From Plantactinospora endophytica (GTDB lineage: Bacteria; Actinomycetota; Actinomycetes; Mycobacteriales; Micromonosporaceae), in assembly GCF_016862915.1 (NCBI RefSeq), contig NZ_BONW01000025.1:62001-126000 (forward strand): a DNA stretch of 64,000 nucleotides, read 5' to 3'. A program made the translations under genes and the position numbers. The notes beneath the pieces are model-generated. The model was not told the DNA's origin and searched no databases. It saw only the letters and a list, made by a program, of their open reading frames with translations. This document shows positions 1 through 64,000 of the stretch, piece by piece; position 1 is the first letter of the stretch; every line of letters begins with the position of its first letter.

Positions 1-663
1 GCTCCCCCAGCCGCCCAGCTTGTACGGCAGGTAGATGATCGCCACCAGGATCACGATGTAGATCAGTGTGTCCTTGACGAACGCGATAAGCGCGGGTGCC
101 CGCAGCCCGGACTGGTAGGTGTACGCGGCCAGGATGGCGAAGGCGATGATGATCGGCAGGTGCCGGGCGATGGTGCTCTCCCCGGTGACCCCCATCGTCT
201 TGAGTACCGCCTCGATGCCGACGAGTTGGAGCGCGATGTAGGGCATCGTGGCGACGATCCCGGTGATCGCGATGATCAGCGCCAGGGTCGGCGAGTCGAA
301 CCGCTTCCGGACGAAGTCGGCCGGGGTGACGAAGCCGTGCCGGTGCGACACCGACCAGAGCCGGACCAGCACCAGGAAGACCAACGGATAGATGATGATC
401 GTGTACGGCACGGCGAAGAACCCGGCCGCGCCGGCCCCGAACAGCAGCGCAGGTACGGCCACGAAGGTGTACGCGGTGTAGAGGTCGCCGCCGACCAGGA
501 ACCAGGTGATCCAGCCGCCGAAGCTCCGCCCGCCGAGGCCCCACTCGTCGAGGTGGTTGATGTCCTTCGGTGCCCGCCACCGGGCCGCGATGAAGCCCAT
601 CGCGCTGACCAGCAGAAACAGCACCGTGAAGATGATGATCTCAGTGAGATGGTCCTGCCACAC
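1..663 (-). CDS. Sodium:solute symporter (SSS family), 3'-truncated by window edge
   Basis: Integral membrane transporter that probably couples Na+ to uptake of a monocarboxylate or similar small solute. The 221 visible codons are the N-terminal part. They contain several long hydrophobic segments, a cytoplasmic stretch with a conserved WGLGGRSFG-type motif near residue 30 (typical of SSS proteins) and a KRFDSPTLAL-like loop. I start it at GTG 663, six bases after the DUF3311 stop and just behind a G-rich Shine-Dalgarno stretch. The pairing of a roughly 80-residue DUF3311 protein with an SSS permease is a common actinobacterial two-gene operon (family knowledge). The gene runs off the left edge, so the substrate-defining half is unseen. 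Family confident, substrate unknown. Confidence 0.88.
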   Translation of the reverse strand, partial: MWQDHLTEIIIFTVLFLLVSAMGFIAARWRAPKDINHLDEWGLGGRSFGGWITWFLVGGDLYTAYTFVAVPALLFGAGAAGFFAVPYTIIIYPLVFLVLVRLWSVSHRHGFVTPADFVRKRFDSPTLALIIAITGIVATMPYIALQLVGIEAVLKTMGVTGESTIARHLPIIIAFAILAAYTYQSGLRAPALIAFVKDTLIYIVILVAIIYLPYKLGGWGS

Positions 664-669
664 CGCCGG

Positions 670-918
670 TCACCCCCGCTTCTTCGTCATCTGGTACACC
701 ACGGTGGTGGTGCCGACCCCGAGCAGGATGAAGGCCAGTTGGAGCCAGTAGAAGACCGGGAAGCCGAACAGCCGGGGCGAGTCGGTGTTGAACAGCGGCG
801 TGATCAACGGCACCACGATCGGCAGGAAGAGCAGCCAGTTCCACGGGCTGTGGTCCTTGGCCCGCGATCTCGACACCACCTCGGCTGCCGGCGTTGCCGG
901 CGTCTCGGAGTCGCTCAT
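670..918 (-). CDS. DUF3311 small membrane protein
   Basis: An 82-residue protein with a polar N-terminus of about 25 residues followed by two hydrophobic segments (roughly residues 27-42 and 55-75) and a KKRG tail. This length and topology are those of DUF3311, small proteins encoded immediately upstream of SSS symporters and presumed to help their assembly or stability. It starts at ATG 918 and ends six bases before the symporter GTG, so the two are surely co-translated. Its start codon overlaps the stop of an upstream 27-codon mini-ORF (ATGA) belonging to a tandem repeat, which is unusual. The function itself has not been established for the family, as far as I know. Confidence 0.85.
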   Translation of the reverse strand: MSDSETPATPAAEVVSRSRAKDHSPWNWLLFLPIVVPLITPLFNTDSPRLFGFPVFYWLQLAFILLGVGTTTVVYQMTKKRG

Positions 919-1076
919 GCCGGCACCCCGCTTCGCTCCGTACCGTCCTGAGACTCGTCGGCGCCGAGTTCGATGATTCGCTCGCTGCGTTCACTCATGC
1001 CGGCACTCCGCTTCGCTCCGTACGTCCTGAGACTCGTCGGCGCCGAGTTCGATGATTCGCTCGCTGCGCTCGCTCA
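914..1076 (-). repeat. Tandem ~80-bp direct repeat, two copies plus start of a third
   Basis: Units begin at 914, 994 and 1073 on the plus strand (periods 80 and 79). The first two are identical except for a few substitutions and one base missing at the GTACCG/GTACG position; the third is cut short after about 15 bases. Read on the minus strand, each full unit carries a GGAG- or GGGG-type ribosome binding site, an ATG and codons for MSERSERIIELGADESQD. It therefore duplicates a translation initiation region rather than random intergenic DNA. Similar SERSER-encoding sequence near gene starts is, from memory, frequent in Micromonosporaceae. Confidence 0.9.
915..998 (-). CDS. Repeat-encoded mini-ORF, 27 aa, coupled to DUF3311
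   Basis: Starts at ATG 998 behind GGAG with 7-8 nt spacing, encodes MSERSERIIELGADESQD followed by GTERSGVPA, and stops with TGA overlapping the ATG of DUF3311. It is too short to judge by composition. The ribosome binding site, the ATGA overlap and the near-identical second copy upstream suggest that it is translated and couples ribosomes into the DUF3311-symporter operon. A stable product is doubtful. Confidence 0.4.
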   Translation of the reverse strand: MSERSERIIELGADESQDGTERSGVPA

Positions 1077-1077
1077 T
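991..1077 (-). CDS. Repeat-encoded mini-ORF, 28 aa, upstream copy
   Basis: Starts at ATG 1077 behind a good GAGGAG site and encodes MSERSERIIELGADESQD followed by VRSEAECRHE. It stops eight bases into the next copy of the mini-ORF. The single-base deletion relative to the downstream copy shifts the tail into another frame, so the two peptides share 18 N-terminal residues and then diverge. Probably a duplicated leader rather than a functional protein. Confidence 0.35.
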   Translation of the reverse strand: MSERSERIIELGADESQDVRSEAECRHE

Positions 1078-1343
1078 GCCGTCTCCTCGCTGCGCTCGGC
1101 CCGGTGACCCACCTGCTCGCGTCCGGCCGTCGTTGACCTACACGTGCCGCCGGACGTTAGGGCAGAGTGACAGCGGTCACGTCGACGAAAAGGGACTGGT
1201 GCGCCCAACGGCGACCACCGTGCGCCGAATGGTGATCAACAGACCAAATAAGGTCACACTAAACGGTCTTATCAGGCTAAAAAATACATCGAAGTACGAC
1301 GATTGCTCTTGATCCGTGCCCGGCCGGTTGCCATGCTGGCCGG
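1078..1343. other. Intergenic region, divergent promoters
   Basis: Separates the leftward symporter operon from the rightward hydrolase. Positions 1210-1310 are strikingly AT-rich for this genome (for example around CTAAAAAATACATC at 1278-1291) and are the likely site of one or both promoters. No convincing gene or RNA is seen here. Confidence 0.4.
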
Positions 1344-2231
1344 GTGCCGCGATTCCCTTCGTACGACAGCACCGAACTCGCGTACCACGTCCTCGGATCC
1401 GGGCCGCCGTTGGTCTGTCTGCCCGGCGGGCCGGCCCGGGCAGCCAGCTATCTCGGCGACCTCGGCGGGCTGAGTCGGGAACGGACACTGCTCAAGCTCG
1501 ACCACCGGGGCAGCGGCGAGTCGGCGACCCCGGAGGATCAGGCGAGCTACCGGTGCGAACGCCTGGTCGACGACGTGGAGGCGTTCCGGGTCCACCTCGG
1601 ACTGGACCGGATGGACCTGCTCGCCCACTCGGCCGGCGGCAACCTCGCGGAACTCTACGCGGCCCGGTACCCGCACCGGCTGTCCCGACTCGTACTCGTC
1701 ACCCCCGGCCTGCGCGCGGTCGGCGTACAGACGGCCGGCTTCGCCGAGGCGATCGCCGCCCGCTCCACCGAGTGGTGGTATCCGGAGGCGAAGGCGGCGA
1801 TGGACGCCTGGCAGGAGGCGGCGAGCCGGGGCGCCGGACCGGACGAGGTGAACCCACTGCGAGTCGGCGCCGCGCCGTTCGCGTACGGCCGGTGGGACGA
1901 GCGGGCCCGGCTGCACGCCGAGGCCGACCAGTGGGAACGGCCGGAGACGGCGTCCGCCGGGTTCTACGACGGGTTCGCCCCGGACACCTCGGCGGTCCGC
2001 GCCGCCCTGGCCGGACTCGACGCCCCGGTGCTGGTACTGGCCGGCGGCCTCGACCCGGCACCGACCCCGCAGGCGGCCCGGGCGCTCGCCGCACTCTTCC
2101 GCAACGCCGAGACCGTGGTGCAGGACGGTGCCAGCCACTTCCCCTGGCTCGACGACCCGGCCCGGTTCGTCAAGACGGTGCTCACCTTCCTCGGCGAGGA
2201 GCCGGCGACCCACGGCAACGCCCCACACTGA
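1344..2231 (+). CDS. Alpha/beta hydrolase (proline iminopeptidase-like)
   Basis: A 295-residue cytosolic hydrolase of the alpha/beta fold. The oxyanion region GSGPPLVCLPGGP lies at residues 17-29, a DHRGSGES strand at about 54-61 and the nucleophile elbow AHSAGGN at about 94-100. An acidic residue follows in the LAGGLDPAP region near 232-240, and the probable catalytic His is in DGASHFPW near 261-268. The layout is that of proline iminopeptidases and related esterases; the true substrate cannot be read from sequence. The GTG start gives the family's usual length. There is little ribosome binding site before it, so it could be a leaderless transcript from the AT-rich stretch just upstream. Confidence 0.85.
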   Translation: MPRFPSYDSTELAYHVLGSGPPLVCLPGGPARAASYLGDLGGLSRERTLLKLDHRGSGESATPEDQASYRCERLVDDVEAFRVHLGLDRMDLLAHSAGGNLAELYAARYPHRLSRLVLVTPGLRAVGVQTAGFAEAIAARSTEWWYPEAKAAMDAWQEAASRGAGPDEVNPLRVGAAPFAYGRWDERARLHAEADQWERPETASAGFYDGFAPDTSAVRAALAGLDAPVLVLAGGLDPAPTPQAARALAALFRNAETVVQDGASHFPWLDDPARFVKTVLTFLGEEPATHGNAPH

Positions 2232-2407
2232 CCCGACCACACCGAACGGTCTGGTCTGCGCCGCCAGTTCCACCGTCGGAAACGTCGGAGCCTGCTCCGG
2301 CGAGCCGGGGTCGCGTCGGTGTTTCCCACCCTTCGAGCGGTGCCGACCTCCCGTCGGTCTGTCGAATCTTCCTGCCCCTGGACCGCGCACCGGCTCGGCC
2401 GGTCACG

Positions 2408-2433
2408 CAACCTTTTCGGACCCTCGATTCGTA
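2408..2433 (+). promoter_or_regulatory. Candidate ECF-type promoter of the sigma factor gene
   Basis: CAACC at 2408-2412, a 17-base spacer, then CGTA at 2430-2433, placed 38 bp before the sigma factor ATG. An AAC/CGT pair with this spacing is the usual shape of ECF sigma promoters, and autoregulation is common for such genes. Seen only as a short match, so tentative. Confidence 0.3.
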
Positions 2434-2470
2434 CGCCTGAGGTGACGTCCAAGGTAAAAGGGGTTGGTTG

Positions 2471-3022
2471 ATGCCGGAGCCGGAGAGTTTTGATGACTTC
2501 GTCCGAGCCTGCTCTCATCGGCTGTACCGGGTCGGGTGCCTGCTCACCGGGGGGAACCGGGCGCAGGCGGAGGACCTGGTCGCCGAGGCGCTTGCTCGGG
2601 TCTACCTGGCCTGGCCTCGGGTGCGGTCCGGAGACGCGTTCGGTTACGCCCGACGCACCATCGTGAATCTGCACACCGACTGGTGGCGTGGGCTGCGGCA
2701 CCGCCGTGAAGTGCTCACCGACGAGATGCCGGACGTTCCCGGCGGTACGGACCAGGGTGGCCAGGTCGTACGGCGGGACAGCGTCGTCCGCTCGCTTCGC
2801 CGACTCACCCGACGCGAGCGGGCCGTGGTGGTCCTGCGTTACTTCCTCGACCTGACCGAGCAGGACACCGCAGCCGAGTTGGGCGTCTCGCTCGGAACGG
2901 TGAAGAGCACGAACGCCCGCGCCCTGGCGAAGCTCCGGGTGTCTCCAGACCTCGTCGAGCCGGTGAGGTCCACCGACCCACCGATCCGAACGGTTGTCCC
3001 AACACAACCCCGGGAGTCCTGA
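2471..3022 (+). CDS. ECF RNA polymerase sigma factor, SigE family
   Basis: Directs RNA polymerase to a small stress or signal regulon. It has about 183 residues with sigma-70 region 2 at roughly residues 5-75 (FVRACSHRLYRVGCLL ... AWPRVRSGDAFGYARRTIVN) and region 4 at about 105-160 (LRRLTRRERAVVVLRYFLDLTEQD then a GVSLGTVKS helix-turn-helix). ATG 2471 is preferred over the TTG one codon earlier because an AAAAGGGG site sits 7 bases before it. The stop overlaps the next gene's ATG (TGATG), so the two form a translationally coupled pair, which suggests that the neighbour is the regulator of this sigma factor. The length fits the actinobacterial SigE family. Target genes are unknown apart from possible autoregulation. 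Confidence 0.9.
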   Translation: MPEPESFDDFVRACSHRLYRVGCLLTGGNRAQAEDLVAEALARVYLAWPRVRSGDAFGYARRTIVNLHTDWWRGLRHRREVLTDEMPDVPGGTDQGGQVVRRDSVVRSLRRLTRRERAVVVLRYFLDLTEQDTAAELGVSLGTVKSTNARALAKLRVSPDLVEPVRSTDPPIRTVVPTQPRES

Positions 3023-3915
3023 TGAAAGACATCGATGACCTGCGTCATGCTCTCGAAGCCGAGACTGCGAACCTGACAGTCGACATCCCGGTCGGACGTA
3101 TCCGTCGCCGAGCCCGCGGCGTGCGGTTTCGGCAGGGGGCAACGCTGGCTGCGGCGGCTGCCGTCGTCGCGGCGGTGGGAGTCGTACCCGTCGTCATGAC
3201 GGTGGGCGGTTCGAGCCCCGCGTCCGATGCCGTCGGACAGGTCTCCGGGGCGTCACCATGCCCGACTCTGTCCTCCGACAATCCGGGGGGCGAACTACAG
3301 ACGCTCGGCCCGCTGGTCGAGACGGGTGCCACCCTCGACGCGCCGAACCTCGACGCGCGGTACGACGTACTGATCGGCCTGGTCGGTACCCGTGATCAGC
3401 CCGGCTTCGTCGTCGCGTTCCGGGACCGGCACACCCGCGTGGTCCAGGTCTGGGACAACCACGGGCTCGGACGTGATTCCAGCGGGGACTTCGCGGGAAA
3501 GCGAGCCGGGGAGCCGGCGCACCAGTTCTTCAGCGCTCAACTCGCTCTCGGGCCGGACAGGGTGCTCGACGTCGGGTTGTACAGCAGGGCGGCGCACCGG
3601 ATCACCGTCTCGTCCGAAGGCCACCCGACGGACGCCGAAAGCACCCGGAACACCGCCACCGGGTGGACGTTCTTCTGGGTCCAGCGTTCGGCCCGGCCGC
3701 TGCCCCCGGACCGCTTCACGTCCCCGGGGGATTACCAGGGACCCGAGAAGGTGACGGTCGCCGCCTACGACGCCGCCGGCCGGCCACAGCACACCGACTC
3801 GGGCGGTCCACACGTCGGCGGCGGTGTGCAGAACCCGAGGGACGGTTCGCCGTCCGCGCAGGTGACGCCCTCTCCAACCGCACCGGCCTGCCCGACCGGG
3901 GTGGTCCCGAGCTAG
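3022..3915 (+). CDS. Single-pass membrane protein coupled to ECF sigma factor (putative anti-sigma)
   Basis: A 297-residue protein with a short cytoplasmic N-terminus (DIDDLRHALEAETANLTVDI, a pattern seen at the start of many proteins paired with SigE-type sigma factors), an arginine-rich RIRRRARGVRF stretch and one transmembrane segment at about residues 36-60. A long extracytoplasmic region of about 230 residues follows, rich in Pro, Gly and Asp with two cysteines. No zinc-binding anti-sigma HxxxCxxC motif is visible, so anti-sigma activity is inferred only from its overlap with the sigma gene and its topology. The outer part may sense a signal or simply be a secreted domain. Downstream to 4105 is non-coding. 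Confidence 0.75.
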   Translation: MKDIDDLRHALEAETANLTVDIPVGRIRRRARGVRFRQGATLAAAAAVVAAVGVVPVVMTVGGSSPASDAVGQVSGASPCPTLSSDNPGGELQTLGPLVETGATLDAPNLDARYDVLIGLVGTRDQPGFVVAFRDRHTRVVQVWDNHGLGRDSSGDFAGKRAGEPAHQFFSAQLALGPDRVLDVGLYSRAAHRITVSSEGHPTDAESTRNTATGWTFFWVQRSARPLPPDRFTSPGDYQGPEKVTVAAYDAAGRPQHTDSGGPHVGGGVQNPRDGSPSAQVTPSPTAPACPTGVVPS

Positions 3916-4105
3916 CAGCCGGCACCCGAGCCCACGGAGTCCCGGGATCCCGCCACCACCGCGCAGGGTCCCGGGGCGCCGGCATGACCGTCGACCGCCA
4001 CGCCAGCACGTAGTTCCTCACCGGAATGTCGGAACCGACGTGCCCGTCGAGGAACCGGAAGACCTGCCGAGGACCTACACCGTCCTGGAAGCCCGATCGG
4101 GTCGG

Positions 4106-5284
4106 TCAGATGCCGGTCAGGTGGGCGGTGTCGTTGACCGTCCGCACCGCCATCCCGCCGTCCGGCCAGATGTCCAGCAGAGACAGGCCGGCCGGGTCGA
4201 GATAGAGCCGGTGCAGGAAGGCGTCGGTCGCGGCGAGCGCGTCCCGGAGCGCGATCTTCACCGGCGAGACGTGCGAGACCACCACCACGGTCTCCCCCGG
4301 ATAGTCGGCCAGCAGTTTGGCCATCGCCCGGCCGACCCTGGCGCCGACGTCGACGAAGGACTCGCCGCCGGGCGGGGCCACGGTCGGCGAGGCCAGCCAG
4401 GCGTCCAGCTCGGCGGGCCAGCGCTCGCGTACCTCGGCGAAGGTGCGGCCCTCCCAGTCGCCGAAGTCGCACTCGATCAGGTCCGGCTCGACCACCACCG
4501 GCACGCCACCGAGCCCACCGGCCACGATGCCGGCCATCGCCGTACACCGGGACAGGGGTGAGCTGACCACGGCCGCGACCGAGTCGACCAGCCCGGCCAC
4601 CCGCCGGGCCGTCGCACCGGCCTGGGCCAGGCCCCGGTCGGAGAGCGGCACGTCACCCCGGCCCGAGTAGCGGCCCTTCGCGGTGTACTCCGTCTCGCCG
4701 TGCCGGAGCAGCAGCAGCCGGGTGGCGGTCTCCGCCGGACGCGGCTCCCAGGAACTCTTCGCGGTCGAGCCCTGCGCGGCCACCTCGTGCGCCTCCGCCC
4801 GCCCGCTCGGATCGGCCAGCGGTGCGGACGCTGCCTCGGCCGCGCTGTCCCGGGCGACCGCCGGGACCTTGCCGGCGGCCAGGTCCATCGCCGCGTTGGC
4901 CAGCGCGTCCGCGTGCCGGTTGCGCTCCCGGGGAATCCAGGTGTACGCCACCGAGTCGAACCTGCGGACCAGTCCGGCCGCCTGCGCGGCGAGCGGACGC
5001 AGCCCCGGGTTCTTGATCTGCCAACGGCCGGCCATCTGCTCGACGACCAGCTTGGAGTCCATCCGCACCTCGACCCCGGCCGCGCCCACCTCGCGGGCGG
5101 CCTCCAGCCCGGCGATCAGGCCCCGGTACTCCGCGACGTTGTTGGTGGCGACGCCGATCGACTCGGAGCGCTCGGCCAGCACCTCGCCGCTGTCGGCGTC
5201 CCGGACCACCGCGCCGTAACCGGCCGGGCCGGGATTGCCCCGGGCACCGCCGTCCGCCTCCACCACGACCTTACGACCCGGCAC
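4106..5284 (-). CDS. Bifunctional RNase H / histidine phosphatase
   Basis: A two-domain protein of about 392 residues. Residues 1-135 are an RNase HI fold that cleaves RNA in RNA:DNA hybrids (VVVEADGGARGNPGPAGYGAV with the first catalytic Asp; NVAEYRGL with Glu; MDSKLVVEQ with Asp). After a linker of about 60 residues comes a phosphoglycerate-mutase-like phosphatase domain (LLLRHGETEY, RCTAMA and a VVVSHVSPV histidine), the CobC/alpha-ribazole phosphatase type. The same fusion is known in mycobacteria (Rv2228c). I place the start at GTG 5284, eight codons inside the longest frame, because GGAGGG lies seven bases before it and this matches the short N-terminus of the mycobacterial protein. It is the last gene of a leftward operon, 33 bases after the zinc-ribbon gene. 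Confidence 0.93.
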   Translation of the reverse strand: MPGRKVVVEADGGARGNPGPAGYGAVVRDADSGEVLAERSESIGVATNNVAEYRGLIAGLEAAREVGAAGVEVRMDSKLVVEQMAGRWQIKNPGLRPLAAQAAGLVRRFDSVAYTWIPRERNRHADALANAAMDLAAGKVPAVARDSAAEAASAPLADPSGRAEAHEVAAQGSTAKSSWEPRPAETATRLLLLRHGETEYTAKGRYSGRGDVPLSDRGLAQAGATARRVAGLVDSVAAVVSSPLSRCTAMAGIVAGGLGGVPVVVEPDLIECDFGDWEGRTFAEVRERWPAELDAWLASPTVAPPGGESFVDVGARVGRAMAKLLADYPGETVVVVSHVSPVKIALRDALAATDAFLHRLYLDPAGLSLLDIWPDGGMAVRTVNDTAHLTGI

Positions 5285-5317
5285 GGGTCCACCCTCCGAT
5301 CCCGCCACCGACCCGGG

Positions 5318-6058
5318 TCACAGCCCGGACTCGGCGGTACGCACCATGATGCGGCGGCACTCCTCGCAGCGCACCACCTCGTCCGGTGCGGCGGCCTTGA
5401 TCCGGGCCCGGTCCGCACCGTACAGCTCCAGCCGGCAGCCGCCGCAGCGGCCACCGGCCACCAGGGCGGCGCCCAACCCGCCCGACGACTCCCTGATCTT
5501 GTCGTAGAGGGTCACCAGGTCGGCCGGCAGGTCCGCCGCGAGCGGCTGCCGGGACTGCGCCTTGAACTCCTCCTCCTTGGCGATCTCGGCCATCGAGCGG
5601 TCCCGCCGCTCCTCCGTCTCGGCACGCCGTTCCCGGGCCGCCGCCAGCCGCTGCGCGATCCCGTCCAGTACGCCCTGCGCGGTCTCCCGCTGCTCCATCA
5701 GCTCCAACTCGGCGTCCTCCAGCTCGGTCTGCCGCCGGTTCAGCGAGGTCAGCTCGTGCTGCAACGCCTCCAGTTCGCGGGCTGGCCCCGAGCCGACGGT
5801 CAGCCGGGCCTGGTCGCGGTCCTTGCGGATCCGGACCTGCTCGACGTCCCGCTCCAGCCGGTTGATGTCCCGGTCCAGGTCGTCCACCGCCACCTGGGCG
5901 CGGACCCGCTCGTCCTCCAGCGCGGACAGCTCCCGGGCCAGCGTCTCCAGCTCGGCGTGCTCCGGCAGCGTACGGCGCCGGTGCGCGAGCTGGGCGAGCC
6001 CGGTGTCGATCGCCTGCAGGTCGAGCAGGCGACGCTGGTCTTTCGGGTCGGCCTTCAT
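5318..6058 (-). CDS. Coiled-coil zinc-ribbon protein (C4-type, DUF164 family)
   Basis: A 246-residue protein with a long coiled coil at roughly residues 10-180 (dense LEDERVRAQ, DRDINRLERDVEQVRIRKDRDQ and similar heptads) and a C-terminal zinc ribbon with CGGC and CEEC at about 204-235. The family is conserved in actinobacteria between Nif3 and RNase H genes as seen here. A nucleic-acid or chaperone role has been proposed, but none is firmly established. ATG 6058 has AAGGAG ten bases upstream and overlaps the Nif3 stop (ATGA), so the two genes are translationally coupled. The longer open frame starting at 6133 would overlap Nif3 heavily and lacks a better start. Confidence 0.9.
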   Translation of the reverse strand: MKADPKDQRRLLDLQAIDTGLAQLAHRRRTLPEHAELETLARELSALEDERVRAQVAVDDLDRDINRLERDVEQVRIRKDRDQARLTVGSGPARELEALQHELTSLNRRQTELEDAELELMEQRETAQGVLDGIAQRLAAARERRAETEERRDRSMAEIAKEEEFKAQSRQPLAADLPADLVTLYDKIRESSGGLGAALVAGGRCGGCRLELYGADRARIKAAAPDEVVRCEECRRIMVRTAESGL

Positions 6059-6948
6059 CGGCGGGACTCCTTGTCCACGGGAGATGCGGGGGTTACCACG
6101 GGTGGTACGGGAGACGCCGCCTGCACCGTCCACGGATCGGTGTCCAGATCGGACACCACGGTCTCGACGGGCAGCCGCTCGCGCAGGTGCTCGGCAAGCT
6201 CGTCGAGCCAGGGCCGCTCGGTCGCCCAGTGTGCGGCGTCGAGCAGCGCCGGCCCCTCCTCGGCCAGGTATTCACTTACCGGATGGTGTCGCAGGTCGGC
6301 GGTGAGGAAGGCGTCGACACCGGCCCGGAGGGCGTCGGGGAGGAACGAATCACCGGCTCCGCCGCTGACCGCCACGGTCGAGATCGTCCGCCCGGGGTCA
6401 CCAGCGGCGCGTACGCCCCAGGCGGTCGGCGGGAGTGCGCGGGCGGCGTACCCGGTGAACTCGGCCAGGGTGGTCGGGGCCGGCAGCCGGCCGATCCGGC
6501 CGAAGCCCCGCCCCTGGCCGGCCGCCGGCCCGGACGGGTCGGCCGGGCGCAGCGGGCGCAGGTCGGTCAGGCCCAGCCGGGCGGCGAGCCCGTCGGAGAC
6601 GCCCGGGTTGGCCACGTCGGCGTTGGTGTGCGCGACGTACAGGGCCACGTCGTTTTTGATCAACTGGTGCACGATCCGGCCCTTGTAGGTCGTCGCGGCC
6701 ACCGACGAGACGCCGCGCAGCAGCAGCGGATGGTGCGCGACGATCAGGTCGGCCCCGTGGCCGAGCGCCTCCGCCACGGTCTCCGGCACCACGTCCACCA
6801 TCAGGCAGACCCGGCGTACCGGCGCGGACGGCTCACCCACCACCAGTCCCACCCGGTCCCACCCTTCGGCCCAGGCCGGCGGATAGCGGTCGTCCAGCGC
6901 CGCCACGACGTCGGCCACGCCGACCGTCCGAGATCCGGATGCACCCAC
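6055..6948 (-). CDS. Nif3-like dinuclear metal centre protein
   Basis: A 297-residue member of the NIF3/YbgI family, a hexameric ring protein with a two-metal site, often annotated as GTP cyclohydrolase 1 type 2 homologue; its physiological reaction is uncertain. Metal ligands visible are the HH pair in LIVAHHPLLLRG near residues 70-80 and a second His-containing region near the C-terminus (LLDAAHWATERPWLDELAEHL). The usual N-terminal ALDDRYPPAWAEGWDRVGL signature begins at about residue 15. It is the first gene of the leftward operon with the zinc-ribbon and RNase H/phosphatase genes. The upstream gap to 7154 is filled mostly by a tandem repeat. Confidence 0.92.
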   Translation of the reverse strand: MGASGSRTVGVADVVAALDDRYPPAWAEGWDRVGLVVGEPSAPVRRVCLMVDVVPETVAEALGHGADLIVAHHPLLLRGVSSVAATTYKGRIVHQLIKNDVALYVAHTNADVANPGVSDGLAARLGLTDLRPLRPADPSGPAAGQGRGFGRIGRLPAPTTLAEFTGYAARALPPTAWGVRAAGDPGRTISTVAVSGGAGDSFLPDALRAGVDAFLTADLRHHPVSEYLAEEGPALLDAAHWATERPWLDELAEHLRERLPVETVVSDLDTDPWTVQAASPVPPVVTPASPVDKESRR

Positions 6949-7016
6949 GGCGGCCCAGCTTACCGGCGCCGGCCCGGTCGCCGGGCCCGGCCGTCATTCC
7001 CGGCAGCGGCACGGCA

Positions 7017-7137
7017 CCCGGCCGAGCCCCGGCACCCGCCCAGTGGCCCGGCTGAGCCCGGCACCCGCCCCGGCGGCCCGGCCGAGCCCCAGCACCGCCC
7101 CCGGCGGCCCGGCCGAGCCCGGCTGCGGCGCACCGGC
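7017..7137. repeat. GC-rich tandem repeat, four ~30-bp units
   Basis: Units starting with CCCGGC(C/T)GAGCC at 7017, 7047, 7077 and 7108 (periods 30, 30, 31), degenerate in the middle around GGCACCCGCCC. They fill most of the gap between the Nif3 start and the flavoprotein stop. There is no spacer-repeat alternation as in CRISPR. It could fold into strong secondary structure and end the flavoprotein transcript. Confidence 0.8.
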
Positions 7138-7154
7138 CGGGCGGGCCGGGTGGC

Positions 7155-7724
7155 TCAGCCGAGCTGGCCGCTGACCGAGAGCCTGGCCCGCAGCGCGGTC
7201 AGCGCCATCTCCCAGGGGAACCGGTCCAGGTAGCGTTCGCCGGTACCCGGCGGGTGCAGCGGCATCACGTGGTCGCCGAAGAGCACCGTCACGTCCCAGT
7301 CCCGCAGCCGGGCGAGGCTGGTCAGGAAGGCCGGATGCGCCGCCATCGCGGCGTTGGTGAACGGCATCGCCACGATGGGCAACCCCTTGCCGAGCCCCTC
7401 GACCAGCAGCCCGAGCGCGAGCGTGTCGGCTATCCCGGCGGCCCACTTGTTGATCGTGTTCACCGTCGCCGGACACACGATCATCGCCTCCGCGTCGGGC
7501 AGTACGTCCGGATCACCGGGATGCTTGTACGTCGACCGCACCGGATGCCCGGTCTGCCGGCCCAGCGCCGGTACGTCGACGAACTTCGTCCCGTCCGGCG
7601 TCAGCACCACGCACACGTCCCAGCCGTCGCGCTGCGCGCCGGTCACCAGCCGGCCGACGTGCCGGGTCAGCGGCGTACCGCAGGCCAGCACGTACAGCAC
7701 CCGTGACCCGCTCGACTCCGTCAC
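7155..7724 (-). CDS. Flavoprotein (CoaC/HFCD family)
   Basis: A 189-residue FMN-binding protein of the homo-oligomeric flavin-containing decarboxylase family. It opens with a Rossmann-like RVLYVLACGTPL strand and glycine turn at residues 8-19. It then has DAEAMIVCPATVNTINKWAAGIADTLA at about 82-108, the signature around the flavin and substrate site, and an IVAMPFTNAAMAAHPAF segment. Start chosen at GTG 7724, eight bases after a GGGGG site; the longer frame would run into the upstream regulator. It lies 22 bases downstream of an XRE regulator on the same strand, a pairing seen in other actinomycetes, so the two are likely an operon. The substrate is unknown. A true phosphopantothenoylcysteine decarboxylase is unlikely, because that activity usually sits in the CoaBC fusion. 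Confidence 0.85.
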   Translation of the reverse strand: MTESSGSRVLYVLACGTPLTRHVGRLVTGAQRDGWDVCVVLTPDGTKFVDVPALGRQTGHPVRSTYKHPGDPDVLPDAEAMIVCPATVNTINKWAAGIADTLALGLLVEGLGKGLPIVAMPFTNAAMAAHPAFLTSLARLRDWDVTVLFGDHVMPLHPPGTGERYLDRFPWEMALTALRARLSVSGQLG

Positions 7725-7746
7725 CTGACGAACCCCCGCGTCGCCG

Positions 7747-8979
7747 TCATATTCCGACTCCCATGTGCTCAGCCAACTCCGCAATCGGCGCGGGCGGCGC
7801 ACCCCGTGTGCGACGAAGCACGTTCGACATCACCTCGTGCGCGATCGGCCGGCACCGGATCTCGGACGGGGCCAGCCGGTCGCCGTCGACCAGGGCCTCG
7901 CCGGCCCGGTCCAGGTCGCCGATCTGGGCGAAGCCACGGGCCAGGTCGAGCATGTGGTGCGCCCGCCGCTCCGGCAGCATCGCGTTGAAGCCGTCCCGGC
8001 GCATGATCGTCTGCTCGTGGGTGCTGACCGCGTTCCCGCCCTCGCCGAGCTCCACCAGCGCCGCCGCACGGTGCAACTCCAGGTTCGTCGGGCCGAAGCT
8101 GGTCCAGTAGTGGTTCTGGTCGCCGCCCAGCCGGCCGGCCGCCCCCTCGGCCTCGTTGACCAGGTCCTTGACCGTGTTGTTGTCGCCCATCCGGGCCGCC
8201 GCCATCGCCCCCTGCAACAGCAGCATTCCGTAGACGGAGAGCCGGTCCGGGGTGGCCGGGTTGGCACCGCCGGGTGCGAGCCGGTTGGCCACGCTCACGT
8301 TGACCTCCAGCGCCGGCCTGGCCCGGCCGAGCGCGAGCAGGGCGTTGCCGACCCGGTAGGTGGCCACCCCGGCCAGCAAGGGGTCGTCAGCCCGCTGGGA
8401 GACCGCCATCGAGCGGTCGGCGGCGAGCCAGGCCAACTCGTACTCGCCGAGCTTGCGCAGCGCCGACGAGGCGATCTGGTAGACCTGCCCGAGCAGGTGC
8501 GCCGCCTTCCCCGCCTCCTCGCCGCCGGACAGGCTGTCCAGCGCCTGGGCGTCCCGCAGCAGCTTCGGCAGCGCCCGGGTCAGTACGCCGTACCGGGCGT
8601 ACTGGTAGGTGAGCCAGGCGTGGTTCACCGACTTGGTCATCTCGGCCAGGGACGGCGGATGCGGCGCGGTGGCGAAGAACGAACTCATCGAGTCGTACCG
8701 TTCGAGGGCCGACCGGATCTCGTCGACCTCCACCTCGTCGATGCAGGTGAGCCCGTCGGCCCGGCGTTCGGGTGCCTTGCCGAGCAGAAGTTGGGCGTCG
8801 AGCTGGAGTACGTCGGCGATCTCGTACAGCACCGAGAACTTGTCCAGTCGGCGTACGCCTCGTTCGACCTTGTCGACCCAGCTCTTCGACTTTCCGAGCC
8901 GATCGGCGAAGACCTGCTGCGACATTTTGCGGCGACCGCGCCAGTAGGCGACGCGACGCCCGATCGGCAGTTCGTCCAC
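7747..8979 (-). CDS. XRE-family regulator with TPR-like C-terminal region
   Basis: About 410 residues. An N-terminal helix-turn-helix occupies residues 7-62 (GRRVAYWRGRRKMSQQVFADRLGKS then a recognition helix KSWVDKVERG). The rest is an alpha-helical region of tetratricopeptide type (for example YQIASSALRKLGEYELAWLAADRSM and RVGNALLALGRARPALEV), the layout of actinobacterial regulators that bind a peptide or small signal through the helical part. GTG 8979 is chosen because AAAGGAGGG lies eight bases upstream; the 25 extra codons of the longest frame look like untranslated leader. It probably regulates the flavoprotein gene behind it and perhaps the divergent gene at 9220, with which it shares a 240-bp promoter region. 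Confidence 0.88.
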   Translation of the reverse strand: MDELPIGRRVAYWRGRRKMSQQVFADRLGKSKSWVDKVERGVRRLDKFSVLYEIADVLQLDAQLLLGKAPERRADGLTCIDEVEVDEIRSALERYDSMSSFFATAPHPPSLAEMTKSVNHAWLTYQYARYGVLTRALPKLLRDAQALDSLSGGEEAGKAAHLLGQVYQIASSALRKLGEYELAWLAADRSMAVSQRADDPLLAGVATYRVGNALLALGRARPALEVNVSVANRLAPGGANPATPDRLSVYGMLLLQGAMAAARMGDNNTVKDLVNEAEGAAGRLGGDQNHYWTSFGPTNLELHRAAALVELGEGGNAVSTHEQTIMRRDGFNAMLPERRAHHMLDLARGFAQIGDLDRAGEALVDGDRLAPSEIRCRPIAHEVMSNVLRRTRGAPPAPIAELAEHMGVGI

Positions 8980-9219
8980 GTCCGGCCCTCCTTTCTGCGT
9001 CGGCGGTCCGGTCAGGGGGGATCCGCGCCGGTGCGGAAACGGGGTGCCACCCACGTCTGCGCTGGTCGCACAGCATGTACGTCAACCCACAGACCGCCGC
9101 TCGTAGCTTTCGATGCGACTTGCGGCTGTCTGCCCGGACAAACGACCGCGTCAGACGCCAGTGACGGGCTTCGACTCGCATTACTGGCCGAGATCGATAA
9201 ATGTAGGGGGTTCACAGAA

Positions 9220-9900
9220 ATGTGGGAGAAAGTCCGTCCACGTTCGGTCCGTTTCGCCCAACTCGACCGAGTCCGGCTGCGCCGGATCGCGGTACGCTAC
9301 GCGGCTCACGGTTGGGACGTCACTCCCGGGGCCTGTCTGGCCCGGCACCGGTTCGTCTGCGGCCGGGCCGGCTGCCCGACGACCGGCTGTCATCCGGCGC
9401 TGGAGCAGTGGGAGCAGAGCGCCACCGCCGACCCGGCCCGGGTCGCCACCTGGTGGCGGCTGCGCCCGCACTCCATCCTGCTGGCCACCGGACGCGCCTT
9501 CGACGTCGTGGAGGTCCCCGCGTACCTCGGCCGGTACGCGCTGGAGCGGGCCCGTCCCCGGCTCTACGGCGCCGTCTCCCGACAGGTCCGCGGGCCGGTC
9601 GCGGCCACCCCCGGCGGCCGGTGGATGTTCCTGGTACGCCCCGGCGAGCCGCTGCGGCCCGAACTCGAGCACAGCCTGTACGTGGTCCGGCACGGGGCCG
9701 GCTCGTGGATCCCGGCTCCGCCGACCCGGCTGCCCGAGGGGACCGTGCGCTGGGTGATGTCACCGGAGGAGGCGCGCTGGCACCTGGCCGACCCGTACGC
9801 CGTCCAGGACCTGCTCGTGGAGGCGCTGGACGCCGTCTCGCCGGCCCTGCCCGAGCCGCTGTTCCCGGCACACCTGCCCGCACCGCGGCGCGGCTACTGA
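9220..9900 (+). CDS. Bifunctional DNA primase/polymerase-like N-terminal domain protein
   Basis: A 226-residue protein resembling the stand-alone prim-pol (DUF/Prim-Pol) proteins of actinomycetes. It has an AVRYAAHGWDVTPGA start of fold at about residues 21-37 and a cysteine/histidine cluster HRFVCGRAGCPTTGCHPA at 40-57. Then come a WWRLRPHSILLATGRAFDVVEVP strand at 74-97, where the V-E-V-P segment sits in the position of the catalytic acidic pair of true prim-pols, and AATPGGRWMFLVRPG near 127-142. The degenerate acidic motif suggests a non-catalytic homologue. ATG 9220 follows AGGGGG with nine-base spacing. Divergent from the XRE regulator. The function of this short version is not known. 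Confidence 0.7.
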   Translation: MWEKVRPRSVRFAQLDRVRLRRIAVRYAAHGWDVTPGACLARHRFVCGRAGCPTTGCHPALEQWEQSATADPARVATWWRLRPHSILLATGRAFDVVEVPAYLGRYALERARPRLYGAVSRQVRGPVAATPGGRWMFLVRPGEPLRPELEHSLYVVRHGAGSWIPAPPTRLPEGTVRWVMSPEEARWHLADPYAVQDLLVEALDAVSPALPEPLFPAHLPAPRRGY

Positions 9901-10163
9901 CGTCCCGGACCGTCCGGGTTGTCCGACCTCCTCGGTCCCGTCCCGGATCGCGCGGTCGGTGAGGTTTCCGCCGTCCTCGCCGACCTGGGCGGTACCGCCG
10001 ACGCCGGCCCCGGAGCCCGCGACGGGCGTACCGGGCCGGTGGGACAGCCGGGGCGCGCGGGCCGCGACCGGGCAGGTAGCAGGGGCACGAGGAGCGTGAG
10101 AGCCGCCTCGGACCGGGTAATCCGGCGCCGGACTGGTTGACGCCTGAGGAAAGGGCCCACGCC

Positions 10164-10418
10164 ATGCTCAGCAAAGAGGATCAGCGCCGGTTTGACGAGA
10201 TCACCCACCAGCTCCGGGTGACCGATCCCGAGTTCGTCGCCCGGCTGGGCGATCGGGGCAAGATGCGCCGCGCTCGGCTGATACTCGTGTTGACCTTCGT
10301 ACTCTGGGCCACCGTGCCGGCCCTGGTCGTACTCGGCGGCTGGTTGGCCGTGGCGATCGCCCCGGCGGTCCTGGTCGCGGCCACCCTGTTGATGTGGCAG
10401 GCCAGGCGGAACCGGTGA
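10164..10418 (+). CDS. DUF3040 small membrane protein
   Basis: An 84-residue protein with an acidic amphipathic N-terminus (LSKEDQRRFDEITHQL, the DUF3040 signature) and two hydrophobic segments at about residues 36-56 and 58-75, ending in QARRNR. The family is widespread in actinobacteria and has no assigned function. ATG 10164 is used because it gives the canonical family N-terminus and a GAGGAAAGGG stretch lies upstream; a TTG nine codons earlier is possible. The 263 bases before it show no gene. Confidence 0.85.
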   Translation: MLSKEDQRRFDEITHQLRVTDPEFVARLGDRGKMRRARLILVLTFVLWATVPALVVLGGWLAVAIAPAVLVAATLLMWQARRNR

Positions 10419-10490
10419 CCCGGCCACGCCGGTGCCACCGTCTGGCAGGCGCGGCGGAACCGTTGGCCCGGCGACGCCGGCGCCACCGTC
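10395..10490. repeat. Imperfect 48-bp duplication spanning the DUF3040 3' end
   Basis: TGGCAGGC at 10395 and again at 10443 begin two 48-base units that match at roughly 40 positions. The first unit contains the last eight codons and the stop of DUF3040; in the second the stop has become TTGG. This is a decayed tandem duplication of the gene tail. Confidence 0.8.
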
Positions 10491-10544
10491 CCGACAGCCG
10501 GACCTGGGTGTCGCGCCGTCCGGGACAGGTCGGTCAGGCCGTGG

Positions 10545-10620
10545 CGTAGGAGCGCTGGTCAGGTCGTAGGAGCGCTGGTCGGGGCGGTCAGGTCCTGGGA
10601 CCGCTGGTCGGGGCGGTCAG
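10545..10620. repeat. Short tandem repeats at the SWIM gene 3' end
   Basis: CGTAGGAGCGCTGGTC occurs at 10545 and 10565, and CGCTGGTCGGGGCGGTCAG at 10573 and 10602. The last copy runs into the stop codon of the leftward SWIM gene. Probably slippage-generated. Confidence 0.75.
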
Positions 10621-11597
10621 TCCTGGTCCGCGCCGAACCGCTGGTAGGCGCGACGGAGCCGCTCGGTGAGGCCCGGTCCGCCGATCGCCGCGCCCGGCGG
10701 ACCGAGCTGACGCAGCACCAGTTCCGGTTCGGTCGCCAGGGTCGGCGCCCGGGACGGCAGCGGCACCGGGGCGACCCAGAACCGGTCGACCGTTCCGGCC
10801 AGTGGCTCGTCGGTCAGGTCGGCGAGGGCCAGCCCGGCACCGACCGGCTGCGCCTCGGCCGGCTGCGGCTCGACCGTTCCCGGTTGGCCGGCCGACGACC
10901 CGGTGCCGTCGGCGGCCGAGGCGGCGGTACCCGCCCGACGGCGGACCACCGACCGCCGGTTCCGCCCCGTGCCGGTCACCCGTTCGCCCTCCCGGCGGCC
11001 GGGGTCGTCGCCGCCGCGCAGCGCCCGCAGCCGGGCCAGTAGCCGGGTACGGTCCCGTCCCCGCCAGTGCAGCAGTTGGAAGGGGTCCGCGTCGAACGCC
11101 TCGGCGAGCAGGTAGAAGGTGGCGGCCAGGTGCTTGCACGGCACCGCGAAGTCAGGACAGTTGCAGCGCTGGGTCAGCTCGTCGACGTCGGCCGGGAACA
11201 GCGGCGCGCCCGCCTCGGCGAAGACCGCCTCCAGTTCCGGCGGTACGTCACCGGCCAGCAGCCGCGCGCTGAACAGCGCCTGCGCGGCGAGCAGTCGTTC
11301 GATCCGGCTCCAGACCGGTTCGGGAAACGGTCGGAACCGGATCGACACCTGGTAGGGCTGCGGTCGGGAGCCCTGCACCACGGCGGTCACCTCGCCCGGC
11401 GCCACGTCCAGCGAGAGCACCTGCCCGGCGCGGGCGTACGAGCGGCCCCGGGTGAGCCGGGTGCCCAACGCGAAGGACTCCAGTACGTCGAGGAAGCGCC
11501 GGGACCACCAGGACTGCCCGATGGCCCCCCGGGCGGTACGCGCCCGCAGCCCGCCGTCGACCTTGCGCGGCCGGCCGTACTCGCGGAAGTCGGTCAT
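10617..11597 (-). CDS. SWIM zinc-finger protein
   Basis: A 326-residue protein with a SWIM zinc finger CNCPDFAVPCKH at about residues 144-155 (CxC ... CxH), a fold thought to bind DNA or protein. The N-terminal part (RGAIGQSWWSRRFLDVLESFALGTRLTRGRSYARAGQV at 24-61) is the usual actinobacterial lead-in. The C-terminal third is a low-complexity Ala/Pro/Gln linker and a short conserved end. It lies 46 bases downstream of a large SNF2 ATPase, the standard genomic partner of SWIM proteins, so the two likely act together on nucleic acid. Start ATG 11597. No biochemical role is established that I know of. Confidence 0.9.
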   Translation of the reverse strand: MTDFREYGRPRKVDGGLRARTARGAIGQSWWSRRFLDVLESFALGTRLTRGRSYARAGQVLSLDVAPGEVTAVVQGSRPQPYQVSIRFRPFPEPVWSRIERLLAAQALFSARLLAGDVPPELEAVFAEAGAPLFPADVDELTQRCNCPDFAVPCKHLAATFYLLAEAFDADPFQLLHWRGRDRTRLLARLRALRGGDDPGRREGERVTGTGRNRRSVVRRRAGTAASAADGTGSSAGQPGTVEPQPAEAQPVGAGLALADLTDEPLAGTVDRFWVAPVPLPSRAPTLATEPELVLRQLGPPGAAIGGPGLTERLRRAYQRFGADQD

Positions 11598-11643
11598 GCC
11601 GGCACTCCCCTACCACCCGTGCCGAACTGCGACGTGTGGGCGC

Positions 11644-14600
11644 TCATTCCACCACCGCCCCGCGCTCCAGGGCGAAGAGTTGACGCAGCTCCGAGGTGGA
11701 CAGTTCGGTCAGCCACTGCTCGCCGTTGCCGACGATCCGGGCGGCCAGCCCGCGCTTCTCGGCGATCATCGCGGCGACCTTCTCCTCCACGGTGCCGGCG
11801 CAGACGAACTTGCGTACCTGCACGGCACGACGCTGACCGATCCGGAACGCCCGGTCGGTGGCCTGGTCCTCGACCGCCGGATTCCACCACCGGTCGACGT
11901 GCACGACGTGGTTGGCGGCGGTCAGGGTCAGCCCGGTGCCGCCGGCCTTGAGGGAGAGGATGAACAGGGCGGGGCCACCCGGTCCGGCGGCCGGGTCCTG
12001 GAAGCGGGCGACCATCGCGTCCCGGTCCGCCTTTCCGACACCGCCGTGCAGGTAGAGCACCTCACGGCCGAACCGGGCGGCGAGGTGCGCCCGGAGCATC
12101 CCGCCGAACTCGGCATACTGGCTGAAGATCAGGGCCTTCTCGCCGGCCGCCAGCACCTCGTCCAGGATCTCCTCCAGCCGGGCCAGCTTGCCGGAGCGGC
12201 CGGGCAGCGCCGAGCCGTCCCGGAGCACCTGGGCGGGGTGGTTGCAGACCTGCTTGAGCCGGGTCATGGTGGCCAGCACCAGCCCGCGCCGCTCGATCCC
12301 GTCACTGGACTCGATCTTCGCCATCATGTCGTCCACCACCGCCTGGTAGAGGGACGCCTGTTCCCGGGTGAGGTTGCAGAGCACCTCCATCTCCAGTTTC
12401 TCCGGCAGGTCCGTGATGATCGACTTGTCGGTCTTCACCCGACGGAGCACGAACGGGCCGGTGATCCGGCGCAGCCGGGCCGCCGCCTCGTCGTCGCCGT
12501 GCCGCTCGATCGGCTCGGCGTACCGCTTCTTGAAGGCGGTGGCGGCGCCCAGCAGGCCCGGGTTGGCGAACTCCATGATCGACCAGAGGTCGGCGAGGCG
12601 GTTCTCCACCGGCGTACCGGTGACCGCCACCCGGTGCCGGGCGGGCAGTGACCGGACGGCGGCGGCCTGCCGGGTCGCGGCGTTCTTGATCGACTGGGCC
12701 TCGTCCACCACGATCCGGTGCCAGTCGACCTCGGCCAGCGCGGCGGCGTCCCGGGCCGCCAGCGAATAGGTGGTGAGCACCAGGTCCGCGTCCCGCACGG
12801 CCGCGACGAACGTCGCCCCACGCGGCCGTTCCGCACCATGGTGTACGTGTACCCGCAGCTCCGGGGCGAACCGGGCCGCCTCGCGCTGCCAGTTGCCGAC
12901 CAGGGACATCGGGCAGACCAGCAGGGTCGGACCGCTGTCGGGCGGGTCACCGGCGAGCAGCGCCAGCATCATGATGGTCTTGCCCAGCCCCATGTCGTCG
13001 GCGAGGATCCCGCCGAGCCCGAGCGACTGGAGGAAGTCCAGCCAGGCCAACCCCCGCTGCTGGTACGGCCGCAGCGTCCCCCGGAAACCCTCCGGTGCGT
13101 CCCGGGGCGTGAGGTGCCGCTCGGCCTGCCCGGCGAGCAGGTCCCCGAGCGGGCCGTCGGCGCTCACCCCGAGCACCGGCAGCGCCTCCGGATCGTCCGG
13201 TGTGGCCAGTCCCAGCCGGAGCAGGTCGCCGACGGTCAGCTCGCCACCGGAGCGCAGCAGTTTCAGCCCGGCGGCGAGCCGCTTCGCGTCCAGCTCCACC
13301 CACTGGCCGCGCAGCCGGACCAGCGGCGTCTTCAGTTTGGCCAGCGCACGCAGCTCGGCGGCGTGCAGCGGCTGGTCGCCGAGGGCCAGCTCCCACCGGT
13401 AGTCGACAAGCGCGTCCATGCCGAGCGCACTGCGCGACGCGACCGTCCCCGGCGCGGTACGCGTCTTCGCCTGCAACCTGGCCCCGAGCCGGGCACCGGG
13501 CCGCTGCCACCAGGACGGCAGCAGCACCCCGAACCCGGCGGCGTGCAGCACCGGCGCACCGTCCCGGAGGAACCGGTGTGCTCCCCCGGTGTCCAGTTCC
13601 AGCGCCTCCGGCGTCGCCGTACGCAGCGCGTCGTCCAGCTCCGGCCAGAGCCGGCTGGCCCGGCCCAACTCGGTCAGCAGGGCCTCCTGGGGCGCCGCCA
13701 GGTGCCGGGCCAACGCCCGCAGGTCGCCCCGGGCCGCCCAGATCCGGTCGGCCCCGACCACCAGGCTCGGCTCGTCGGCCGCCTGGAGAGCGAACTCCAC
13801 CCGCCAGCGCTGCTCGGGGGTCTCGGTGTCGGGGGTCGTGGCATCGGGGACGGTGGCGTCAGGGGCGGCGGTGTCGGCCGGCGCGGGTGGCTCGACGAGC
13901 CGGAAACAGGCCCGTACCGGGCTGCCGGCGGCATCCCGCTGCCAGGCGCGCAGTTCGCGGTCCAACTCGGCGAGGGACTCCGGTGCGGCGGTGAACCCGC
14001 GCTGCCGCCCGGTCAGCCCACGCAACCAGGCCCGTACGGCGGCGTCGGCGGCACCGGCCCGTCCGGCGCCGATCAGGCGTACACCCTCCAGAGCCGTCCG
14101 GGCGGCGGCGTCGGTAAGCGCGTCGAGGGCGTCGGCGACAGTGGCCGACGCCGATCCACCCGGCCCGGCGGCACCCGCACCGCTCGGCTTCGCCGTCGAC
14201 TCGATCGCGTCGTCCGGTGCGGTGATTCCGGGGGCCGGCGGGTCGAGCGCGGCGCGGGCCGCCGGTGGCAGCGCCATGGCCAGCGCGCGGGCCCAGCCGG
14301 CGTCCGCACCGGTCAGCAGGGGTCGCCAGACTGCCCAGGGCGAACCGGTGGAACCGGCCGGGCCGCCTGAACTGTCCGGTCCGGTCGCGGCGGAGAGTCC
14401 GGGCAGGGCACGGCCCCGGTGCACCAGGTCGACCGCGAACTCGGCCAGCCCGGCGAGGGAACGCAGCGAGGCACCGCAAACCGGCTCCGGCGCCCCGTCC
14501 GGCCCCGGACCGGTCGCCGGGTCGCCGGCACCGTCCCGACCGCCGGCCGGGCGCCGCCGGGCAGACCGCCCCCGACCACCGAGCGGCTCCCGACCACCGA

Positions 14601-14973
14601 GCGGCTCACGCTCGGCGAACGCGAGCAGCACCGGCAGCGCATGGTCGGCGTCGTACTCCAGAACCGGCACCCGCCACGAGGTGAGCGCGACCGCACCCCG
14701 GGCCGGCTCGACCGGCTCGGTCCGGACCAGCTCCGCCGAGTCGGCGGGCGCGCCGGCCCGGGTGGGCAGGGCCAGCAGGGCGGTACCGGTGGTCGCCTTG
14801 GCCGCGAGGTCGCCGAGCGCGCCGGCCAGCACGGGATGTCCGGCCGCGAACGGGTGCGGCCGGTGCCGGGGCGGGCGGCCGGGGCGGCGGGGTGGCCGGG
14901 CGGGCAGCGTGGAGTCCTCTCCCCACACCGCGAGCCGACCACCGGTCAGCCACACGGCGTGGACGACCAGCAC
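11644..14973 (-). CDS. SNF2-family DEAD/DEAH helicase-like ATPase
   Basis: A 1109-residue Swi2/Snf2-type DNA translocase. The N-terminal ~550 residues hold a poorly conserved, Ala/Pro-rich region including the SNF2-associated bacterial domain. The ATPase core begins near residue 620: RPYQQRGLAWLDFL, Walker A DDMGLGKT near 660, the DEAQ box (VVDEAQSIKNA) near 757, and helicase C motifs including ALIFSQYAEF near 950 and DRAFRIGQRRAVQV near 1040. The GTG start at 14973 is preceded by AGAGAGGA. Together with the downstream SWIM gene it forms a conserved actinobacterial pair, probably for DNA or nucleoprotein remodelling. Family assignment is certain; the process it serves is not. Confidence 0.93.
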   Translation of the reverse strand: MLVVHAVWLTGGRLAVWGEDSTLPARPPRRPGRPPRHRPHPFAAGHPVLAGALGDLAAKATTGTALLALPTRAGAPADSAELVRTEPVEPARGAVALTSWRVPVLEYDADHALPVLLAFAEREPLGGREPLGGRGRSARRRPAGGRDGAGDPATGPGPDGAPEPVCGASLRSLAGLAEFAVDLVHRGRALPGLSAATGPDSSGGPAGSTGSPWAVWRPLLTGADAGWARALAMALPPAARAALDPPAPGITAPDDAIESTAKPSGAGAAGPGGSASATVADALDALTDAAARTALEGVRLIGAGRAGAADAAVRAWLRGLTGRQRGFTAAPESLAELDRELRAWQRDAAGSPVRACFRLVEPPAPADTAAPDATVPDATTPDTETPEQRWRVEFALQAADEPSLVVGADRIWAARGDLRALARHLAAPQEALLTELGRASRLWPELDDALRTATPEALELDTGGAHRFLRDGAPVLHAAGFGVLLPSWWQRPGARLGARLQAKTRTAPGTVASRSALGMDALVDYRWELALGDQPLHAAELRALAKLKTPLVRLRGQWVELDAKRLAAGLKLLRSGGELTVGDLLRLGLATPDDPEALPVLGVSADGPLGDLLAGQAERHLTPRDAPEGFRGTLRPYQQRGLAWLDFLQSLGLGGILADDMGLGKTIMMLALLAGDPPDSGPTLLVCPMSLVGNWQREAARFAPELRVHVHHGAERPRGATFVAAVRDADLVLTTYSLAARDAAALAEVDWHRIVVDEAQSIKNAATRQAAAVRSLPARHRVAVTGTPVENRLADLWSIMEFANPGLLGAATAFKKRYAEPIERHGDDEAAARLRRITGPFVLRRVKTDKSIITDLPEKLEMEVLCNLTREQASLYQAVVDDMMAKIESSDGIERRGLVLATMTRLKQVCNHPAQVLRDGSALPGRSGKLARLEEILDEVLAAGEKALIFSQYAEFGGMLRAHLAARFGREVLYLHGGVGKADRDAMVARFQDPAAGPGGPALFILSLKAGGTGLTLTAANHVVHVDRWWNPAVEDQATDRAFRIGQRRAVQVRKFVCAGTVEEKVAAMIAEKRGLAARIVGNGEQWLTELSTSELRQLFALERGAVVE

Positions 14974-15283
14974 GGAAGATCCTCTCTCGGCGACGGGTCA
15001 GCGGACGGATCCCTTTCTAACACCCCGCCGGCCCGCCGCCGCCCGGCCCTCGCCGGTACGGCCTCCGGCATCGGGGACGGGCGGGGAAAGGTGGGCACCG
15101 CTGTCCGTCCGGTGGTAGTTCCACGGCAGGTCGGGGCGGGGCTGCCGGCACCGAATGGAGGTTCGTGGCGATTTTCGGCCTTAACCCAGTCACCAATCGA
15201 ACACTTCCGTGCTGCGGGCCGCACTAACGGACAAGATGACGATAGGCGTGGATGCGTCGGCATCACGAGGCGAGGCGGTGGCC
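14974..15283. other. Intergenic region without a recognised gene
   Basis: About 310 bases between the divergent SNF2 gene and the small zinc-ribbon gene. It should contain the promoter of each. A slightly AT-richer patch at 15170-15215 (TTTTCGGCCTTAACCCAG) could hold one. No RNA or protein gene is apparent. Confidence 0.4.
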
Positions 15284-15607
15284 ATGGACTTCCCGATCGT
15301 GAAGCGGGCCACGCCAGGGCGCTACCTGCTGCGCGGGCTGCTCCGCTGCGGTCCCTGCGACGAGTTGCTGATCCCGTCCTTCTCGTCGAGCGGGCGCCGC
15401 TACTACGGCTGCCCCCGACGGCAGTGCCCCCGGCCCTGGATACCGGCCGAGCAGGCCGAGCAGGCCGTCTGGGCACACGTCACGTCGACGTACGGAGAGG
15501 CGACCCGGGACGTTCCGCCCGACCAGCGGCAGGCGCTGCTGGCCGGCGTGCTGATCTGGGTCAGCATCGGGGTGCAGCTCGCCGACCTGCACTACCACTG
15601 GCGGTGA
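15284..15607 (+). CDS. Small zinc-ribbon protein, serine-recombinase-derived
   Basis: A 107-residue protein. LLRGLLRCGPCDELLIPSF then RYYGCPRRQCPRPWI matches the recombinase zinc beta-ribbon of large serine recombinases, with CxxC at about residues 23-26 and a CxxxxC pair at about 45-50. The following AEQAEQAVWAHV helix is also typical of those proteins. No resolvase catalytic domain or recombinase domain is present upstream, so this is either a decayed fragment or a domesticated stand-alone ribbon. The intact frame and clean ends favour retention. ATG 15284 follows a GAGGCGG stretch; ATG 15236 in the same frame is an alternative. The host role is unknown. Confidence 0.6.
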   Translation: MDFPIVKRATPGRYLLRGLLRCGPCDELLIPSFSSSGRRYYGCPRRQCPRPWIPAEQAEQAVWAHVTSTYGEATRDVPPDQRQALLAGVLIWVSIGVQLADLHYHWR

Positions 15608-15664
15608 CCGGCCGGCTACGGCGATCCGCTGCGCCGGGCGCGTTCCCGGCGGCAGGATGACCAC

Positions 15665-15874
15665 ATGGAGGGCGCCACGGAGATCCCGCTGGTGGGTGGG
15701 GCGGCGGACGGCGGCAGCGTGCTCGTCGACCTCGACGTACACGGCCGGCCGCCGCTGACCCATCATCATCTCGGCGACGGTGGGCTCGCCGGGGCCGAGA
15801 TCTACGAACTGGAGGCGGTACTCGGCGAGGGGCCGCCCTGGCTGTACCGCTGGCGCGGGCCGGCCCCGTCCTGA
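15665..15874 (+). CDS. Hypothetical 69-aa protein
   Basis: Short acidic protein with a VGGAADGGSVLVDLDVHGRPPLTHHH segment and an EIYELEAVLGEGPPWLYRWRG tail; no motif I can name. ATG 15665 has AGGA eight bases upstream and the codon usage matches its neighbours, which supports a real gene. It follows the zinc-ribbon gene by 57 bases on the same strand and converges with DUF4142. Confidence 0.55.
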   Translation: MEGATEIPLVGGAADGGSVLVDLDVHGRPPLTHHHLGDGGLAGAEIYELEAVLGEGPPWLYRWRGPAPS

Positions 15875-15908
15875 GCCGGCCCACGTCCGTCGTCGGGTCG
15901 AAACCCGG

Positions 15909-16637
15909 CTACTTGCCCCGGAACACCCGGACCGTGGCGACACCGCCGAGCGCCAGCGCCCCGAGCAGTACCGCCCAGATCACCGTCGTGTTCAGCCCGG
16001 TGCCGAACTCCGCGTTCGCCTTGGCGTTGGCCGAGAGCGACGCGTCCTGCGGGGCGGGTACCACCACCGGGGGAAGTTCGGCGTACCGGACCAGGCCGGT
16101 GCTCTCCAGCAGGGTCATGTGCGTCTGGACGAAGCCGTTCGCCTGCTCGGCGAGCGTGCGTACGGTCTCGTTCCGGGTACCGGACCGGACCGCCCCGATC
16201 ACCGGGAAGATCGCACCGTGCGCCGCCCGCAGCCGGTCCACGAAGATCCGGTCGAACCGCGCCCCGGACGCGTTCGTCATCTCGGTGACCCAGCCCTTCT
16301 GCTGGGCGGTCGCCTCTGCCGGCAACTGGACACCGAGCTTGTTGGCCGCCTCGACGGTGAGCTGGTCCAGCTCCACGTGCTGCTTGGCGATCTCCGCGCC
16401 GACCTCCCGGACCCGCTGGCTGGCGCCCTTCTCGGCCGCCATCTGCCCGGCCGGCATCTCCCAGAGCCCGGCCAGCCGGACACCGCTCAGCAGCGCCATG
16501 TCGGCGGCGCCGAGCTGGGTCGGCCCGGCCGGTGCGGCCATCGCCGCCCCGGGCAGCACGAGCAGCCCGACTACCAGGCCAGCCAGCAGAGCAGACGTCC
16601 GGCGCATTGCCTTTACCGCAGATCGGGCCGTGGCCAC
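15909..16637 (-). CDS. DUF4142 secreted, membrane-anchored protein
   Basis: A 242-residue protein with a signal peptide (RRTSALLAGLVVGLLVLPGAAMA, residues 12-34), a DUF4142 helical domain at about 40-180 (LGAADMALLSGVRLAGLWEMPAG, AEIAKQHVELDQLT, AHGAIFPVIGAVR) and a C-terminal hydrophobic anchor followed by RVFRGK. DUF4142 proteins resemble ferritin-like helical bundles, often annotated as putative outer-surface proteins; no activity is established. GTG 16637 follows GGGAGG with nine-base spacing, which decides the start over the internal ATG ten codons later. Its upstream region is long and repetitive. Confidence 0.85.
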   Translation of the reverse strand: MATARSAVKAMRRTSALLAGLVVGLLVLPGAAMAAPAGPTQLGAADMALLSGVRLAGLWEMPAGQMAAEKGASQRVREVGAEIAKQHVELDQLTVEAANKLGVQLPAEATAQQKGWVTEMTNASGARFDRIFVDRLRAAHGAIFPVIGAVRSGTRNETVRTLAEQANGFVQTHMTLLESTGLVRYAELPPVVVPAPQDASLSANAKANAEFGTGLNTTVIWAVLLGALALGGVATVRVFRGK

Positions 16638-17103
16638 GTACTCAACCTCCCAGAAAGCCGCGCCAGAGTGGCAATGGACTTATATCGGCCAGGACGCTAT
16701 TGCGAGGCACGCTTACGAGTCAATCTCGGACGGCCGAGGAGAGGGAAGCTTAGGCCACACTTAAAGGAAACCTATACCGGCGGGTAGCAGCGCCCCGGAC
16801 GCCGCCGGGCCGAGACGCCGAGAAGATCGGCTGGCCACGGCGGTTCGCAGCGACAACCACGACGGCAAACGACGCCAGCGACGGCAAACGACGGCAGCGA
16901 CGGCAGCGACGGCACCGACAGCGAACGGGCGACGACAGCGGCGACGAACCCGGTAGCAGTGAGGGCGGCGGCAGCAGTCGGGAAGTGGTCGCCGGTGATC
17001 CGAGGGCAGAGCCGGGTAGGGCCGGGCCGCAGGGTGTCGGTGGATGGGCCGGCCGAGCCGACCGTGTCGAGGTCGACACGGTCGGACTCGGAATGGTGGT
17101 CGG
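16638..17103. other. Intergenic region with short repeats
   Basis: About 466 bases between the DUF4142 start and the tRNA 3' end, no supported gene. Positions 16861-16916 contain 19-base units beginning GACGGCAAACGAC followed by two 9-base GACGGCA(G/C)C units. A relatively AT-rich patch at 16675-16785 likely carries the DUF4142 promoter. Open frames here on both strands are composed of the repeats and look spurious. Confidence 0.5.
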
Positions 17104-17175
17104 TGGGCGCGGCAGGTTTCGAACCTGCGACCCCTCGCTTGTAAGGCGAGTGCTCTCCCACTGAGCTACGCGCCC
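17104..17175 (-). tRNA. tRNA-Val, anticodon UAC
   Basis: Read on the minus strand it starts GGGCGCG at 17175, pairs with CGCGCCC at the 3' end (17105-17111), and has a D arm GCTCAGTGGGAGAGC and an anticodon stem-loop with CTTACAA (anticodon TAC). A canonical T arm with GGTTCGAAACC follows. The discriminator base is A and CCA is not encoded, as is usual in this group. All arms pair well. Confidence 0.97.
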
Positions 17176-17300
17176 GGAGCGCCTGTGCGGCGCATACCGG
17201 CGGCGGCAAGCTTACCCTGCCACCCCGGCCCCTGCTCCACCCGATTCACCGATCCGGGTGTCCGGGCAGCCGGCGACCCGGGTCGGCACCGGTGCCGCGA

Positions 17301-17765
17301 TCAGCTCAGCGCCTCGGTCAGGGCCTTGCGCCAGCCGGCCTGGTCGCGCGGTTCGCCGGGCCCGTTGCGCTCGGCGAAACGCACCGTACCGGCTTTGTCG
17401 ATCACAAAGGTGCCCCGGTCGGCGAACCCGGCGGTGTCGTTGAAGACGCCGTACGCCTGCGCCACCGCGCCGTGCGGCCAGAAGTCGGCAAGCATCGGGA
17501 ACTGGTAGCCCTCCCGGTCGGCCCACACCTTGTGCGCGTACACCGAGTCGACGCTGACCGTCAGCACCTGCACGTCGTCGTTCTGGTATTCGTCGAGGTT
17601 GTCCCGCACCTGCGCCAGCTCGCCCTGACAGGTGCCGGTGAACGCCAGCGGATAGAAGACGAGCAGCACGGCCCGCCGACCCCGCAGGTCGGCCAGGCGT
17701 ACGAGCTGGTTGTTCTGGTCCTTCAGCGTGAAGTCCGGCGCCTCGGCGCCGATGTCGATCGGCAT
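17301..17765 (-). CDS. ahpE: Peroxiredoxin AhpE
   Basis: A 154-residue one-cysteine peroxiredoxin that reduces hydroperoxides and peroxynitrite in the cytosol. The sequence is close to mycobacterial AhpE: APDFTLKDQNNQLV at residues 9-22, LLVFYPLAFTGTCQGEL with the peroxidatic Cys at residue 46, DFWPHGAVAQAYGVF and GTFVIDKAGTVRFAE. ATG 17765 is preceded by AGGAGGG at five bases, which makes the long N-terminal extension of the open frame untenable. It lies next to the tRNA and 148 bases downstream of DUF3052; the same neighbourhood of redox gene and DUF3052 occurs in other actinomycetes. Confidence 0.95.
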   Translation of the reverse strand: MPIDIGAEAPDFTLKDQNNQLVRLADLRGRRAVLLVFYPLAFTGTCQGELAQVRDNLDEYQNDDVQVLTVSVDSVYAHKVWADREGYQFPMLADFWPHGAVAQAYGVFNDTAGFADRGTFVIDKAGTVRFAERNGPGEPRDQAGWRKALTEALS

Positions 17766-17913
17766 GCGGTCCCTCCTGCTCGTGCGGCACCGCCCGGCTG
17801 ATCGGAGGATCGGCCGGTACGTCTGCTCCGGATGCCCGCCGCGAGCACCGTGCCGGGCGGGTCTCGCCACGAGTACCGTCCGGGGCGGGACGGCACCCGT
17901 GCCGCGGTCCGGG

Positions 17914-18351
17914 TTACTTCTTGCCCTTGGCGCCGCGACGGAGGACCAGTCGCGCACCGCTCCAGTCCTTGCCGGCGTTGACCGTCGAGGTCTGTTGCAG
18001 GCCGGCGGTGGGTGCCGACTCGCTGATCTCGCTCGGCTCGACGTGCCCGTCGCGCCCGGCCTTGGGCGTCAGCAGCCACACCACGCCGTTGTCGGCCAGC
18101 GGGCTGAGCGTCTCGACGAGCATCTCGAACAGGTCACCGTCGCCGTCCCGGTACCAGAGCAGCACCGCGTCCACGACCTCGTCGGTGTCCTCGTCTACCA
18201 GCTCTCCGCAGCGATCGGTCAGGGCGTCCCGGAGATCCTGGTCGACGTCGTCGTCGTAGCCCATCTCCATGACGACCATCCCCGGCTCGATGCCGAACCG
18301 GTCCGCCAGACTCCGTACGCCGTCGGCGGCCTGACCAGCGGTCGCGCTCAC
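17914..18351 (-). CDS. DUF3052 protein
   Basis: A 145-residue acidic protein with the family opening SATAGQAADGVRSLADRFGI, an acidic central segment (GYDDDVDQDLRDAL) and a basic Lys/Arg C-terminus (VLRRGAKGKK). DUF3052 is conserved across actinobacteria, usually next to aceE; the function is unknown. GTG 18351 is chosen because AGGAGG lies nine bases upstream and it gives the standard N-terminus; GTG 18357 is only three bases from that site. Here aceE lies 7 kb away on the other strand, so the usual adjacency has been broken by the E1-PhoD-MuiA-YjbQ block. Confidence 0.88.
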   Translation of the reverse strand: MSATAGQAADGVRSLADRFGIEPGMVVMEMGYDDDVDQDLRDALTDRCGELVDEDTDEVVDAVLLWYRDGDGDLFEMLVETLSPLADNGVVWLLTPKAGRDGHVEPSEISESAPTAGLQQTSTVNAGKDWSGARLVLRRGAKGKK

Positions 18352-18462
18352 TGTCACGTGCCTCCTCATCTCCACTGCCAGCGGCATCCGTGCGACGCCG
18401 ATGACGCAAAGTCCACACAGTTGTCCCGTCGCGCGCAAGTGGCGCACCGAGTCGAAGGGAAT

Positions 18463-20946
18463 TTACCGTGCCAGCAGCGTTCGGGCACCCTGGGTAATGG
18501 CCTCTTCGGAGACCAGTACGTGACGGGCAGCCGGACCCAACGGGACAAAGGTATCGATAGAAGCTACCCTACGGGCAGAACCGACAAAACCGGCATCAAC
18601 CAGCGCCGCCACCACACCCTCGCCGACCCCGCCCGACCGGCGCGTCTCGTCCACGACCAGCACCCGGCCGGTCGCCTGGGCCTCCCGGATGATGTCCGCG
18701 ACCGGCAGCGGGGCCAGCCAGCGCAGGTCCAGCACCCGGGTACCGACGTCCTCCTCGGCCAGCTTCGCGGCGGCCCGCAGCGACATCCGCACCCCGTTAC
18801 CGAACGTGATGATCGTGACGTCCTCCGCCGAACCGATGCCGTACACCCGGCCCCGGCCGATCGGCACGTGGCTGGCCGTCCAGCCGCCCGGCCCGAGGTA
18901 GGGGGCCAGCCACTCGCCGTCGCCATCGGCGTGCAGGTCCCGGGTGTGGTAGAGCGCGATCGGCTCCAGGAACACGCAGACGCTGCCGTCCACCGCCGCA
19001 CTCGCCAGGCACGAGCGCAGCATCGGCGCGGCGTCGTCGGCCCGCGCCGGCACCGCGAGCACCAGACCCGGGACGTCCCGGAGTACGGCCAGCGAGTTGT
19101 CGTTGTGGAAGTGCCCGCCGAACCCCTCCTGGTACGCCAGCCCGGCGATCCGGGCCACCATCGGGTTGCGGTACGCGCCCCGGGAGAAGTACTGCATCGT
19201 CGCCGCTTCGCCCCGGAGCTGGTCCTCGGCGTTGTGCAGGTACGCGAGGTACTGGATCTCGGGTACCGGCAGCATCCCGCTCAGCCCGGCGCCGAGCCCG
19301 AGCCCGAGGATCGAGGTCTCGTCCAGCAGTGTGTCGAAGACCCGGGAGGGGCCGAACCGGTCCCGCAGCCCCTTGGTGACCCCGTACACCCCGCCCTTGG
19401 CCGCCACGTCCTCGCCGAAGACGGTCATGCCCGGATAGTCGAGCAGCCCGTCGGCGAGCGCCGCGTTGATGGTCTGGGCCAGGGTGAGCGGGCCGGTCTG
19501 CTCGGGCAGCTTGCCGTCGAAGGCGGCGCTGCGGGCGGCGGCGGCCGGCCCGGCTGCCCGGCCGGCGGCGTCGGTGACCGCCCGGGCGACCCGTACCGGA
19601 CGCCTCGGCGCCAGCGGTGCCACCACGTCCGCCGCGCTCTCCAGCTTGCGTTCGCCGAGCACCTCCTCGGCGACCTTGCGTACCTGCCAGCCGATCTCGT
19701 CGTAGCGGGCGATCAACTCCTCCGGGGTGGCCAGACCGGCCTCGGCGAGCAGCCGGGCGGTGGCCACCACCGGGTCCCGGTCGACGTCCCGGGCGATCTC
19801 GGCGGCGGTCCGGTAGCCGATCTCGGCGTCCGCCCCGGCGTGCCCCATCAGCCGCACCGTCGACAGGTGCAGTACGGCGGGCCGCCGGTGCCGGCGCACC
19901 CAGGCCGCCGCCTCGGCCGCCACGTCGTACGCCTCGACCAGGTCGCAGCCGTCCGCCGAGAAGTACCGGATTCCCGGCTTGGCCCGCAGCGTCTGCGCCA
20001 CCCAGCCGTCCGGCGACTTCACGCTGATGCCGAGCCCGTTGTCCTCGCAGACGAAGAGCACCGGGATGCGCAGTCCGGTGTGGTCGCACCAGCCGGCGGT
20101 GTTGAACGCGGCGGCGGCGGTGGCGTGGTTCACCGACGCGTCGCCGAACGAGCAGACCACGATGGCGTCGCTCGGCCAGGGCGCCTCGGCCTCGCCGCGC
20201 TGCCGCGCCACGCCGCCGGCCGCCCGCCGGCCGGTGCTCCGGCCCCGGCCGTCGCCGAGTCGGCGCAGCCGTTCGATGGCGAAGCCGATCCCGACCGCAC
20301 GGGGCAGGTGCGAGGCGATGGTCGAGGTGGTCGGTACGACGGCGACGGCGGCGTTGCCGAAGACCTTGTGCCGGCCTCCGGCGATCGGCTCGTCGGCGGA
20401 GGCCACCACCCCGCGCAGCACGTCCCGGGCGGCGCCGATCACCGCCTCCGGCGCACCGGCCTCGTCGGAGTCGTCGTCGCCCCGGCGGTCGCCGGAACCG
20501 CCGTTGCCGTCCGCCCGCATCGCCTCGGCCACCCGCTCGGTGACCCCGACCCGGTGCGCCGGGTTCTCGGCCTGCTCGGCCCGGGCGGCCGTACCCTCGG
20601 CCTGCGCCTGGGCGACCCGGGCACAGTAGAACGCGCCGGACCGGTAGTGCAGCAGGGCCGGGTCGGTCGACCGGACGGCGAGCGCCAGTGCGGCGTTGCC
20701 CTCGTGCCCGGACGAGCCGATGGTGTAGAAGCCCTCGCCGAAGCTGCGCAGCCAGCGGGCCGCGAGATCCAGATGCCGGCTGACCAGTTGGGCGTCGAAC
20801 AACTCCAGGGCCGTCCGGCCGTCGAGCGTGCCGCCGTCCCGGACCGGCTCGTCGGCCGTGCGCCCGGACGCCGACACCTCGATGGCGCCGACCGCCTCCC
20901 GGAACCGTTCGTCGAGATCTTGGGGGGTGGTCACGTCCGACAGCAT
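18463..20946 (-). CDS. Fused 2-oxoacid dehydrogenase E1 alpha-beta (thiamine diphosphate enzyme)
   Basis: An ~827-residue protein that joins E1 alpha and beta. The N-terminal half is E1 alpha: a YRSGAFYCARVAQAQ region, then the thiamine-diphosphate motif SFGDASVNHATAAAAF leading to VCEDNGLGIS. The C-terminal ~340 residues are E1 beta (LAQTINAALADGLLDYP, VFGEDVAAKGGVYGVT, then the transketolase C-terminal domain RVLDLRWLAPLPV). It would decarboxylate a branched-chain or other 2-oxoacid. A glycine, aspartate and arginine-rich insert near residues 140-170 and another near 235-265 (GDGRGRSTGRRAAG) interrupt the alpha half. No E2 or E3 gene is adjacent, so the partner complex is elsewhere. ATG 20946 lacks a strong ribosome binding site and GTG 20934 is possible. 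Confidence 0.88.
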   Translation of the reverse strand: MLSDVTTPQDLDERFREAVGAIEVSASGRTADEPVRDGGTLDGRTALELFDAQLVSRHLDLAARWLRSFGEGFYTIGSSGHEGNAALALAVRSTDPALLHYRSGAFYCARVAQAQAEGTAARAEQAENPAHRVGVTERVAEAMRADGNGGSGDRRGDDDSDEAGAPEAVIGAARDVLRGVVASADEPIAGGRHKVFGNAAVAVVPTTSTIASHLPRAVGIGFAIERLRRLGDGRGRSTGRRAAGGVARQRGEAEAPWPSDAIVVCSFGDASVNHATAAAAFNTAGWCDHTGLRIPVLFVCEDNGLGISVKSPDGWVAQTLRAKPGIRYFSADGCDLVEAYDVAAEAAAWVRRHRRPAVLHLSTVRLMGHAGADAEIGYRTAAEIARDVDRDPVVATARLLAEAGLATPEELIARYDEIGWQVRKVAEEVLGERKLESAADVVAPLAPRRPVRVARAVTDAAGRAAGPAAAARSAAFDGKLPEQTGPLTLAQTINAALADGLLDYPGMTVFGEDVAAKGGVYGVTKGLRDRFGPSRVFDTLLDETSILGLGLGAGLSGMLPVPEIQYLAYLHNAEDQLRGEAATMQYFSRGAYRNPMVARIAGLAYQEGFGGHFHNDNSLAVLRDVPGLVLAVPARADDAAPMLRSCLASAAVDGSVCVFLEPIALYHTRDLHADGDGEWLAPYLGPGGWTASHVPIGRGRVYGIGSAEDVTIITFGNGVRMSLRAAAKLAEEDVGTRVLDLRWLAPLPVADIIREAQATGRVLVVDETRRSGGVGEGVVAALVDAGFVGSARRVASIDTFVPLGPAARHVLVSEEAITQGARTLLAR

Positions 20947-21176
20947 TACCGACGCCGGCCACCCCTGACCACTCAGACACGTCACAACCGGGCACCCTGC
21001 TGGTCACCCTCGGGCACCTGAGCGGGCAACCGGCGGGGACGTCGCGGTCCGAACCGGGCAAGCCGGCCCCTTCCCTTCACTTCTTGTTCGACGGGTCGTT
21101 ATCGGGACGATCGGCCCGAGGAACCGGTGGTCGCGAGGCTGCTCGGAGCCTGTCCACCGGATCTTGGGAGATCTCG

Positions 21177-22832
21177 ATGGCAATGTCCCGCCGTACCCTT
21201 CTGCTCACCGGCGCCGCGGTCGGAGCCGCCGGCGCGGTGACCGGCCTGCCCAGCCCGGCAGCCGCCGCCCGTCCGCTCACCGCCGACCCGTTCACCCTCG
21301 GCGTCGCCTCCGGCGACCCGGACTCCGACGGCTTCGTGCTCTGGACCCGGCTCGCGCCGACCCCGCTCGCCGAGGACGGCCTGGGCGGCATGCCGAACCG
21401 GGCCGTGCCGGTGCGCTGGGAACTCGCCGCCGACGAGCGGTTCCGGCACGTGGTACGCCGGGGCACGGCGGTGGCCCGCCCGCAGTCCGGGCACTCGGTG
21501 CACGTCGAACTGAACGGCCTCCAGCCCGGACGCGAGTACTTCTACCGGTTCCACGCCGAGCGGCACACCTCGCCGGTCGGCCGGACCCGCACCGCCCCGG
21601 CGCCCTGGGCGCTCGGCGGCGCCGCCCTGACGATGGCCTTCGCCTCCTGCTCGCAGTTCGAGCACGGCTACTTCACCGCCTACCGGCGCCTCGCCGAGGA
21701 GGAGCCGGACCTGGTCCTGCACCTCGGCGACTACCAGTACGAGTACACGAAGGACTCGTACAACATCCCGGGCGGGAACCCGCGCGACCACGAGGGGCCG
21801 GAGACGGTCACGCTGGCGAACTACCGGCAGCGGCACGCGCAGTACAAGTCCGACCCGGACCTGCGGGCCGCGCACCAGGTGGCGCCCTGGGTGGTGGTCT
21901 GGGACGACCACGAGCTGGACAACAACTGGGCCGACGAGGTCTACGAGCGGCCGGAGATCCCGCAGCCGGACTTCCTGGCCCGCCGGGCGGCGGCGTTCCA
22001 GGCGTACTACGAGAACATGCCGCTGCGCCGCACCTCGATCCCGAACGGCATCGACATGCAGCTCTACCGCCGGCTCCGCTGGGGGCGGCTGATCAACTTC
22101 CACATGCTCGACACCCGGCAGTACCGGGACGACCAGGCCTGCGGCGACGGTACGAAGAACTGCCCGGCAGCAGCCGACCCGGCCCGCTCGATCACCGGTG
22201 CGGAGCAGGAGCGCTGGCTGATCGACGGCTTCCGCCGCTCCGACGCCCGCTGGGACGTCCTCGGCCAGCAGGTCTTCTTCGGCCAGCGGGACACCGACGC
22301 CGGCCCGGCCAAGTTCACCTCGATGGACAGTTGGGACGGGTACGTCGGCTCCCGGGACCGGATCACCCGGGGCTGGGTGGAGGCGAAGGTCCGGAACACC
22401 GTCGTGCTCACCGGTGACGTGCACGCGCACTGGGCCACCGATCTGAAGCTCGACTACGACGACCCGACCTCCCGGACCGTCGGCAGCGAGCTGGTCTGCT
22501 CGTCGATCACCTCGGGCGGCAACGGCGCCGACTCGGTCACCGGCAGCCACCCGTACTTCCCGCACAACCCGCACCTGAAGTTCCACAACAACCAGCGCGG
22601 CTACGTGCTGACCCGGTTCACCGAGCGGGAGCTGCGGGCCGACTTCAAGGTGCTGCCGCACGTCACCACGCCGGGCGCGGAGGCGTACACCCGGGCGTCG
22701 TTCGTGGTCGAGGACCGGGTGCCGGGGCTGCGGCAGACGTACGACCGGCCGGTGGATCCGGCCACCGCCACCGCCCGCTCCACCGTGGACCTCGCGGCCG
22801 AGACCATGGCCCGGGAGAACACCCGGCCCTGA
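21177..22832 (+). CDS. phoD: Alkaline phosphatase D (PhoD), Tat-exported
   Basis: A 551-residue phosphomonoesterase/phosphodiesterase of the PhoD family. The N-terminus carries a twin-arginine signal (MSRRTLLLTGAAVGAAGAV, cleavage near AAAARP). PhoD N-terminal domain: PFTLGVASGDPDSDGFVLWTRL. The metallophosphatase core includes FASCSQFEHGYF, HLGDYQYEY, VVWDDHELDNNW and VVLTGDVHAHW, which supply the Fe/Ca-binding Asp, Asn, Cys and His ligands. ATG 21177 follows GGGAG with six-base spacing. It is probably phosphate-starvation induced, as in relatives, although I do not see a clear PHO box in the 230-base upstream gap. It converges with the MuiA-like gene across two hairpins. Confidence 0.95.
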   Translation: MAMSRRTLLLTGAAVGAAGAVTGLPSPAAAARPLTADPFTLGVASGDPDSDGFVLWTRLAPTPLAEDGLGGMPNRAVPVRWELAADERFRHVVRRGTAVARPQSGHSVHVELNGLQPGREYFYRFHAERHTSPVGRTRTAPAPWALGGAALTMAFASCSQFEHGYFTAYRRLAEEEPDLVLHLGDYQYEYTKDSYNIPGGNPRDHEGPETVTLANYRQRHAQYKSDPDLRAAHQVAPWVVVWDDHELDNNWADEVYERPEIPQPDFLARRAAAFQAYYENMPLRRTSIPNGIDMQLYRRLRWGRLINFHMLDTRQYRDDQACGDGTKNCPAAADPARSITGAEQERWLIDGFRRSDARWDVLGQQVFFGQRDTDAGPAKFTSMDSWDGYVGSRDRITRGWVEAKVRNTVVLTGDVHAHWATDLKLDYDDPTSRTVGSELVCSSITSGGNGADSVTGSHPYFPHNPHLKFHNNQRGYVLTRFTERELRADFKVLPHVTTPGAEAYTRASFVVEDRVPGLRQTYDRPVDPATATARSTVDLAAETMARENTRP

Positions 22833-22847
22833 GGCCGCGTACCGCAT

Positions 22848-22913
22848 CGACCCGGTGGTCCCGCCGGGTCGACCCGGTTCCTGGCCGGCCCGGTTCGGGT
22901 CCGGGCCGGCCAG
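22848..22913. terminator. Two consecutive hairpins between convergent genes
   Basis: The first has arms CGACCCGG (22848-22855) and CCGGGTCG (22864-22871). The second has 13-bp perfect arms starting CTGGCCGG at 22881-22893 and 22901-22913 with a 7-base loop. No T-tract follows, as is usual in high-GC actinomycetes. Likely a bidirectional terminator for phoD and the MuiA-like gene. Confidence 0.7.
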
Positions 22914-22944
22914 GGCCGTCCACCGCTCGCCGGAAGCTCGGGCG

Positions 22945-24699
22945 CTACTCGCGCCAGCCGAGCAGTTCGATCCCCTTGGCCAGCTCCACCCGGAGCCCGG
23001 TGACGATCTCCCGGGAGCCGCCCGGCGGCAACTCCAGCCGCCAGATCAGCTCGCCGAGCGCGGCCCGCTCGTCCGGCGGCGGGTCCAGCCGCAGCTCCCG
23101 TACCGTGATGCCGTCGCTCTGCGAGACCGGAAGCTGGTCGCGCACGGTCAGCCGGGCCGGCCGGGGCGTGTGGTTGGCCAGGGTGATCCGGTACTCGACC
23201 TCGCGGCGCCGGGTCGAGCCCAGGGTCGCCTTCGTGTCGCTGCGCCGGACCAGTTCCCGCTTCACCCGGATCCGGTCGTCGAGTCCGAGCGCCACCTCCA
23301 CCTCCTCGCCCGGCGCCCAGGTCGGCAGGGTCGTACCGCCGACGAAGTCGCTGTCGTGGAAGACCGACGCCGGGCCGGGCAGCAGGGTGTGTGCGGAGCC
23401 GTTGACCACGGTGGCCCTCAGGTGCACCCCGGAGGCCCGGACCGGCGCGGTGACGTGGTCGAGCGTCGCCGCCAGCTCCAGTACGGCGACGACGGCCCGG
23501 TGCGCGCCCCCGTCCGCCGGTACGGCCACCGCGCGGGCCGGCCGGTAGGTGGCGGCCTGTGCCCCCTGGGTCAGGGTGGCGCCCGACTGTGCCACCGGCG
23601 GCGGCGGGAGCGCGGACGGTTGTGCCAAGCCGACGGCGGCCGGTGGAAGTGGCCCGCCCGTAGGTGCCGGTGCGCTCGCCGCCCGCATCCGGGCCGGTCC
23701 ACCGCCCCGGGTGACCTCCCGCTCCGTCCAGACCACCGGTTCCGCCTGGCGCAGGTACCACGGGTCCAGCTCGGGCAGCTCGGTCCCGGTCGCCGGGCGG
23801 GCCGTGGAGAGCAGCAGCTCGCACTCCGGCCAGTCCTCGCCGGTCCGCTGGCTGACCAGCCCGAACCAGGTGAGTGTGAGGGTCTCGTCGACCAGCCGGA
23901 GGTCGTACGAGGAGGTCCAGCCCGCCCCCTCCACCACGTACGACAGTTCGAGCTGGACCGCCGCGCCCCCGCTCTCCCCCGGCTCGGGCCGGTCCACGGC
24001 GGACCCCGCCGCCGGATCGCCCGACTCGGCCGGGAGCGCCGGCCCGGTAGACCCGGTCGACCCGGTCGGAAGCGCCGGCTCGGTCGGCTCGTCGCGGAGC
24101 GCGGGCTCGGTCGGCTCGATCCGGAGCGTCACCTCGGCGACGAGCCGGTCCGGAAAGCGCCGGCCGGACAGTGCCGCGATCTCCCGGTCGACTGCCGCCA
24201 GCCGCTCCCGGGTCTCCTCCTGGCGGCGGCCCAGCTCCCGCCGCCGGGCCTGGCTCGCGGTGGTCTGCTCGGCCACCGAGTCGGCGAACCCGGCGACGTC
24301 GCCCGGGGTGGCCTCGCCGGCCGCGAGTGCCTGGGCGTAGCTGTCGCCGGCCCGCTGGGTGAGCAGCCCCAGGAAGTCGGCGCGCTGCCCCTCGACCGCC
24401 TCGGCGTCGGCCAGCTCGGCCAGCTCGGCGGCCAGCCCGCGCCGCCGCTCCGCCAGTTCGGCGGCGGCCCCCTCGGTGACCCGGGGCAGCACCTCGGTCG
24501 CCACGTCCACCCCGAGTACGGTCGCCGGGCCGCGCCCGCCGACCCGCAGCGAGTCGCGGAGCAGGCCGAGCGGTAGCGGTCCGATTCGGACCCGATGCTC
24601 GCCGGGTGGCAGGCGGAGATCGGTCCGGCGGGTCACCCTGGCCCGGTCCGGATAGACCGTGACGGCGGCGATCGGCGCGTCGATTCGGGAAGGGGTCAT
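22945..24699 (-). CDS. MuiA-like protein (DUF4139/DUF4140)
   Basis: A 584-residue protein of the mucoidy-inhibitor family. It has an N-terminal beta domain (IAAVTVYPDRARVTRRTDL at residues 9-27 and LPLGLLRDSLRV), a coiled coil at about 75-185 (RRRELGRRQEETRERLAAVDRE), then the C-terminal DUF4139 beta-rich domain at about 235-580 (LELSYVVEGAGWTSSYDLRL ... RREVEYRITLANHTPRPARL). A low-complexity proline linker falls near 325-355. No signal peptide is evident, so it is probably cytosolic. The function in actinomycetes is unknown. Start ATG 24699. A separate hydrophobic Glu/Pro-rich tract (EPTEPALRDEPTEPAL) interrupts the domain near residue 195. Confidence 0.85.
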   Translation of the reverse strand: MTPSRIDAPIAAVTVYPDRARVTRRTDLRLPPGEHRVRIGPLPLGLLRDSLRVGGRGPATVLGVDVATEVLPRVTEGAAAELAERRRGLAAELAELADAEAVEGQRADFLGLLTQRAGDSYAQALAAGEATPGDVAGFADSVAEQTTASQARRRELGRRQEETRERLAAVDREIAALSGRRFPDRLVAEVTLRIEPTEPALRDEPTEPALPTGSTGSTGPALPAESGDPAAGSAVDRPEPGESGGAAVQLELSYVVEGAGWTSSYDLRLVDETLTLTWFGLVSQRTGEDWPECELLLSTARPATGTELPELDPWYLRQAEPVVWTEREVTRGGGPARMRAASAPAPTGGPLPPAAVGLAQPSALPPPPVAQSGATLTQGAQAATYRPARAVAVPADGGAHRAVVAVLELAATLDHVTAPVRASGVHLRATVVNGSAHTLLPGPASVFHDSDFVGGTTLPTWAPGEEVEVALGLDDRIRVKRELVRRSDTKATLGSTRRREVEYRITLANHTPRPARLTVRDQLPVSQSDGITVRELRLDPPPDERAALGELIWRLELPPGGSREIVTGLRVELAKGIELLGWRE

Positions 24700-24758
24700 C
24701 GCGCGAGGCTACCGATCCGGCGCCAGTCCGGACGCCGGGAACGCGAGCCTGCCGGGAG

Positions 24759-24850
24759 GTCAGCGCTTGCCGCCCCGAGAACGGGCATCAACCGGCAGCG
24801 TCAGCGCTTGCCGGCCCGAGAACGAGCATCAACCGGGAGCGTCAGCGCTT
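24759..24850. repeat. 41-bp tandem repeat
   Basis: GTCAGCGCTTG begins units at 24759, 24800 and 24841, exact period 41. The first two are nearly identical and the third breaks off after about 16 bases, just before the yjbQ-like stop. Non-coding, in the gap between two leftward genes. Origin looks like slippage or unequal exchange. Confidence 0.85.
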
Positions 24851-24868
24851 GTCGGCCGGGTAGGAGGG

Positions 24869-25273
24869 TCAGCCGGGCAGGAAGGAGAACCGGACCTGGC
24901 GGGTCGGGTTGTCGCCGTTCGGGTCGACCAGGCAGATCGACTGCCAGGTACCGAGTGCGAGCCGGCCGGCCAACACCGGCAGGGTCGCGTACGGCGGCAG
25001 GAAGGCGGGGAGCACGTGGTCCCGCCCGTGTCCTGGTGAACCGTGCCGGTGCCGCCAGCGGTCGTCGGTCGGCAGCAGCTCGTCGAGCGCGGTCAACAGG
25101 TCGTCGTCCGAACCGGCGCCGGTCTCGATGATCGCCAGTCCGGCGGTGGCGTGCGGCACGAAAACGTGCAGCAGCCCGTCGCCCCGGCCGGAGAGGAACT
25201 GCTCGGCCTCCCGGGTGATGTCCCGGACCACGGGCCGGGAACCGGTCCGGATCGTGATCACCTCGCTCTGCAT
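24869..25273 (-). CDS. YjbQ/UPF0047 family protein
   Basis: A 134-residue single-domain protein: HVFVPHATAGLAIIETGAGSDDDLL at residues 36-60 (conserved His and Glu), then DDRWRHRHGSPGHGRDHVLPAFL and LGTWQSICLVD. This is the UPF0047 fold; members such as YjbQ were reported to have weak thiamine phosphate synthase activity, but the biological role is open. ATG 25273 gives the standard family N-terminus, and the 37-codon extension of the open frame is arginine-rich and unlikely. It is divergent from aceE. Confidence 0.9.
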   Translation of the reverse strand: MQSEVITIRTGSRPVVRDITREAEQFLSGRGDGLLHVFVPHATAGLAIIETGAGSDDDLLTALDELLPTDDRWRHRHGSPGHGRDHVLPAFLPPYATLPVLAGRLALGTWQSICLVDPNGDNPTRQVRFSFLPG

Positions 25274-25577
25274 GCGGCAAGTCTGCCGCAGCACGGTCCG
25301 GCCGCGCAGCCGGCCGCGCCGTACCCGGCGGCGCCGTCCCGGATCTTCCGGCGTCCGCCGGACCGCTCGGCGGGCCGGGACCACGGGCGGGGATCTTGGA
25401 TCGCCGGTTCTGTCCCGGGCCGGGAGGTCTGCGTCGGGAAACGACTTGTTGCCGGAAAGTTACCGCCTGGTACCTGTGTCGAGCGTCGCGTATGCGGCGT
25501 CTAGACGTGACGGAGCTAGGCATGAGGGGGCAGGATGGCGCTAGAGACCTATCCCACACACAACCTAGGGAACGCCT
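25274..25577 (+). promoter_or_regulatory. Promoter region of aceE with a short perfect palindrome
   Basis: About 300 bases between divergent yjbQ-like and aceE genes. At 25498-25507 is CGTCTAGACG, a perfect 10-bp palindrome 70 bases before the aceE GTG and a possible operator. The segment 25530-25575 (GGCGCTAGAGACCTATCC) may hold a -10 element. No gene or RNA identified. Confidence 0.35.
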
Positions 25578-28334
25578 GTGGCCACGGAACGCAAGCGCCC
25601 GGTGATCAGCGACGGCCTGCCGAGCCAGCTTCCGGACATCGACCCCGAAGAAACCAGCGAGTGGGTCGAGTCGCTTGACGGTGTCATCGACGAGCGCGGT
25701 GCCAAACGCGCCCGCTACGTCATGCTGCGCCTGCTGGAGCGGGCCAGGGAGCGCCAGGTCGGGGTGCCGCCCCTGACCACCACCGACTACATCAACACCA
25801 TCCCGCCGGAGCAGGAACCCTGGTTCCCGGGGGACGAGCACATCGAGCGGCGGATCCGGGCGTACATCCGGTGGAACGCCGCCATGCTGGTGCACCGGGC
25901 ACAGCGGCCGGAGATCGGCGTCGGTGGGCACATCTCCACCTACGCCAGCTCGGCGTCCCTCTACGAGGTCGGGTTCAACCACTTCTTCCGGGGCAAGAAC
26001 CACCCGGGCGGCGGCGACCAGATCTTCTACCAGGGCCACGGCTCCCCCGGGATGTACGCGCGGGCGTTCATGGAGGGTCGACTCTCCGAGCACCAGCTCG
26101 ACGGGTTCCGGCAGGAGCTGTCGCATCCGGGCGGCGGCCTTCCGTCGTACCCGCACCCTCGGCTGATGCCGGACTTCTGGGAGTTCCCCACCGTCTCGAT
26201 GGGGCTCGGCGGGATCAACGCGATCTACCAGGCCCGGTTCAACCGGTACCTGCACCACCGGGGCATCAAGGACACCTCGCAGCAGCACGTGTGGGCGTTC
26301 CTCGGCGACGGCGAGATGGACGAGCCGGAGTCGCTCGGCGCGATCGGCGCGGCGGCCCGCGAGGAGCTGGACAACCTCACCTTCGTGGTCAACTGCAACC
26401 TCCAGCGGCTGGACGGGCCGGTGCGGGGCAACGGCAAGGTGATCCAGGAGCTGGAGGCGTTCTTCCGGGGCGCCGGCTGGAACGTGATCAAGGTCGTCTG
26501 GGGCCGGGAGTGGGACCCGCTGCTCGCCGCCGACACCGACGGCGCGCTGGTCAACCTGATGAACACCACGCCGGACGGCGACTACCAGACCTACAAGGCG
26601 GAGTCCGGGGCGTACGTCCGGGAGCACTTCTTCGGCCGTGACCCGCGCACCCGCAAGATGGTCGAGGGGCTCTCCGACGACGAGATCTGGAACCTCAAGC
26701 GGGGCGGGCACGACTACCGCAAGCTCTACGCGGCGTACCAGGCCGCGCTGAACCACACCGGTCAGCCGACCGTCATCCTGGCGAAGACGATCAAGGGCTG
26801 GACGCTGGGTTCGAGCTTCGAGGCCCGCAACGCCACGCACCAGATGAAGAAGCTGACCCTGGACGACCTGAAGAGCTTCCGGGACCGGCTCTACCTGGAC
26901 ATCCCCGACGAGGCGCTGGAGACCAACCCCTACCTGCCGCCGTACTACCACCCGGGCGAGAAGTCCGAGGAGATGGAGTACCTGCGCGAGCGGCGGCAGC
27001 AGCTCGGCGGCTACCTGCCCAGCCGGCGTACCGAGTGGGCGCCGCTGCCGGTGCCGGGCAAGGAGCGCTTCGCCGACGTCAAGAAGGGCTCCGGCAAGCA
27101 GAAGATCGCCACCACCATGGCGTTCGTCCGGCTGCTGAAGGACGTGATGAAGGACCGGGAGTTCGGCAAGCGGTTCGTGCCGATCATCCCGGACGAGGCG
27201 CGCACCTTCGGGATGGACTCGCTCTTCCCGACCCAGAAGATCTACTCGCCACACGGCCAGAAGTACACCTCGGTGGACCGGGAGCTGTTCCTGTCCTACA
27301 AGGAGGCCACCACCGGGCAGATCCTGCACGAGGGGATCAACGAGGCCGGTTCGGTCGCCTCGTTCACCGCCGCCGGTTCGGCGTACGCCACGCACGGCGA
27401 GCCGATGATCCCGCTGTACATCTTCTACTCGATGTTCGGCTTCCAGCGCACCGGCGACGCGTTCTGGGCGGCGGCCGACCAGATGGCCCGGGGCTTCGTG
27501 CTCGGCGCCACCGCCGGCCGGACCACGCTCAACGGCGAGGGTCTGCAACACGAGGACGGCCACTCGCACCTGATCGCCGCGACCAACCCGGCCGTGGTGG
27601 CGTACGACCCGGCGTTCGCGTTCGAGATCGCGCACATCTTCGAGCACGGCCTGCACCGGATGTACGGCGAGAGCCCGGAGAACGTCTTCTACTACCTGAC
27701 CGTCTACAACGAGCCGCTGGTGCAACCGGCCGAGCCGGCGGACGTCGACGTGGAGGGGCTGCTCAAGGGCATCTACCGGTACGCGCCGGCTCCCTCGGTC
27801 GGCGGCACGGACGGCGGCGACGCACCCCGGGCGAACATCCTCGCCTCCGGCACCGGGATGCAGTGGGCGCTGAAGGCCCAGCACCTGCTGGCCCAGGACT
27901 GGGGCGTGGCGGCCGACGTCTGGTCGGTCACCTCCTGGACGGAGCTGCGCCGGGACGCGGTGGAGTGCGAGGAGTACAACCTCCTGCACCCGGGCGACGA
28001 GCCGCGCACGCCGTACATCCAGCGGAAGCTGGCCGACGCCGACGGACCGGTGGTGGCGGTCAGCGACTGGATGCGGGCGGTACCGGACCTGATCTCGCGG
28101 TGGATCCCGGGCGACTACACCTCGCTCGGCACCGACGGGTTCGGGCTCTCGGACACCCGGCACGCGCTGCGCCGGCACTTCCACGTGGACGCCGAGTCGG
28201 TGGCCGTGGCGACGCTGCGGCAGTTGGCGCGGCGCGGCGTGGTGCCGCCGTCGGTGCCGGCCGAGGCGGCCAAGAAGTACGCGATCGACGACATCGCGGC
28301 GGCCCCGGTGGGCGAGACCGGCGGGGACTCCTGA
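25578..28334 (+). CDS. aceE: Pyruvate dehydrogenase E1, homodimeric type
   Basis: A 918-residue thiamine-diphosphate enzyme that converts pyruvate to the acetyl group passed to lipoyl-E2, feeding acetyl-CoA to the TCA cycle and fatty acid synthesis. Recognisable segments: [28 protein letters not shown] near residue 97, [15 protein letters not shown], the cofactor motif [15 protein letters not shown] with [21 protein letters not shown], and the [15 protein letters not shown] pyrimidine-domain region near 537. Length and features match AceE of other actinomycetes. GTG 25578 follows AGGGAA. The protein is not part of an E2/E3 operon. A 32-base hairpin right after the stop ends transcription. Confidence 0.97.
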
Positions 28335-28363
28335 CCGTCCGCAACTGATCCGGGCTTCCCAGG

Positions 28364-28395
28364 GGGCGGGCCGTCGCAGCCGCGACGGCCCGCCC
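28364..28395. terminator. Bidirectional hairpin terminator between aceE and SRPBCC gene
   Basis: Perfect 14-bp arms (28364-28377 and 28382-28395, starting GGGCGGGCC) with a 4-base AGCC loop, ending one base before the stop of the convergent gene. Very stable; no T-tract on either side. Confidence 0.85.
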
Positions 28396-28833
28396 TCAGC
28401 CTACGGTGGCCAGGCCGGTGAGCCGGGCCAGCGAGCCTTCGAGGTCGGCGCCGACCCGGCGCATCCCCCAGCGCAGCAGCGCGCCGCTGACCGGGCCGGC
28501 CGGCCACCGGACCATGATCAGGCGTACCGAGGTGCCGTCCTCCTCCGGCGCGAGTTCGACGTACACCTCGGTGCGCGCCTCGGCCCGTGCGCCGGCTCCC
28601 TCGACCCGCTCCCGCCAGGCGATCAGGTTCGGCTCCTGGTACGCGATCACCTCGGCGTCCATCGCCCGGCCCGCCGCGTGTACCCGCTGACGGCGGCCGA
28701 TGCCCTCGCCGGAGAGCACCTCCGCCTGTCGTACCCCGGCCAGCCAGCCCGGCAGGTCCTCAGCACGCTGGACCAGATCCCACACCGCTTCGATCGGTGC
28801 GGCCACCCGCGTGCTGCGTTCGATGAGCATCAT
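28396..28833 (-). CDS. SRPBCC (START-like) family protein
   Basis: A 145-residue single-domain protein of the polyketide cyclase/ligand-binding SRPBCC fold: RSTRVAAPIEAVWDLVQRAEDLPGWLAGV at residues 5-33 is the typical opening, and strands and a C-terminal helix (LLRWGMRRVGADLEGSLARL) follow. It probably binds a hydrophobic ligand; no enzymatic role can be inferred. ATG 28833 follows GGAGG at about nine bases; an ATG directly after it is equally plausible. It converges with aceE and diverges from gltX across a 240-bp gap. Confidence 0.85.
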   Translation of the reverse strand: MMLIERSTRVAAPIEAVWDLVQRAEDLPGWLAGVRQAEVLSGEGIGRRQRVHAAGRAMDAEVIAYQEPNLIAWRERVEGAGARAEARTEVYVELAPEEDGTSVRLIMVRWPAGPVSGALLRWGMRRVGADLEGSLARLTGLATVG

Positions 28834-29072
28834 CCCTAGTCGCCTCCATTGCGGACAAGCCCTGACCATTGGCAGCTTATTCACGATTACGGCGAAAACG
28901 GACTATTAACCACCGACACGCCGGGAGAAACTACCGCCGTGGAATTCGGCGCCGGGCGGGCCGGGCGATCGGCCCTGCCGCCCCGGCGTCCCGCCACGGC
29001 CGGAGATCGGCGGAGCGGCCCACCGGAAACCTGGTGGCGGCCGGCCACCGGGGCCTGCGTAGGCTGTGAGCC

Positions 29073-30482
29073 GTGACGGTACGCGTACGCTTTGCCCCCT
29101 CCCCGACTGGAATGTTCCACGTCGGCGGTGCCCGCTCGGCCCTACAGAACTGGATCTTCGCCAAGCAGCAGGGCGGCGTCTTCGTGCTGCGGATCGAGGA
29201 CACCGACGCGGCCCGCAACCGCCCGGAATGGACCGAGGGAATCCTCTCCGCGCTGGACTGGATCGGGATTGCCCGGGGCAGCTACGAGGGACCGCACTTC
29301 CAGTCCGCGAACGCGGACGAGCACCGCGCCGCCGCGAGCCGGCTGCACGCCGCCGGCCGGGCGTACTACTGCGACTGCACCCGGGAGGCGATCCAGGCCC
29401 GCACCGGCTCGCAGTACCAGGGCTACGACGGCTTCTGCCGGGACCGTGGCCTGGAGCCGGGGCCGGGCCGCGCGCTGCGGTTCCGCACCCCGGACGAGGG
29501 CGAGACCGTGGTGGTCGACCTGGTACGCGGCGAGCCGACCTTCGAGAACAAGCTGATCGAGGACTTCGTGATCGCCCGGGCCGACGGCTCGGCGGTCTTC
29601 CTGCTGGCCAACGTCGTGGACGACATGCTGATGGGGATCACGCACGTGATCCGGGCCGAGGAGCACCTGCCGAACACGCCCAAGCAGCAGCTCCTCTGGG
29701 ACGCGCTCGGGGTCAAGCCGCCGATCTGGGCCCACGTGCCGGTGGTGGTCAACGAGAAGCGCCAGAAGCTCTCGAAGCGGCGCGACAAGGTGGCGCTGGA
29801 GGCGTACCGGGACGAGGGCTACCTCGCCGCCGCCATGCGCAACTACCTGATGCTGCTCGGCTGGGCACCCTCGGGCGACCGGGAGATCGTGCCCTGGTCG
29901 GTGATCGAGTCCGAGTTCCGGCTGGCCGAGGTGAACCCGTCACCGGCGTTCTTCGACGAGAAGAAGCTGCGCGCCTTCAACGGTGACTACATCCGGGCGC
30001 TGCCGGTCGACGAGTTCGTCGCGGCCTGCCAGCCCTGGCTGACCGGCACCGAGACCATCGCGCCGCCGCCCTGGCAGCCGGCCGAGTTCGACCCGGCGGC
30101 GTTCGCCGAGGTGGCGCCGCTGGCCCAGACCCGGATCGCGGTACTCAGCGAGATCGTGCCGAACGTCGACTTCCTCTTCCTGGAGTCGCCGCTGATCGAC
30201 GAGGCGGCCTGGGCGAAGGCCATGAAGGAGGGTTCGGCCGAGCTGCTCGACGAGGCCATCGCCGCCTTCGAGGCGCTGCCCGAGTGGGCCGCCGAGCCGC
30301 TGAAGGCGACCCTGGAGGAGGTCGGCGCCGGCCGGGGGCTCAAGCTCGGCAAGGCGCAGGCACCCGTCCGGGTGGCCGTCACCGGGCGCAGCGTCGGACT
30401 GCCGCTCTTCGAGTCGCTGGCCGTACTCGGCCGCGACCGTACCCTCACCCGGCTCCGCGCGGCCCGACTCCGGCTGGTCTGA
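29073..30482 (+). CDS. gltX: Glutamyl-tRNA synthetase
   Basis: A 469-residue class I aminoacyl-tRNA synthetase that charges tRNA-Glu. The HIGH-type motif is [17 protein letters not shown] at residues 6-22 and the KMSKS-type motif KLSKRR near residue 231, with [12 protein letters not shown] and an anticodon-binding helical C-terminus. The zinc-binding CxC ... C region is partly visible as YYCDCTREA near 94. The length is normal. The GTG start agrees with conserved N-termini. It is monocistronic, with a hairpin 27 bases after the stop. Confidence 0.97.
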
Positions 30483-30508
30483 CCCCGGGGGATTCCCGCC
30501 AGCAGTAC

Positions 30509-30536
30509 GCAGAGCGTCGCCGGCACGACGCTCTGC
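30509..30536 (+). terminator. Hairpin terminator downstream of gltX
   Basis: Perfect 11-bp arms GCAGAGCGTCG (30509-30519) and CGACGCTCTGC (30526-30536) with a 6-base loop. No T-run follows. Position and stability suggest the end of the gltX transcript. Confidence 0.7.
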
Positions 30537-30806
30537 ACGAGTGTCCCGACACGAGAGACCCGGGCCCCCATTGCCGCGTCCACCCCGCTACGATTTCGGC
30601 CAACTGATCAATGGCTCGTCACCTAGTCGACCCTAGATCGCAGATAGTTCCAATTACTGCTCGTACAGGTGCAACCGAGCGGCGTTCTGCGGAGTCTTTG
30701 TAGTGAGTACGGCAGGTCCATCCGGGACAGTGTCGTGCGCTCCACCGACCAACCAGCGCGTGACCTGCATCATGGCCACCATCGAGACGGGGCGAGGAGG
30801 TCGGCG
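30537..30806 (+). other. Leader/promoter region of the secreted protein
   Basis: Part of the 324-base gap after gltX. Positions 30595-30720 are less GC-rich (TTCCAATTACTGCTCG, GAGTCTTTGTAGTGAG) and are the probable promoter for the gene at 30807. No further gene seen. Confidence 0.35.
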
Positions 30807-31463
30807 ATGGCCGGAGAGGTGAGTCGTCGACTAGTCGGCGTGGCCACGCTGCTGATTGCGGCAACGAGTTGGCTCGGGATCGCGGGTGCCGCCCAGGCGA
30901 AGCCGGCCCGGCCGACCTCGGTCGTGATCACCGGCAAGGGGCTGCCGGCCCCGATCACCATCCGGGCCCAGGGCAGGCCGGAACTCTTCGCCGCGCTGAT
31001 CGACCAGGTCGGCTTCATGAAGACCGGCGGCGGCAACACCAGCGGGCCGAAGGCCGCCGACCTGGGTCCGAAGTACACCATCGTGGTGCACGTCGGCGAC
31101 GCCGCGCAGCAGTCGTACGACCTCTACCCGCTGGCCAAGGGCGGGCCACGGGCCTTCCGGCCGGCCAAGCAGCCGGACAAGAGCCGACCCGGGGCGGCCT
31201 GGTTCTTCGGCCGGCTGACCATGGCGGAGGCGCTGCTGGCGGCGGGTGCGCCGCTGCCCGAGCAGAACATCACCACCCTGCACGGTGGCGGCGTCGGCGG
31301 CGGCGAGCGGGTCATCCCGGACGACGCGATCGGCACCGGCAAGGACGTCGACCGCCTGCTCGGCGAATTGCGGCAGTTGATGCTGCTCAACGGCGCCGTA
31401 CTGCTCTCGATCACCGTCGGGCTCGCCGGCATCGCACTGCTGGTCCGGCGCCGTACCCGCTGA
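30807..31463 (+). CDS. Hypothetical secreted, membrane-anchored protein
   Basis: 218 residues with a signal peptide (RRLVGVATLLIAATSWLGIA, cleavage near AAQAK), an extracytoplasmic domain of about 150 residues, and a C-terminal transmembrane helix followed by VRRRTR. The body contains SVVITGKGLPAPITIRAQG and YTIVVHVGDAAQQSYDLYPL, suggesting beta strands; no catalytic motif is visible. ATG 30807 has a perfect AGGAGG six bases upstream, which fixes the start against the longer frame. Probably surface-exposed. I do not recognise the family. Confidence 0.75.
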   Translation: MAGEVSRRLVGVATLLIAATSWLGIAGAAQAKPARPTSVVITGKGLPAPITIRAQGRPELFAALIDQVGFMKTGGGNTSGPKAADLGPKYTIVVHVGDAAQQSYDLYPLAKGGPRAFRPAKQPDKSRPGAAWFFGRLTMAEALLAAGAPLPEQNITTLHGGGVGGGERVIPDDAIGTGKDVDRLLGELRQLMLLNGAVLLSITVGLAGIALLVRRRTR

Positions 31464-31600
31464 CCCCACCGGGACCCGGGCACGTTCGGCTCCTCCCGGC
31501 GCGGATGGTCACCCGTTCCAGCACGGAGCCGAGGTCCCGCCCCGGTCACCGGTCAAGAGCGCTCGGATCGGCGGGCCGCCACCGCTGGTCGGAGCGGTGG

Positions 31601-32377
31601 TCAACACCAGCGGCGGGGCGGGCGGTCACGCCGGACGGAACGCCGTGACGGGCGTACCGCGCCGTGTCGGTGTGCCCCGGCCCAACCCGGCAGATCGGTC
31701 TGACATCCCGGCGTACGCCCGGCGCCCGGCTCGGCCGGCACCTCCGGGGTACCCGCCGCCCCGTCCGGTTCGTCGGCCGGTTCGCTGCCGGCCCCGGAGC
31801 GGTACCCGTCGACGCCGGGCTCGCCGGTACGGGGCCGGGGAACCAGTCTCGACCGGTCGCCGACCCGCAGCAGGTCGGTCCCGCCGTGCTCGGAGCCGCC
31901 CCCGGCGACCGCCCGGGTGGCATTCTCGGTCGCCTCCCCGGGCCGGACCGGGCCGGTCTGGTCAGCCGCCGACACCACCGGCAGGGCCGCACCGGACGGC
32001 TCCGCCGGCTCCGCGTCCGGTCGCGGGATCATCGGTTCGGACCGCGCGGTCACTGCCTCGGACCGTGCGGTCACCGGCTCGGGCCGTGCCGTCACCGCGT
32101 CCGATCGCGCGGTCGCCGGTTCGGGCCGCGCGGTCACCGCTTCCGATCGCGTGGTGGCCGGTTCGGCGGGGCGGGGGGCCGGCCGGGTCTGTCCACCGCG
32201 ATCGGGTGGCGTGAGCTGCTCGGACGTCCCGTCGAGCGGGCCCGTCGGAAGCCCGGCGGTCGCGCCGCACACCCAGCGGAACCGGCCGGCCGGGCCGAGC
32301 GGGGGCAGCGACCCATGATCGCCAAGCAGCGAATCCTGCTCGTCCTCCGAACAGCCACGCTCGGCGTCATGCGCCAT
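31601..32377 (-). CDS. Disordered, repeat-containing hypothetical protein
   Basis: A 258-residue protein that looks intrinsically disordered throughout. An N-terminal piece, GCSEDEQDSLLGDHGSL then GRFRWVCGATAG, is the only part with ordinary composition. A region of six heptads of the type TARSEAV/TARPEPA (encoded at 32040-32165) and a Pro/Gly/Arg-rich tail follow. ATG 32377 is preceded by a perfect AGGAGG at five bases, the main reason to accept it as a gene; the product could act as a tether or be a cell-surface or nucleoid-associated protein. No family recognised. Codon bias at third positions agrees with coding on this strand. Confidence 0.55.
   Translation of the reverse strand: MAHDAERGCSEDEQDSLLGDHGSLPPLGPAGRFRWVCGATAGLPTGPLDGTSEQLTPPDRGGQTRPAPRPAEPATTRSEAVTARPEPATARSDAVTARPEPVTARSEAVTARSEPMIPRPDAEPAEPSGAALPVVSAADQTGPVRPGEATENATRAVAGGGSEHGGTDLLRVGDRSRLVPRPRTGEPGVDGYRSGAGSEPADEPDGAAGTPEVPAEPGAGRTPGCQTDLPGWAGAHRHGAVRPSRRSVRRDRPPRRWC
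32040..32165. repeat. 21-bp coding tandem repeat, six units
   Basis: Units start at 32040, 32061, 32082, 32103, 32124 and 32145, each resembling GACCGCGCGGTCAC plus seven bases. They encode alternating TARSEAV-type and TARPEPV-type heptads on the minus strand. The exact period of 21 keeps the frame, so copy number can change without breaking the protein. Confidence 0.85.
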
Positions 32378-32692
32378 CCAGGCCTCCTCACACTCGCCGC
32401 CGGGTGGGCGGTCGCCCCGGCGTGCGACGGCAACCCACACCCTTGGCGGTGGGCCAGTGCGGGAAAGCGCATCACCGAGACCATGTCACCGTACTGGTCG
32501 GAGATGACGAGTTCGACGCCGCCGTGGCGAGAAACTGCTGCATTCCGCCTTGCGGAAGATCCAGGTCACGAAGTGGTTAACCTCCCGACGGCGGCTGGCG
32601 CGGCGTACGGACAGGCGAACCAGGACCGCTCGGCGACCCGGTTCGAGCCGACCGGAGGAGGCGCGGTCGGTCCTCGACAGGCTTCGGGAGGG
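32378..32692. other. Gap without a supported gene
   Basis: About 315 bases between two leftward genes. Several open frames cross it, but none has a ribosome binding site or plausible protein sequence. It must contain the promoter of the disordered protein gene (AGGAGG at 32383-32388 on the minus strand). Confidence 0.4.
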
Positions 32693-33229
32693 TCAGTTCT
32701 GGGCGGGTTTCGGGAAGACGGTCATCCAGAGCGGGAAGGCGACGAGCCAGATCACGATCGCGACCGTCAGCCGGACGATCCAGGCGAACAGTTCGGTGGT
32801 GCGGTCCAGGTCACCGACCATCAGAATGCCGAGACCGAGCAGCCCACAGGCGATCGCCCAGCCCAGCAGCCCCTTGGCCCACTCCCGCCACTCGTACCGG
32901 GCGCGGGCCCAGCCGCCGCTCGGGGGCTTCGTCGGCGGCGGCCCGCCCGCGAACCGGTGTGCGAACCGCTGGTCGGCCCAGCGGATCATGCTGTGCCCGA
33001 AGGCGACCGAGAAGCCGAGGTACGCCGCCGCCAGCCCGTGCACGAAGCTGGCGGTGGCACCACGTCGCAGGTCGAGCACGCCGGCGACCAGGATCACCAG
33101 ATCGATCAACGGTGTGCCGAGCAGCAGCAGCGCGCCGAGCCGGGGCATCCGGAGCGGATAGCGGGCGATCAGGCCGGCGCCGAGCAGTACCCAGAACCCG
33201 ATCTCGCCCGCGGCGATCACCGCCAGCAT
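32693..33229 (-). CDS. Polytopic membrane protein, unknown
   Basis: 178 residues with five or so hydrophobic segments: residues 2-22, 31-52, 65-82, 120-137 and 148-172, and a hydrophilic proline-rich loop (GGPPPTKPPSGG) between the third and fourth. An FGHSMIRWADQRFAHRF segment follows TM3. ATG 33229 comes after GGGGGTACGGG; longer starts exist in the frame but give a polar arginine-rich extension. No transporter or enzyme motif recognised. It is divergent from the histidine kinase gene. Confidence 0.7.
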   Translation of the reverse strand: MLAVIAAGEIGFWVLLGAGLIARYPLRMPRLGALLLLGTPLIDLVILVAGVLDLRRGATASFVHGLAAAYLGFSVAFGHSMIRWADQRFAHRFAGGPPPTKPPSGGWARARYEWREWAKGLLGWAIACGLLGLGILMVGDLDRTTELFAWIVRLTVAIVIWLVAFPLWMTVFPKPAQN

Positions 33230-33476
33230 CCCGTACCCCCGATTCTCCCGCCTGCCGGCCCAGGTCCGGCCCGGCGCGGGCCCCACCACCTCGCCGGCGC
33301 CCGCCGTCCGGTGCTGCCACCAGTCTTCCCAGGGCGACCGGCCGCGACGTCGGCACCGGTACCGAGATGCGGGTCCGCCGAAAGAGGTACGCCTACACCC
33401 TTCGACGGACCCTGACCAGCGCTGCCTCGTCGTCGCGGCCGAGGGGAACGGCCCGGGAGTGTGATGGGATCGGGGG

Positions 33477-35084
33477 GTGACCGCACGGCTGAGCCTCGAA
33501 CGCGGGTCCCTGTCCCGGGACGTCGCGGTGGCGTCCGCGTCCCTGGCGGGCGGGCTGCTGATGATGGCGCTCGGGGTCTACAACCCGATCAATCCGAGCC
33601 TGCTGGACGCGCCACCGGGACTCTCCGTCGGCACCCTCGCGGTGACCTGCCTGGCCGTCGCGCTGCGCCGGGTGGCGACCCGGCGCGGCCTGGCCCTCGG
33701 CACCGTCGCCTTCGCCGTCGACCTCGTCTTCGGATCGACGCTGCCCACCACCCTGGTCTACACCCAGGTGCTCTTCGACTCCTGCGTGTACGGGCCGCCG
33801 AGGCTCTGGCGCCGACTGCTCCGGATCAACCTGGTGGTGACCGGGGTCGCCGTACTGGTGGGGGTACTCGTGATGTCGCCGGCCTGGCAGGGCGTCGGGC
33901 TGGGGATTCCGGTGGTGCTGATCGGGGTACTGCCGGTGGTCAGCGGGATCGGGGTCCGGCAGTACCGTGACCAGGCCGCCGCCGAGCGGGCCCGGGCCGA
34001 GCAGACCGCCCGGCTGGCCGAACTCGACCGGCGCCAGGCGGTGGCGGCGGAACGGAGCCGGATGGCCCGAGAACTGCACGACGTGATCGCCAACCATCTG
34101 AGCGCGGTCGCCATCCACGCCACCGCAGCGCTCTCCGTTTCCGGGCTGGACCGGGCACAGCTCGACCAGGCGCTGCGGGTGATCCGGGAGAACAGCGTGC
34201 AGGGACTCGCCGAGATGCGGCAGATGATCGGCCTGCTCCGGGAGCCGGCCGACGCCGAGTCCGCACCGCTGTCGAGCAGGCCCGAAGCCGTGCCGCCCGG
34301 CACCGGACCCGCCCTGCGCGGAGCCGGTTCCGGACCGGCGGGAGGCGTCGGTGCCCTACCGGGCGGAGGAACCGGCTCGGTATCGGGCGGCGGAGTCGGT
34401 TCGGCATCGGGCGGCCGAGTCGAGGCCGTACCCGGTGGAGTCGGGGCCGTACCGGGCCAGAGGGTGTTGGCCGGGGCCGAACCGGCCCGGCTGGGTACGG
34501 TCGACGGGCCCGTACGGGCCAGGCTGGCCGAGGTGGACCGGCTGGTCGGCCAGGCCCGGGACGCCGGCCTGGCGGTCCGGTTCGAGACGACCGGCGAGGT
34601 ACGGCCGTTGCCGGTCGGCGTGGACCTGGCCGCGTACCGGATCGTCCAGGAGTCGCTCACCAACGCGCTCAAGCACGGCGCCGGCCCGACCACGCTGACC
34701 ATCTGCCACGAGCGCCGCTCGGTCAGCCTCACCATCGAGAACCCGCTCGCCCACGGTGGCGAGCCAGGCACAGCCGAGCCACGCACAGCCGAGCCACGCA
34801 ACGCCGAGCCACGCCCCGCCGACCCGCGCACCGGCGAGCCACGCACGGCCAGGGTCGCGGCCGGGGCCGGGCTGCCCGGGGCGGGTGCCGGACTGATCGG
34901 GATGCGGGAACGGGCCGCCCTGCTCGGCGGCCGGTTCGAGGCCGGTCCCTCCGGGTCGAGTTGGCGGGTGCACGCCGAGCTGCCGAACGACGAGCCGGCC
35001 CGTACCCACGAGACCTCCCCGGCGACCCGGCCGGCGACCGTTCCGGGGCCGGTGCCACTTCCGGGGCCGGCGGGGGCGGTGTGA
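33477..35084 (+). CDS. Sensor histidine kinase (HisKA_3), NarL-type partner
   Basis: 535 residues. N-terminal membrane region with about five segments (residues 14-160), a coiled coil, then the HisKA_3 dimerisation domain with the phospho-acceptor His in MARELHDVIANHLSAVAIHA near residue 200. The HATPase domain begins near 375 (AYRIVQESLTNALKHG, the N box) and ends with GAGLIGMRERAALLGGRF (G boxes). Two low-complexity insertions stand out: a Gly/Ala/Pro/Val-rich linker at about 262-340 and a 30-residue EPRTA-type pentapeptide array at about 429-458, between the N and G2 boxes where the ATP lid lies. The GTG start has only a weak site. It overlaps the response regulator by GTGA, so both are co-translated. 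Confidence 0.9.
   Translation: MTARLSLERGSLSRDVAVASASLAGGLLMMALGVYNPINPSLLDAPPGLSVGTLAVTCLAVALRRVATRRGLALGTVAFAVDLVFGSTLPTTLVYTQVLFDSCVYGPPRLWRRLLRINLVVTGVAVLVGVLVMSPAWQGVGLGIPVVLIGVLPVVSGIGVRQYRDQAAAERARAEQTARLAELDRRQAVAAERSRMARELHDVIANHLSAVAIHATAALSVSGLDRAQLDQALRVIRENSVQGLAEMRQMIGLLREPADAESAPLSSRPEAVPPGTGPALRGAGSGPAGGVGALPGGGTGSVSGGGVGSASGGRVEAVPGGVGAVPGQRVLAGAEPARLGTVDGPVRARLAEVDRLVGQARDAGLAVRFETTGEVRPLPVGVDLAAYRIVQESLTNALKHGAGPTTLTICHERRSVSLTIENPLAHGGEPGTAEPRTAEPRNAEPRPADPRTGEPRTARVAAGAGLPGAGAGLIGMRERAALLGGRFEAGPSGSSWRVHAELPNDEPARTHETSPATRPATVPGPVPLPGPAGAV
34761..34850. repeat. 15-bp coding tandem repeat inside the kinase ATP-binding domain
   Basis: Six in-frame units of 15 bases (34761, 34776, 34791, 34806, 34821, 34836), variants of GAGCCACGCACAGCC, encoding EPGTA, EPRTA, EPRNA, EPRPA, DPRTG and EPRTA. 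The periodicity is exact. Confidence 0.9.
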
Positions 35085-35743
35085 CGGGCCCCGTGATCCG
35101 GGTGGTGGTCGCCGACGACCAGGACGCCGTCCGGGCCGGGCTGGTGCTGATCCTGGCCGGTACCCCTGGGCTGGAGGTGGTCGGCGAGGCGGCCGACGGC
35201 GAGGAGGCGGTGGCGTTGTGCCGGCGGCTGCGGCCGGACGTGGCCGTACTCGACGTCCGGATGCCCCGGCTCGACGGCGTGTCGGCAACCGGCGAGATCG
35301 TCGCCGAGCAACTGGCCGACGTCCTGGTGCTGACCACGTTCGACCTCGACGAGTACGTCTTCGGCGCGCTCCGGGCCGGCGCGTCCGGGTTCCTGCTGAA
35401 GGACACCGACGCCGACGGGCTGGTCGACGCGGTGCGTACCGTCGCCCGGGGCGAGGGGATCATCGCCCCGGCGGTGACCCGTCGGTTGATCACCGCGTTC
35501 GCCGCCACCGTACCGACCACCCCGGCGACGGCCCGGGCGGCACTGGCCGACCTGACGCCCCGGGAGCGGGACGTGCTCGCCTGTCTCGGCCTGGGGCTGT
35601 CGAACCAGCAGATCGCCGAGCGGCTGACGATGGCGGAGAGCACCACCAAAACGCACGTCAGCCGGATCCTCGGCAAGCTCGGCCTGCGCAGCCGGGTACA
35701 GGCGGCCATCCTCGCCCAGGACCTGGGCCTGGCACCGCCCTGA
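35081..35743 (+). CDS. Response regulator, NarL/LuxR family
   Basis: 220 residues: receiver domain at about 6-122 with VVVADDQDAVRAG, the phosphorylated Asp in DVAVLDVRMPRLDG (near residue 56), Thr in VLVLTTF and Lys in FLLKDTD. A LuxR-type helix-turn-helix follows at about 152-215 (LTPRERDVLACLGLGLSNQQIAERL then STTKTHVSRILGKLGL). The GTG start overlaps the kinase stop. A DNA-binding output regulator for the upstream kinase; targets unknown. The final gene of the pair, 23 bases from the convergent PAP2 gene. Confidence 0.94.
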   Translation: MTGPVIRVVVADDQDAVRAGLVLILAGTPGLEVVGEAADGEEAVALCRRLRPDVAVLDVRMPRLDGVSATGEIVAEQLADVLVLTTFDLDEYVFGALRAGASGFLLKDTDADGLVDAVRTVARGEGIIAPAVTRRLITAFAATVPTTPATARAALADLTPRERDVLACLGLGLSNQQIAERLTMAESTTKTHVSRILGKLGLRSRVQAAILAQDLGLAPP

Positions 35744-35765
35744 CCGCGACCCGCACCCGCCGGGC

Positions 35766-36428
35766 CTACCGGACGGCGTGGTCCGGGTGGTGGTCGGACG
35801 GTCGAGGACTGGTGGCCGGGCGTTCCACCATCCGGGCGGCCAGTGGGACGACGGCGAGCGCCAGCAGCCAGCCGCCGAGCACGTCGGTCGGCCAGTGCGC
35901 CAGCAGGGCGACCCGGGTCAGCCCGACGAAGACCCCGAACGCCACGGCCAGCGCGACCGTGAGCACCCGGGCCGGCCTGCCGAGCCGGGACCAGAGCAGG
36001 AGTACGGCCACCAGCGCCGCCGCCGCCGCGTTGCTGGTGTGCCCGCTCGGAAAGCCGTTGCTGTCGATCACCACGAAGCCGTCCTCCGGGCGGGGGTGGT
36101 GCACCAGCCAGTGCATCAGCCCCCAGAGCACCGGCACCAGTACGGTCACCACGGCGCAGAGCGTGGCCGCCGGGCGGTGGCGCCGGATGGCCAGCCCGAC
36201 GGTGACGGCCAGCCCGGCGGCCAGGAACGGCACGGTGGCGGCCACGTCGGTGGCCACCCGGAGCACGTCGACCAGGCGGGGGCTGGCGTCGCCGTGCCCC
36301 CGGAAGGCGTCGCTGACCGCGCTGTCGAACCGGTCCAGCGGTGTCCACCCGGCCACGGTCAGCGCGAGCAGCACCAGGAACCCGGCGAGCGCGAGCAACG
36401 GTACGGCCAACGGCAGGCGCGCGATCAT
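35766..36428 (-). CDS. PAP2-family membrane phosphatase
   Basis: A 220-residue integral membrane phosphatase of the type-2 phosphatidic acid phosphatase family, which would dephosphorylate a lipid or polyprenyl phosphate at the outer membrane face. Motifs: MHWLVHHPRP (first motif, here with His in place of the usual Lys), FPSGHTS (second) and TRVALLAHWPTDVLGG (third, with the catalytic His and Asp). About six hydrophobic segments. ATG 36428 fits; longer starts are arginine-rich and without a binding site. It diverges from fasR across 59 bases. Confidence 0.9.
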   Translation of the reverse strand: MIARLPLAVPLLALAGFLVLLALTVAGWTPLDRFDSAVSDAFRGHGDASPRLVDVLRVATDVAATVPFLAAGLAVTVGLAIRRHRPAATLCAVVTVLVPVLWGLMHWLVHHPRPEDGFVVIDSNGFPSGHTSNAAAAALVAVLLLWSRLGRPARVLTVALAVAFGVFVGLTRVALLAHWPTDVLGGWLLALAVVPLAARMVERPATSPRPSDHHPDHAVR

Positions 36429-36487
36429 CGGGAAATGATGCCACGGCCGGTGGCGGTACCCGGGCTTCCGCGTGGCACGCTGGGCCG

Positions 36488-37708
36488 ATGGCGACCGAGG
36501 CGGGGGACGGCGAACTGGCGGCCACGCTGCGCCGGATCGAGCGGGCCGCCGGCACGCTGGCCAGCGCCAGCGTGACCCGGATGGACGAGACACTGCCCTG
36601 GTTCCGCGACCTGCCGGCCGAACAGCGGTCCTGGGTGATGCTGGTCGCCCAGGCCGGGGTGCGGTCCCTGGTCGAGTGGTTGCGGTCGCTGCCGGACAAC
36701 GACGACCGCAACGGTGCCGGCGCGGTGGCGGACAGTCCGGACGAGGTCTTCGCCGCCGCCCCCCGGGCGCTGGCCCGGTCGATCAGCCTCCAGCAGACGG
36801 TGGCCCTGATCAAGGTGACCATCGACGTGGTGGAGGAGCAGGTGCCGCACCTGGCGGCGCCGGGCGAGGAACAACTGCTGTACGAGGCGGTGCTGAAGTT
36901 CTCCCGCGAGATCGCCTTCGCCGCCGCCCGGGTGTACGCCCGGGCCGCCGAGTCCCGTGGCTCCTGGGACGCCCGGCTCCAGGCGCTGCTGGTGGACGCG
37001 CTGCTCCGGGGCGACTCCCCCGACGTACTGGCCAGCCGGGCGGCGGCACTGGGCTGGTCGGACGCCCCACCGGTGGCGGTGGCGGTGGGCCGTTCCCCGG
37101 GTGGCGAGGTCGCCGCCGTGCTGCACACCATCTACCGGGTCGCCCGGCGGCTCGGCCTGGAGATGATCGGCGGGGTGCACGGTGACCGGCTCGTGCTGGT
37201 GCTCGGCGGTGTGACCGACCCGCTGGCCGCCACCGCGAAGATGCTCGCCGGGTTCGGCGAGGGTCCGGTGGTGGTCGGGCCGGCGGTGCCGAGCCTGGAC
37301 GCGGCGACCGATTCGGCCCGGGCGGCGCTGGCCGGGTTCCGGGCCGCGCCCGCCTGGCCGGCCGCGCCCCGGCCGGTGGCCGCCGCCGACCTGCTGCCGG
37401 AGCGGGCCCTGGCCGGTGACCCGGAGGCCCGGCGGGCGCTGCGCCAGGACGTCTACGCGGCGCTGGTCCGGGCCGGCGGCGAGTTGCTGGAGACCCTGGA
37501 CGCGTTCTTCGCCGCCAACGGGGTGCTGGAGAGTGCCGCCCGGACGCTGTTCGTGCACCCGAACACGGTCCGGTACCGGCTGCGTCGGGTGGCGGATGTG
37601 ACAGGATTCTCCCCGCTCACCGCCCGGGACGGGTTCGCGTTGCGGATGGCGTTGACGATCGGACGGCTGGATCCGTCCGCTCCGGTCGCACCGAGCACCG
37701 GACATTAA
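36488..37708 (+). CDS. fasR: FasR-type transcriptional regulator (PucR/CdaR helix-turn-helix)
   Basis: 406 residues; the N-terminal ~150 form an all-helical region (LAATLRRIERAAGTLASASVTRM), the middle a GGDEF-like PucR domain (RLQALLVDALLRGD to about 300) and the C-terminal ~70 a PucR helix-turn-helix (LETLDAFFAANGVLESAARTLFVHPNTVRYRLRRVADVTGFSPL). In Streptomyces the homologous gene directly upstream of fabD activates the fatty acid synthase operon. The same order here, 134 bases before fabD, makes that role likely. ATG 36488 is chosen over the longer frame since it matches the family start. A near-palindrome lies in the downstream promoter region. Confidence 0.88.
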   Translation: MATEAGDGELAATLRRIERAAGTLASASVTRMDETLPWFRDLPAEQRSWVMLVAQAGVRSLVEWLRSLPDNDDRNGAGAVADSPDEVFAAAPRALARSISLQQTVALIKVTIDVVEEQVPHLAAPGEEQLLYEAVLKFSREIAFAAARVYARAAESRGSWDARLQALLVDALLRGDSPDVLASRAAALGWSDAPPVAVAVGRSPGGEVAAVLHTIYRVARRLGLEMIGGVHGDRLVLVLGGVTDPLAATAKMLAGFGEGPVVVGPAVPSLDAATDSARAALAGFRAAPAWPAAPRPVAAADLLPERALAGDPEARRALRQDVYAALVRAGGELLETLDAFFAANGVLESAARTLFVHPNTVRYRLRRVADVTGFSPLTARDGFALRMALTIGRLDPSAPVAPSTGH

Positions 37709-37756
37709 CGCCGGTTTAGGACAGACGTCGCGAGAAGTCCCTGATCACCATGGATC

Positions 37757-37775
37757 TTTGTAGGGTCTCCACAAA
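37757..37775 (+). promoter_or_regulatory. Near-palindromic candidate operator upstream of fabD
   Basis: TTTGT (37757-37761) and ACAAA (37771-37775) flank AGGGTCTCC, itself nearly symmetric around T37766. It lies 68 bases before the fabD start, where an activator such as FasR would bind. Only one copy was seen; no experimental motif was compared. Confidence 0.35.
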
Positions 37776-37842
37776 GCTGGTAGTGCGGATTGGTACATCA
37801 CGGCAACCGCGCTGGGACGGATGATCCAGGAGAGTCGTAGGC

Positions 37843-39018
37843 GTGCTCGCCGTACTCTCACCCGGCCAGGGTTCCCAGAAGCCCGGCTTCCTGACTCCGT
37901 GGCTCGACCTGCCCGGCGCCGAGGCGCGACTGCGCTGGTGGTCGGCGCTGGCCGGCATCGACCTCGCCCGGCTCGGCACCGAGGGTGACGCCGACGAGAT
38001 CCGGGACACCGCGCGGACCCAGCCGCTGCTGGTCGCCGCCGCCCTGCTCGCCGCCGAACAGCTTCCCATGTACGACGTGACGGTCACCGCCGGGCACAGC
38101 GTCGGTGAACTGGCCGCCGCCGCACTGGCCGGGGTACTCACCCCGGAGACGGCGGTCACGCTGGCCGGGGTACGCGGCCGGGAGATGGCCGCCGCCTGCG
38201 CGCTGGAGCCCACCGGCATGTCGGCGGTGATGGGCGGCGACCGGAACGAGGTACTGGCCGCCGTCGAGTCGCACGAACTGCACCTGGCCAACTCCAACGG
38301 GGCCGGTCAGCTCGTGATCGCCGGCTCGATGGACCGGCTCGCCAAGTTCGCCGCCAACCCGCCCGCCGGCACCAAGGTGATCGCGCTCAAGGTGGCCGGT
38401 GCCTTCCACACCCCGTACATGGCTCCGGCCGAGCAGGCGCTCGCCGCCATGGCGGCCGGGATCACCCCGACCGACCCGAGCCGGATCCTGCTCTCCAACG
38501 CCGACGGTGCCGCCGTCAACCACGGCCGGGAGATGCTGCAACGCCTGGTCCGCCAGGTGACCGCCCCGGTCCGCTGGGACCAGTGCATCCGTGGCCTCGT
38601 CGACCTCGGCGTGACCGCGGTGATCGAGCTGCCGCCGGCCGGCACCCTGTCCGGGCTGATCAAGCGGGAGCTGAAGGGCACCGGGTCGGTACCCGAGATC
38701 GTCACCCTGAACACCCCGGACGACCTGGCCGCGGCCCGCGACCTGATCGCCCGGCACGGCGCCCCGTCCGAGCACGAGCCGGCCATGCAGTTCCGGGTGG
38801 TGGTGGCCGGCACCGCCGGCACCTTCGCTCCGGTCGAGGGCCTGGTCGAGGGCGCCGCCATCGAGTCCGGGCAGGTCGTCGGGCACGTCAGCACCCGGCA
38901 GGGTGACGTCGAGGTCACCGCGCACGGCGGCGGCGTACTCACCGAATGGCTCGCCCACCACGACGACCCGGTAGCCCCGGGCCAGCCCCTCGCCCGCATC
39001 GGAGGACAGCTTTCATGA
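37843..39018 (+). CDS. fabD: Malonyl-CoA:ACP transacylase with C-terminal lipoyl-like domain
   Basis: Transfers malonyl from CoA to ACP for fatty acid elongation. 391 residues, whereas usual FabD has about 310. Residues 1-300 are a normal transacylase: SPGQGSQKPGF at 5-15, nucleophile GHSVGEL with Ser 86, the GAFHTPYM His near 188. Residues about 315-390 form a second unit (FRVVVAGTAGTFAPVEGLVEGAAI ... GQVVGHVSTRQGDVEVTAHGGGVLTEWL ... VAPGQPLARIGG) with the pattern of a biotinyl/lipoyl hammerhead fold. The lysine of the usual modified hairpin is missing (RQGDV). GTG 37843 has AGGAGA upstream. The stop overlaps an ATG (ATGA) that starts a short frame leading into fabH. Confidence 0.93.
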   Translation: MLAVLSPGQGSQKPGFLTPWLDLPGAEARLRWWSALAGIDLARLGTEGDADEIRDTARTQPLLVAAALLAAEQLPMYDVTVTAGHSVGELAAAALAGVLTPETAVTLAGVRGREMAAACALEPTGMSAVMGGDRNEVLAAVESHELHLANSNGAGQLVIAGSMDRLAKFAANPPAGTKVIALKVAGAFHTPYMAPAEQALAAMAAGITPTDPSRILLSNADGAAVNHGREMLQRLVRQVTAPVRWDQCIRGLVDLGVTAVIELPPAGTLSGLIKRELKGTGSVPEIVTLNTPDDLAAARDLIARHGAPSEHEPAMQFRVVVAGTAGTFAPVEGLVEGAAIESGQVVGHVSTRQGDVEVTAHGGGVLTEWLAHHDDPVAPGQPLARIGGQLS

Positions 39019-39065
39019 CCGGTCACCGGGAGATCCCGGACCACCGCCCGGCGGTGGTCCGGTGA
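39015..39065 (+). CDS. 16-aa mini-ORF linking fabD and fabH
   Basis: ATG 39015 overlaps the fabD stop and has GGAGGA eight bases upstream; it encodes MTGHREIPDHRPAVVR and stops with TGA overlapping the fabH GTG at 39062 (GTGA). Either a coupling leader peptide, or the true N-terminus of fabH separated from it by a one-base frameshift. The strong binding site lies here and not at the fabH GTG. Confidence 0.4.
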   Translation: MTGHREIPDHRPAVVR

Positions 39066-40000
39066 GCAGGATGATCGCGCTCGGCCACTACCAGCCGTCG
39101 CGGGTACTCACCAACGACGACCTCGCCCAGCTCGTCGACACCAACGACACCTGGATCCGGGAGCGGGTCGGCATCGTCACCCGGCGGATCGCCGACTCCG
39201 AGACCGTCGCCGACATGGCCGCCGCGGCGGCCGACAAGGCGCTGGCCAACTCGGGACTCGCCGCCTCCGACATCGACCTCGTCGTGGTGGCCACCTGCTC
39301 GGCGATCGACCGTAGCCCGAACACCGCCTGCCGGGTCGCCGCCAAGCTCGGCATCGACGCGCCGGGTGCGTTCGACGTCAACACCGCCTGCTCCGGTTTC
39401 TCGTACGCGCTGGGCACCGCCGACCACGCGCTGCGGGCCGGCGCGGCCCGGAACGCCATCGTGATCGGGGCGGAGAAGCTCTCCGACTTCACCGACTGGA
39501 CCGACCGGTCGACCTGCATCCTGTTCGGCGACGCCGCCGGTGCCGCCGTGATCACCGCCACCGGCGACGACGAGCCGGACGGCATCGGGCCGGTGGTCTG
39601 GGGCTCGGTACCGGAGCGCAGCGACGCGGTCCGGATCGAGGGCTGGCGCCCGTACATCCAGCAGGAGGGGCAGTCGGTCTTCCGCTGGGCCACCACCGCG
39701 CTGGCGCCGCTCGCGCTGAAGGCGTGCGAGCGGGCCGGTGTCGACCCGTCGGAGATCGCCGCGTTCGTCCCGCACCAGGCGAACCTGCGGATCATCGAGG
39801 GCATCGCGAAGCGGCTCGGCATGCCGCAGGCGGTGGTCGCCAAGGACATCGTCGAGTCGGGCAACACCTCGGCGGCGAGCGTGCCGCTGGCCCTTTCCAA
39901 GCTGGTCGAACGCCGGGAGGTGCCGTCCGGTGCCCCCGTACTGCTGTTCGGCTTCGGCGGCGGACTCACCTACGCCGGGCAGGTCGTCCGGTGCCCCTGA
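39062..40000 (+). CDS. fabH: 3-oxoacyl-ACP synthase III (KASIII)
   Basis: Initiates fatty acid synthesis by condensing acyl-CoA with malonyl-ACP; 312 residues. Catalytic triad visible: Cys 110 in NTACSGF, His 238 in PHQANLR and Asn 268 in SGNTSAAS. The C-terminus FGFGGGLTYAGQVV is typical. The GTG start has no clear Shine-Dalgarno sequence and appears to depend on termination of the mini-ORF that overlaps it, or the real protein begins about 16 residues earlier if the sequence contains a frameshift. It is part of the fabD-fabH-acpP-fabF-accD operon. Substrate preference (branched versus straight starter) cannot be told from sequence alone, but actinomycete FabH usually favours branched acyl-CoA. 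Confidence 0.94.
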   Translation: MSRMIALGHYQPSRVLTNDDLAQLVDTNDTWIRERVGIVTRRIADSETVADMAAAAADKALANSGLAASDIDLVVVATCSAIDRSPNTACRVAAKLGIDAPGAFDVNTACSGFSYALGTADHALRAGAARNAIVIGAEKLSDFTDWTDRSTCILFGDAAGAAVITATGDDEPDGIGPVVWGSVPERSDAVRIEGWRPYIQQEGQSVFRWATTALAPLALKACERAGVDPSEIAAFVPHQANLRIIEGIAKRLGMPQAVVAKDIVESGNTSAASVPLALSKLVERREVPSGAPVLLFGFGGGLTYAGQVVRCP

Positions 40001-40106
40001 CCGGGTGCCCCGGACTCCGGAACCCTTCACCGGTCGCACGCTGACCGGCGCGATGGCGGACAGATCCGCCACCGCTCGTCCATCCATGTGAGAGGAAACA
40101 ACAGTA

Positions 40107-40346
40107 ATGACCCGTGACGAGATCACCGCCGGCCTCGCCGAGATCCTCGAAGAGGTTGCCGGGGTGAGCCCGGACGACGTCGCCGAGGAGAAGTCGTTCA
40201 CCGACGACCTCGACGTCGACTCGCTCTCCATGGTCGAGGTCGTGGTGGCCGCCGAGGAGAAGTTCGGCGTGAAGATCCCGGACAACGACGTACAGAACCT
40301 CAAGACCGTCGGTGACGCGGTCGCCTACATCGCGGCGCAGTCCTGA
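40107..40346 (+). CDS. acpP: Acyl carrier protein
   Basis: 79-residue acidic helical protein that carries the growing acyl chain on a phosphopantetheine arm at Ser 39 (DDLDVDSLSMVEV). Short, with the standard EEKSFTDDL preceding helix II. ATG 40107 follows GAGAGGAAACAACAGTA. Immediately upstream of fabF (2-base gap), so translation of both is coupled. The operon position and primary sequence indicate the housekeeping fatty acid ACP rather than a polyketide ACP. Confidence 0.97.
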   Translation: MTRDEITAGLAEILEEVAGVSPDDVAEEKSFTDDLDVDSLSMVEVVVAAEEKFGVKIPDNDVQNLKTVGDAVAYIAAQS

Positions 40347-40348
40347 TC

Positions 40349-41575
40349 ATGAGTCGTCCTGACGTCGTCGTCACCGGGCTCGGCGCGACGACCCCGCTCG
40401 GCGGGGACGTCGCGTCGACCTGGGACGCCATGCTGGCAGGCCGCTCCGGGGTGGGTCCGCTCACCCAGGAGTGGGCCGGGCAGCTTCCGGTACGCATCGC
40501 CGCCCAGCTCGCGGTCGAGCCGACCGAGAAGCTGGACCGGGTCAAACTGCGCCGGCTCGACCGGTCCGAGGCGATCGCGCTGATCGCCGCGCACGAGGCC
40601 TGGGCCGACGCCGGCCTGGCCGACTCGCCGCCGGAGCCGGAGCGGATCGCGGTGAGCGTCGGCTCCGGCATCGGTGGCGCGCAGACGCTGCTCGCCCAGG
40701 ACGACATCCTGGAGGCGTCCGGGCCCCGGCGGGTCTCCCCGCACACGGTGCCGATGCTGATGCCGAACGGCCCGGCTGCCTGGGTCGGGCTGGAGCTGGG
40801 TGCGCAGGCCGGGGTCCACTCGGTGGCCAGCGCCTGCGCGACCGGCGCCGAGGCGATCGCGCTCGGGCTCGACCTGATCCGGTCCGGCCGGGCCGACGTG
40901 GTGCTGGCCGGCGGGACCGAGGCGGTCATCCACCCGCTGCCGATCGCCGGGTTCGCCTCGATGCGGGCGATGTCGACCCGCAACGACGACCCGGAGCGTG
41001 CCTCCCGCCCGTGGGACAAGGACCGGGACGGCTTCGTCCTGGGCGAGGGTGCCGGCGCGGTCGTCCTGGAGCGGGCCGACCACGCCGCCGCGCGCGGCGC
41101 CCGGGTCTACGCCCGGCTCGCCGGGGCCGCCCTCACCTCCGACGGGTACGACATCGTGCAGCCGCATCCCGAGGGGCGTGGCGTGATCCGGGCGATCAAC
41201 ATGGCGATCGCCGACGCCGGCATCGACCGTGCGGACATCGTGCACGTCAACGCGCACGCCACGTCCACCCCGGTCGGCGACATCGCGGAGATCGCCGCGC
41301 TGCGGTCCGCGCTCGGCAACCACCCGGTGCTGACCGCGACCAAGTCGATGACCGGGCACCTGCTCGGTGCGGCCGGTGCGCTGGAGTCGATCGCCACCAT
41401 CCTGGCCATCCGGGACGGGGTGATCCCGCCGACGATCAATCTCGACGATCCCGACGACGCCCTCGACCTGGACGTCGCCGCGCACAAGGCCCGGCACATG
41501 GAGGTGCCGGCGGCGCTGAACAACGGATTCGGATTCGGTGGCCACAACGCGGTCCTCGTCTTCGCGCGGGCCTGA
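40349..41575 (+). CDS. fabF: 3-oxoacyl-ACP synthase II (KASII)
   Basis: 408-residue condensing enzyme that elongates acyl-ACP with malonyl-ACP. Catalytic Cys 163 in VASACATGAEA, His near 301 in NAHATST and His near 336 in TGHLLGAAGA; the phenylalanine gate region NNGFGFGGHNAVL at the end. All are present. ATG 40349 starts two bases after the acpP stop. A role beside FabH and AcpP in fatty acid synthesis fits the operon. A polyketide ketosynthase is excluded by the lack of partner subunits. Confidence 0.96.
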   Translation: MSRPDVVVTGLGATTPLGGDVASTWDAMLAGRSGVGPLTQEWAGQLPVRIAAQLAVEPTEKLDRVKLRRLDRSEAIALIAAHEAWADAGLADSPPEPERIAVSVGSGIGGAQTLLAQDDILEASGPRRVSPHTVPMLMPNGPAAWVGLELGAQAGVHSVASACATGAEAIALGLDLIRSGRADVVLAGGTEAVIHPLPIAGFASMRAMSTRNDDPERASRPWDKDRDGFVLGEGAGAVVLERADHAAARGARVYARLAGAALTSDGYDIVQPHPEGRGVIRAINMAIADAGIDRADIVHVNAHATSTPVGDIAEIAALRSALGNHPVLTATKSMTGHLLGAAGALESIATILAIRDGVIPPTINLDDPDDALDLDVAAHKARHMEVPAALNNGFGFGGHNAVLVFARA

Positions 41576-41646
41576 CCGCCCGCCTGACACCACGATCGGC
41601 GTGTCCTGCCCACGCCGTACGGTCGGCAACTGATATGGAGGCTCTC

Positions 41647-43071
41647 GTGACGACCACGTCTGTCAACCCCGATACGTCCCCGGTGGACTACCGCGACCCG
41701 GAGCACCGGCTGCGTTCGCTCTTCGACACCGGGTCGCTGCGCCTGGCGTCGCAGCGCGACGACTCCGGCGTGCTGTGGGCGCGGGGCGAGGTCGAGGGCA
41801 CGCCGGTCATCGCGTACGTCACCGACGCCACCATCATGGGCGGCGCGATGGGCGCCCAGGGCTGCCAGCACATCGTCGACGCGATCGACACCTCGGTGCA
41901 GGAGCGGGTGCCGGTGCTCGGGCTCTGGCACTGCGGTGGCGCCCGGCTCGCCGAGGGTGCGCTGTCGCTGGACGCGGTCGGCCAGGTCTTCGCGGCGATG
42001 GTGCGCGCCTCCGGGCGGGTACCGCAGATCTCCGTGGTGCTCGGCCCGGCGGCCGGTGGTGCCGCGTACGGGCCGGCGCTGACCGACATCGTGGTGATGA
42101 GCGGGGCCGGCCGGATCTTCGTCACCGGTCCCGAGGTGGTCCGCAGCGTCACCGGCGAGCAGGTCGACATGGAGCGGCTCGGCGGCCCCGAGCCGCACGG
42201 CCGGCGCTCCGGCGTGGTGCACGTGACCACCAAGGACGAGGCGTCGGCGATGCAGGAGGCCCGCCGGCTGGCCAGCCTGCTCGGCCACCAGGGGCGGCTC
42301 AGCCCGGCCGACATCCCGGCCGAGGGCGAGACCGCGCACGACCTCGCCGCCAAGATGCCGACCGAGACCAACCGGGCGTACGACGTCAAGCCGGTGGTCA
42401 AGGCGCTGCTCGACGAGCCGGGCGTGGAGCTGCACGCCAAGTGGGCGCCGAACATCGTCACCACGCTGGGCCGGTTCGCCGGCCGTACGGTCGGGGTGAT
42501 CGCCAACAACCCGCTGCGGCTGGGCGGCTGCCTGGACGCGTCGAGTGCCGAGAAGGCGGCCCGGTTCGTCCGGATGTGCGACTCGCTCGGCGTACCGCTG
42601 GTCGTGCTGGTGGACGTGCCCGGTTACCTGCCGGGGCTGGGTCAGGAGTGGGACGGCGTGGTGCGCCGGGGCGCCAAGCTGCTGCACGCGTTCGCCGAGG
42701 CGGTGGTGCCCCGGGTGACGCTGGTGACCCGGAAGGCGTACGGCGGGGCGTACATCGCGATGAACTCGCGGTCGCTCGGCGCGACCGCCGTCTTCGCCTG
42801 GCCGAACGCGGAGATCGCGGTCATGGGTGCCTCGGCCGCGGTCGGCATCCTGCACCGCAAGAAGCTGGCCGCCGCCGCCCCCGAGGAGCGCGACGGGCTG
42901 CGCGAGCAGTTGATCGAGCAGCAGACCAAGGAGGCCGGTGGCGTCAACCGGGCGCTGGAGATCGGCGTGGTCGACGAGGTCATCACGCCGGCCGAGACCC
43001 GTCGCCGGATCGCCGAGGCGCTGGCCGCCGCCCCGGCCGCCCGGGGAGCACACGGCAACATCCCGCTCTGA
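41647..43071 (+). CDS. accD: Acyl-CoA carboxylase beta (carboxyltransferase) subunit
   Basis: 474 residues, carboxyltransferase subunit of an acetyl-/propionyl-CoA carboxylase that supplies malonyl-CoA for the operon. N-terminal domain: GVLWARGEVEGTPVIAYVTDATIMGGAMGA; oxyanion glycines in LGPAAGGAAYGPALTDIVVM. C-terminal domain: GVIANNPLRLGGCLDASSAEKAARFVRMC, then VDVPGYLPGLGQEWDG and RKAYGGAYIAMNSRSLG. GTG 41647 is used because a GGAGG begins directly behind the more upstream ATG at 41635 and stands five bases before the GTG. The 71-base gap to fabF suggests a shared transcript. The biotin carboxylase/BCCP subunit is elsewhere. Confidence 0.92.
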   Translation: MTTTSVNPDTSPVDYRDPEHRLRSLFDTGSLRLASQRDDSGVLWARGEVEGTPVIAYVTDATIMGGAMGAQGCQHIVDAIDTSVQERVPVLGLWHCGGARLAEGALSLDAVGQVFAAMVRASGRVPQISVVLGPAAGGAAYGPALTDIVVMSGAGRIFVTGPEVVRSVTGEQVDMERLGGPEPHGRRSGVVHVTTKDEASAMQEARRLASLLGHQGRLSPADIPAEGETAHDLAAKMPTETNRAYDVKPVVKALLDEPGVELHAKWAPNIVTTLGRFAGRTVGVIANNPLRLGGCLDASSAEKAARFVRMCDSLGVPLVVLVDVPGYLPGLGQEWDGVVRRGAKLLHAFAEAVVPRVTLVTRKAYGGAYIAMNSRSLGATAVFAWPNAEIAVMGASAAVGILHRKKLAAAAPEERDGLREQLIEQQTKEAGGVNRALEIGVVDEVITPAETRRRIAEALAAAPAARGAHGNIPL

Positions 43072-43227
43072 CCAGGTACGGTGCGGGCCGGGTGCGGGAG
43101 GACCGCACGCCCGGCCGGCACCGTCGGTCCGACGGCCGGTGGTAGATTTCGGTCGTTCCGGCGCCCGCCGCGCCACCGGTGCGGCGGGCGCCGTTTTCGC
43201 AGTACGGCGAGCCGAGGAGAGGCGCGG

Positions 43228-43875
43228 ATGCTGGCGGCGTTGAAGGGACTACTCGGGCACGAGGCGCTGTACGTCGCCCTGCAGAAGGGCCTCGGCGCGG
43301 ATCGGCTCCGCTACCGCTGCCTCGACGAACTCGCACTGGTCGACGGCGACACGATCATCGACGTCGGCTGCGGCCCGGCCTACTACTTCGGCCGGCTGCC
43401 CAAGGTCCGCTACTACGGCTTCGACACCAGCGAGAAATACATCGCGCACGCCCGCAAGCGCTGGGGCGGTGACCAGGTGGAGTTCCGCTGCGAGGTCTTC
43501 GGTGAGCAGCACCTGGGCCAGATCCCGCCGGCCAACGCGATCCTGCTGCTCGGCCTGCTGCACCACCTCTCCGACGACGAGTGCCGGCACGTGCTGAGCG
43601 TCTCGGCCAAGGCTCTCGCCCCGGGTGGCCGGGTGATCGCCGTCGACCCGACCCTGGTGCCGGGCCAGCATCCGATCTCCCGCTGGATGTCGAAGAACGA
43701 CCGGGGCGAGTACGTCCGTACCCCCGAGGGGTTCGTGGCGCTCGGCCGGGAGACCTTCGCGGACGTCGACGGCGAGGTGGTGGACGACGCCACCCGGATT
43801 CCGACCAGCCACTGGATGATGCGGATGCGTACTCCGGCCCTCGTACCCGATACAACTGACGGTCCCCGGCGATGA
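43228..43875 (+). CDS. Class I SAM-dependent methyltransferase
   Basis: 215-residue Rossmann-fold methyltransferase. Motif I is TIIDVGCGPAYYFGRL at about 43-58 and YYGFDTS supplies the acidic ribose-binding residue, followed by AILLLGLLHHLSDDE and LAPGGRVIAVDPTLVPG. The substrate is unknown: the fold resembles small-molecule or lipid/quinone methyltransferases. ATG 43228 has a strong GAGGAGAGG site. The stop overlaps the start of the alditol oxidase by ATGA, so both are one operon; the biological connection is unknown. Confidence 0.88.
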   Translation: MLAALKGLLGHEALYVALQKGLGADRLRYRCLDELALVDGDTIIDVGCGPAYYFGRLPKVRYYGFDTSEKYIAHARKRWGGDQVEFRCEVFGEQHLGQIPPANAILLLGLLHHLSDDECRHVLSVSAKALAPGGRVIAVDPTLVPGQHPISRWMSKNDRGEYVRTPEGFVALGRETFADVDGEVVDDATRIPTSHWMMRMRTPALVPDTTDGPRR

Positions 43876-45143
43876 CCACCCCGTTGCGCAACTGGGCCGG
43901 CAACGTCGAGTTCCGGGCCCGCAAGCTGCACCGACCGGAGTCCGTGGCCGAGCTGCGTGCCCTGGTCGCCGGCAGCGACCGGATCCGCGCCCTCGGCACC
44001 GGGCACTCGTTCAACCGGATCGCCGACACCACCGGCGACCTGGTCTCGCTCGCCGGCCTGCCGCCGGTGCTGGAGCTGGACCGGGCGGCCAACACCGTCA
44101 CCGTCTCGGCGGCGCTCCGCTACGGCGACGTGGTCGGCGAGCTTCACCAGGCCGGCTTCGCCCTGCACAATCTCGGCTCGCTGCCGCACATCTCGGTCGT
44201 CGGGGCCTGTGCCACCAGCACGCACGGCTCCGGGTTGGGCAACGGCAGCCTCGCCACCGCCGTCGCCGCGCTGGAGCTGGTCACCGCCGACGGCGACTTG
44301 GTGACGCTGCGCCGGGACGCCGACGGCGACGACTTCCTCGGCGCCGTGGTCGGGCTCGGCGCGCTCGGCGTGGTCACCCGGATCACCCTCGATCTCGTCC
44401 CGGCCTTCGAGATCGCCCAGTACGTCTACGACGACCTGCCCCGCGACCAGCTCCACGCGCACGCTCCGGAGATCCTCGGCGCCGGTTACAGCGTCAGCCT
44501 GTTCACCGACTGGACCGGCCCCCGGATCAACCAGGTGTGGTTGAAGCGCCGGGTGGACGCCGCCGACGGCGGGGCCGCCGAACCGCACTGGTTCGGTGCC
44601 ACCCTGGCGGCCGAGCCCCGGCATCCGGTACCGGGGATGTCGGCGGTGCACTGCACCGACCAGCTCGGCGTACCCGGGCCGTGGCATGCCCGGCTGCCGC
44701 ACTTCAAGCTGGAGTTCACCCCGAGCAGCGGCGAGGAACTCCAGTCGGAGTACTTCGTGGCCCGGGAGGACCTGGTCGGGGCGCTGACCGCGCTGGACGG
44801 GATCGCCGAGCGGATCGCCCCCGTGCTCCAGGTCTCGGAGATCCGCACCGTCGCCGCCGACGAGCTGTGGCTGAGCCCGAGTTACCGGCGGGACAGCGTG
44901 GGGCTGCACTTCACCTGGGTCAAGGAGACCGAGGCGGTGCTGCCGGTGCTGGCGGCGATCGAGGAGCGGCTGGCGCCGTTCGCGCCCCGGCCGCACTGGG
45001 GCAAGCTGTTCGGCGTACCGCCCGAGCAGTTGCGCGAGCGGTACGACCGGTACGCCGACTTCGCCAAGCTGGTCCGCCGGTACGACCCGAGCGGCAAGTT
45101 CCGCAACGAACTGCTGGACCGCTACTTCCCCACCGCCGGCTGA
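43872..45143 (+). CDS. Alditol (xylitol) oxidase, FAD-dependent
   Basis: 423-residue flavoprotein of the vanillyl-alcohol-oxidase type. It closely resembles Streptomyces alditol oxidase AldO: NWAGNVEFRARKLHRP at 7-22, covalent-FAD His 45 in LGTGHSFN, GSLPHISVVGACATSTHGSG in the FAD domain, and VSLFTDWTGPRINQVWLKRR plus the WGKLFGVPPEQLRERY C-terminus. It would oxidise xylitol/sorbitol-type polyols at C1 with oxygen, giving H2O2. It is the second gene of an overlapping pair with the methyltransferase. Substrate is inferred from family. Confidence 0.92.
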   Translation: MTTPLRNWAGNVEFRARKLHRPESVAELRALVAGSDRIRALGTGHSFNRIADTTGDLVSLAGLPPVLELDRAANTVTVSAALRYGDVVGELHQAGFALHNLGSLPHISVVGACATSTHGSGLGNGSLATAVAALELVTADGDLVTLRRDADGDDFLGAVVGLGALGVVTRITLDLVPAFEIAQYVYDDLPRDQLHAHAPEILGAGYSVSLFTDWTGPRINQVWLKRRVDAADGGAAEPHWFGATLAAEPRHPVPGMSAVHCTDQLGVPGPWHARLPHFKLEFTPSSGEELQSEYFVAREDLVGALTALDGIAERIAPVLQVSEIRTVAADELWLSPSYRRDSVGLHFTWVKETEAVLPVLAAIEERLAPFAPRPHWGKLFGVPPEQLRERYDRYADFAKLVRRYDPSGKFRNELLDRYFPTAG

Positions 45144-45173
45144 GTTGTCGACGGAGCAGAGTGTCGGGGCGGG

Positions 45174-45815
45174 TCAGAACTGTAGGAAGAGATTTCCGAT
45201 CATGGCGATGGCCAGGATGACCAGGAACGCGACGGCGGCATAGCGCAGCAGTCGTACGGCGGCGCGCAGCCGGACGTACCGCTGCCGGTGTTGTTGTATT
45301 CCGATCCAGAGTTCGACCTGGGCCGCCTGGAGAATCTCCGGGGTGCCCTGCCGGGCCAACGCGGCCTGGAACTCGGCGAAGGAGTTCAGCCGCCGAACGG
45401 TGTCTGTGCCGTTGAACACCAGTGCGGCCGGAAGCACGTCGTCGTCGCCGAGCATCGTCCGGCTCGACTGCGGCGTCACCAGTACGCTCGCGGCGCGCAG
45501 CAGCGAGAGCACGACCAGCCCGGCGCTCACCATGGTCAACGCGGTGAAGAGCACCAGCAGCCAGGGTGCCAGCCGGTCGGCGACGGAGCCGCCGAGCAGT
45601 TGGGCGAGCACGACGGCGTTACCGGCGGAGAGGATGGCGCTGGCGCTGAGCACGACCGAGGCGCGACCCGACGTGGAGACCCGGAGCCGGTCGTACCGGT
45701 CCAGATGCCACTGTAGAAGATCAATTCGCTGCGCCGTGGCGGGCGAATCGGTGTCGTCGGCGGAGGTGGCGGTGTTCGGCAGCTCGTCCGGGGTACGGGC
45801 GGCGGTCTCGGTCAA
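45174..45815 (-). CDS. Three-TM protein, Pycsar/SLATT-like effector candidate
   Basis: 213 residues. A polar N-terminus (about 25 residues) is followed by a helix LLQWHLDRYDRLRVSTSGRA leading into two transmembrane helices at about 54-75 and 85-108. A cytosolic loop with a helical NSFAEFQAALARQGTPEIL region spans about 140-175, and a third transmembrane segment lies near the C-terminus (AVAFLVILAIAMIGNLFL). The DRYDRL...RAxxxLSA arrangement resembles the 2TM/3TM effectors of defence systems. TTG 45815 is used because AAGGAG lies seven bases upstream; the GTG two codons earlier is one base from that site. It is divergent from the kinase-like gene with a 165-base promoter between them. An effector role is inference. 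Confidence 0.6.
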   Translation of the reverse strand: MTETAARTPDELPNTATSADDTDSPATAQRIDLLQWHLDRYDRLRVSTSGRASVVLSASAILSAGNAVVLAQLLGGSVADRLAPWLLVLFTALTMVSAGLVVLSLLRAASVLVTPQSSRTMLGDDDVLPAALVFNGTDTVRRLNSFAEFQAALARQGTPEILQAAQVELWIGIQQHRQRYVRLRAAVRLLRYAAVAFLVILAIAMIGNLFLQF

Positions 45816-45979
45816 TCTCACACTCCTTGATCAGATAATTGAAGGGTAGCCGGGCCGGGAAAGCCGTCGAGGCCGAGTCGATCATCCATGCTGGATTGCG
45901 AGGTCGGCGGGCTTATGGTCAGATGAGCCGTTGTCCACCCCGCCACTTTGTCGTTTACCGCCGGGACGGTGCCGCAACG

Positions 45980-47602
45980 ATGGCCGATTCGACATACGGT
46001 CGACTTACCAACCCGCTCGCCTGGGCCGAGGTTCTGCCCGACCACCTTTTTTCCGCGCTTTCGGAATGGATCAAAGGGCAGCCGTTCGACCTCACCCTGC
46101 ACCGCTGGTTCACCGACGGCCGGAGCGGCTCCTATGTGGCCTCGGTCCGGCTGCGACCGCACCGTGGTCCGCAGCGCGGGGCGATCCTGAAGCTGGTGCC
46201 GCCGCACCTGGCCGCTGCGGAGTCGCGGGCGGTGGGCCTGGTGGAGCAGCACACGCCGCCGGACTTCTACGAGCGACACCTCGTCCCGACCGAGTGGGTC
46301 GGCCCGTTGCCGGGCAGCGCCTGGTGGCTGCACCTACAGGCGGTGGCCCAGACCGACGTCAGCACGATGCTGCCGCTGGACAACCTCGTCGACCACGCCG
46401 AACTCGCCGGCTACTGCGCCGACATCGTCACGGCCCTGGTCGAGGGCTGGCAGGGTGGCCCCGATCCAGCGAGCAAGGCGGTACCGCCGGCCGAGTTCCT
46501 CCGCGCGGACCTGGCCGGCAAGCTGGCCGGTCTGCACGCGTTCGCCCGGGCGGTCGGGCTCGACGTGCAGGGCGCCCCCGACCTGGTCGTGATCCCGGGT
46601 CGGCCCGACCCGCTGCCCAACCCGTTCGCGCTGCTGGAGCGCGGTGGCGGCGCGGACGAGATCGAGGTCTTCCGGGGCAACGGGCACGGCGACCTGCATC
46701 CCGGCAACATCCTGATTCCGGTGGGCCGCAAGGTGCGGGCCGCTGACTTCCGGCTGATCGACCTGGGCCGGTTCTCCCCCGCCACCCCGGTCTCCCGGGA
46801 CCCGGTGAAGCTGATCCTGGCGATCGCCGACCGCTGGCTGCCCGGCCTGGCGCCGTACTCGTCGCTCCGGTCGAGCCTGGCGGAGCTGATCGTCGCCCCC
46901 GACCTCTATCCGCGTACCCCGCCGATCGCCGGATATCTCGAGGTGGCGGAGGCGGTCTACCGGGCGGCGGCCGGCTGGGCGAACCGACGCGGCCTGGTCG
47001 AGGAGTGGGCCCGGCAGTACCTCCTCGTGCTCGCCGCCTCCGCCCTCCGCACGGTGAGCCGGGACGACGTCGCCCTGCCGGACCGGTGGTGGTATTTCGA
47101 ACTGGCCGCGCTGGCCCTGCGGGCCCTCGACTCCGGTGACCGGGGCATCCCGATCGACCTCACCACACCACCGAGCGCCCCGCGCGCGGCGCCGGCCGAC
47201 CCGCCGACGCCGCGCGGTCCCGACCCGGAACCGCTCCGCCCGAACGGCGCGGCGACACCGCCGGTCACCCCGGACACGGCTCCGGGACTGCGGGCGCCGG
47301 CCGGTAGGCCGGGGTCCGACCCGACACCCCCCGGGGCGCGTCACACGGGTACGGGTCGGGCCAGCTACTCCGGCCTGACCAGGGTCCAGTTCGGCCGGCG
47401 CCTCGGTGACAGCTGGTCCGAACTCGTCGACCTGCTCGGGATGCGGGCGGACGAGGTGGGCCGGCTGCCGCAGGGCCGGGAGGCGGGCCACATCTGGCGC
47501 TGGCTGGAGGTCCGGGGCCGGGTGCCCGAGCTGCGGGACGCCCTGCTCGCCCTCGACCGGCCGGATCTCGTCCAACTGCTCGACGACGACGAGGACGGTT
47601 GA
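45980..47602 (+). CDS. Kinase-fold protein with C-terminal EAD-like adaptor domain
   Basis: 540 residues. Residues about 20-440 are a protein-kinase/aminoglycoside-phosphotransferase-like fold: Lys 71 (AILKLVPPHLAAAESRAVG) with Glu 81 of the alpha C helix, the catalytic loop GHGDLHPGNIL with Asp 238 and Asn 243, and a metal-binding Asp 261 in RLIDLGRFSPA, so all canonical catalytic residues are there. Residues ~430-470 are a proline-rich linker. Residues 471-538 (FGRRLGDSWSELVDLLG ... PQGREAGHIWRWLEVR) form a domain repeated at the N-terminus of the next gene. The combination suggests a ternary-complex-associated kinase (TCAD9-like) with an effector-associated adaptor. ATG 45980; ATG 45923 is an alternative with a weaker site. 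Confidence 0.7.
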   Translation: MADSTYGRLTNPLAWAEVLPDHLFSALSEWIKGQPFDLTLHRWFTDGRSGSYVASVRLRPHRGPQRGAILKLVPPHLAAAESRAVGLVEQHTPPDFYERHLVPTEWVGPLPGSAWWLHLQAVAQTDVSTMLPLDNLVDHAELAGYCADIVTALVEGWQGGPDPASKAVPPAEFLRADLAGKLAGLHAFARAVGLDVQGAPDLVVIPGRPDPLPNPFALLERGGGADEIEVFRGNGHGDLHPGNILIPVGRKVRAADFRLIDLGRFSPATPVSRDPVKLILAIADRWLPGLAPYSSLRSSLAELIVAPDLYPRTPPIAGYLEVAEAVYRAAAGWANRRGLVEEWARQYLLVLAASALRTVSRDDVALPDRWWYFELAALALRALDSGDRGIPIDLTTPPSAPRAAPADPPTPRGPDPEPLRPNGAATPPVTPDTAPGLRAPAGRPGSDPTPPGARHTGTGRASYSGLTRVQFGRRLGDSWSELVDLLGMRADEVGRLPQGREAGHIWRWLEVRGRVPELRDALLALDRPDLVQLLDDDEDG

Positions 47603-47604
47603 CG

Positions 47605-48564
47605 GTGTCGTTCAGCCCGGAGGCGGCGCAGGAGTTCTACGACCGCCTGCACCACGACTGGCCGGAACTCTGCACGAAGCTCGGCATCGAGGGCCAGGAG
47701 CAGGAACGGTTCCCCCCTGGCCGGGAGGCACAGCACATCTGGCGCTGGCTGGAGGTCCGGAAGCGGCTCGACCGACTACCGGACGCGCTCGTCGCCATCG
47801 ACCGGCAGGACCTGGCCGACGATCTGGAGGCCGGCCGACTGCCGGAGCGGGTGGCGGCGGGGAGCCCGTCCCGGACCCTGCCGGGCGGGCCGAGGCTGTC
47901 GGGACAGCTGCTGGCCCAGCGGTACGGCACCGCCGCCGACCTGGAGAAGCAGGGCAGATATGCCGAGGCGCTACGGCAGTTGCAGATGGTGACGGCGGGT
48001 GTGCTGTGCGATCGGGTCCTGCTGCTGCTGCAACTGGGCCGGCAGACCGAGGCGGCCCAGCTCCTGGACGAGGTGGACCGGCTGCACCGGGAGGTCGGAC
48101 TCGTCGAGTACGAGGCCGACCGGCTGACCGCCGACTACTATCGCGCGGCGGTGCTGTGGGAGCAGGGGTTGCCGAAGCAGGCGGAGTCGGCATACCGGGC
48201 CGTGCTGGGGACGCGTGCCGAGGTGCTCGGTGCGCAGCATCCGGAGACCCTGCGTACCCGGTGCAGCCTGGCCGGCGTACTCGCCGACCGGGGTCGGTTG
48301 GGCGAGGCCGAGGCCGAATACCGCACGGTGCTGGCCGATCGGCTCGAGGTCCTGGGCAAGTCCCATCCGGACACCGCGCTGACCCGGTACGCCCTGGCGG
48401 ACCTGCTGGTTCGGCAGGGTCGGAGAACGGACGCCGAAGCGGAGTACCGTCTGGCGCTTCAAGTATGCGAACAATTCCTTGGGCCGGAACACCCGAGCAC
48501 GTTGGCCATTCGGCACCGACTGGTGTTCCTGCAACAGCCGCAGCGCGGGCGCGATTCGACGTAG
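47605..48564 (+). CDS. EAD-like/TPR scaffold protein
   Basis: 319 residues. Residues 11-78 (FYDRLHHDWPELCTKLG ... PPGREAQHIWRWLEVRKR) align without gaps to the C-terminal domain of the preceding protein with about 35 of 68 residues identical. A short linker precedes an array of tetratricopeptide repeats of kinesin-light-chain type at about 115-315: AAVLWEQGLPKQAESAYRAV, LAGVLADRGRLGEAEAEYRT and LADLLVRQGRRTDAEAEYRLA, each ending in LGxxHPxT. No enzymatic domain. GTG 47605 lies 2 bases after the kinase stop, with GAGG upstream; translation is likely coupled. A homotypic interaction between the two adaptor domains could recruit this protein to the kinase. Confidence 0.75.
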   Translation: MSFSPEAAQEFYDRLHHDWPELCTKLGIEGQEQERFPPGREAQHIWRWLEVRKRLDRLPDALVAIDRQDLADDLEAGRLPERVAAGSPSRTLPGGPRLSGQLLAQRYGTAADLEKQGRYAEALRQLQMVTAGVLCDRVLLLLQLGRQTEAAQLLDEVDRLHREVGLVEYEADRLTADYYRAAVLWEQGLPKQAESAYRAVLGTRAEVLGAQHPETLRTRCSLAGVLADRGRLGEAEAEYRTVLADRLEVLGKSHPDTALTRYALADLLVRQGRRTDAEAEYRLALQVCEQFLGPEHPSTLAIRHRLVFLQQPQRGRDST

Positions 48565-48983
48565 GCCGATATGTGCGCCATCCACGGCGTGCTCCGGCGG
48601 ATTTCTCGACGACCGTCACCCGCGCATCCGGACGCTCGCCGGTGATCTCGACCGTCGGCGATCCGCCGACCATTCCGGACGATGCCCCGAGAACCATCCT
48701 CGATCCGGCGGCCCGGCCGGACCCGAAGCGGGGCACGGAACGGCGCCCCGTGCCACAGATACGCCGCTGCCAAGGTTTTGCAGTAATGAATGAGGAGCGG
48801 ATGAACGCTTTCCTGCGGACCCCGGAATCCACAGTGCCATCCCGGCGTTACTACCGGTACGACAACGCGTAGCCTGGGTACATCAGGTCCGGTTGCCCAC
48901 GCCCCCGGAGCGACCCTCCGAAGCGGCAGGTAGACCACCCTGCAACTCTGAGTAGTCAACAGCGAGCCGCAGGAGGCCACACC
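48565..48983 (+). other. Gap after the EAD-like/TPR gene
   Basis: About 419 bases with low gene support. One short frame at 48786-48872 (MNEERMNAFLRTPESTVPSR then RYYRYDNA, stop at 48870) has a GAGGAG before its second ATG (48801), but the protein resembles nothing I know. The rest is non-coding in my reading, with no clear terminator for the TPR gene. Confidence 0.3.
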
Positions 48984-49067
48984 ATGGCGGCTCCACATTC
49001 GATGACCGCGCGAGACAGCCCGAGTGACGCAGGTCACCGCCTCGCAATACCAGGGTGCCGTGCATAA
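48984..49067 (+). CDS. Putative 27-aa small protein
   Basis: ATG 48984 sits seven bases behind a perfect AGGAGG. The product MAAPHSMTARDSPSDAGHRL then AIPGCRA is short and without similarity I can recognise. The strong ribosome binding site is the only argument. It could be a leader peptide for the XRE gene 75 bases downstream. Confidence 0.3.
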   Translation: MAAPHSMTARDSPSDAGHRLAIPGCRA

Positions 49068-49079
49068 CCCGCTCCACAT

Positions 49080-49101
49080 ACTGCGATAAGCTGTATGCAG
49101 T
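49080..49101 (+). promoter_or_regulatory. Inverted repeat upstream of XRE gene, possible operator
   Basis: ACTGC(G)ATA at 49080-49088 and TATGCAGT at 49094-49101 are inverted copies except for one extra G. It sits about 40 bases before the XRE start, in the place where an autoregulatory operator or promoter would be. Only visual evidence. Confidence 0.35.
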
Positions 49102-49141
49102 GCGGGTAACCCGATGATCAAACTACTCTACGCGAGGGCCC

Positions 49142-50044
49142 ATGGCGATGACTGACCGTCCAAGATCCGCTGCGGAGCGTCGAAGGTTGACTCGTAGACT
49201 GCGTCATCTCCGTGCCGAGTCCGGGCTGACCCAGACCGACGTGGCCAACCGGCTCGACTGGTCGCAGTCAAAGGTCAACCGCATCGAACTCGGCGAGGTC
49301 GCAATTACTCGCACCGATCTCTCCGCACTGCTGGAGATCTACGGGGTGGCTGAGCCGGAAACCATTGCCGAGCTACTGGCGATCGCAAAGACCGCACGAC
49401 AGCAGAACTTCACGCAACATCGCGACATCTTCGCCAAGGAATTTCTCCACTTTCTTGAGTTCGAAGGGCTCGCGAATCACATAAAGCATTACGAATCAAA
49501 TGTGGTGCCAGGGCCGCTACAGACCGAGGAATACGCCCGGGCAACTCTCCGGGCCGTACGCATGGTCGATTACCTGCCAGCACGGGATCGTCCGGAGGTC
49601 GACGATCTCATCGAGCGGAAGATCCGGGTCCGGATGGAACGCAAGCGCCTGCTGCTCCAGGAGTCCGACGCGGTCAAGGCCGAATTCATCCTCAACGAAG
49701 GGATTCTCCGACTGGCGGTCGGCGCGGAGAGCGGGCAGCCGGAACTCATGACCCGGCAGCTACAGCATCTCGCCGAACTCGCCGAGGTGCCGAATGTCGA
49801 CGTACGGGTCCTGCCGTCCAGCGCCGGAGCACATCCGGGGCTACAGGGCGGCTTCGTGGTGTTGGAACTGCCCGAGCCGTACGGCGATTCGCTGCTCTAC
49901 ATGGAGAACAGTGCGGGAGAACTGTCGACCCGGGACCAGCCCGACAAGGTCGATCTGTTCGTGAAGGTGTTCGACCAACTGCGCGCCCGCGCGGTGGCCC
50001 TCGCAGACCTGGAACCGCAACTCGGAAACCGAACGGTGGACTAG
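49142..50044 (+). CDS. XRE-family regulator with DUF5753
   Basis: 300 residues: helix-turn-helix at about 16-70 (LRHLRAESGLTQTDVANRLDW then SQSKVNRIELGEVAI) and a DUF5753 domain at about 95-290 (IKHYESNVVPGPLQTEEYARA, KAEFILNEGILRLAVG, HPGLQGGFVVLELP). This family is usually paired with a DUF397 protein. Here the DUF397 gene lies 1.1 kb downstream behind two small membrane genes. ATG 49142 is three bases from the GAGGG site; the ATG at 49148 has better spacing and may be the true start. It may regulate itself and the small genes around it. Codon use is less GC-rich than its neighbours, a hint of lateral transfer. Confidence 0.85.
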   Translation: MAMTDRPRSAAERRRLTRRLRHLRAESGLTQTDVANRLDWSQSKVNRIELGEVAITRTDLSALLEIYGVAEPETIAELLAIAKTARQQNFTQHRDIFAKEFLHFLEFEGLANHIKHYESNVVPGPLQTEEYARATLRAVRMVDYLPARDRPEVDDLIERKIRVRMERKRLLLQESDAVKAEFILNEGILRLAVGAESGQPELMTRQLQHLAELAEVPNVDVRVLPSSAGAHPGLQGGFVVLELPEPYGDSLLYMENSAGELSTRDQPDKVDLFVKVFDQLRARAVALADLEPQLGNRTVD

Positions 50045-50206
50045 CACCATGTCATGGCGGGTCGCCGACTGCCGGGCCGGTCGACGCGCCTCCGCCCTCT
50101 CCCCTCGGAGTGACCCAGTGACCACCACCTCGACGCTCGCTCGGCGCCGGGTACTGCCGGGCCGGCAGAAGCCGGCTCGGCGGCGCAACCTGCCCGGCGT
50201 ACGACC

Positions 50207-50563
50207 GTGACCAGCTCGACGCGTCCGGATCGACCGGGCGCCGAACCACAGGAATCGGGGTTCAGCCGCCTCCTGCGGGACGTGATGAGCGACAACCGCA
50301 AGACGCTGCGGGCGATCGTGATCGGACTTGCCGGCACCGCCTGCTTCGGGCTCTGCGCCCACTTCCTCGGCTGGCTCAGCTGGCCGAAACTGCTGATCCT
50401 CGCCGCCTGCGTGACCATCGTGAACGTGGCCGGAAGGGCCGCCAAGGCGTACCAGAGTCGGACGGATCACGGATCGCCTAGGAGCGATTCCGCCGAACCC
50501 GCTCCTCGACCTCGCGAAGGTGATTCAGGATCGGAGTGGAATAGATCCCCCCGGCTGCACTGA
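50207..50563 (+). CDS. Small membrane protein (118 aa)
   Basis: One hydrophobic hairpin: residues 36-52 and 58-75 (AIVIGLAGTACFGLCAHFLGW, LLILAACVTIVNVAG), with polar arginine-rich flanks and a long disordered C-terminus. GTG 50207 has no good ribosome binding site. The last 86 bases overlap antiparallel with the convergent small membrane gene. No family recognised. It is located between XRE and DUF397 genes of the accessory island. Confidence 0.55.
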   Translation: MTSSTRPDRPGAEPQESGFSRLLRDVMSDNRKTLRAIVIGLAGTACFGLCAHFLGWLSWPKLLILAACVTIVNVAGRAAKAYQSRTDHGSPRSDSAEPAPRPREGDSGSEWNRSPRLH

Positions 50564-50795
50564 GCAGCATCGCCGTTACGGCGAACGTAATGGTTCTCAC
50601 CGTTCCGCCGAGATTGCCGAAGCTCCGGATGACCATCTCCGCAGCGAGTAGCGCCGTCACACCCGTGGCCAGGCTGTACACAGCGAGGCGCAGAGCCGAG
50701 GGATCGTCGTCATTCGTCGATGAACTTCGACCGTTCGGAGGATAGCGTCGAACACCTGTCCGCCCGGCGATCTCTCCTCTGGCCTTCACGCTCAT
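50478..50795 (-). CDS. Small membrane protein (105 aa)
   Basis: Two hydrophobic segments at about residues 34-55 and 66-84 (LRLAVYSLATGVTALLAAEM, TITFAVTAMLLSAAGGIY), short polar ends, and NHLREVEERVRRNR at the C-terminus. ATG 50795 follows AGGAA four bases upstream; longer starts have no site. It converges with and overlaps the previous gene by 86 bases. The overlap means that one of the two C-termini may be mis-set, but neither frame has an earlier stop. Function unknown. Confidence 0.5.
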   Translation of the reverse strand: MSVKARGEIAGRTGVRRYPPNGRSSSTNDDDPSALRLAVYSLATGVTALLAAEMVIRSFGNLGGTVRTITFAVTAMLLSAAGGIYSTPILNHLREVEERVRRNRS

Positions 50796-51118
50796 CGCTT
50801 CCTGGGATACAACGCCGCCTCCTCGTCCTGGCCCTAGCATAGGGTCCTCCGCCTCTCGCGTCTGCCCAGAGGGACAAGATCAATCCTTCCTGCGCTGTCA
50901 GATAGTGGGCAACGACGTTGACCTGCCCAGATCGACGTACGCCAACACCTCTCCCCTGGATTCTGCGTCGCTCTCCTCCTTACACTTGCGGAATCTGGAA
51001 TCCCCTCGCATCCGGCGGCCCTGATTTCCAAAGGCGGTCTGAATGGCCCGCTGGAGTTCGCTGCGGGGGCCTCGGAACAGCGGCGCTCAGGGCCGCGCCA
51101 CGACGAGGAGGCACGTTG
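50796..51118. other. Divergent promoter region
   Basis: About 320 bases between the leftward small membrane gene and the rightward DUF397 gene. Comparatively AT-rich stretches at 50870-50920 (AAGATCAATCCTTCC) and 50990-51030 (TTTCCAAAGG). No gene is supported. Confidence 0.4.
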
Positions 51119-51382
51119 GTGGCGTCAGAGGAGCCCGAGATCACCTGGTGCAGAAGCTCCCGGAGCATCGAGGGCAACTGCGTGGAAACGGCACTCACGC
51201 TGGGTGAGACGGTGGCGGTCAGGGACTCGAAGGACCCGCCGGTCCAACTACGCTTCGCGACGGCACGGTGGTCCGCCTTCCTCGACCGCATCCGCTCGGA
51301 CGGAGACGCGACGGGTGACGGCGCGACCGGAGACGCGACGGGTGACGGCGCGACCGGAGGCGGCCCGATCGGCGCCGGTTGA
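51119..51382 (+). CDS. DUF397 protein with repeat tail
   Basis: 87 residues. The DUF397 core is residues 1-60: ITWCRSSRSIEGNCVETAL, VAVRDSKDPPVQLRF and WSAFLDRI. The C-terminal ~27 residues are a DGATGDATGDGATGG-type array encoded by a 27-bp repeat. GTG 51119 has a perfect GAGGAGG seven bases upstream. DUF397 proteins normally lie directly next to an XRE-DUF5753 regulator and may act as its partner; here the regulator is at 49142 and two small membrane genes intervene. Confidence 0.85.
   Translation: MASEEPEITWCRSSRSIEGNCVETALTLGETVAVRDSKDPPVQLRFATARWSAFLDRIRSDGDATGDGATGDATGDGATGGGPIGAG
51302..51355. repeat. 27-bp coding tandem repeat in DUF397
   Basis: Two identical 27-base units at 51302-51328 and 51329-51355 beginning GGAGACGCGACGGG. 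They encode a Gly/Asp/Ala/Thr tail. Exact repeats suggest recent slippage. Confidence 0.9.
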
Positions 51383-51395
51383 TCCCGGCCCGTCC

Positions 51396-53675
51396 TCACG
51401 GAAGCTGGTAGACCGCCATCCGGCCGTTCTCGAACCGCAGCCGGGCCAGCCGGCCCAGGTCCGGGGACTCCAACCCGACCGACCGGTCCACCACGAGCCA
51501 CCGTACGGCGTGCCGGTCCCGCAACTCCCGCAACCCGGCCTCGGTCGGCGCCGTGATCGCCTCGTCGTTGCGGCGCAGCAGGTCCTGGTCCCAGAACGGC
51601 GTGTACGCCCCCGACGACGCCACCCGGGGCGCGAACCCCCAGCCCTCGACCAGCACCCGACGCTCGGCGTACGCGCTGAGCCAGAACGAGCGGGCGTCGC
51701 ACCAGCCGTTCACCACCGCCAGGCAGTGCACGTTGGTGGCGAGCACGTCACCCGGAGCGCTGTGGTCCCGGGCGAACCGGGCGGCGTCGATCCGGGACTT
51801 CGGCAGCGAGATGTTGGCGTACGCGCCGCCGTTCGGCGATGCCTCCGACTTGCGCATGTCCATCAGCAGCCCCGGCGCCCCGACCACCAGCACGGCGGTG
51901 AGCAGGGCGATCCCGCCCCGCTTCTGCAAGGCGGCGATGCCCAGGCTGGCCGGCAGCCAGATCCCGGCGGCGATCGCCGCCAGCACGGCCAGCACGGCCG
52001 ACCACCAGAGCAGCGGGCGCAGCCAGTCGAACATGGTCTCCCCGGTGGCCGGCTCCGCGTACTCGAACTGGATCGCGACCAGCGCGACGGCCAGGGCGAG
52101 CGCACAGAACCCGAGCACGGTACCGGAACGCCGGCTCAGCCGGGCCCGGTCGGCGACCATCAGGTAACCCCAGGCGGACAGGACCACCGCGAAGGTGAAC
52201 CCGGCCCGGGTGAAGTACTGGTTGGCGCCGCCCGGCTGACGCAGCAGCAGATAGAGCGCCGGCCCGGCGAGCGCGCCGCCGAGCAGGAACCACTGCACCG
52301 GTTCGAGCCGGCCCCGGCGCAGCCAGAGCAGCGGCCCGATGCCGACCACCCGGAGCTGCATGTTCACCACGAAGGCGGCGACCACGGCAAGCACCGCCAG
52401 CGGCATCGGCCAGCCGTCCGGCGGTGGCGTCCAGTACGGCTCCAGGCTGCTGACCAGCGGCTCGACCGCCATGCCGTACGACTTGAACCGGTAGAGCACG
52501 GCGGTGGCGAAGAGTTGCGCAGCGGCGGTGGCCAGCCCCGCCCCGACCACCGCCCACGGGATCCGACGGGTACCGATCAACAGCGCGACCGCGGTGACCG
52601 CCAGCGCCAGCCCGACCACCGGCAACGAACTGGCCTTCGCCCCGCTGGAGGCGAGCATCAGCAGCGGGGCAAGTACGAACGCTCCCTTGCCGATCGCGGC
52701 GACCGGCCGGTCGGCCCGCCGGTCGACCACGTCGGCGAGTACGGCGATCAGCGCGATCAGCAGCACCCAGCTGTAGATCATCGACATGCCGTGCCAGATC
52801 ACGAACGACGCCTGGGTGCCGAACGGCATGGTCACCGGGTCGGTGAAGTTCGTCTCGCCGATCACGAAGAACAGCACGGCCGCGACCGCACCGACCGCCG
52901 GCCGGCCGCTGACCCGCCAGCCCAGCACGGCGGTGAGCACGATCGCGGCGGCGCACAGTGCCGGGATGGTCAGCCGGAGCGCCACCACCGGCAGGTCGAT
53001 CCCGCCGATCAGGCTGGTCGCGGCCATGTGCACGTAACCGAACCAGTGGTAGTCGAGCGGTTCGGCGGCCACCTGCGGCAGGTGGATCGGGAACTGGTGC
53101 TTCGCCTCCCCGGCCAGCGAGAGCTGGTAGGCCAGGTCGAGATACTGGTGGGTGTCCTCGGAGGTGGGCAGGATCGGGTTGCGCTCCAGGAAGGTGCTGG
53201 AGAGGTAGGTGGTGAAGAACGCCACCGCCCCGGCCACCGACCACGACCAGCCGACCGGGGTCGGCCGGTAGTCCCGGACCAGCCAGTGCCGGCGCAGTTT
53301 CGGCACGGCCAGGAAGAGCGCGACGATCGCCGCCGGCCAGGTCCAGAGCCAGCCGGCGAGGCCGAGCCAGGCGTACAGCGCCCAGGCCGGCAACTCCAGC
53401 ACCAGCCCGACGGCGGCACCCATCGCCACGTCCTCGACCAGGGTGTGCGGCCGGCGCCGCAGCGCCCGGTAGACCAGGGTGCCGGGCAGGATCAGCGCGA
53501 ACAGCAGGTAGCCGGCGTACCGGACGAGATCGAGCGGGGCGGTGTCGGCGGCCAGCAGTACCACGGCGAAGTGGCCGGCTCCGACCAGCAGCGGCGCCCA
53601 GCGGAGCAGTGCGGCGGGTACCGGCGGGCCGGCCGGGGCGGCGGAGTCCGCCTCCACCGGAGCGGTTGCGGTCAC
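51396..53675 (-). CDS. Multi-spanning membrane glycosyltransferase (GT39/PMT-like or GtrC-type)
   Basis: 759 residues with roughly 12-14 hydrophobic segments between 25 and 610 and a large hydrophilic C-terminal domain (about residues 620-759: AAGIWLPASLG then ARFARDHSAPGDVLATN). In TM loop 1, FLERNPILPTSEDTHQYLDLAYQL and EPLDYHWFGYVHM resemble the acceptor-facing segments of GT-C enzymes, which transfer sugars from polyprenyl-phosphate donors on the outer face. The exact acceptor is unknown. GTG 53675 overlaps the GT2 stop (GTGA), so both proteins are made from a coupled operon, and the GT2 would supply the donor. It is not clearly a canonical protein O-mannosyltransferase. Confidence 0.8.
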   Translation of the reverse strand: MTATAPVEADSAAPAGPPVPAALLRWAPLLVGAGHFAVVLLAADTAPLDLVRYAGYLLFALILPGTLVYRALRRRPHTLVEDVAMGAAVGLVLELPAWALYAWLGLAGWLWTWPAAIVALFLAVPKLRRHWLVRDYRPTPVGWSWSVAGAVAFFTTYLSSTFLERNPILPTSEDTHQYLDLAYQLSLAGEAKHQFPIHLPQVAAEPLDYHWFGYVHMAATSLIGGIDLPVVALRLTIPALCAAAIVLTAVLGWRVSGRPAVGAVAAVLFFVIGETNFTDPVTMPFGTQASFVIWHGMSMIYSWVLLIALIAVLADVVDRRADRPVAAIGKGAFVLAPLLMLASSGAKASSLPVVGLALAVTAVALLIGTRRIPWAVVGAGLATAAAQLFATAVLYRFKSYGMAVEPLVSSLEPYWTPPPDGWPMPLAVLAVVAAFVVNMQLRVVGIGPLLWLRRGRLEPVQWFLLGGALAGPALYLLLRQPGGANQYFTRAGFTFAVVLSAWGYLMVADRARLSRRSGTVLGFCALALAVALVAIQFEYAEPATGETMFDWLRPLLWWSAVLAVLAAIAAGIWLPASLGIAALQKRGGIALLTAVLVVGAPGLLMDMRKSEASPNGGAYANISLPKSRIDAARFARDHSAPGDVLATNVHCLAVVNGWCDARSFWLSAYAERRVLVEGWGFAPRVASSGAYTPFWDQDLLRRNDEAITAPTEAGLRELRDRHAVRWLVVDRSVGLESPDLGRLARLRFENGRMAVYQLP

Positions 53676-54721
53676 CGGACCACCCTCGGTGCCTCGGTCG
53701 CCAGGACCGGCACCTCCGGACCTCGGACCGGCACCTCGCCCGGTTGGGGTGGCACCTCGGTCACCGGGACCGCCTCCTCGACCAGGTCGGCCGTGTCGGA
53801 GCCGACGAAGTAGCTGGGCCGGCCCTGCACCGCCGCGTAGATCCGGGCGATGTACTCGCCGAGCAGCCCGAGACAGAGCAACTGGACGGCACCGAGGAAG
53901 AGCACCGCGACGTAGAGCGAGGCCCAGCCGGTGACGGTGGAGTCGCGGAAGTACATCACCACGGCGAAGACCACCATGACCAGGCAGAGCAGCATGCCGC
54001 CGGCCCCGAGCCAGGTCGCCGCCCGCAGCGGGGCGCCGGAGAAGCTGGTGATGCTGTCGGTGGCCAGCCGGAACATCCGGGACAGCGAGTACTTCGTGCT
54101 GCCCGCCGCACGCGGCTCGCGGACGTAGCTCACCTCTCCGCTGGGAAAGCCCAGCCAGGGCACCACCAGCCGGAGCACCGGGCGTCGTTCGGGCAGCTCG
54201 CGCAGGGCCTCGACGGTCGCCCGGCTGAGCAGGCGGAAGTCTCCCGCCTGGGCCGGCACGGCGTTGCCGACCAGCCGGCGGACCACCCGGTAGTAGATCC
54301 CCGCCGTGGACCGCTTGAAGGTGGTGTCGGTGGAGCGGTCGCCGCGTACCCCGTAGACGATGTCCAGTCCGCCGTCCCGGGCCAGCCGCAACATCTCGAC
54401 CAGCACCTCCGGCGGATCCTGGAGGTCGGCGTCGATACTGGCGACGTAGCTGCCCCGGGCCCGGAACAGCCCGGCGATCAGCGCCGCCTGGTGACCGCTG
54501 TTGCGGCGGAGCCGGACGATCCGAAGCTGCGGCCAGCCGCGCCGCATCCCGACCAGCAGTACCGGGGTGGCGTCGGTGCTGCCGTCGTCGACGGCGACCA
54601 CCTCGTACGGCTCGCCGAGCCCGTCGAGCACCGGTCGGAGCCGTTCGACCAGCAACGGAAGGACGCTCTCCTCGTTGTAGATCGGCACCACCACGGACAG
54701 GGCCGGCTCCCGGCTCGTCAC
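53672..54721 (-). CDS. Polyprenyl-phosphate glycosyltransferase (GT2, GtrB/DPM-like)
   Basis: 349 residues. A GT2 catalytic domain at about 5-225: LSVVVPIYNEESVLPLLV, EVVAVDDGSTDATPV, VASIDADLQDPPEV with the DxD metal motif and DIVYGVRGDRSTDT. It ends with two transmembrane helices at about 240-265 and 280-305 (LGAGGMLLCLVMVVFAVV, VAVLFLGAVQLLCLGLLGEYIARIY), as in GtrB and dolichyl-phosphate mannosyltransferase relatives, and a proline-rich tail. It transfers a nucleotide sugar to polyprenyl phosphate on the inner face. GTG 54721 is used; the longer frame begins 31 codons upstream with no better site. Partner: the overlapping transferase gene. Confidence 0.88.
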   Translation of the reverse strand: MTSREPALSVVVPIYNEESVLPLLVERLRPVLDGLGEPYEVVAVDDGSTDATPVLLVGMRRGWPQLRIVRLRRNSGHQAALIAGLFRARGSYVASIDADLQDPPEVLVEMLRLARDGGLDIVYGVRGDRSTDTTFKRSTAGIYYRVVRRLVGNAVPAQAGDFRLLSRATVEALRELPERRPVLRLVVPWLGFPSGEVSYVREPRAAGSTKYSLSRMFRLATDSITSFSGAPLRAATWLGAGGMLLCLVMVVFAVVMYFRDSTVTGWASLYVAVLFLGAVQLLCLGLLGEYIARIYAAVQGRPSYFVGSDTADLVEEAVPVTEVPPQPGEVPVRGPEVPVLATEAPRVVR

Positions 54722-54817
54722 CGCGCACACCCCCGTCTTCAGCTCACCGGACAACAGCCGAACGCTACCAGCCGGTCCAGTGACCGATCTCACCAGCGGC
54801 CCGACCTCCCCCACTGT

Positions 54818-56539
54818 TCAGGAGCAGCTCGTCCGGGGCAGTCCGGCCACCGCCACCGGGGAGCGCCCGGTCGGCCGGGCCTTGCCGGCAAGTACCTCGG
54901 CCAGCGCGGTCAGCGACGCCGACGTCGAGGAGTACGTCGCCAGCAGCACCTTGGAGCCGGCCTTGCCGAGCAGGTACGGGGTGTCCATCGCCACCGTCAC
55001 GGCCGCGTCGGCGCGCAGGTCGGCGGTGCCGTCGTCGTACCCGACGAGGTGCACCACGGCCCCGCCGGACGGGGTCACCCTGACCCCGGCGGCGCCCAGC
55101 GCCTTGGCGAGCCGGTCCCGGCTGCGCTCCCGGCCGCTGGCGGCGGTCACCGTCACCGGCCCGGTCACCAGCGGTGCGCCGCAGCTTCCGCGCAGCATCG
55201 TGATCGACGACGCCGACGCGCGGCGGGCGGCCTCCTGGTGCCCGGCGCTGTTCAGCGTCTCCATCGCCGGCCGGGACCCCTCGGCCAGCCGGAACCTGAG
55301 CGTGAGCACCCGGGTCGCCGCCTCCACCAGCCGGGCCCGGGGCAGCGAACCGTCCCGCAGCGCGGCCAGCACCCCGTTGTACGCCTCGGTCACGTTCGGC
55401 GGCATCAGCACCAGGTCGTTGCCGGCGTTGAGGGCCCGCACGGCGGTCGTCCCGGGCGGCTGCTTGGCCACCGCCGCCATGTCCATCGCGTCGGTGACCA
55501 GCACACCGGTGAAGCCGAGCTGTCCCCGGAGCACGTCGGTGAGCAGCTTGCGGGAGAAGGTCGCCGGCACCTCCGGGTCGACCGCGCGGACGTCGAGGTG
55601 CCCGGACATCACCAGCCAGGCCCCGGCGGCGATCCCGGCCGAGAACGGCGGCAGCGCGTTGGCCTCCAGCTTCTTCCGGTCGGCGGTCACCACCGGCAGG
55701 CCCTTGTGCGAGTCGGCGGCGGTCTGGCCGTGCCCCGGGAAGTGCTTGAGGGTCGCCGCGACGCCCGCGCCCTGCAAGCCCCGGACGGCGGCGCCGACCT
55801 GCGCGCCGGCCGCCTTCGGATCCGAGCCGTACGAGCGGGAGCCGATCACCCGGCTGTTCGCGTCGAGTACGTCGGCGCTCGGCGCGAAGTCGACGTTGAC
55901 CCCGAGCGCGGCGAGTTCGGTGCCGGCGGCCCGCCAGGCCGACTCGGTGACCGCCGGGTCACCGGCCGCGCCGAACGCCATCGGGCTGGGCAGGTTGGTC
56001 ACCCCGTCGGAGATCCGGGTGACCACCCCGAACTCCTGGTCGATGCCGATCAGCGCCGGGGCGGCCCCGGTCGGCAGTTTCCCGGCCGCGGCCTGTAGCC
56101 CGGCGGTCAGCTCGCGTACCTGGGCCGGGCTGTCGACGTTCGTGGTCGGGTTGGTGTCGCTGGTGGGGTCGTCGGCGGAGAAGCCGACCAGGATCAGTCC
56201 ACCCAGCCGGTACTTGGCGATCATCTCCGCCGGGGTTTCGACTCCGGCCAGCTTCCTGTTGCCGGCCGCCGACCCGCCCGACACCTTCGTCGCCGAGTTG
56301 CCGTAGGCGTACGGCATCAGCACCTGGCCGGCCAGGTCCTCGTCGGCGAGGGTGGCGACGAGCTGGGCCGCCCGGGCCGCCGGGTCCGGCGCCGCCGACG
56401 GGCTGGCGCCGGTCGGCGAGGGTGTCGGCGCCCCGGGCGCGGGGTCGGCCCCCGGCTGCCGCGAGCCGGCGCAGCCGGAGACGATCAAGGCGGTGACGAG
56501 GGGAAGCACGACCGATGCGCGCCGGAGGGGAGTTGGCAC
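54818..56539 (-). CDS. GH3 beta-N-acetylhexosaminidase-like lipoprotein
   Basis: 573 residues. Lipoprotein signal with lipobox LIVSGC (Cys 23), a Pro/Ala linker to residue 55, then a glycoside hydrolase family 3 N-domain. Visible are LAGQVLMPYAYGN, ALIGIDQEFGVVTRI, FAPSADVLD, the NagZ-type KHFPGHGQTAADSHKG (general acid His/Asp loop) and the nucleophile Asp in LVTDAMDM. A C-terminal GH3 domain follows. It would cleave N-acetylglucosaminyl or related sugars, possibly peptidoglycan fragments, at the cell surface. The GTG start at 56539 is weak but gives the only export signal. It runs opposite to 56706 DUF3145 by a short gap, same strand. Confidence 0.9.
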   Translation of the reverse strand: MPTPLRRASVVLPLVTALIVSGCAGSRQPGADPAPGAPTPSPTGASPSAAPDPAARAAQLVATLADEDLAGQVLMPYAYGNSATKVSGGSAAGNRKLAGVETPAEMIAKYRLGGLILVGFSADDPTSDTNPTTNVDSPAQVRELTAGLQAAAGKLPTGAAPALIGIDQEFGVVTRISDGVTNLPSPMAFGAAGDPAVTESAWRAAGTELAALGVNVDFAPSADVLDANSRVIGSRSYGSDPKAAGAQVGAAVRGLQGAGVAATLKHFPGHGQTAADSHKGLPVVTADRKKLEANALPPFSAGIAAGAWLVMSGHLDVRAVDPEVPATFSRKLLTDVLRGQLGFTGVLVTDAMDMAAVAKQPPGTTAVRALNAGNDLVLMPPNVTEAYNGVLAALRDGSLPRARLVEAATRVLTLRFRLAEGSRPAMETLNSAGHQEAARRASASSITMLRGSCGAPLVTGPVTVTAASGRERSRDRLAKALGAAGVRVTPSGGAVVHLVGYDDGTADLRADAAVTVAMDTPYLLGKAGSKVLLATYSSTSASLTALAEVLAGKARPTGRSPVAVAGLPRTSCS

Positions 56540-56705
56540 GCCCGCTATCCCACCAGCCCGCCTCTACCCGGGCAACTTGACCAACGCCCGCGCCACCGCA
56601 GCACGCCGAGCCACCGGCACCACGCCGAGCGCCGGCACGCGCCGGACGGCGGGCCGGTGCCGCGCCCGTGCCGCTGCCCATGCCGGGTGCCCGTGCCAGC
56701 GGCGG

Positions 56706-57197
56706 TCAGCCGACCCGGGTGAGCAGGGTGACCGGGGCGCCGTCCCCGGCGTACCGGTACGGCTCCAGCTCGGCGTCCCAGGCGGTCCCCATCGCCTTGT
56801 CGAGGGCGTGTGCGAGCGCCTCCGGCGCCCGGGCCGACGCCATGATCGACCGCAGCCGGTCCTCGCCGAGCTGGATGTCGCCGGCCGCTCCTGTGGTGGC
56901 CCGGAACAGCCCCCGGCCGGGCACGTACATGAATCGTTCGCCGTCCACGCCGGGACTCGGCTCCTCGGTCACCTCGAAGCGGATCATGGGCCACTGTCTC
57001 AGGGCAGCCGCCAGTTCCGCACCGGTCCCCGGCCGGCCGGACCACCCGCACTCCGCCCTACGGGCGCCCGGATCGACCGGCTGGGCCGTCCAGTGCAGGG
57101 TGACCGGCGCGGTGAGGACGCGCGCGATCGCCCACTCGACGTGCTGGCACACGGCGAGTGGGGTTGAGTGGACGTATACGACGCCACGCGTTGGCAC
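56706..57197 (-). CDS. DUF3145 protein
   Basis: 163 residues, the length of the actinobacterial DUF3145 family: GVVYVHSTPLAVCQHVEWAI at 5-24, PMIRFEVTEEPSPGVDGERF, LGEDRLRSIMASA and WDAELEPYRYAGDG at the end. No motifs for catalysis; the fold has been suggested to be ribosome- or RNA-associated but this is not established. GTG 57197 follows GGGAGG with five-base spacing. It precedes the GH3 lipoprotein on the same strand with 166 bases between. Confidence 0.88.
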   Translation of the reverse strand: MPTRGVVYVHSTPLAVCQHVEWAIARVLTAPVTLHWTAQPVDPGARRAECGWSGRPGTGAELAAALRQWPMIRFEVTEEPSPGVDGERFMYVPGRGLFRATTGAAGDIQLGEDRLRSIMASARAPEALAHALDKAMGTAWDAELEPYRYAGDGAPVTLLTRVG

Positions 57198-57492
57198 GGT
57201 GACCTCCCGGAGAGCGAGGTGCGTCTTCCCCTACGACCTCGACCTCGGCGGGCTGATCTGACCGTGCGATTGCTGGAACACATGATGACGCTTGTGACGG
57301 ATGGTACGCCAGGGATTCACGAAACTGCCCCGGGGGAATAGCCGTACCGGTGACGGTAGTTGGACCCCACGTCAGCGGCGGTAGCCGACCGGCCATCATC
57401 GTTGTCGTGTAAAATCTGCCCGGCGGCGTCTGTCGCCCAGGCTGTCCCCTCGGACTGTTCAGTCCTCCCGTACGTCTTCAAGGAGTACCTCC

Positions 57493-57822
57493 GTGGCGAG
57501 CAACACCTCCAAGACCGCGCGCGCATCCGTCCGTGCCGGCCAGGCAGGCCAGGGTGGCGCCCTGAGCGTGCTCGGTGAGTTCAAGTACCTCATCCCGCTC
57601 AACGGCGGCAAGCACGCTTACGTGCGGAACCTGACCAACGGCAAGACCTCGCACCTGCGCACCGACTCCGAGGCCTTCGTCGAGGAGATCCGGACGCTGG
57701 CCGGTGCCGGCCACGCCATCAAGATCCGCGCCGAGCTGAACAACCTGGCCGCGGCGTACCCGTCGGACGGCTGGGACACCACCGAGAAGCGGCTGGTCGA
57801 GGCCGGCGTCTTCGAGGCCTGA
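57493..57822 (+). CDS. Small conserved hypothetical protein, probably highly expressed
   Basis: 109 residues. A basic N-terminus (SNTSKTARASVRAGQAGQGG) precedes a compact beta-alpha unit: LGEFKYLIPLNGGKHAYVRN, KTSHLRTDSEAFVEEIRTL, IKIRAELNNLAAAYP and a C-terminal EKRLVEAGVFEA. No domain that I can name. GTG 57493 has AAGGAG eight bases upstream. The 5' region carries a TAAAAT sequence at 57410-57415, a small GGACT/AGTCC hairpin (57452-57465) in the leader and one of the strongest terminators in the window after the stop. These suggest a strongly transcribed short mRNA. Nucleic-acid binding is a guess from the basic start. Confidence 0.8.
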   Translation: MASNTSKTARASVRAGQAGQGGALSVLGEFKYLIPLNGGKHAYVRNLTNGKTSHLRTDSEAFVEEIRTLAGAGHAIKIRAELNNLAAAYPSDGWDTTEKRLVEAGVFEA

Positions 57823-57855
57823 GCACACCGGCACCACCAGCACCACCCACTTCGT

Positions 57856-57892
57856 AACGCCCCGACCCGGATCACCTCCGGGTCGGGGCGTT
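57856..57892. terminator. Strong hairpin terminator
   Basis: Perfect 15-bp arms (57856-57870 and 57878-57892, starting AACGCCCCG) around a 7-base loop, 34 bases after the stop of the 57493 gene. Clear transcription end. Confidence 0.9.
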
Positions 57893-58101
57893 CACGTGTG
57901 CCCGGACGCGCCAGCGCCTCGACGGCACGCCCCGGCAGCCCACCGCCCTCCCGCCACCGAACAGCGTGAACCCGGCCACCGACCACGGGCCAGCGGCCAC
58001 GGGCCATCGGCGGGACATGATTCGGCGGGACGACGGACGGGTATCCCACCGACAGGTATCCACCGGGCGGCGACGGTCCCGGGCGCGACGCGGAGGTGAA
58101 C

Positions 58102-59112
58102 ATGCCCGATCCGGTCCCGGTACGGCTCACCGACGGGGTGACGCTGCACGCCGACGTCTCCGGCCCGGACGCCGCCCCGATCACCGTCGTGCTGCTGCAC
58201 GGCTGGACCCTGGACGGGCGTACCTGGCACCGGCAGGTCACCGCGCTGCGCGAGAGGTACGGCGACACGGTTCGGGTGGTCTGTTACGACGCGCGCGGGC
58301 ACGGTCGGTCCGGCCCGACCACGCTGCGTTCGGCCACTCTCGGCCAACTCGGCGACGACCTGGCCGAACTCCTCGCCAGGCTGGCACCGAGCGGCCGGGT
58401 GGTGCTGGTCGGGCACTCGATGGGCGGCATGACGGTGATGGAGTACGCCCACCGGCACCCCGCCGACTTCGCCCGCCGGGTGGCCGGACTCGTCTTCGTG
58501 TCCAGTACCGCCGAGGGGCACACGCACACCGGCTACGGCGTACCGGCCCCGCTGGCCCGGCTGATCCGGATCGCCGAGACCGCCGGGGCCGGACTGCTGG
58601 CCCGGTGTGGCGGCTGGCACACCCCGGCACCGCTGTTGCAGGCGATCCGCCCGACCCTGCGCTGGCTGCTCTTCGGCGACGCCTGCGACCCGGCCGACAT
58701 CCGGCTCACCACCTCGGCGGTGGCCCGGGCCTCGCTGGTCTCGATCGGCGGGTTCCGGCCGTCCATCGGGGCGCAGCGCCGGCTGGAGACCCTGGCCGCG
58801 CTCGCCGACCACGACCTGCCGGCGGCGGCCCTGGTCGGCGACCGGGACCGGCTCACGCCGCCGCGCTGTGCCGAGTCGATCGCCGAGGCGCTGCCGTCGA
58901 CCGAGCTGACCGTCTGCCCGGGTGCCGGCCACATGCTGATGCTGGAACGCGCCGACCTGGTCAGCGCCGCGCTGCTCTCGGTCGTCGACCGGGTGCTGCC
59001 GGCGAGGAAGATCACTCGGAAGGCGGCGGCCCGGGCCGGGACGAGACGGACCCGGACCATCCTCGAACAGCCCAGACGGGTCGGCGCCCGACGCGGCGCA
59101 GCATGCCCCTAG
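58102..59112 (+). CDS. Alpha/beta hydrolase
   Basis: 336 residues. Alpha/beta-hydrolase core: VVLLHGWTLDGRTWHRQ at 29-45, CYDARGHGRSG at 60-70 and nucleophile VGHSMGGM at 108-115. An acidic VGDRDRLTPP lies at about 250-259 and the catalytic His in GAGHMLMLE near 281. The last 45 residues are an Arg/Ala-rich tail (RAGTRRTRTILEQPRRV) not part of the fold. ATG 58102 has GGAGG five bases upstream. Substrate unknown; relatives include haloperoxidase-like esterases and epoxide hydrolases. Its 3' end meets a 21-bp tandem repeat. Confidence 0.85.
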   Translation: MPDPVPVRLTDGVTLHADVSGPDAAPITVVLLHGWTLDGRTWHRQVTALRERYGDTVRVVCYDARGHGRSGPTTLRSATLGQLGDDLAELLARLAPSGRVVLVGHSMGGMTVMEYAHRHPADFARRVAGLVFVSSTAEGHTHTGYGVPAPLARLIRIAETAGAGLLARCGGWHTPAPLLQAIRPTLRWLLFGDACDPADIRLTTSAVARASLVSIGGFRPSIGAQRRLETLAALADHDLPAAALVGDRDRLTPPRCAESIAEALPSTELTVCPGAGHMLMLERADLVSAALLSVVDRVLPARKITRKAAARAGTRRTRTILEQPRRVGARRGAACP

Positions 59113-59151
59113 GGCTGTCCCGCGAGCCCTTAAGGCTGTCCCGCGAGCCTT
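59111..59151. repeat. Tandem ~21-bp repeat at hydrolase 3' end
   Basis: AGGGCTGTCCCGCGAGCCC (59111) and AAGGCTGTCCCGCGAGCC (59132) are nearly identical adjacent copies that begin at the hydrolase stop codon (TAG at 59110-59112). Slippage duplication. Confidence 0.8.
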
Positions 59152-59365
59152 CCGACCGGCCGAGGCGGGGGCGTCCAGCACTGCCACCGAGATCCTCGAC
59201 ACAGCCGTTGCGCCGGATCGGCACGCTCCGGGGCTGGCGTGGCCGAGTCGGTCCGGGCCGGCACGGCGTACCCTCGCTTCCTGGCAAATGCGCGGCGCGT
59301 GGCGCTCCGGACCGCCGGTCCGGGGTGGCCGCGTGGCCGCAGATCGATCTCCGGGAGCAGACGCG

Positions 59366-61486
59366 TTGACCGACCACACCACGCTGCGGCAGGAGATCGA
59401 GGCGGAACAGCGCCACCTGGACCGGGTCTACGCCCGGCTGGCGCAGTTGCGGCACTCCGCCGTGCTGGCCGAGCGGGACGGCTACCAACTCGCCCGGGTC
59501 GGCAACTTCGGCGCGCTTGTCGAACGGGACGCGATGGTCTTCCACGCCGCCCGGCGCCGGCACACCCTGGACGCCGAACACGAGGGCCTGGTCTTCGGCC
59601 GGCTGGACCTGCGTACCGGGCAGGTGTTGCACGTCGGCCGGCTCGGCGTACGCGGGGAGCACGCCGAACCGCTCGTGATCGACTGGCGGGCACCGGCAGC
59701 CGCCGCCTTCTACCAGGCCACGGCCGCCGAGCCGGCCGGCGTCGTACGCCGTCGGGTGATCACCTCCAGCGGCGAGCGGGTGACCCGGATCTCCGACGAC
59801 CTGCTCGACCCGGCGGCGGCGCCGGACGGGATGCGGGTGGTCGGCGACGGCGCGATGCTGGCCGACCTGTCCCGGACCACCGGCCGGGAGATGCGCGACA
59901 TCGTCGCCACCATCCAGCGGGAACAGGACGAGGCGATCCGCTCCCCGGCCGGCGGGGTGACCGTGGTCTCCGGCGGTCCGGGTACCGGCAAGACGGCGGT
60001 GGCCCTGCACCGGGCCGCCTACCTGCTCTACTCCGACCGCAGCCGGTTCGCCGGCGGCGGGGTGCTGGTGGTGGGTCCGTCGGCCGTCTTCGTCGACTAC
60101 ATCGGCTCGGTGCTCCCCTCGCTCGGCGAGAACGCCGCCACCCTGCACTCGCTGGGCTCGCTCGTCGAAGGGGTCGAGGCCGTCCGCACCGACCCGGCGG
60201 CGGTGGCCGCCGTCAAGGGCTCGCTGCGGATGCGCCGGGTGCTGGAGCGGGCGGTCCGGGACCAGGTCCCGGACGCCCCGGACGAGCTGCGGCTGCTCTA
60301 CCGGGGCGAACTGCTCCGGCTCTCCGGCGCCGAACTGGAACGGATCCGGACCCGGGCGCTGCCGCCGGGCGCCCGCCGCAACGAGGTACGCCGGGCCGGC
60401 TTCGACGGCATCTTCGCCGCCCTCTGGGCACAGGCACAGGAGCTGCGGGTCGGCCGCCTGCCCGACCAGCGCAGCTTCGAGGACGACATCGCCGAACGCC
60501 CCGAGTTCCGGGACTTCCTGCGCGCCTGGTGGCCCCGGCTACACCCCCGGCACGTACTGCCCTGGCTGGCCCGGCCGGAGCGGCTGCGCCGGTACACCGC
60601 CGGGATCCTGTCGAGGGCCGAGACCCGGCTGCTCGCCGAGGCGTACCGGACGTCGGGCGGCGAGGGTCTCACCGTGGCCGACGTCGCCCTGCTCGACGAA
60701 CTCGACCACCTGCTCGGCCGGCCGATGCGCCCGGCCCGGCGCAGGCGTGACCCGTACCAGCTCGTCGGCGGGGTGCGCGAGGTGACCACGTACGCGGACC
60801 GGCAGCGCTCGGCCCGCTCCGACCGGGACACCGCCGAGCGGCCGGCCGACTACCGCGAGTACGCCCACGTGGTCGTCGACGAGTCCCAGGACGTCTCCCC
60901 GATGCAGTGGCGGATGCTGGGCCGGCGGGGTCGACTGGCCTCCTGGACCGTGGTCGGCGACCCGGCCCAGACCGCCTGGACGGGCGACCCGGCGGAGCTG
61001 TCCCGGGCCCAGGACAAGGCGCTGGGCCGCCGCCCCCGGCACGAGTTCACCCTCACCACCAACTACCGCAACTCGGCGGAGATCTTCGCGGCGGCGGCCC
61101 GGGTGATCCGGGAGATCGCTCCCGACCTGCCGCTGCCGGTCGCGGTCCGGGCCACCGGGGTACCGCCGGTCGAGCTGGTGGTGCCGGCCGAAGAGCTGCC
61201 GGACGCGGTCCGCGAGGCGGCGGCGAAGCTGCTCACCGAGGTGGAGGGGACGGTCGGGGTGATCACGCCGGTGCCGCGCCGGGACGAGATCGCGAGCTGG
61301 TTCGACCCGGCCCCGGACCCGCGCCTCCAGGTGGTCGACACCATGCAGGCCAAGGGCATGGAGTACGACGGTGTCGTGCTGGTCGGCCCGACGGAGATCC
61401 GGGCCGGTTCGGCGGCCGGGGTACGCACCCTCTACGTCGCGCTCTCCCGCGCCACCCAACGCCTCACCACCGTCGAACCGACCTAA
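59366..61486 (+). CDS. helD: HelD-type RNA polymerase-binding helicase-like protein
   Basis: 706 residues, UvrD/Rep-like ATPase that binds RNA polymerase and releases stalled complexes. N-terminal coiled-coil region LRQEIEAEQRHLDRVYARL at 7-25, Walker A VSGGPGTGKTAVALHRA at about 202-218, helical inserts (RRVLERAVRDQVP, RLSGAELERIR), VVDESQDVSP near residue 503 as motif II, VGDPAQTAW, NYRNSAEI and VALSRATQRL at the end. TTG 59366 is preferred because GGGAG lies eight bases before it and the extra 26 residues of the open frame are not conserved-looking. Loss or presence of such genes affects rifampicin tolerance in other actinomycetes. Likely monocistronic with a strong terminator. Confidence 0.9.
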   Translation: MTDHTTLRQEIEAEQRHLDRVYARLAQLRHSAVLAERDGYQLARVGNFGALVERDAMVFHAARRRHTLDAEHEGLVFGRLDLRTGQVLHVGRLGVRGEHAEPLVIDWRAPAAAAFYQATAAEPAGVVRRRVITSSGERVTRISDDLLDPAAAPDGMRVVGDGAMLADLSRTTGREMRDIVATIQREQDEAIRSPAGGVTVVSGGPGTGKTAVALHRAAYLLYSDRSRFAGGGVLVVGPSAVFVDYIGSVLPSLGENAATLHSLGSLVEGVEAVRTDPAAVAAVKGSLRMRRVLERAVRDQVPDAPDELRLLYRGELLRLSGAELERIRTRALPPGARRNEVRRAGFDGIFAALWAQAQELRVGRLPDQRSFEDDIAERPEFRDFLRAWWPRLHPRHVLPWLARPERLRRYTAGILSRAETRLLAEAYRTSGGEGLTVADVALLDELDHLLGRPMRPARRRRDPYQLVGGVREVTTYADRQRSARSDRDTAERPADYREYAHVVVDESQDVSPMQWRMLGRRGRLASWTVVGDPAQTAWTGDPAELSRAQDKALGRRPRHEFTLTTNYRNSAEIFAAAARVIREIAPDLPLPVAVRATGVPPVELVVPAEELPDAVREAAAKLLTEVEGTVGVITPVPRRDEIASWFDPAPDPRLQVVDTMQAKGMEYDGVVLVGPTEIRAGSAAGVRTLYVALSRATQRLTTVEPT

Positions 61487-61512
61487 CGCCCGCTGGAGAT
61501 CGTGCTAATACA

Positions 61513-61555
61513 GGGAAATAGTGCCTTCCGTCGCCAGGTGAAGGCACTATTTCCC
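61513..61555. terminator. Bidirectional terminator between helD and DUF397
   Basis: 16-bp perfect arms at 61513-61528 and 61540-61555 (starting GGGAAATAG) with an 11-base loop. The arms contain A/T runs (AAATA) that are rare here, so it may work as a factor-independent terminator in both directions. Confidence 0.88.
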
Positions 61556-61577
61556 CGAAACAGCACGACTCTCTGGG

Positions 61578-61772
61578 TCAGGCGTGGGTCTTCGCCAGGC
61601 TGACGAACGCCCGCCAGGCGGTCGGGTCGAAGGTCAACGTCCCGCCGTCCCGGTCCTTTGTGTCCCGGACCAGCACTCGGCCGGGGAGGTTGTCGGCCAC
61701 CTCGACGCAGGTGTTGCCGCCGTTGCCCGATCGAGTGCTCTTGCGGAACCTCGGCAGCTCACTTGAGTTCAT
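61578..61772 (-). CDS. DUF397 protein
   Basis: 64 residues with the DUF397 signature: FRKSTRSGNGGNTCVEVADN at 9-28, LVRDTKDRDGGTLTF and WRAFVSLAK. ATG 61772 overlaps the last 14 bases of the XRE gene in another frame, the classical arrangement of the XRE-DUF397 pair. The two may form a regulator/partner or toxin-antitoxin-like unit; the function is not proven. The small size is normal. Confidence 0.93.
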   Translation of the reverse strand: MNSSELPRFRKSTRSGNGGNTCVEVADNLPGRVLVRDTKDRDGGTLTFDPTAWRAFVSLAKTHA

Positions 61773-62544
61773 TGATCATCCTCAGCAAGATGTCTCTGGA
61801 CTGATCGACGGACAGCGCCAACCCGTCCACTTCTTCCCACAGTAGCGCCAGCTCGGTCACGTCGGCGGGCGAGGTAGCTACCCGGCCGCGCAACTGGTCG
61901 TCGAGGTAGCCGACTCGCCGGCCGTCCGGCATCGTGGCCAGCGCGAGTGGACCGCCCAGTCCAGCATGGATGCCCATTCCGCCAGGGACGATCCTGATCT
62001 TCGCCGACGACCGGTGGCCAACATCGATCAGGTGGCTGAGTTGGTCTTTCAATGCCTCCCGAGATCCCTGCCGTAACGCAAACTCGCCTATCAGACATGT
62101 CACCGCTACCGAAGGGGCGCGTTCCAGCACGGCGGCTTGCCGATTGAGTCGGGTCGACACCATATCGTCAATGCGATCCCTGTTGCGAGGAATCGATTTG
62201 AAGACCTCGCGCATGTATGGTTCGCGCTGGACGAGGCCAGGGATCAACATCGGCTCCCAGCTCTGAAGCAGGATCGCACGTAGCTCATGCTCTACCCAGG
62301 GCCGCATCCATGGCGCGCGGTCTTCCTGTGCTGTCTTTGCCAGCCCTTGGATTTCGCTGCCGGTGCCAAACGCCTCGTCAAGGCGTTGCGCCGTACCTTC
62401 CTGCGGTACCAGCTTCCCCGACTCGAAGGACTGAACAGTCGACTTCGACACGCCGATCGCGGCGGCAAGCCGATCTTGAGAAAGCTTTCGCTGCGTGCGC
62501 AGCTCACGAATGCGGGCCGGCAGCGATGGCGGTTGGTCATTCAT
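61759..62544 (-). CDS. XRE-family regulator with DUF5753
   Basis: 261 residues. Helix-turn-helix at about 5-55 (ARIRELRTQRKLSQDRLAAA then VSKSTVQSFESGKLV), and DUF5753 at about 80-255: WEPMLIPGLVQREPYMREV, VTCLIGEFALRQG, KIRIVPGGMGIHAGLGGPLA. ATG 62544 follows GGGG at nine bases; GTG 62553 in the same frame is an alternative. It overlaps DUF397 by 14 bases. Divergent from the small-gene operon at 62804 across about 260 bases. Less GC-rich codon use in places. Confidence 0.9.
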   Translation of the reverse strand: MNDQPPSLPARIRELRTQRKLSQDRLAAAIGVSKSTVQSFESGKLVPQEGTAQRLDEAFGTGSEIQGLAKTAQEDRAPWMRPWVEHELRAILLQSWEPMLIPGLVQREPYMREVFKSIPRNRDRIDDMVSTRLNRQAAVLERAPSVAVTCLIGEFALRQGSREALKDQLSHLIDVGHRSSAKIRIVPGGMGIHAGLGGPLALATMPDGRRVGYLDDQLRGRVATSPADVTELALLWEEVDGLALSVDQSRDILLRMINELK

Positions 62545-62734
62545 GGTTATCACCCCGGGTGGTCGGCAGGTATGCCGCCATCACCGGGCGGCCATCGCGT
62601 TCATCTTCCGATATCGCAACGTCACGGTCCAGGGTGGAGGGCAGACGGAAAAGCATTTGCGGCGGCCCGCTTCAACATGCCGGGGGCGTGGCCCGCAAGA
62701 TCCGCCCCGATGGTGGGTCGCCTTTCCGTCAACG

Positions 62735-62781
62735 GGGGCGGTGCTCGTACGGGACACGGGCACCGCCCCTTTCTCTTGTTT
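62735..62781 (+). terminator. Intrinsic terminator or attenuator in the leader of the 62804 gene
   Basis: GGGGCGGTGC (62735-62744) and GCACCGCCCC (62760-62769) form a 10-bp all-GC stem with a 15-base loop, followed by TTTCTCTTGTTT. It is the best stem-plus-T-tract in the window and lies 22 bases before the small gene's start, downstream of the likely promoter. Attenuation is an inference; it could also end an unseen RNA. Confidence 0.75.
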
Positions 62782-62803
62782 GTCGCAACGGGAGGGCAAA
62801 AGA

Positions 62804-63124
62804 ATGAGACAGCTACGAGGGACCAGACTTCGCCATCGCCGGATCTGGTGGCGCCTGTGGCGGTACTGCTGGTGTGGACACCGATGGATCTGTCCTGACG
62901 CCAGGATCGCGCGGGAAGCACGGGTCGGACACGAGGACGCTCCGCCACCTCCGCCCCCGCAACCGGCGGAGCCGCAGCGGCCGTTGATCCATCTCCCCGG
63001 CTCCCGCAACGCGCGCCGGTACGACGGGTGGAACGGGCCGACCCGGGCGCATCTGCTCAACGGTCGGGCGGGCGGCCTGACTCCGGCGCAGCAGCACCGA
63101 GCCCGCCACGCCGAGCGGGTGTAG
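62804..63124 (+). CDS. Small basic hypothetical protein
   Basis: 106 residues, very rich in Arg and Trp at the N-terminus (RGTRLRHRRIWWRLWRYCWC) with a CWCGHRWICP cysteine motif, then a proline tract and RNARRYDGWNGPTRAHLLNG. ATG 62804 follows GGGAGGG with seven-base spacing. The W/R-rich segment with three cysteines could bind a metal or nucleic acid. From memory similar small genes occur near XRE-DUF397 loci in Micromonosporaceae. Four bases precede the next gene's start, so they are an operon. Confidence 0.65.
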   Translation: MRQLRGTRLRHRRIWWRLWRYCWCGHRWICPDARIAREARVGHEDAPPPPPPQPAEPQRPLIHLPGSRNARRYDGWNGPTRAHLLNGRAGGLTPAQQHRARHAERV

Positions 63125-63128
63125 ACCC

Positions 63129-63419
63129 GTGATCGGGCCGTGGGTGCGGTGGGAACGACACATCGCCCGACGACGGGTGCGGGAGCGCCAAACGGCCGGG
63201 CAGCACGTCCCCACGGACACGTACGCCTGTCGAGAGTGCGAACACGACTGGCCCTGCGCGCCGGCCCGGCTGGCACTGCTGATCGGCTTCGACGGTGACC
63301 GGGTGGGGTTGATGATGTACCTCGCCGCGCACCTCGCCCGCGCCCTGGAAGCGCTGCCCGACCGGCACCCGGCGCTGATCGTCGGGCAGATCATCTACTG
63401 GGTGCCCCGCCGCCGATAG
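63129..63419 (+). CDS. Small hypothetical protein with CxxC motif
   Basis: 96 residues. HVPTDTYACRECEHDWPC at about 26-43 has three closely spaced cysteines of zinc-ribbon character. The hydrophobic C-terminal half has GFDGDRVGLMMYLAAHLARAL and VGQIIYWVPRR. GTG 63129 is four bases after the previous stop. Family not recognised; it is likely co-expressed with the 62804 gene and the small W/R-rich protein may be its partner. Confidence 0.65.
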   Translation: MIGPWVRWERHIARRRVRERQTAGQHVPTDTYACRECEHDWPCAPARLALLIGFDGDRVGLMMYLAAHLARALEALPDRHPALIVGQIIYWVPRRR

Positions 63420-63499
63420 CGCCGGTTCGGCACCCCCGAAACGTCGGCACCGGCCTCCGCTTCCCCGCGCATCACCCGGGGCCGGCACCGACAGGGAAG

Positions 63500-63543
63500 C
63501 ACCCCGGGGCCACCGTTATCCCCTCTGGAGTGGCCTCGGGGTG
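63500..63543. terminator. Hairpin between convergent genes
   Basis: 14-bp arms CACCCCGGGGCCAC (63500-63513) and GTGGCCTCGGGGTG (63530-63543) pair with one mismatch around a 16-base loop. Likely terminator for the 63129 operon and for the gene entering from the right edge. Confidence 0.7.
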
Positions 63544-63597
63544 CGACCCGGATCGTTCACTCTGTCCGCCCCGCACGGGTGCGCCTGCGACGCCGGA

Positions 63598-64000
63598 TCA
63601 ATTGCCCCTCCGCCAGCGTCGGAGCAGGCGTTCTCTGGCCTCCGCCCCCTGCCGCTGCCCGTCCTGCCCCGCCCGCTTCCAGTCGTCCTTGAAGGACGCC
63701 CATTTCCCGGGCCAGTGGCGACGGAACACCATCGCATAGGTTCGTAGGTCGAAGAGTCGCTCCCGGTGGACGATCTGTGCCACCGCCTCCATGTCGGCGC
63801 CCGGAACGAACTTGCCGGGACGCCACACCTGAATCCGGAAGCTGCCGCCGTCCCACCACAGTTCCTGCTGCCGGCACAACTCCTTCGCCAACTCCCGAGC
63901 GCTTCCGAAGCCTGCCGCGTCCTTCTTCGAGACGTTCCGCGTCTCCAACGGCAACCACCGTCCGGCGAAGAAGTAGTCGACACGAACGACGTAGGCTGCC
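63598..64000 (-). CDS. Hypothetical protein, 5'-truncated by window edge
   Basis: 134 codons visible, open to the right edge (starts AAYVVRVDYFFAGRWLPLE ... ), so the beginning lies outside. The protein is a mixed alpha/beta domain: ELAKELCRQQELWWDGGSFRI, WRPGKFVPGADMEAVAQIVHR and YAMVFRRHWPGKWASFKDDW, with a basic C-terminus. A TTG at 63954 could pass as a start, but the frame continues upstream without a stop, so partial is more likely. No recognised family. It converges with the 63129 gene. Confidence 0.55.
   Translation of the reverse strand, partial: AAYVVRVDYFFAGRWLPLETRNVSKKDAAGFGSARELAKELCRQQELWWDGGSFRIQVWRPGKFVPGADMEAVAQIVHRERLFDLRTYAMVFRRHWPGKWASFKDDWKRAGQDGQRQGAEARERLLRRWRRGN

Follow-up and report, generated by a model that had tools for sequence, protein, structure and literature searches.

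Tuberculosis strain typing is underpinned by MIRUs, the mycobacterial interspersed repetitive units reportedly described by Supply et al. in 1997, and to our knowledge their movement and their effect on host genes have stayed unresolved since that year. IS200/IS605 elements are single-stranded elements whose guides base-pair with the target, with REP/RAYT as non-autonomous derivatives. One review describes MIRUs as apparently mobile, inserting at start codons with an ORF coupled at −4 nt spacing, an arrangement that probably serves to limit the effect on the gene (PMC12548453). A statement in a second paper confines the senX3-regX3 MIRUs to M. leprae and the M. tuberculosis complex (PMC4213456), and a third counts 41 MIRU sites in M. 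tuberculosis H37Rv and connects the length of the repeat with expression of fpg1 (PMC2734929). The tandem repeats studied here, from a 64,000-nt stretch of Plantactinospora endophytica DNA (the window), are copies of a short, apparently mobile cassette present in many actinobacteria.

Two cassette units of 79 and 80 bp lie in tandem on the minus strand at window positions 919–1077, with a 3′ half-unit upstream. Unit 2 (80 nt, 919–998) is intact, and its mini-ORF (915–998, encoding MSERSERIIELGADESQDGTERSGVPA) ends in a TGA overlapping the ATG of the host gene, which encodes an 82-aa DUF3311 protein (670–918, minus strand; start ATGAGCGAC; Pfam PF11755, E 9.4e-11). A gene of the sodium:solute symporter family, assigned from its ORF translation and Pfam, follows on the same strand (1–663) and runs off the window. 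Unit 1 (79 nt, 999–1077) is degenerate, with a 1-nt deletion relative to unit 2, and its mini-ORF (991–1077, MSERSERIIELGADESQDVRSEAECRHE) stops 8 nt beyond the next ATG. The half-unit (1074–1112, minus strand) holds a possible 12-aa GTG mini-ORF, VGHRAERSEETA, whose TGA overlaps the unit 1 ATG. TRF reported a repeat at 914–1097 with period 79, 2.3 copies and a score of 312, and a repeat search aligned a 75-nt copy at 91% identity within the locus. The initial annotation had described two ~80-bp tandem units with mini-ORFs before DUF3311, the downstream one joined to the gene by an ATGA overlap and the upstream one running eight bases past the next ATG. This description was confirmed in both junctions and in its two units, but the array amounts to 2.3 copies, the half-unit having been missed together with the degeneracy of unit 1, the covarying start-codon hairpin and the parallel with MIRUs.

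The 3′ hairpin of unit 2, which includes the DUF3311 ATGAG start (914–952, minus strand), has a predicted energy of −15.3 kcal/mol as RNA (z −3.27), and the corresponding remnant in unit 1 (994–1031, minus strand) is no more stable than its shuffles (z 0.01). Unit 2 retains hairpin and overlap, whereas unit 1 has lost both through the 1-nt deletion and is a decaying copy. The 3′ core GAGCGNAGCG lies on the minus strand at 929–938 in unit 2, where core search and hairpin alignment identify it as the hairpin cap, and at 1009–1018 in unit 1, where it was found by core search. The bare core occurs five times in the window against 2.27 expected, a weak excess that 6 of 100 shuffles reach. Beyond the repeats, on the plus strand (1344–2231 and 2468–3915), a divergent alpha/beta hydrolase gene was recognised by Pfam, followed farther on by a sigma-factor-like ORF and then another ORF, both read from translations only.

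A search with the repeat region found matches at 21 places of its 9.68-Mb source genome, one of them the region itself. A 20-nt start pattern allowing up to two mismatches found 20 genome places, both window sites included, against none for the reversed control, so the window repeats are not a product of chance; this genome-wide search, which the initial annotation had proposed, places the cassette elsewhere in the genome as well, contrary to the refuting outcome named there of no further copies. A family model using sequence only and built from 16 units of this genome gave 24 matches there at E ≤ 1e-4, 16 of them the training units, and 9, 9, 16, 19, 40 and 49 matches in six congeners. Several of the 49 matches in one congener (G058) belong to a 77-nt subtype in which the peptide ends with DERSEETA or a similar sequence (e.g. 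L251, L282, L285, L287 and L292), which suggests subtype turnover between species. At E ≤ 0.01, matches were present in 110 of 150 genomes of the same family and 33 of 44 genera, own genome counted. Across the class, at least 26 of 394 genomes had matches at E ≤ 1e-4, a lower bound because only 11 candidates were scored per genome. A pattern scan of named genomes returned at least 119 stretches, whose 5′ conservation results from their selection, since the fetching pattern fixes the 5′ end; among the 80 matches listed were Micromonospora, Plantactinospora, Catellatospora, Phytohabitans, Microbispora, Nocardia, Nocardioides, Streptomyces and Kitasatospora. For the terms used, we found no description of units like these in the open literature searched.

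To define the unit, nhmmer was run on 294 sequences, giving 284 hits, of which 207 were distinct; 22 were dropped as having no assigned start or end, leaving 185 units. A typical unit begins with ATGAG and encodes a mini-ORF of about 27 aa whose final TGA overlaps the start that follows. The commonest sizes are 80 nt (116 units), 77 nt (33) and 71 nt (13). The 4-nt overlap between mini-ORF stop and next start, scored by seeking the next start within 8 nt of its expected place with the stop position unused, is preserved in 174 of the 185 units, with lengths of 68–86 nt that are all 2 mod 3, and is broken in 11, window unit 1 among them.

Eighteen units lead into another unit, and of the remaining 167 all but 12 lie directly before an ORF of at least 60 aa (155/167), which bears out the earlier proposal of a repetitive initiation cassette. 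Among units with at least 600 nt of downstream sequence, 138 of 161 precede an ORF of at least 150 codons, compared with 742 of 3649 control xTGAG sites. In 109 of 162 cases the first unit begins at the stop codon that closes an ORF of at least 100 codons lying upstream, against 36% for control TGA triplets. The fifth base of the host gene is G in 139 of 153 cases versus 70 of 159 ordinary coupled ATGA starts, an excess that may come partly from the model, which includes that G. Ten downstream proteins in the own genome were assigned from a reading of their Pfam matches: nuoI- and nuoG-type subunits, qcrA (Rieske), ilvN, a Pup-ligase/dop type, ribBA, two response regulators and two SDR enzymes. 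Separately, an 81-nt unit before ribBA (L012:1498–1583, minus strand) has no in-frame stop and may give RibBA a 27-residue N-terminal extension (MSERGERISQLSADESHDGPERSGAAG).

Comparison of orthologous starts revealed clean insertions of about 80 bp precisely at start codons. At ilvN the own genome (G000) reads AGTGCAG/ATGAGCAAGCGTAGC...GCCGGC/ATGAGCAAGCACACG, with slashes at the boundaries, and G113 is also occupied; in the congeners G032, G078, G058 and G092 the gene starts in the same way and the insert is absent. At qcrA the own genome reads GGGAAGTC/ATGAGCGAG...ATCGGC/ATGAGCACTCG, and in nine other genomes inspected the gene start stands directly there. The argG start is occupied in G078 and G113 and empty in G032, G104, G058, G068, G010 and G020; the empty start of G032 is ATGAGCGAGCG, resembling the unit's own start, and the other five are ATGAC. 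No argG match was found in G000 or G092. The two argG units are mutual nearest neighbours (4 differences; the next at 8 or 9) and group on the local tree (0.906), so they may stem from one insertion. These pairs of occupied and empty starts support the suggestion in the initial annotation that the cassette spreads. Target-site duplication beyond ATGA(GC) was rejected: at positions 5–13, matches between unit and gene were not significantly more frequent than in shuffles (n = 153; lowest P 0.07, for position 7), and a 10-nt identity at ilvN in G000 is absent in G113, whose ilvN unit begins ATGAGCGAGC.

Inspection by eye of 30 ilvN loci found this cassette in L075 alone. Upstream of ilvN, L091 and L094 (genus g4) carry two different mini-ORF cassettes of other kinds, tandem MNECTERSEGHEGMTRKVQS and MSARFPGTVRWHGPTERSETVA, each ending in a stop, and L170 (Nocardioides) and L178 (Microbispora) carry MSERSER units of other subtypes. 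The ilvN start thus seems to have been hit repeatedly by cassettes across several genera.

The DUF3311 start itself differs between species. The own genome has two units, G032 and G078 have one unit and a half-unit each, and G058 has one unit of another subtype. The tandem expansion postulated earlier is seen here as a difference between species: two units here against one in G032 and G078. Both window units have a G (CTCGGC) not present in those of G032 and G078, and this shared base indicates that the second copy arose by local duplication.

Folding single units predicted a 39-nt hairpin, CTCATG-N-CGGCAC-GGA-GC-GNA-GC-GGA-GTGCCG-N-CATGAG, formed by the 3′ half of the unit and the next start, with ATGAG hidden in it. 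An earlier view that the units lack structure, suggested by a weak consensus and by a fold of a 206-nt region of the window (less stable than its shuffles, z +1.61), was overturned by these single-unit hairpins. Covariation was assessed on 70 of 114 distinct 80-nt units, namely the 76 best-scoring minus 6 tandem or near-duplicate ones; the 38 lower-scoring units were also left out. In this set 95.4% of cells were paired, and 37 cells carried double changes against 6.2 ± 2.1 after shuffling, a number reached in 0 of 500 shuffles. The double changes fell at 7 of the 14 pairs (a count reached by 1 of 500 shuffles, with 2–5 in slid controls), and one position showed five pair types. Over all 114 units, 82.1% of cells were paired (72.7% shuffled), with 105 double-change cells against 35.7 shuffled (largest 54). 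The 44 lowest-ranked units gave 61.5% (51.8% shuffled) and 57 double-change cells against 32.5 (largest 48), and several of them have, by eye, other stem letters, such as CTCATGCGCG/CGCGCATGAG. Support for the hairpin holds across the 114 units but is weaker than in the 70. A covarying hairpin over the next start codon is new here.

Masking of the start is predicted for most size classes. The downstream ATGAG had an unpaired probability of 0.164, compared with 0.572 when only the middle was shuffled (n = 73), and five other size classes with at least three units gave 0.27–0.49 against 0.57–0.75. A lone 86-nt unit agrees with masking, and a lone 83-nt unit goes against it (0.59 vs. 0.50). CTCA stands at its expected place in 81 of 116 80-nt units and in 11 of 33, 2 of 6, 4 of 13 and 0 of 4 units of the shorter classes. 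For a second candidate, a left-end TGAGC/GCTCA hairpin, pairing was high (94.6%), but covariation was no greater than in shuffled sequences. G-U cells outnumbered A-C cells by 34 to 9 in the 70 units and by 89 to 39 in all 114, as a folded sense strand would give, although a sense strand folding as single-stranded DNA would be biased in the same way; counted by pairs, the excess is slight (8 vs. 6).

Taken together, we think it likely that the unit is a start-codon cassette on which a ribosome translating the mini-ORF unfolds the hairpin and then reinitiates at the host start. As a mobile element the unit would be small, non-autonomous and MIRU-like, with an ATGA(G) start codon as its insertion site. 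The host's original ribosome site would then drive the ~27-aa mini-ORF of the element, whose stop overlaps the displaced host start (ATGA), so that ribosomes could terminate there and restart on the host gene, and the host protein would be unchanged after insertion. Folding of the element's 3′ half with the host start would hide ATGAG from free ribosomes, and opening of the hairpin by the mini-ORF ribosome would relay host translation through the mini-ORF. The host gene is thus probably still translated, by relay. In the window, such an element would have inserted before DUF3311 and duplicated in tandem in its own lineage, and unit 1 would have decayed since. A special Shine-Dalgarno strength at the 3′ end of the unit was also considered and is barely supported, the energy of −7.39 being a slight advantage over −6.97 for shuffled sequences.

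A possible though less likely explanation is that these are neutral repeats, inserted widely and surviving where they do no harm, at a start codon with the 4-nt overlap restored, and that the hairpin is a leftover of DNA transposition with no role in translation. Such repeats would fit both the lack of clear selection on the peptide and the persistence of the GCGNAGC core in another reading frame in one subtype. They would also fit the extraordinary stability in DNA that PMC4686876 attributes to GNA-loop hairpins containing two or more G-C pairs, GCGAAGC being an example. Random insertion, however, should often hit intergenic sites away from starts, yet the units precede long ORFs far more often than the 20% of controls. 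The G-U excess also argues for a folded sense strand, within the limit given above for single-stranded DNA.

A more far-reaching proposal, which we regard as doubtful, joins both roles of the hairpin. The cassettes would form a pan-actinobacterial mobile class that seeks start codons, moves as single-stranded DNA and includes MIRUs as a derived branch. GCGNAGC (GNA-loop) mini-hairpins would mark both ends, and CTCAT/GCTCA would pair with the ATGAG target as IS200/IS605 guides do. The same hairpin would act as an RNA-level lock coupling host translation to the mini-ORF, and this double use would account for the tolerance of core operons towards the element.

It is very unlikely that the mini-ORFs serve to make a conserved peptide with a function (MSERSERI...ERSGVPA). 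The overlap, and hence frame length, is preserved as a peptide gene would require, and in codons 2–8 the third positions are the more variable (entropy 0.46 vs. 0.24 and 0.24). This excess comes largely from one CGN site (1.9 bits), however, and the entropies over the whole unit (0.52/0.60/0.63 for the three codon positions) and over codons 9–18, where the second position is most variable, give no clear sign of selection on the peptide. We therefore infer translation of the mini-ORF from the conservation of the overlap. In the 174 overlap-bearing units, the 3′ core GCGNAGC, where single, occupies frame 2 in 110 units, frame 0 in 23 (19 of them, by eye, of the AKR subtype) and frame 1 in one; 6 units have several cores and 34 have none. 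Most units translate the core as ERS and that subtype translates it as AKR, with its nucleotides unchanged; conservation thus appears stronger at the nucleotide than at the peptide level. Presence of the cassette also varies among congeners, and the peptide itself is probably without function.

A regulatory leader, that is, a ligand- or stress-responsive uORF or attenuator for specific genes, could account for covarying structure over a start codon, but we give it little credence: the host genes are functionally unrelated, occupancy differs among congeners, and Rfam gave no match at gathering level in window 1–3000, only two far sub-threshold ones (1228–1351 and 2141–2195). A mere doubling of the DUF3311 start in tandem within this strain, with no mobile element involved, would explain the G shared by the two window units, but it is refuted as a full explanation and has a negligible chance of being right, given that the unit also stands before unrelated genes throughout this genome and its congeners, and that it is missing from orthologous starts.

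Insertions of the start-codon cassette account for the MSERSER... mini-ORFs and for some N-terminal extensions, such as the possible one of RibBA. With a similar high-copy class in soil actinobacteria, natural pairs of occupied and empty starts, and a hairpin complement that matches the target, mobility and coupling become testable in laboratory strains.

The cassette resembles MIRUs, as far as passages of the sources describe them, in being a dispersed and tandem repeat of 40–100 bp (units of 68–88 bp, over many loci) inserted at start codons in the same direction as the gene, with an internal ORF at a −4 overlap with it (174 of 185 units). A MIRU core query was run on 148 genomes of one genus of the same order and found the core in 74, against one hit in all for the reversed control. 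PPE proteins are mycobacterial, and since six of the MIRU-core genomes have 6–119 PPE matches, the genus is probably Mycobacterium. Within 20 loci of this PPE-rich genus, a DTGA overlap was present in 17 of 28 MIRU-core units, and the core GAGCGNAGCGA is common to these units and the cassette. In the loci read (L295–L314), tandem arrays reach 6 units (L302), and the MIRU-like core extends more widely than the senX3-regX3 passage suggests. MIRU-core arrays repeat at about 53 bp, whereas the cassette is mostly 80 bp. Stable hairpins were unsupported in five of six MIRU-core units folded (z above −1.4; the sixth −3.0), whereas the cassette hairpin covaries and includes the start codon. A profile of the 28 MIRU-core units found no significant match to cassette units (best E 0.21), and we therefore claim that the cassette works in a similar way and has one core in common with MIRUs, without counting it as one of them.

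As in IS200/IS605 elements, the cassette may carry hairpins near its ends, of which the right one covaries, together with an internal CTCAT complementary to the ATGAG target; no duplication beyond ATGA(GC) is evident. Translational coupling and bicistronic designs, as a passage of PMC12548453 presents them, use a short ORF to deliver ribosomes to an overlapping start, as here; the cassette differs in that its short ORF rides on a dispersed repeat.
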